Positions 1 to 15,363 of a DNA stretch of 15,363 nt are shown piece after piece. Positions within the stretch are counted from its first letter, which is position 1; each line of letters begins with the position of its first letter. The notes beneath the pieces were generated by a model. That model had not been told where the DNA came from and did no database searches. It saw only the letters and a list, made by a program, of their open reading frames with translations. This DNA is from Gammaproteobacteria bacterium (GTDB lineage: Bacteria; Pseudomonadota; Gammaproteobacteria; SURF-13). The DNA lies in assembly GCA_023487615.1 (NCBI GenBank), contig JAMDBH010000097.1, positions 1 to 15,363 of the forward strand, read 5' to 3'. The position numbers and the translations under genes were made by a program.

Positions 1-1674
1 GCCTTGGGCTTGCTGTGTCTGCAATACCATGTGTTTTTGGCAAGCATGGGGCTGGTAATGCTGGCCGACGACGCTTACCTGTTTATGGTGGCGTGGGAGA
101 CCATGGCGCTTTCATCGTATTTTCTGGTAACCACCGATCATCACCTCCCAGAAGTGCAAAAGGCAGGATTTCTTTATCTGCTCATCGCCCACATCGGCGC
201 CATTGCCATATTACTAAGTTTTGGCGTGATGCAAGGCGGTCACGGTGATTACACCTTCAACGCACTGCGTGAAGCACACCTCGATAGTTTTTGGGCCAGT
301 GTGACGTTTTTGTTGGCGCTGTTCGGCTTCGGCGCCAAGGCCGGCATGCTGCCCTTGCATGTGTGGCTGCCGGATGCCCACCCGGCGGCGCCCTCGCCGG
401 TCTCAGCCCTCATGAGCGGCGTCATGCTCAAGACCGCGATCTACGGTATTTTGCGTGTTACCTTCGATTTGCTGGGCACGCCATTATTGTGGTGGGGCGC
501 GCTGGTACTGGCACTCGGATTAGTCTCGGCGTTGTTCGGCGTGATGTTCGCGGCGGTGCAAACCGATATGAAACGCCTGCTGGCCTACTCTTCCATTGAA
601 AACATCGGCGTTATTCTGGTCGGTGTCGGCTTGACGATCATTTTCTATAGTGACGGCAAAGGTTTGCTCGCCGCACTGGCGCTCACCGCCACTCTCTACC
701 ACAGTATCAATCATGCCTTCTTTAAGGGACTGCTGTTCCTCGGCGCGGGAGCGGTACTGCACGCCACCGGCGAGCGTAATCTGGGACGCCTGGGTGGGCT
801 CATCCACCGTATGCCTTGGGTGGCGGCGCTGACTCTGGTGGGGGCACTGGCCATCGCCGGTCTGCCACCGCTTAACGGCTTTGTGTCAGAGTGGCTGTTG
901 CTGCAGGCCTTTCTGCTCTCGTCCGGTCTGCCGCAGCCCTATCTCAATATGCTGGTCCCGGTGGCGGCAGCGGCACTGGTATTGGCGATGGCCCTGTCCG
1001 CTTATGTCATGGTCAAATTTTACGGGGTGATCTTCCTCGGCCGGCCGCGTGCCGAAAGCATCAAGCAGGCACATGATGCCGGCTGGTGGGAACGGCTCGG
1101 GCTCGGCTGGCTTGCACTGGGCTGCATTGCGCTCGGGTTAATGCCGGTAGCGGTCATCTTACAACTGGACTCCGTCACGCATGCATTGATCGGCCAAGAC
1201 CTGGGCAGTACCGCGGCCAAATCCGGCTGGCTGTTCCTCACCCCGGTGGCAGCGCAGCGTGCCAGTTACAGCCCGGTGTTTTTCCTAACCGTCATACTGG
1301 TGGTGGTACTGATTAGCTTTTTAGCAGTACGCCTTTTCTACACCGGCAGGCTGAAACGCGGGCCGGCCTGGGATTGCGGCTATCCGGGACAGACTCCGCG
1401 CATGCAGGATACCGCAGAGGGCTTTGGCCAACCGATTCGACATATCTTTGGCCCGATTTTTCGGATGCAGGTGGAACTGCCGGGTGTCGACGATCTCAAA
1501 CCCAAATATCGTGTCATCATTCAAGACCGATTTTGGCACCTCATCTATCTACCCATTGCGCGCATCGTGGAATTTTCCTCCCGTCAGATTGGCAAGCTGC
1601 AGCAAGGGCGCATCCATGTCTATCTGCTGTATAGCTTTCTGACTTTGATTGCGCTGTTGGTGCTAATACGATGA
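1..1674 (+). CDS. hyfB: Hydrogenase-4/formate hydrogenlyase subunit B-like, antiporter-like membrane protein (5' partial)
   Basis: This is the C-terminal 557 or so residues of an HyfB/HycC-type membrane subunit, homologous to NuoL/Mrp antiporters. The frame is open from base 1, so the start lies upstream; E. coli HyfB is about 670 residues, so roughly 115 are missing. Counting from the TTG at 4, visible family features are WETMALSS with the conserved glutamate (E32), the block AKAGMLPLHVWLPDAHPAAP (K112), SGVMLKTAIYG (K143) and LLAYSSIENIG. These charged residues in transmembrane helices form the ion-conducting path in this family. Many hydrophobic helices follow, then the soluble-looking HyfB tail (RGPAWDCGYPGQTPRMQDTA) and a last helix. 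The stop overlaps the hyfC start as ATGA, indicating translational coupling. It should pump ions when driven by the HyfG/HyfI module. I am sure of the family; the role in this complex is inferred. Confidence 0.93.
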   Translation, partial: ALGLLCLQYHVFLASMGLVMLADDAYLFMVAWETMALSSYFLVTTDHHLPEVQKAGFLYLLIAHIGAIAILLSFGVMQGGHGDYTFNALREAHLDSFWASVTFLLALFGFGAKAGMLPLHVWLPDAHPAAPSPVSALMSGVMLKTAIYGILRVTFDLLGTPLLWWGALVLALGLVSALFGVMFAAVQTDMKRLLAYSSIENIGVILVGVGLTIIFYSDGKGLLAALALTATLYHSINHAFFKGLLFLGAGAVLHATGERNLGRLGGLIHRMPWVAALTLVGALAIAGLPPLNGFVSEWLLLQAFLLSSGLPQPYLNMLVPVAAAALVLAMALSAYVMVKFYGVIFLGRPRAESIKQAHDAGWWERLGLGWLALGCIALGLMPVAVILQLDSVTHALIGQDLGSTAAKSGWLFLTPVAAQRASYSPVFFLTVILVVVLISFLAVRLFYTGRLKRGPAWDCGYPGQTPRMQDTAEGFGQPIRHIFGPIFRMQVELPGVDDLKPKYRVIIQDRFWHLIYLPIARIVEFSSRQIGKLQQGRIHVYLLYSFLTLIALLVLIR

Positions 1675-2621
1675 GCTTGATCGAAGGTATCAGCTATCAA
1701 TTGCTGCAGTCCTTGCTGATGGTGTTGCTTGCGCCTCTGATGCTGGGCTGGGTCAATCAATGCCGCGCCCGGCTGCAAAACAAGTCCGGCGCGGGCCTGC
1801 TGCAACCCTACCGGGTATTACGCAAATTGTTTCACAAAGACGTGGTGCTGGCGCATAACGCCTCCGTATTATTTCGCGCCACGCCCTACATTCGCTTCGG
1901 TTGCATGTGGCTGGCCGCTGGCATTGTGCCCGTGCTGGCCACCGACCTGCCGTTTTCACCCGCCGCCGATGTCATCGCGCTGGTGGGGATATTTTCTCTC
2001 TCGCGTATGTTTCTGGCGCTTGCCGCAATGGACATCGGCACCGCCTTCGGGGGCTTAGGCGCGCGCCGCGAGATGATGGTTTCGTTTCTCGCTGAACCTG
2101 CCTTGCTGATGGTGTTTTTCACCGCCTCGCTCATCAGCCATTCGACCTCGCTTACCACCATCGTGGAAACTCTGGCGCATGCTAAGTTTGTGATCTATCC
2201 CAGCCTGGCGTTCGCCGCTGCGGCGTTTCTCATGGTACTGCTTGCCGAAAACGCCCGCGTTCCGGTGGACAACCCGGCTACGCATCTTGAGCTGACCATG
2301 ATGCACGAGGCGATGATTCTGGAATATTCAGGGCGGCACCTTGCGCTCATCGAATGGGCAAGCGCCATCAAGTTGCTCATCTATATCACCATTGGCATTG
2401 CACTGTTTTTGCCGTTTGGCATCGCCGAGGCAGGTCAATGGTCCGCCTTACCGTTGGCGTTCGGCGCGTTGCTGGTAAAGCTCCTGCTCGCGGGCTCAGG
2501 GCTCGCCCTGCTGGAAACCCTGTCCGCCAAGATGCGTATCTTCCTTGTGCCGGAGTTTCTCGGCACCGCCTTTTTGCTGGCGGTGTTAGGGCTGCTGATG
2601 CACTTCCTGTTGGAATCCTGA
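1671..2621 (+). CDS. hyfC: Hydrogenase-4 subunit C-like / NuoH-type membrane anchor
   Basis: A 316-residue polytopic membrane protein of the HyfC/HycD/NuoH family, close to the E. coli HyfC length. In complex I and group 4 hydrogenases this subunit joins the peripheral arm to the membrane arm and, in complex I, forms much of the quinone site. Typical signatures are the first cytoplasmic loop KSGAGLLQPYRVLRKLFHKD (about residues 38-57), the segment AFGGLGARREMMVSFLAEPA (125-144) and the acidic loop AENARVPVDNPATHLELTMM (192-211) followed by HEAMILEYSGR. The ATG start overlaps the hyfB stop (ATGA) and has no strong Shine-Dalgarno sequence, so it is probably translated by coupling. Whether it binds a quinone here cannot be read from the sequence. 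Confidence 0.94.
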   Translation: MSLIEGISYQLLQSLLMVLLAPLMLGWVNQCRARLQNKSGAGLLQPYRVLRKLFHKDVVLAHNASVLFRATPYIRFGCMWLAAGIVPVLATDLPFSPAADVIALVGIFSLSRMFLALAAMDIGTAFGGLGARREMMVSFLAEPALLMVFFTASLISHSTSLTTIVETLAHAKFVIYPSLAFAAAAFLMVLLAENARVPVDNPATHLELTMMHEAMILEYSGRHLALIEWASAIKLLIYITIGIALFLPFGIAEAGQWSALPLAFGALLVKLLLAGSGLALLETLSAKMRIFLVPEFLGTAFLLAVLGLLMHFLLES

Positions 2622-2622
2622 G

Positions 2623-3285
2623 ATGCCCGTCACCCTTTCCGGACAATTGATTAATCTGCTGGCCGCGCTGCTGTTGCTGATCGCCTTCGCCATGATCACG
2701 CAGCGTCGCATACTTTCGCTGGTCAACCTGTTCACCTTACAGGGTTTGGTCCTTGGCATGAGCACCCTTGTCGTGGCGTATTCCACCGGTCAGCATCATC
2801 TCTATTTTTCCGCCGTGTTGACCCTTGCGATCAAGGTTGTGCTGCTGCCGTGGATATTGCACCGCTTAATGCGTAAATTGAATGTGCAGTGGGATGTGGA
2901 GACGCTCATCAACATCCCAAGCACCCTACTCGTGGGTATTGCGCTGGTCATCTTCGCCTTTAATCTGGCGTCCCCCATCTCGCACCTGGCTGGTACTATC
3001 TTGCGCAGTACCCTGGGTATCGCCTTGGCGAGCGTGCTGTTGTCATTTTTGATGATGATTACGCGGCGCAAGGCGATCCCGCAGGTGATTGGTTTTCTCG
3101 CCATGGAAAACGGTTTATTTTTCGCCGCCACCAGCGCCACCTATGGCATGCCGATGGTAGTTGAATTAGGCATTGCCTTGGACGTCCTGGTAGGCATGTT
3201 TATCTTTGGCATCTTCTTCTTCCAGATCCGCGAACGGTTCGACAGCCTGGACCTGCGGCATATGGAAAAGTTAAAGGACGACTGA
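2623..3285 (+). CDS. hyfE: Hydrogenase-4 subunit E-like / NuoK-related membrane protein
   Basis: A 220-residue, very hydrophobic protein that matches HyfE in length (E. coli about 216) and position. HyfE is related to NuoK and MrpC and supplies small transmembrane helices to the membrane arm. Visible family features are VVLLPWILHRLMRKLNV in the middle, followed by ITRRKAIPQVIGFLAMENGL (about 145-164), whose buried glutamate is typical of NuoK-like subunits, and a C-terminal helix before the charged tail IRERFDSLDLRHMEKLKDD. The ATG lies one base after the hyfC stop, and its own stop abuts the next start, so it is a tight operon member. In E. coli the gene hyfD lies between C and E. No such gene is present here. 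Confidence 0.9.
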   Translation: MPVTLSGQLINLLAALLLLIAFAMITQRRILSLVNLFTLQGLVLGMSTLVVAYSTGQHHLYFSAVLTLAIKVVLLPWILHRLMRKLNVQWDVETLINIPSTLLVGIALVIFAFNLASPISHLAGTILRSTLGIALASVLLSFLMMITRRKAIPQVIGFLAMENGLFFAATSATYGMPMVVELGIALDVLVGMFIFGIFFFQIRERFDSLDLRHMEKLKDD

Positions 3286-4740
3286 GTGGAAGCGCTTTGG
3301 GTCCTCGCCATCCCGCTGTTGGGTAGTATATTACTGGCCTTGTGGGGGCATAAGACATGGGCCGCGGAGTTAGGGGCCATGATGAGCCTCGGCACGTTTG
3401 TCGCGGCGATTATACTCACGGTGCGCATTATTGACCATGGCCCGCTGCTCGTCGCCGAAGAGTTATTTTTTATCGACTCCTTTAACGTATTCCTGGTCGC
3501 GCTTACGGCCTTTGTCGCCTTTACCACTTCACTGTTCAGCCGTCCTTACATGCGCATTGAACAACATCACGGCAAACTCTCATTAAACATGCTGCGCCTG
3601 TATCACAGCATGTTTCAATTATTTACCTTCACCATGCTGCTTGCGCTCACCACTAATAGCATGGGCATCCTGTGGGTGGCGATGGAGGCGGCCACGCTCA
3701 CCACGGTGCTATTGGTGAGCCTGTACCGCACGCCGGCGAGTCTGGAAGCGGCGTGGAAATATTTCATCCTGTGCGGCGTCGGTCTTGCTCAGGCGTTATT
3801 CGGCACCATCTTGCTTTACTTCGCCGCGGAAAAGGTGCTTGGGTCAGGCGGCACGGCGCTGTTATGGACGCACCTCAATTCCGTCAAGAGCCAGCTTGAG
3901 CCCACGGTACTGTCACTCGCGTTCGTCTTCATGCTGGTCGGTTACGGCACCAAGGTCGGACTGGTGCCTTTACACAACTGGCTGCCTGATGCGCACGCCG
4001 AAGGCCCGACGCCGGTCTCCGCAGTGCTTTCCGGATTGCTGCTCAATGTCGCTTTGTACGCCGTGGTGCGCAGCAAGATACTGGTGGATGGCGCATTGGA
4101 CAACAGCCACTTGGCCGGCAACCTGATGATGGGATTCGGTCTAATCAGTGTGGTGGCGGCCGCATTTTCCCTTTCGCGGCAAAAGGACATCAAGCGCCTG
4201 TTCGCCTATTCCTCAATTGAGCATATGGGGCTTATGACCTTTGCCTTCGGCATGGGCGGGCCGGTCGCTACATTCGCGGCATTGCTGCATATGACCGTGC
4301 ATTCGCTGACCAAATCAGCCATCTTTTTTGCCGCTGGCCACGCCGCACAGAAAACCGGCACGCAGCTTATGGACAAGATACGCGGGCTGATTCAGCACAG
4401 CCCGACCGTAGGATGGGGTTTGATGCTGGGGGCGCTTGCCATACTCGGCATGCCGCCGTTCGGCGTGTTTACCAGTGAGTTCATGATTCTCACCACAACC
4501 ATGCACAGCCAACCCTGGGCCACGCCGTTTTTGCTCATTGCACTGGGCGTGGCGTTTGCCGCGATCTTCGGCAAGGTGCAGCCCATGGTGTTTGGCGAAA
4601 CCACTGCGCAACGCTTGCCGCATCCGCCGGCGCTGATACCCGTTTTTATGCACCTCAGCCTGGTACTGATGCTGGGTTTATACATACCTCCGTATCTTGC
4701 AGACTGGTACAGAGAAGCCGCGCGTTTGATCAGCCCTTAA
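3286..4740 (+). CDS. hyfF: Hydrogenase-4 subunit F-like, second antiporter-like membrane protein
   Basis: A 484-residue polytopic protein of the HyfF/NuoL/NuoN/Mrp antiporter family, somewhat shorter than E. coli HyfF (about 526). The GTG start directly follows the hyfE stop. Conserved features are WVAMEAATL with the key glutamate (E134), GYGTKVGLVPLHNWLPDAHA (219-238, K223), the PTPVSAVLSGLLLNVALY segment, FAYSSIEHMG (about 306-315) and HSLTKSAIFFAAGH with K343. The charged residues of the proton path are thus kept. Together with HyfB it gives at least two antiporter-like channels. The role as a pump is inferred from the family. It has no in-frame damage, and its codon use looks like that of its neighbours. 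Confidence 0.93.
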   Translation: MEALWVLAIPLLGSILLALWGHKTWAAELGAMMSLGTFVAAIILTVRIIDHGPLLVAEELFFIDSFNVFLVALTAFVAFTTSLFSRPYMRIEQHHGKLSLNMLRLYHSMFQLFTFTMLLALTTNSMGILWVAMEAATLTTVLLVSLYRTPASLEAAWKYFILCGVGLAQALFGTILLYFAAEKVLGSGGTALLWTHLNSVKSQLEPTVLSLAFVFMLVGYGTKVGLVPLHNWLPDAHAEGPTPVSAVLSGLLLNVALYAVVRSKILVDGALDNSHLAGNLMMGFGLISVVAAAFSLSRQKDIKRLFAYSSIEHMGLMTFAFGMGGPVATFAALLHMTVHSLTKSAIFFAAGHAAQKTGTQLMDKIRGLIQHSPTVGWGLMLGALAILGMPPFGVFTSEFMILTTTMHSQPWATPFLLIALGVAFAAIFGKVQPMVFGETTAQRLPHPPALIPVFMHLSLVLMLGLYIPPYLADWYREAARLISP

Positions 4741-4756
4741 AGTCACACGACGGATA

Positions 4757-6301
4757 ATGCAACTCGAAGAGTTTCCAATTGAACTAAACAAGATTTCCGG
4801 CGCTGTACCCGCCTGGCGGGGCACGGTGGATACAGAGCAGTGGCGTTCGGCCTGTGAAGGAGTACGTACCGCGGGAGGGCGTCTGATTGCGCTGTGGGGC
4901 AGTGATGAGCGCAAGCGCGGCGAGGGTTACGCCGTGTATGCGGCGCTCAGCGTGAACTCGGGGATGGTCTGCTTGCGTCTTGATGTGGAAGAGCGGTATC
5001 CGAAATTTCCCGACATCAGTGATCTGTTCCCGTCGGCCAACCGCATGCAGCGCGCCGTGCACGATATGCTGGGGTTGCATCCCGGCGGCGCAGCGGATCA
5101 CCGCAAGTGGCTGCGTCACGGCGCCTGGCCCGGCAACCAATATCCGTTGCGCGGGGATTTTGCGGCAGCCCACTTTGCGGCGGAAGATGACCACTATCCC
5201 TTCATCACGGTGACGGGAGAGGGTGTGCACGAAATCCCGGTCGGGCCGGTCCACGCCGGCGTCATCGAGCCGGGGCATTTTCGTTTTCAAATCGTCGGAG
5301 AAAAGATTCTGCGGCTGGAGGAGCGCCTGGGATACACGCACAAGGGCATCGAAAAACTTTTTGCAAATATGACGCAGCGCGAGGCCGCCAAACTGGCCGG
5401 CCGCATCAGCGGCGACAGCACCGTCGCCTACGCCTGGGCCTACGCGATGGCGCTGGAGGGTGCGGCGGGACTCACACCGCCGACGCGCGCGCTGTGGCTA
5501 CGCGCGCTTCTGCTGGAGCGCGAGCGGATGATGAATCATCTGGGCGATCTCGGCGCCCTCGGCAACGACGCGGGCTTCGCCTTTGGACTCGCGCAATTCT
5601 CGCGTCTCAAGGAAGACGTGCTGCGCACCAATGGCGCGTTATTCGGCCACCGTTACCTGATGGATGTTGTCATACCGGGCGGCGTCGCGCATGATCTGGG
5701 CGCCGGCGCTAAACAACGTCTGACAAACGAAATCCAGCAGTTGCAGGATGAAGTGACCGTACTCAAAAATATCTACGATGATCACGCGGGCATGCAGGAC
5801 CGCTTCCTGACCACCGGACGCGTTGCGCCCGATCTGGCGGCGCGACTGGGCCTCACCGGTTTTGCGGGGCGCGCAAGCGGGCAATCCTGGGATTTGCGTG
5901 CGCAATTTCCTTGCGCGCCCTATGACCAACTCGAGGTACGCATGGCAACGCACCGCAACGGTGACGTCGCGGCGCGCGTCACGGTGCGCTTCGAGGAAAT
6001 CTTCGAATCGCTGCGCCTGTGCCGCATGCTGCTGGAACAATTACCGGAAGGCAATATCGTTATAGAGATGCCCGCGGTTTCGGACGGCGCGTTCGGCGTG
6101 GGCTGGGTGGAAGGCTGGCGCGGTGAAATTTTCATTGCGCTCTCTGCCGGTAGAGATAACGGCATACGTCGCCTGCATGCGCACGATCCTTCCTGGCAAA
6201 ACTGGCCGGCGCTGGAATATGCAGTGATCGGCAATATCGTTCCCGATTTTCCGCTCATCAATAAATCCTTTAACCTGAGCTATAGCGGACACGATTTATA
6301 G
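4757..6301 (+). CDS. hyfG: Hydrogenase-4 large subunit-like protein lacking Ni-binding cysteines (NuoC-NuoD fusion type)
   Basis: A 514-residue soluble subunit. Residues 1 to about 140 resemble the NuoC-like domain and about 150 to 514 the NuoD/large-hydrogenase domain, as in HycE/HyfG. Family features include HEIPVGPVHAGVIEPGHFRF (158-177), RLEERLGYTHKGIEKL, LLLERERMMNHLGDLGALGNDAGF and NWPALEYAVIGNIVPDFPLI (482-501). In active enzymes the Ni site is RxCGxC near the front and DPCxxC near the end. Here the first reads R216-I-S-G-D-S221, and the second region, SFNLSYSG (504-511), has Ser and Gly where cysteines belong. The protein ends three residues later with no extension of the kind cleaved by a maturation protease. 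It is therefore unlikely to be a hydrogenase. It follows hyfF by 16 bases. The substrate is unknown; contact with a quinone or another partner is a guess from complex I homology. Confidence 0.92.
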   Translation: MQLEEFPIELNKISGAVPAWRGTVDTEQWRSACEGVRTAGGRLIALWGSDERKRGEGYAVYAALSVNSGMVCLRLDVEERYPKFPDISDLFPSANRMQRAVHDMLGLHPGGAADHRKWLRHGAWPGNQYPLRGDFAAAHFAAEDDHYPFITVTGEGVHEIPVGPVHAGVIEPGHFRFQIVGEKILRLEERLGYTHKGIEKLFANMTQREAAKLAGRISGDSTVAYAWAYAMALEGAAGLTPPTRALWLRALLLERERMMNHLGDLGALGNDAGFAFGLAQFSRLKEDVLRTNGALFGHRYLMDVVIPGGVAHDLGAGAKQRLTNEIQQLQDEVTVLKNIYDDHAGMQDRFLTTGRVAPDLAARLGLTGFAGRASGQSWDLRAQFPCAPYDQLEVRMATHRNGDVAARVTVRFEEIFESLRLCRMLLEQLPEGNIVIEMPAVSDGAFGVGWVEGWRGEIFIALSAGRDNGIRRLHAHDPSWQNWPALEYAVIGNIVPDFPLINKSFNLSYSGHDL

Positions 6302-6303
6302 CT

Positions 6304-6819
6304 ATGTATAAGACCATCAGACAGATTTTATGCACCGGCATCAAGACCGAGGCGCCGCCTTCTACGGATGATGCGCTGCGCCGGCAAGTGCAGCATCTGC
6401 ACACGGGTATCCTCGCCTGTTTCGGCCGGGCGCTTGCGATACGTCACGTGGATGCCGGGTCATGCAACGGCTGCGAATTGGAGATTCACGCCCTGAGCAA
6501 TCCTTACTACAACATCGAGGGTTTGGGTATACACTTCGTCGCAAGCCCGCGTCATGCCGATCTGCTGCTCGTCACCGGGCCTGTTTCCCGGCACATGCAG
6601 ACCGCGCTGCAACGCACCTATGATGCCGTGCCTGACCCCAAGTGGGTGGTTGCGGTGGGTGATTGCGGTTGCACCGGCGGTATCTTTGGTGTGAGTTATG
6701 CGAGTTGTGGTGCGGTGAATGCCGTGATTCCGGTGGATGTCGCCGTACCGGGTTGCCCCCCCACTCCGGTAGCGCTGTTGCAGGGTATTTTGACCGCAGT
6801 CGGCAAGGAACACCCTTAG
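6304..6819 (+). CDS. hyfI: Hydrogenase-4 small subunit-like / NuoB-type Fe-S protein
   Basis: A 171-residue protein of the HyfI/HycG/NuoB family that carries the Fe-S cluster next to the large subunit (N2 in complex I, the proximal cluster in hydrogenases). The four ligands are present: C54 and C57 in DAGSCNGCELEI, C121 in GDCGCTGG, and C151 in VPGCPPTPVALLQGIL. The N-terminal 45 or so residues precede the domain. It lacks the longer C-terminal part of E. coli HyfI (about 252 residues) and ends soon after the last motif. The start is two bases after the hyfG stop, with no clear Shine-Dalgarno sequence. The stop TAG coincides with the left edge of a small mobile-element-like repeat. The site would still read TAG without the insertion, so the end is probably original. 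It probably passes electrons to or from HyfG; no ferredoxin-like partner (HyfH/HycF) follows. Confidence 0.92.
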   Translation: MYKTIRQILCTGIKTEAPPSTDDALRRQVQHLHTGILACFGRALAIRHVDAGSCNGCELEIHALSNPYYNIEGLGIHFVASPRHADLLLVTGPVSRHMQTALQRTYDAVPDPKWVVAVGDCGCTGGIFGVSYASCGAVNAVIPVDVAVPGCPPTPVALLQGILTAVGKEHP

Positions 6820-6974
6820 CAGATTGTTGAAAAAGCCCGTCCATGGGCTTTTTCAACTCGCTAAGCAAAAAGTGCGATTTTTGCTTTGCTCCATTTTTCA
6901 AGCACCTACACCGTGCTTGAAAAATGGCGGCGCATCCGTGTGCCGCACGCAGGCTGTTTTTCAACAGCCTGCTA
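6817..6974. mobile_element. MITE-like element with terminal inverted repeats and TA flanks
   Basis: The ends are inverted copies. The left end reads TAGCAGATTGTTGAAAAAGC, and the right end, read in reverse complement, begins TAGCAGGCTGTTGAAAAACA. Both are bounded by TA, as expected for a TA target duplication of the IS630/Tc1-mariner type. The interior has no gene and is a chain of hairpins: a 13-bp stem at 6826-6838/6845-6857, a 9-bp stem at 6863-6871/6878-6886, a perfect 15-bp stem at 6891-6905/6913-6927, and a weak one at 6928-6945. It lies exactly at the hyfI stop codon. The class assignment is inferred from structure; other genome copies would confirm it. Confidence 0.7.
6826..6857. terminator. 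Probable bidirectional terminator at the end of the hyf operon
   Basis: A perfect 13-bp stem with a 6-base loop (GTCCAT). Its core is AAAAAGCCC, loop, GGGCTTTTT, so a GC stem is followed by five T on either strand. This is the form of an intrinsic terminator. It starts seven bases after the hyfI stop and lies inside the MITE-like element, which therefore probably supplies the operon's terminator. The GC part is only 4 bp, so its strength is uncertain. Confidence 0.6.
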
Positions 6975-7109
6975 GCTCGACTTACACATCCTGTCTTGTG
7001 CCAAGCCGTGTCACACAACTACTTGCATTCGGTTTGAATATGTCGCTTAATAAATGGGGTAGATTGATACCAACTTGGCAATTGACCTTGTTAAATAAAG
7101 GAGTTGAAC
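6975..7109. other. Intergenic stretch before the small membrane gene, with a weak promoter candidate
   Basis: About 135 bases that become AT-rich toward the gene. TTGCAT at 7023-7028 is followed after 17 bases by CTTAAT at 7046-7051, each matching four of six sigma-70 consensus bases. If used, this would give a leader of about 50 bases. No open frame here looks real; a longer frame crossing this stretch overlaps the hairpin element and lacks protein-like composition. Confidence 0.25.
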
Positions 7110-7265
7110 ATGGATATCTTGTGGACTATTGCTGTCATTCTGTTGATCCTATGGGTATTAGGTCTGGTTACTTCCTACACCATCGGAGGATTTATCCATC
7201 TCCTTCTAGTAATCGCTATCATTGTAGTGCTGATTCGAATCATCCAGGGCCGCAGACCTTTATAG
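7110..7265 (+). CDS. Small two-helix membrane protein, DUF5670 / lmo0937-like
   Basis: A 51-residue protein beginning MDILWTIAVILLILWVLG, with a second hydrophobic segment IGGFIHLLLVIAIIVVLIRI and the short tail IQGRRPL. This is the recognisable pattern of the lmo0937/DUF5670 family: two membrane helices linked by LVTSYTIGGFIH, a basic end and a total of about 50 residues. The start is supported by AAAGGAG six bases upstream (7097-7103). The family has no settled biochemical role; members often turn up near genes for envelope or general stress. It is followed by a perfect palindrome and another small membrane-protein gene. The function is unknown, but that this is a real gene is well supported by the ribosome site and the family pattern. 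Confidence 0.85.
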   Translation: MDILWTIAVILLILWVLGLVTSYTIGGFIHLLLVIAIIVVLIRIIQGRRPL

Positions 7266-7271
7266 TTTTAT

Positions 7272-7297
7272 GGAATCTCTGATTAATCAGAGATTCC
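7272..7297. repeat. Perfect 26-nt palindrome between two small membrane genes
   Basis: The arm GGAATCTCTGATT is followed directly by its exact reverse complement. It starts seven bases after the stop of the first small gene and ends 41 bases before the next start. No run of T follows on either strand, so it is not a standard intrinsic terminator. It could be an mRNA hairpin that protects or attenuates the transcript, or a dimeric operator. Confidence 0.6.
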
Positions 7298-7338
7298 TCG
7301 GATCCACCTGATTTCAAAATTAATCAAGGAGACTGTGT

Positions 7339-7560
7339 ATGAAATCGGCGACCATGATCGGTATCATTCTTATCGTACTGGGGGTTGTTGCACTCGCCTA
7401 CCAGGGAATTACCTACACGACCCAAGAGAAGGTCATTGACATTGGCCCCATCGAGGCCACTGCAGAAACCGAGAAGACGATCCCACTCCCGCCTGTTTTA
7501 GGCGTATTGGCGCTGGTAGGAGGAATCGTACTGGTTGTGGTAGGAGCAAAAAAATCGTAG
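7339..7560 (+). CDS. Small membrane protein, DUF3185-like
   Basis: A 73-residue protein with an N-terminal helix (MIGIILIVLGVVALAYQGIT), a middle polar segment (YTTQEKVIDIGPIEATAETE) and a second helix (VLGVLALVGGIVLVVVG) ending in AKKS. The motif TTQEKVIDIGPIEA between two helices is what I recognise as the DUF3185 family, found as short proteins of about 70 residues in proteobacteria. A strong AAGGAG at 7325-7330 precedes the ATG by eight bases and fixes the start. It may be cotranscribed with the DUF5670-like gene. No enzymatic residues are seen. A role in envelope stress is only a guess from the usual company of such genes. Confidence 0.87.
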   Translation: MKSATMIGIILIVLGVVALAYQGITYTTQEKVIDIGPIEATAETEKTIPLPPVLGVLALVGGIVLVVVGAKKS

Positions 7561-7771
7561 TAGTTTAAAAGTGAAATCGCCGCGTATCCAACGCCTGAAT
7601 CTGTGGTATAGTTATTTTACTGTTTGCATGACGGCCGGATAACTACTCCGGCTGTCTTCTGTAGTCCCGAAATGGTGGCTCATCCATGGGCCGCACGCAG
7701 CTTGTTCTTCAACCGTCGGCAGTACAATCGCCCGTTTATCTCGTGTCCATCCCATTTCCAAGGAGCGTACG
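7561..7771. other. Intergenic stretch with a GC-rich hairpin
   Basis: A nine-base-pair stem lies at 7630-7638/7648-7656 (GACGGCCGG pairing with CCGGCTGTC, one G-U pair, nine-base loop), followed by TTCTG. It may end the transcript of the two small membrane genes, but the T tract is poor. TATAGT at 7607-7612 resembles a -10 box, though no good -35 box is found at the right distance. No further gene is seen. Confidence 0.3.
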
Positions 7772-8815
7772 ATGCATTACAACATCCATTTTCGCAGTCT
7801 CTCCAGCAGCATTCGGCATATTGTGGCGCATACCGTTATCACGCTGCTGGCCATTGGCATGGCTTTTTACTTGCCGGTGGCGGCCAAATACATTCTTTAC
7901 TATTGGTGGCCGAAAGTAGAATACGATTCCCACTTACTGGTCATCACCGAGATCGGCTTTGCCGCCGTGCTGGTCATGTTGTTCAACATCTCCTTAATTG
8001 CCTTGGATGGCCGGCGCAGCTTGCGGATGAACAAGATCGCCTCGCTGGTGTATGCGCGCGAAAAAACCGGCTGGTTTTCACGTAGGGGCGAGCGTGCGTT
8101 GCGCAAAAAATTTCTTTGCGCGCGGGATGTCTCTATTTTCTCCATCACCGGCTATGATACGTTCAGCTCGGAAAATTGCATGCTTCAGCAACCCTTGGAA
8201 CACAGCTACGAAATCAGGGTAATGCTGATGAATCCGAATGGCGAGGGCGCCATCAAGCGCGTCAGCTCCCTAAGCGACCCGGAATCGCTGCTGGAAACAT
8301 ACCGCCACGAAACCGAAACCAGTATCGCCTACTTGAAGAAGCTGAGCGCCGCAGGCAAGAAGATCACCCTTAAGCTCTATAACGACCCGCCGTTCTGGAA
8401 GCTGGTGGTGACGGGGGAGTATGTGTGGGTGCAGTATTGCCATGAAGGCTATGAAGTCAAGAGCCAGCCGGAATACGTATTCGCCCTGCAGCGGGACTAC
8501 CCAACCCGCGGCTTCTTTGCCCCCTTCTACATGTACTTTCTCGACCAGTGGAATGATCCCCGTCACCCCGAATACAACCTGGAGACGGATGAGTTGGTTT
8601 ACCGTAACGCGGAAGGCAATGAAATCAAGCGGGTTCCTTTCGGCCGGGCAGAGGGGGAGCAAGTTGAGCGGCGCGTTAAGGACTCGGTCCGCAAGTCCGC
8701 AGGCTGGGCTGAGAAACGAAACCCGGCCTTCGCCGCAGCAAAATATAACCGCAGAGATCGCAGAGGAGGTGCGTTATTTCATGCCCCCCAAACACCTCCG
8801 CGTCCTCAGCGGTAA
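7772..8815 (+). CDS. Two-helix membrane protein with a possible degenerate PLD-like cytoplasmic domain
   Basis: A 347-residue protein of unknown function. Two membrane segments lie at about 18-46 and 54-78, with the rest presumably in the cytoplasm. The soluble part has EIRVMLMNPNGEGAIKR (147-163), then a helical LLETYRHETETSIAYLKKLS, then KITLKLYNDPPFWKLVVTGE and GFFAPFYMYFLDQWND. This order (hydrophobic strand with an asparagine/aspartate-proline, arginine-rich helix, second strand, 'sensor' strand, FxxxW end) resembles inactive phospholipase-D-like sensor domains. No HxKxxxxD catalytic motif is present. The start is fixed by AAGGAG at 7760-7765. Residues 326-347 are encoded by an interspersed palindromic repeat, so the original C-terminus was probably different. 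The stop is 11 bases from the convergent ubiB end. The domain assignment is tentative. Confidence 0.8.
   Translation: MHYNIHFRSLSSSIRHIVAHTVITLLAIGMAFYLPVAAKYILYYWWPKVEYDSHLLVITEIGFAAVLVMLFNISLIALDGRRSLRMNKIASLVYAREKTGWFSRRGERALRKKFLCARDVSIFSITGYDTFSSENCMLQQPLEHSYEIRVMLMNPNGEGAIKRVSSLSDPESLLETYRHETETSIAYLKKLSAAGKKITLKLYNDPPFWKLVVTGEYVWVQYCHEGYEVKSQPEYVFALQRDYPTRGFFAPFYMYFLDQWNDPRHPEYNLETDELVYRNAEGNEIKRVPFGRAEGEQVERRVKDSVRKSAGWAEKRNPAFAAAKYNRRDRRGGALFHAPQTPPRPQR
8748..8813. repeat. Interspersed palindromic repeat, copy 1
   Basis: The left arm ACCGCAGAGATCGCAGAGG (8748-8766) and right arm CCTCCGCGTCCTCAGCGGT (8795-8813) are imperfect inverted copies with four mismatches. The same arm motif recurs at 14284-14302 and 14328-14346. 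The copy lies inside the last codons of the membrane-protein gene, ends on the first base of its TAA stop, and can form a hairpin between two convergent genes. It may serve as a shared terminator. Confidence 0.75.
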
Positions 8816-8826
8816 GTTTTAATCAG

Positions 8827-10485
8827 TTAATCCCGTCCGCCCGACCATGAACGGATCAGGAGCAAGGCGCCGATGCCACCGAGCAGCCAGGTGAGCACGG
8901 GCGCATTGCCGATCATCATCGGGGCATAACCGTCCAAACCTTTAATCACTGCGGCGCTGATAACAAAGGCTGCGCCTATCGTGGCGGTATAGCCGCGTGC
9001 CATGGCCTGCCGCATTTCACGGCGTATCTCATTAAGCTCCTTCGATTTCCATTCGATTTGCAGCTTGCCGTCGCGCGCCTGCTCCAGGACTTCGTGCACC
9101 AGCAGAGGGATATCGGGCATCTTTTCCGCCCACTGCGGGGCGTTCTCGCGCACAGCGCGCAATAAGGCGCGTGTTCCAACCTGTTCGCTCATCCAGCGTT
9201 CCAAGATCGGCTTCGAGGTAACCCATAGATCCAGCTCGGGATACAGTTGCCGGCCCAAGCCTTCGATGTTGAGCAAGGTTTTTTGCAGCAGCACCAGTTG
9301 CGGCTGCACTTCCATATTAAAGCGGCGCGCCGTTTGAAACAGACGCAGCAACAACTGCCCGAAGGAGATGTCCTTCAGCGGGCGTTCAAAAATCGGTTCG
9401 CACACGGTACGCATGGCGGATTCAAACTCATCTACTCGCGTAGTAGACGGCACCCAACCGGCATCTACGTGCAACTGCGCGACGCGGCGGTAGTCCCGGT
9501 TGAAAAAGGCTAGAAAGTTCTCCGCGAGATAGCGTTGATCCGCCGGGCTGAGCGTACCCATGATACCGAAGTCCACCGCGACGTATTGCCCCTTGGGCGA
9601 GACGAAGATGTTGCCGGGGTGCATGTCAGCATGAAAGAAGCTGTGGCGAAAAACTTGAGTAAAAAATATTTCCACGCCGTGTTCGGACAGTTCCTTGAGA
9701 TTGATGCCCGCCGCCCGTAGACCTGCGACATCACTGATAGGGATGCCGTAAATCCGCTCCATGACCATGACGTCGCGACGCGCCAATGGCCATTCGATTT
9801 CCGGTACGTAGAGCAGCGTAGAATCCAGCCAGTTGCGGCGTAACTGACTGGCGTTGCCCGCCTCGCGCAGCAGATCGAGCTCATCGAGTATGGTCTTTTC
9901 GTACTCCGCGACTATTGCGCGCGGCCGCAGACGTTTCCCCTGCGACCAGTAACGCTCGGCCATCTCGGCGAGGGCGTAGAGCAGACTCACATCGCGGCGG
10001 ATCACCTTTTCAATCTGCGGACGCACAACCTTGACGACGACCTCGCGGCCGCCGAACAGGCGCGCGAGATGGACTTGTGCAATAGAGGCGGAGGCAAACG
10101 GAGTCTCCTGAAATTCCTGAAACACCTCGCTCAAGGGTTTCCCGTAGGCCTGCTCGATAATGGCGCGCGCCTGATCGCCGGGGAAGGATGGCACTTGATC
10201 CTGAAGCAGGGCGAGTTCCCTGGCGATGTCTTCCGGCAATAAATCGGGGCGGGTGGAAAGCATTTGTCCGAATTTGACGAACACCGGACCGAGGTCTTCG
10301 AGGGCGCGGCGGATGCGCACCGCGCGCGGCGGCAGATCGCCGCGCACCCAGTACCACGGGGCAAAATAAAGCAAAAAACGCAGCGGGCGGAATAGATGGG
10401 TGGCGAGGATGATTTCGTCCAGCCCATGCCGCAGCAAGACACGATTGATATAAAACAGGCGGAAAAACTGGCCGGGGCGTATCAC
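8827..10485 (-). CDS. ubiB: UbiB atypical kinase-like ATPase for ubiquinone biosynthesis
   Basis: A 552-residue ABC1/ADCK/UbiB family protein (E. coli about 546) needed for ubiquinone synthesis, probably using ATP to help extract or present membrane-bound intermediates. Visible motifs: KFGQ (71-74), the alanine-rich loop ASASIAQVH (131-139) that replaces the usual kinase glycine loop, K152 in [23 protein letters not shown] (201-215), the catalytic-loop-like [10 protein letters not shown] (285-294) and metal-binding DFG (305-307). Two C-terminal hydrophobic helices anchor it in the membrane, as expected. The GTG start overlaps the ubiJ stop (GTGA), so translation is coupled. It is the last gene of the reverse-strand ubi cluster and converges on the membrane-protein gene at 7772-8815. 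I see no missing key residue. Confidence 0.96.
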
Positions 10486-11129
10486 GTTTTTTTATCCGTC
10501 GCAGCTTCCAGGCGGCGCCGCAGGCGCGCCACCCGTTGCTCCAGGCGTTCGACATCATCGCGCAAGGTATCCACCGCGCCGATAAAGTTCCGCACATCGT
10601 CCGGGCGCGGCAGGTTGTACGCTTCCTCCTGTTGATACTCGGCGAAATCCTGGCCGAGCCTGGCGGCGGCTTGCCGGCCCCAGCCCTGCACGGCGCGCGC
10701 CGCGTTACCGAGTTTGTGGGCCAGCAGGTCGCCCACGAACCCTGCGAGATGTTCTTCCCAGTCTATCTCGACGGCGTCGAGGATCTGCTTGAAGCGCTGT
10801 CCCAACTCGACGTCGCCGCTGATCCGCACCTCCCCCGAGACCAGCGCCGCGCGGGCCTCGCGGCTGTCGCTCTGTAGGCCGCCCATGCGCAATAGCGCCC
10901 ACGGCGTACCACGCAATATCGCATCGGGAACGCCCGCATAATCCGCAAGGATGCGGACTCCATCCGGCTCGGGCGCAAAGTATATTGTCCGCTCCAGGCC
11001 TTCCAATTCGACCGCGATGACCTTGCCGGAGAGAGCGGCGAAACGCGACGGGGTATCTGGGTCGAGATTGAGATAGCGGTTCAGTGTGCCTTCCAAGGCG
11101 CGTATGTGCACTGGCTGGGGGATGTTCAT
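10482..11129 (-). CDS. ubiJ: UbiJ, SCP2-domain accessory factor of ubiquinone biosynthesis
   Basis: A 215-residue protein in the position of ubiJ (formerly yigP) between ubiE and ubiB. The N-terminal part (about 15-115) fits an SCP2 lipid-binding domain: [40 protein letters not shown], then [20 protein letters not shown]. The middle has [20 protein letters not shown] and the end is a charged coiled-coil-like helix (about 178-208). UbiJ binds ubiquinone intermediates in the lipid cavity and holds the soluble Ubi complex together with UbiK. The ATG at 11129 is 29 bases after the ubiE stop, and its stop overlaps the ubiB GTG. The assignment is strong from gene order and domain pattern; the sequence itself varies a lot in this family. 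Confidence 0.93.
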
Positions 11130-11158
11130 GCGTGTTGGGTAGGTTCGGGCAGTGGGAC

Positions 11159-11908
11159 TCAGAACTTATAACCCTTGTGCAAGGCCACGATGCCACCGCT
11201 TAGATTATAGTAATCACAGCGCTCAAAACCCGCGCCCTGCATCATTCTTTTGAGCGTTTCCTGATCCGGATGCATGCGGATGGACTCGGCGAGATAACGG
11301 TAGCTATCCGCGTCGCGTGCGATCAGTTTGCCCATCAGCGGGAGGACCTTGAACGAGTATAGATCATACAGGGGTTGCAGGCCGGGGATGCTGGGTTTGG
11401 AAAACTCCAGTATCAACGCACGGCCGCCCGGCTTCAACACCCTACAGATCGCGGCCAGGGCGCGTTCCTTATGAGTCACATTGCGCAGCCCGAAGGCCAT
11501 GGTGACACAGTCGAAATAGTCATCGGGAAAAGGCAGGCATTCGGCATCGGCTTGGAGATATTCAATATTAGCCACCACTCCGCGATTCACCAACCGCTCA
11601 CGCCCTTCCCGCAACATGGCGGCATTGATGTCGGCGAGCATCACTTGACCTTGCATCCCTACGCGATCCGCGAGTTTAGCGGCCAGGTCACCGGTACCGC
11701 CGGCGAGATCCAGCACGCGCTCCCCTGCCCTGACACCACTCACGTCAATGGTAAAGCGTTTCCACAAGCGATGGATGCCGAACGACATGACATCGTTCAT
11801 CAGGTCGTAGCTGGCCGCCACCGATCCGAATACACCGGCGACCCGCTCCGCCTTTTCCTCGATCGGGACTTGTTGATAGCCGAAGTGGGTGGTGTCTCGT
11901 TCGCTCAT
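11159..11908 (-). CDS. ubiE: Ubiquinone/menaquinone biosynthesis C-methyltransferase UbiE
   Basis: A 249-residue SAM-dependent methyltransferase that adds the C-methyl group to 2-polyprenyl-6-methoxy-1,4-benzoquinol, and to demethylmenaquinol where that exists. I take the ATG at 11908 because it gives [15 protein letters not shown], the usual N-terminus, and overlaps the upstream DUF971 stop as ATGA; a longer frame starting at 11962 would read through that gene. Motifs: [20 protein letters not shown] (27-46), SAM-binding [11 protein letters not shown] (66-76), [20 protein letters not shown] and [17 protein letters not shown]. The length matches E. coli (251). It sits between DUF971 and ubiJ in what appears to be one operon. 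Confidence 0.96.
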
Positions 11909-12258
11909 GCTTCTTTGCGCGTGTGTCCTGCCCGCTGCAGCCGTTCCAGATAGGCCTGCCATTTTTCCTGCTGATGTGCACCGAGCTCATAGAGCAGATC
12001 CCACGAATAAAGCCCCGTGTTGTGTCCGTCATCGAAATGCAGGCGCACGGCATAGCTGCCCACCGGGTCTATGGCACTGATGTTGACCTGTTCCTTGCCC
12101 ACCTGCAATACCTCCTGACCGGGGCCGTGACCGCGCACCTCCGCCGATGGCGAATACACGCGCAGGTACTCACAGGGCAGATCGAAACGGGCGCCGTCGT
12201 CGAAGCTGATCTCCAGCATGCGCGATTTTTGATGCAGTTTAATTTCAGTGGGTCGCAT
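11905..12258 (-). CDS. DUF971 protein (gamma-butyrobetaine hydroxylase-like N-terminal domain)
   Basis: A 117-residue protein of the DUF971 family, which corresponds to the zinc-binding-like N-terminal domain of gamma-butyrobetaine hydroxylases but occurs alone in many proteobacteria. Typical pattern: [20 protein letters not shown], then [21 protein letters not shown], then [20 protein letters not shown] followed by WDLLYELG. Its location between hslU and ubiE is common in gammaproteobacteria. The function of stand-alone members is not settled, though links to Fe-S assembly or protein quality control have been suggested. The ATG at 12258 is preceded by a palindromic repeat only five bases away and no Shine-Dalgarno sequence is seen, so initiation may rely on a leader hairpin or on coupling. 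The stop overlaps ubiE. Confidence 0.9.
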
Positions 12259-12263
12259 AGATA

Positions 12264-12342
12264 CAGATACAAGAGAAAAGATACAAGAGAAAAGTACAAA
12301 ACTTTATCCCTCTTGTATCTTGTATCTTTCCTCTTGTATCTG
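12264..12342. repeat. 25-bp inverted repeat filling the hslU-DUF971 gap
   Basis: The left arm (12264-12288) and right arm (12318-12342) pair over 25 bp with one mismatch; the unit is CAGATACAAGAG. The left side holds two exact tandem copies of AGATACAAGAGAAA (12265-12278, 12279-12292), and the right side holds TCTTGTATCT twice. It lies three bases after the hslU stop and five bases before the DUF971 start on the reverse strand. It can fold into a long AT-rich hairpin that could limit read-through from hslU or protect its 3' end. Confidence 0.75.
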
Positions 12343-12345
12343 CCT

Positions 12346-13686
12346 TCAAAGTATATACCTGCTCAAATCCTCGTTCTCGGCCAGTTCGCGGAGATGTTCG
12401 TCCACATACGCGGCGTTGATCTCGAAACTCTGACCCGCTTGCTCCGACGCACCGAAGGAGATCGTCTCGAGCAGACGCTCCATCACCGTATGCAAACGGC
12501 GTGCGCCGATATTCTCGGTGCGCTCATTGACCTGCCAGGCGATCTCGGCGAGGCGGGAAATGCCATCCGGCGTGAAACTCAAGTGTACACCCTCGGTCGC
12601 CAACAGCGCGCTGTATTGCTCAGTGAGAGAGGCGTCCGGCTCGGTCAAAATACGCACAAAATCCTGCGCGCCCAGCGCATCCAGTTCAACACGTATTGGC
12701 AGGCGGCCCTGCAATTCGGGGATGAGATCGGAGGGCTTGGAAAGATGAAACGCGCCCGATGCGATAAACAGGATATGATCGGTCTTGACCATGCCGTACT
12801 TGGTGGACACCGTACTCCCCTCCACCAGCGGCAACAGATCGCGCTGCACGCCTTCGCGCGAGACATCCGCCCCCATGCGTTCCGAGCGCGAGGTGATCTT
12901 GTCTATCTCGTCTATGAATACGATGCCGTTCTGCTCGACGTTTTGTATGGCGCGGGTCTTGAGGGCCTCTTCATCTATGAGCTTGGCTGCCGCTTCATCG
13001 GTCAGCAATTTAAAAGCCTCCTTGACGCGCAGCTTGCGGGTGCGGGTGCGGCTGCCGGCGAGATTTTGAAACATCCCCTGCAACTGACTGGTCATCTCCT
13101 CCATGCCGGGCGGCGCCATGATCTCCACGCCTATGGGAACGGCGCTGAGTTCGACCTCGATCTCACGCTCATCGAATTCACCTTCGCGCAGTTTTTTGCG
13201 GAAGGTCTGGCGCGTAGACGACTCCTCGGCAGTCGCCACTGTGTCGGACGAAACAAAGGCCGGCTGGCGTGCGGGGCGCAGCAGGATATCCAGGATGCGC
13301 TCCTCGGCGCTCTCCTCGGCGCGGTGCCGCACCTTTTTCATTTCTTCCTCGCGCGTCATCTTGATGGCGGTGTCCAGCAGGTCGCGGATGATGGATTCCA
13401 CATCACGCCCCACGTAACCCACCTCGGTGAATTTGGTGGCCTCAACCTTGATGAACGGCGCGCTGGCCAGCCTGGCGAGGCGGCGCGCGATCTCGGTTTT
13501 GCCCACGCCGGTCGGACCGATCATCAGAATATTCTTGGGCGTGATCTCATTGCGCAAGTCCTCGCTAACCTGCCCGCGCCGCCAGCGGTTGCGGAGCGCA
13601 ATCGCCACCGCACGCTTCGCCGCGCCCTGGCCGATGATGTGTTTGTCCAGCTCCTGGACGATTTCTTTAGGTGTCAGCATCGTCAT
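12346..13686 (-). CDS. hslU: HslU (ClpY), ATPase subunit of the HslVU protease
   Basis: The AAA+ unfoldase that feeds proteins into the HslV peptidase. From the ATG at 13686 it has 446 residues (E. coli 443) and begins [20 protein letters not shown], the usual N-terminus. Visible: Walker A GPTGVGKT (57-64), pore loop GYVGRD (90-95), Walker B with [11 protein letters not shown], sensor-2 [14 protein letters not shown] and the C-terminal tail DLSRYIL that docks into HslV to activate it. The inserted I domain is present in the middle (about residues 105-235). An alternative TTG at 13701 lies 12 bases after AGGAG and would add five residues; an ATG at 13680 would remove two. It follows hslV by about 21 bases, and a large inverted repeat follows its stop. 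Confidence 0.96.
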
Positions 13687-13707
13687 AACGGTGTAAACCA
13701 AAACGGT

Positions 13708-14241
13708 CTACAGCTCCTCTATCGTCAAATTCCGGTTGGTGTAAATGCAGATGTCCGCCGCAATCGCCATGCCCTTCTCCACAATGGTGCGGGCGTCGAA
13801 ATCGGTATTCTCGAGCAGCGCACGCGCCGCCGCCTGGGCGAATTGGCCGCCCGAGCCGATGGCCATCAAGCTCTGCTCGGGCTCGATGACATCCCCGTTG
13901 CCGGAGATGATGAGCGAGGCGGTTTTGTCCGCGACCGCGAGCAAGGCCTCCAGGCGGCGCAGTATGCGGTCGGTGCGCCAATCCTTGGCCAGCTCGACGG
14001 CGGAGCGGGTGAGATTGCCTTGATGTTTTTCCAGCTTGGCCTCGAAACGCTCGAACAGCGTGAAGGCGTCCGCGGTGCCGCCGGCAAAGCCGGCAATCAC
14101 CTGGTCGTGATACAGCCTGCGCACCTTACGCGCATTGCCCTTCATGACCGTGTTGCCTATGGTCACTTGACCGTCCCCGCCTATGACGACCTTGCCGTTA
14201 CGCCGCACCGACAGGATGGTTGTACCGTGAAATTGTTCCAC
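13708..14241 (-). CDS. hslV: HslV (ClpQ), peptidase subunit of the HslVU protease
   Basis: A 177-residue N-terminal-threonine peptidase, homologous to proteasome beta subunits. The start is GTG with AGAGG seven bases upstream (14249-14253). It reads [14 protein letters not shown], so a six-residue propeptide must be removed to expose T7 as the nucleophile; E. coli HslV starts directly with the threonine after Met. The family blocks [40 protein letters not shown] and [16 protein letters not shown] are intact. HslV forms two hexamer rings capped by HslU and degrades damaged and regulatory proteins, mainly under heat stress. It is the first gene of the reverse-strand group, with a sigma-32-like promoter candidate at 14361-14389. 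Confidence 0.96.
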
Positions 14242-14281
14242 TGATTAGCCTCTAGTGAGCCTTACTACGATGAAAAAAGCA

Positions 14282-14348
14282 TCACCGCAGAGGACGCGGA
14301 GGTGAAATTCATCATCCTAATCGCATTCCTCTGCGTCCTCTGCGGTGA
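14282..14348. repeat. Interspersed palindromic repeat, copy 2, in the hslVU leader
   Basis: Twenty-one-base arms (14282-14302 and 14328-14348) are inverted copies with a single mismatch around a 25-base loop. The outer arm sequence is ACCGCAGAGGACGC. It belongs to the same family as the repeat at 8748-8813, but the loops differ. It lies between lysA and hslV and, if the promoter at 14361-14389 is used, would fold into a stable hairpin near the 5' end of the hslVU mRNA. Confidence 0.8.
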
Positions 14349-14360
14349 ATATGTTTACTG

Positions 14361-14389
14361 ATATTGGGCGCGGCGGGCCGTAATTCAAC
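14361..14389 (-). promoter_or_regulatory. Candidate heat-shock (sigma-32-type) promoter for hslVU
   Basis: Read on the reverse strand, GTTGAA (14389-14384) matches five of six bases of the CTTGAA -35 box. After a 15-base spacer, CCCAATAT (14368-14361) matches the CCCCATNT -10 box except at one position. The site begins nine bases after the lysA stop and would start a leader of about 110 bases ahead of hslV. hslVU of E. coli is transcribed by sigma-32, which fits. This is a prediction from consensus only. Confidence 0.5.
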
Positions 14390-14397
14390 ACGGCTTG

Positions 14398-15363
14398 CTA
14401 CGGCAACAGTTTTTCGCCCGCAAACAGTTCCACCACCGTCTCGCGTGCGCGCACAAGGTGGTGCCGGGCGCCGTCCACGATCACTTCCGCCGCGCGCGGG
14501 CGGGTGTTGTAATTGGAGCTCATGCTCATACCATAGGCGCCCGCCGAAAAGATCGCCAGAAGATCGTTGCGTTGCGCGTTCAAGCTGCGATCCCGGCCCA
14601 AAAAATCGCCGCTTTCGCACACCGGGCCGACCACATCATAGATCTGCGCCTCGCCGCTACGCTCCTGCACCGGCCGGATGGCATGGTAGGCATCATACAG
14701 GGCGGGCCGTATGAGGTCGTTCGTGGCGGCGTCCACGATCACGAAATTCTTGTGCCGGCCATGCTTTATATATTCGACCCGGGTCAACAAGATCCCGGCG
14801 TTGCCGGCGATGGCGCGTCCGGGCTCAATCAAAATTTGATAATCCCGATTCCTGAGTTGCGGAAGCAATGCCGCGGCGTATTGCGCGGGTTCCAGCGGCG
14901 TCTCGTCCGAATACCGGATGCCCAATCCGCCGCCGAGATCCAGATGGCGGAGTGCAATGCCATCATCCCGTAGCCTGTCCACCAGGGACAATACCCGCTC
15001 AAGGGCTTCCGCAAAAGGCTCGACTTCGGTCAACTGCGAACCGATGTGGCAGTCCACGCCCAACACCTCAATGTGCTGCATCGCCGCGGCGCGCCGGTAT
15101 ACATCGTGGGCGGCGGCTATGTCTATCCCGAACTTGTTTTCGGCGAGGCCGGTGGAGATATAAGGATGGGTGCGCGCATCAATATCGGGATTTACGCGCA
15201 GCGAGACCGGCGCGCGCCGTCCCAGGCGTCCCGCGACCCCATTGAGACAGTCCAGTTCGGCCTCTGACTCGACGTTGAAACACATAATGCCCGCCTCCAG
15301 GGCACGCCGCATCTCCGCATCGGTCTTGCCGACACCTGAAAAAATCACCTTGCCGGTTGTGGA
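14398..15363 (-). CDS. lysA: Diaminopimelate decarboxylase (5' partial)
   Basis: The C-terminal 321 residues of LysA, the PLP enzyme that decarboxylates meso-diaminopimelate to L-lysine, the last step of lysine synthesis. The frame is open to the window edge (STTGKVIFSGVGKTDAEM), so the start and the PLP-binding lysine region are outside. Visible family blocks: NVESEAELD, SLRVNPDIDARTHPYISTG, NKFGID, DCHIGSQL, DLGGGLGIRY, EPGRAIAGNAG, then CESGDFLGRDR, whose cysteine helps form the active site across the dimer, and SAGAYGMSMSSNYN near the end. No damage is seen. It is upstream of hslV on the same strand, but the 156-base gap with a promoter candidate suggests separate transcription. Confidence 0.96.
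   Translation of the reverse strand, partial: STTGKVIFSGVGKTDAEMRRALEAGIMCFNVESEAELDCLNGVAGRLGRRAPVSLRVNPDIDARTHPYISTGLAENKFGIDIAAAHDVYRRAAAMQHIEVLGVDCHIGSQLTEVEPFAEALERVLSLVDRLRDDGIALRHLDLGGGLGIRYSDETPLEPAQYAAALLPQLRNRDYQILIEPGRAIAGNAGILLTRVEYIKHGRHKNFVIVDAATNDLIRPALYDAYHAIRPVQERSGEAQIYDVVGPVCESGDFLGRDRSLNAQRNDLLAIFSAGAYGMSMSSNYNTRPRAAEVIVDGARHHLVRARETVVELFAGEKLLP

What the first reader, a model, noticed from the sequence alone, without database searches (positions are those of the whole stretch)
5399..6301. Hydrogenase-4 large subunit with all four NiFe ligands lost
In the sequence, the RxCGxC motif reads R-I-S-G-D-S (residues 216-221) and the C-terminal DPCxxC region reads SFNLSYSG (504-511), then the protein stops. 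Three ligand positions hold Ser and one holds Gly, while the rest of the protein is well kept and in frame. Loss of NiFe ligands with retention of the whole complex is known for the Ehr group of energy-converting hydrogenase-related complexes. The chemistry of such complexes is not known, so this operon probably encodes an ion-pumping oxidoreductase of unknown substrate.
Basis: partly seen in the sequence, partly recalled or inferred. Interest (0 to 1): 0.75.

Follow-up and report, generated by a model that had tools for sequence, protein, structure and literature searches.

The report
Hydrogenase-like membrane complex without nickel site
This six-gene operon encodes a cousin of respiratory complex I and hydrogenase-4 whose hydrogen-handling metal site has been lost and replaced by a conserved new pocket, so it looks like a working member of a widespread, uncharacterised group of membrane machines rather than a hydrogenase or a broken gene.

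Summary
In the HyfG/HycE-like large subunit (4757-6301) the four NiFe-ligand cysteines read S218, S221, S508 and G511. This is not decay: of 115 distinct relatives 111 have no Cys there and 4 have one, and all share two aspartates (D220, D271) and end where HycE is processed; dN/dS is 0.06-0.18. The conserved unit is hyfBCEFGI. Proton-channel residues and HyfI's four cluster Cys are kept, but HyfA, HyfD, HyfH and any ferredoxin domain are missing. 18 of 35 sampled genomes with the family lack the NiFe maturase HypD. The family is one clade, with moderate support sister to NiFe-intact group-4 enzymes. It works like the published Ehr complexes; the same gene cluster is reported as non-hydrogenase in Acidithiobacillus (PMC7735108). 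Best mechanism: electrons pass between a soluble carrier on HyfI and quinone at the former NiFe pocket, coupled to proton movement. New lead: co-occurrence with nitrogenase (nifH 12/35 versus 14/241), not with RuBisCO, ccoN, HypD or RnfC. Substrate and direction are unproven.

The parts
1..1674 (+). hyfB-like antiporter subunit (5' end cut by the window)
   Evidence: NCBIfam NF005086 hydrogenase 4 subunit B, 822.7 bits; charged residues conserved in the family, e.g. K113 90/90, K242 90/91, duplicate loci not removed
1671..2621 (+). hyfC-like (NuoH-like) membrane subunit
   Evidence: PF00146 2e-31; E142, D200, E207, E213, E218 in 94/94 rows, duplicate loci not removed
2623..3285 (+). hyfE-like membrane subunit
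   Evidence: NCBIfam NF008556, 96.2 bits, below its cut-off of 136; present in the conserved gene order
3286..4740 (+). hyfF-like antiporter subunit
   Evidence: NCBIfam NF005045, 876.9 bits; E134 129/130, K223, K303 and E398 134/134, duplicate loci not removed
4757..6301 (+). hyfG-like large subunit (NuoC domain + NuoD/HycE domain) without NiFe ligands
5402..5419 (+). R-I-S-G-D-S at the place of RxCGxC
   Evidence: D220 115/115, S218 109/115
5567..5569 (+). D271, aligned with NuoCD D325; F in HycE/HyfG, G in the NiFe-intact sister
   Evidence: 115/115; alignment
6266..6301 (+). SFNLSYSGHDL-stop at the place of DPCxxC; no C-terminal extension
   Evidence: tail length 0 after residue 514 in 115/115; E. 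coli HycE and HyfG continue 32 residues past the same point
6304..6819 (+). hyfI-like small subunit, ligands of one [4Fe-4S] cluster, no ferredoxin domain
   Evidence: PF01058 1.4e-31; Cys 54, 57, 121, 151 in 108/108 distinct rows; no ferredoxin motif

Best explanation
The operon encodes an Ehr-type complex: a six-subunit, complex-I-like membrane machine that has abandoned H2 chemistry. Shown by sequence: no NiFe ligands, intact proximal [4Fe-4S] ligands, intact proton-channel residues, purifying selection, presence in genomes without the NiFe maturase HypD. Inferred: a soluble low-potential carrier (ferredoxin- or flavodoxin-like) docks directly on HyfI where other members carry a ferredoxin domain; electrons pass one at a time through the single cluster to or from a quinone (or a quinone-like ligand) in the former NiFe pocket, near Ser218, Asp220, Asp271 and Ser508; the reaction is coupled through HyfC/E to proton movement in HyfF and HyfB. 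Direction: reversible. Proton-motive-force-driven quinol-to-ferredoxin transfer under microaerobic, low-potential demand is my preferred direction, mainly because the family co-occurs with nitrogenase.
For: Ligand loss fixed across 115 distinct relatives with invariant D220 and D271. HyfI cluster Cys 108/108. HyfF E134/K223/K303/E398 and HyfB lysines kept. dN/dS 0.064-0.183 for five operon genes against the closest held relative with the operon. HypD missing in 18 of 35 family genomes, which are listed as 91-100% complete. Gene order hyfBCEFGI with no further gene shared by most of the 80 loci. Fold like HycE/NuoD. nifH 12/35 versus 14/241, OR 8.5, p 7.6e-6; the excess is there with HypD (10/17 versus 13/95), without it (2/18 versus 1/146) and in both ccoN strata; 11 of 26 families versus 8 of about 124. 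ubiE, an SCP2-domain gene (ubiJ-like) and ubiB lie in the window, so the host probably makes ubiquinone.
Against: The complex-I quinone pair His/Tyr is not there: the aligned residues are I170 and G219, so a canonical quinone site is not conserved. No electron-input subunit is in the operon. 23 of 35 family genomes show no nifH over the cut-off, and none was found in G001, G002 or G004, kin of the window. The nifH link was found after trying five markers and is not corrected for phylogeny beyond a family-level count with an estimated total. G005, the closest held relative with the operon, has HypD. No biochemical data were seen.
Confidence: 0.5

Rival explanations
1. An inorganic-carbon (bicarbonate/CO2) pump: the antiporter arm drives CO2 hydration or works with the SulP transporter encoded just upstream in some relatives, like cyanobacterial NDH-1MS or DAB complexes.
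For: In 13 of 73 loci with enough upstream sequence (72 distinct records) a SulP gene ends 21-278 bp before hyfB on the same strand. Many of the 80 closest loci are Gallionella/Sulfuricella-type MAGs, which I recall as autotrophs.
Against: RuBisCO (PF00016, RuBisCO-like proteins included) is not enriched: 20/35 versus 128/241. Plasmids of Rhizobium and Azospirillum carry the family, genera I recall as mostly not autotrophic. No carbonic anhydrase or DabA gene among the annotated representatives of ten frequent neighbour clusters (four further clusters were not annotated). The SulP neighbour of L028 matches a plant sulfate transporter best in the PDB and BicA (6ki1) much less well.
Confidence: 0.1
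2. A different oxidoreductase in which the substrate is reduced near the proximal [4Fe-4S] cluster, for example polysulfide as in the archaeal Mbs complex, or formate through a separate formate dehydrogenase.
For: Several of the closest hosts carry sulfur-bacterium names (Sulfuricella, Sulfuriferula). Geobacter Ehr subunits were more abundant on formate than in the hydrogen-containing conditions (PMC7894505, passage). 6u8y_L (which I recall as Mbs) is a sequence match (4.4e-19).
Against: No formate dehydrogenase or sulfur-enzyme gene among the annotated frequent neighbours. The Mbs mechanism is recalled, and the Mbs pocket was not compared here.
Confidence: 0.15
3. A redox-dead assembly: the FeS cluster is structural and the complex acts as a proton/cation channel or antiporter in stress or pH homeostasis.
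For: No electron input subunit. Genes for universal stress proteins, YoaK (DUF1275) and spermidine synthase-like proteins lie beside it in various combinations in Variovorax, Paraburkholderia, Rhizobium and Burkholderia.
Against: Four cluster Cys invariant in 108/108 and pocket aspartates invariant in 115/115, which suggests chemistry in the pocket.
Confidence: 0.15
4. A decaying or mis-assembled hydrogenase-4 gene.
For: hyfG of the closest held relative with the operon, G005, is read as two overlapping frames.
Against: The window ORF is intact; motifs are conserved in 115 relatives; dN/dS is low. The G005 genome is 76% complete in 170 contigs, so its frame break may be an assembly error.
Confidence: 0.02

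Closest known systems
Ehr (energy-converting hydrogenase-related) complexes of comammox Nitrospira, Geobacter and ammonia-oxidising archaea
   Same: Group-4-like large subunit said to lack the CxxC NiFe motifs, function unknown (Nitrospira PMC10284858, archaea PMC10432482; passages); Ech-related complex with antiporter-like, HyfE-like, large and small subunits in Geobacter (PMC7894505, passages). A Nitrospira operon is written hyfBCEFGI (PMC5596200, passages).
   Different: No named Ehr sequence was aligned here. Whether those have the D220/D271 signature or a ferredoxin domain on the small subunit was not tested.
hyfBCEFGI cluster of Acidithiobacillus ferrooxidans
   Same: Same six gene names; catalytic subunit classed as non-hydrogenase with HydDB (PMC7735108, passages); earlier proposed as a group 4 hydrogenase exploiting the PMF (PMC2621215, passages).
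   Different: Sequence not compared here.
E. coli hydrogenase-4 / formate hydrogenlyase (Hyf, Hyc)
   Same: Subunits B, C, E, F, G and I; HycE is the best structural and PDB sequence match.
   Different: E. coli has four ligand Cys, a C-terminal extension and HyfA, D, H and J; all are absent here.
NiFe-intact sister clade (L053 upstream operon; P0121-P0240)
   Same: Nearest clade in the trees (79.8/92 and 63.9/88); shares HAGIIEPGHFRF and NKSFEL-type sequence; operons of both kinds stand in tandem in L053.
   Different: In the L053 copy four Cys intact (RICGVC, ELCYSC), G at position 271, remnant ferredoxin motif on HyfI.
Respiratory complex I (NuoCD)
   Same: Asp at position 271 (NuoCD D325), C-terminus at the same point, no NiFe Cys.
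   Different: No His/Tyr pair at the aligned positions, no NuoI/E/F/G found beside the operon.

Membership tests
Ehr complexes | Group-4-like large subunit that lacks the NiFe-binding CxxC motifs | tested here: met
   S218, S221, S508, G511; 111 of 115 distinct relatives have none of the four Cys
Ehr complexes | Antiporter-type membrane subunits retained with their charged residues | tested here: met
Ehr complexes | Same gene set as the published clusters, hyfBCEFGI | tested here: met
   gene order in the window and loci against the order named in passages of PMC5596200 and PMC7735108; the Geobacter gene set was not compared gene by gene
Ehr complexes | Grouping in a tree with named Ehr sequences (Geobacter GSU0739-45, Nitrospira) | not tested
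   no named Ehr sequence was fetched
[NiFe] hydrogenase group 4 | Four Cys ligands of the NiFe site | tested here: not met
[NiFe] hydrogenase group 4 | NiFe maturation genes in host genomes | tested here: not met
   HypD absent in 18 of 35 family genomes; found in 4 of 14 control genomes, E. coli included. But 17 of 35 have it, and so does G005, the closest held relative with the operon
[NiFe] hydrogenase group 4 | C-terminal extension removed by a maturation protease | tested here: not met
   tail 0 in 115/115; but the NiFe-intact L053 copy also lacks it, so this is weak evidence
Respiratory complex I | Quinone-pocket His/Tyr/Asp (recalled as T. thermophilus Nqo4 H38/Y87/D139, taken as NuoCD H224/Y273/D325) | tested here: not met
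   I170, G219, D271: one of three
Respiratory complex I | NuoI and NADH module | tested here: not met
   loci L021-L100 searched with E. coli NuoE, NuoF, NuoG, NuoI, HyfA and HyfH: no NuoE/F/G; one NuoI hit of 21.1 bits, one HyfH hit of 18.1 bits and one HyfA-like hit of 48.8 bits (L073:11662-12393, minus strand, outside the operon); many loci have short flanks
DIC pump (DAB / NDH-1MS) | Carbonic-anhydrase-like partner and link to autotrophy | tested here: inconclusive
   no such gene among the annotated frequent neighbours, but not every neighbour was annotated; RuBisCO not enriched
Mbs/Mbx sulfur reductase | Partial loss of NiFe Cys with substrate at the proximal cluster (recalled) | not tested
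   only a sequence match to 6u8y_L was seen

The most novel reading that the evidence does not exclude
A single-cluster, cofactor-poor relative of complex I in which an acid-bearing pocket replaced the NiFe site and which uses proton motive force to push electrons from quinol directly onto ferredoxin or flavodoxin, feeding nitrogenase and other low-potential reactions in microaerobic bacteria: an Rnf/Fix-like role by a hydrogenase-derived machine.
Probability: 0.18. Interest if true: 0.8.

Novelty: new member of a known kind. Interest (0 to 1): 0.45.

Why it matters
8000 related large subunits (the cap) score at E <= 1e-20, and the 120 listed, 64-100% identical, are called Ni,Fe-hydrogenase III subunit, hydrogenase or NADH-quinone oxidoreductase subunit where a source names them; claims of H2 metabolism drawn from such names can be wrong. 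The NiFe site, lost on the way to complex I, was probably lost again in other clades, and this one gives a smaller machine with one FeS cluster in which to study redox coupling. The nitrogenase association makes its unknown function testable.

Tried and rejected
Decay or artefact: rejected by conservation and dN/dS. HyfF-HyfG fusion: several loci showed about 1000-aa open frames over hyfG, but no ORF tested matched both HyfG (over 120 bits) and HyfF (over 100 bits), so they are frame extensions, not fusions. Link to carbon fixation: suggested by SulP and host names, then not supported by RuBisCO counts. Low-oxygen locus of Burkholderia: the paper I wanted is not held and I saw nothing usable in the search listing. 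The Ehr phylogeny paper that I recall (looked up by DOI) is not held either. orf7 (7772-8815) as a partner: no family found and one relative among 100 loci, 19.9 kb into L040 and about 8 kb from the operon there. Tree supports: my first reading was one node off because supports do not move when a tree is rerooted; the values given here come from one search, which reads the bipartitions, and the sister relation is weaker than first read. Pocket geometry: the model's coordinates were not among the files of the Python box, so distances between D220, D271, S218 and S508 were not measured; residues 145-195 and 508-514 of the model are under pLDDT 50. Markers tried for co-occurrence: five (nifH, RuBisCO, ccoN, HypD, RnfC), one enriched; the RuBisCO, ccoN and RnfC counts use the E-value limit of the call (148, 148, 161 genomes; 148, 146 and 160 pass the family cut-off), the nifH count uses the cut-off (26 of 31). 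Link between this family and nitrogenase in print: one search, listing only, none of the ten listed titles or abstract starts is about it.

Full report
What is there. The window holds a six-gene operon on the + strand, hyfB (cut at its 5' end), hyfC, hyfE, hyfF, hyfG and hyfI, nearly back to back from 1 to 6819. Behind it are two small membrane-protein ORFs and an unassigned ORF and, on the other strand, ubiB, an SCP2-domain gene (ubiJ-like), ubiE, a GBBH-like_N gene, an AAA/protease pair (hslU/hslV-like) and a lysA-like decarboxylase gene, so this looks like ordinary chromosome. The window's own genome is not held.

Not decay. Together with genomes searched by handle they give 115 distinct large subunits of the window's kind, here called type A. 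Left out of this count were the E. coli references, the NiFe-intact L053 copy, a second ligand-less kind (type B), ORFs under 400 aa (the split G005 gene), short loci superseded by longer ones, and repeats of the same residues 200-514. Of the 115, 111 have no Cys at the four positions and 4 have one; D220, D271, N502, K503, S504, N506, Y509 and D513 are invariant; all 115 end at residue 514. Position 508 is Ser in 109 and Ala in 6; three plasmid copies from Burkholderia and Paraburkholderia, not in the 115, have Asn there. E. coli HycE and HyfG run 32 residues further, while NuoCD stops at the same point. A NiFe-intact relative also stops there, so the missing tail alone proves nothing. dN/dS between the window and G005, the closest held relative with the operon, is 0.117 (large-subunit domain), 0.183 (N-terminal domain), 0.097 (hyfI), 0.072 (hyfF), 0.064 (hyfC) and 0.090 (hyfE).

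The rest of the machine. HyfI keeps its four cluster cysteines in 108 of 108 distinct rows (the L053 intact companion is among them). HyfF keeps E134, K223, K303 and E398, and HyfB and HyfC keep charged residues (duplicate loci not removed there). In loci L021-L100 the E. coli HyfA, HyfH and NuoI sequences gave one hit each (48.8, 18.1 and 21.1 bits), none inside the operon, and NuoE, NuoF and NuoG gave none; many loci have short flanks. The type B small subunits carry a ferredoxin-like domain, whole or half (7 of 7), and one unusual Variovorax operon has it fused to HyfI. The type A small subunits lack it: of 107 distinct rows with an anchor motif only one has such a motif, and that one belongs to the NiFe-intact L053 operon; one further row, L086, had no anchor and was dropped. 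So type A lacks both the NiFe site and the usual electron wire, and keeps one cluster.

Origin. Maximum-likelihood trees of the large-subunit domain were made with all columns (47 sequences) and with the ligand columns removed and named plasmid copies added (58 sequences); supports (SH-aLRT/UFBoot) were read from bipartitions. Type A is one clade (99.9/100; 94.8/96), joined by the divergent Variovorax sequence in the second tree (84.9/94). Its sister is a NiFe-intact clade (79.8/92; 63.9/88) whose listed members include Betaproteobacteria and Acidobacteria records. Type B is one clade (93.9/97; 86.1/89) outside them, and E. coli Hyf/Hyc and NuoD lie further out (98.1/99; 98.3/99). The simplest reading is two losses of the NiFe site, in A and in B, besides the one in complex I; it rests on the sister node, whose support is moderate. 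In L053 an intact and a ligand-less operon stand in tandem; in Variovorax PBL-E5 two ligand-less operons do.

The pocket. In E. coli NuoCD the residues aligned with I170, G219 and D271 are H224, Y273 and D325, which I recall as the quinone-pocket trio. Type A has only the aspartate, where HycE/HyfG have F and the intact L053 copy has G, plus its own D220 inside the former RxCGxC. By sequence the pocket is neither a NiFe site nor a standard quinone site. Positions in space were not measured.

Nickel maturation. Among 276 genomes of the class, 36 match the family at E <= 1e-60; one of them (G138) has only type B; the ligand motifs were read in the other 35, for G066 the first motif only. HypD is found in 17 of these 35 and in 95 of 241 others; 18 family genomes have none. 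G005, which is not in that sample, has HypD, so the window's host may own another hydrogenase.

Neighbours and hosts. The only gene set shared by most loci is hyfBCEFGI; the frequent flanks that were annotated are mostly housekeeping genes (metG, dnaE, lpd-like, apbC-like, dcd-like), a histidine kinase and SulP transporters; two of the ten had no Pfam match. A SulP gene ends 21-278 bp upstream of hyfB in 13 of 73 loci with enough sequence (72 distinct records); the one compared with the PDB matches a plant sulfate transporter best. Plasmid-borne copies were listed for Variovorax, Cupriavidus, Burkholderia, Paraburkholderia, Azospirillum, Rhizobium and a methanotroph; 84 records matched in all, 30 listed, and some of the 84 may be intact hydrogenases. 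In the neighbourhoods read, universal stress protein genes appear in Variovorax, Paraburkholderia and Rhizobium, YoaK (DUF1275) genes in Paraburkholderia, Burkholderia and Rhizobium, and spermidine-synthase-like genes in Variovorax, Paraburkholderia and Burkholderia; two further records had no gene table.

A functional lead. nifH (over its curated cut-off) is present in 12 of 35 type A genomes and 14 of 241 others (OR 8.5, p 7.6e-6). The excess is there with HypD (10/17 versus 13/95) and without it (2/18 versus 1/146), and in both ccoN strata (9/23 versus 12/125; 3/12 versus 2/116). By family it is 11 of 26 versus 8 of about 124, the total number of families being estimated. RuBisCO (20/35 versus 128/241), ccoN (23/35 versus 125/241), HypD (17/35 versus 95/241) and RnfC (21/35 versus 140/241) are not enriched. 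Five markers were tried. In the three genomes where nifH and hyfG lie on one contig (G115, G126, G258) they are at least 139 kb apart. 23 of 35 type A genomes lack nifH, so nitrogenase cannot be the only use.

What is published. Read as passages only: Ehr complexes of comammox Nitrospira 'lack the typical CxxC motifs', function unknown (PMC10284858); Ehr in ammonia-oxidising archaea and Nitrospira (PMC10432482); Geobacter Ehr (GSU0739-45) more abundant on formate than in hydrogen-containing conditions (PMC7894505); Ehr in lineages related to Cyanobacteria, suggested to work with formate dehydrogenase (PMC6349859); hyfBCEFGI in Nitrospira (PMC5596200); the A. ferrooxidans hyfBCEFGI cluster found non-hydrogenase (PMC7735108) after an earlier prediction as a group 4 hydrogenase (PMC2621215). 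So the kind is known. I saw no statement of the D220/D271 signature, of the missing ferredoxin domain or of the nifH association in the listings or in the passages read; these searches did not target the first two directly, and the main Ehr phylogeny that I recall is not held.

Mechanism. Shown: no NiFe ligands, one set of cluster ligands, intact pump residues, selection. Inferred: electrons exchange between a soluble carrier on HyfI and quinone in the old NiFe pocket, coupled to proton movement, direction set by conditions, with reverse flow to low-potential carriers the preferred reading (confidence 0.5 for the redox-pump model; 0.18 for the nitrogenase-feeding version).

Noticed in passing
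L138-L144, L176:7048-9378: A second ligand-less kind (type B: ER[VFIL]SG..., C-terminus such as SFGLxxAxxDR) with order hyfC-E-F-G-I-B and a ferredoxin-like domain, whole or half, on HyfI in the 7 examined; G213 carries two type B operons facing each other plus a type A operon.
   Followed up: partly
L053:1-4428 and 4795-12203: A NiFe-intact group-4-like operon (RICGVC/CYSC) stands directly upstream of a ligand-less one on the same strand.
   Followed up: partly
L174:7074-14358: Variovorax PBL-E5 plasmid: a third, divergent ligand-less operon (SIVGDS, NKSFDLSYCGNDL) whose HyfI has a fused 2[4Fe-4S] domain, upstream of a type A operon.
   Followed up: partly
L104:7301-8799: hyfG of the closest held relative (G005) is read as two overlapping frames; either an assembly error or a broken gene. 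Left as it is.
   Followed up: no
window 7104-7265 (+) and 7339-7560 (+): Two small predicted membrane proteins, DUF5670 and a DUF308-like one (below the Pfam cut-off).
   Followed up: no
window 6817-6834/6957-6974 and 6891-6905/6913-6927: Two inverted repeats just downstream of hyfI.
   Followed up: no
window 7772-8815 (+): ORF of 347 aa with no Pfam or NCBIfam match; one relative in L040:19923-21032.
   Followed up: partly
L176:12848-13216: A DUF190 (PII-like) gene, with an inorganic pyrophosphatase gene nearby, next to a type B operon on a Burkholderia plasmid.
   Followed up: no
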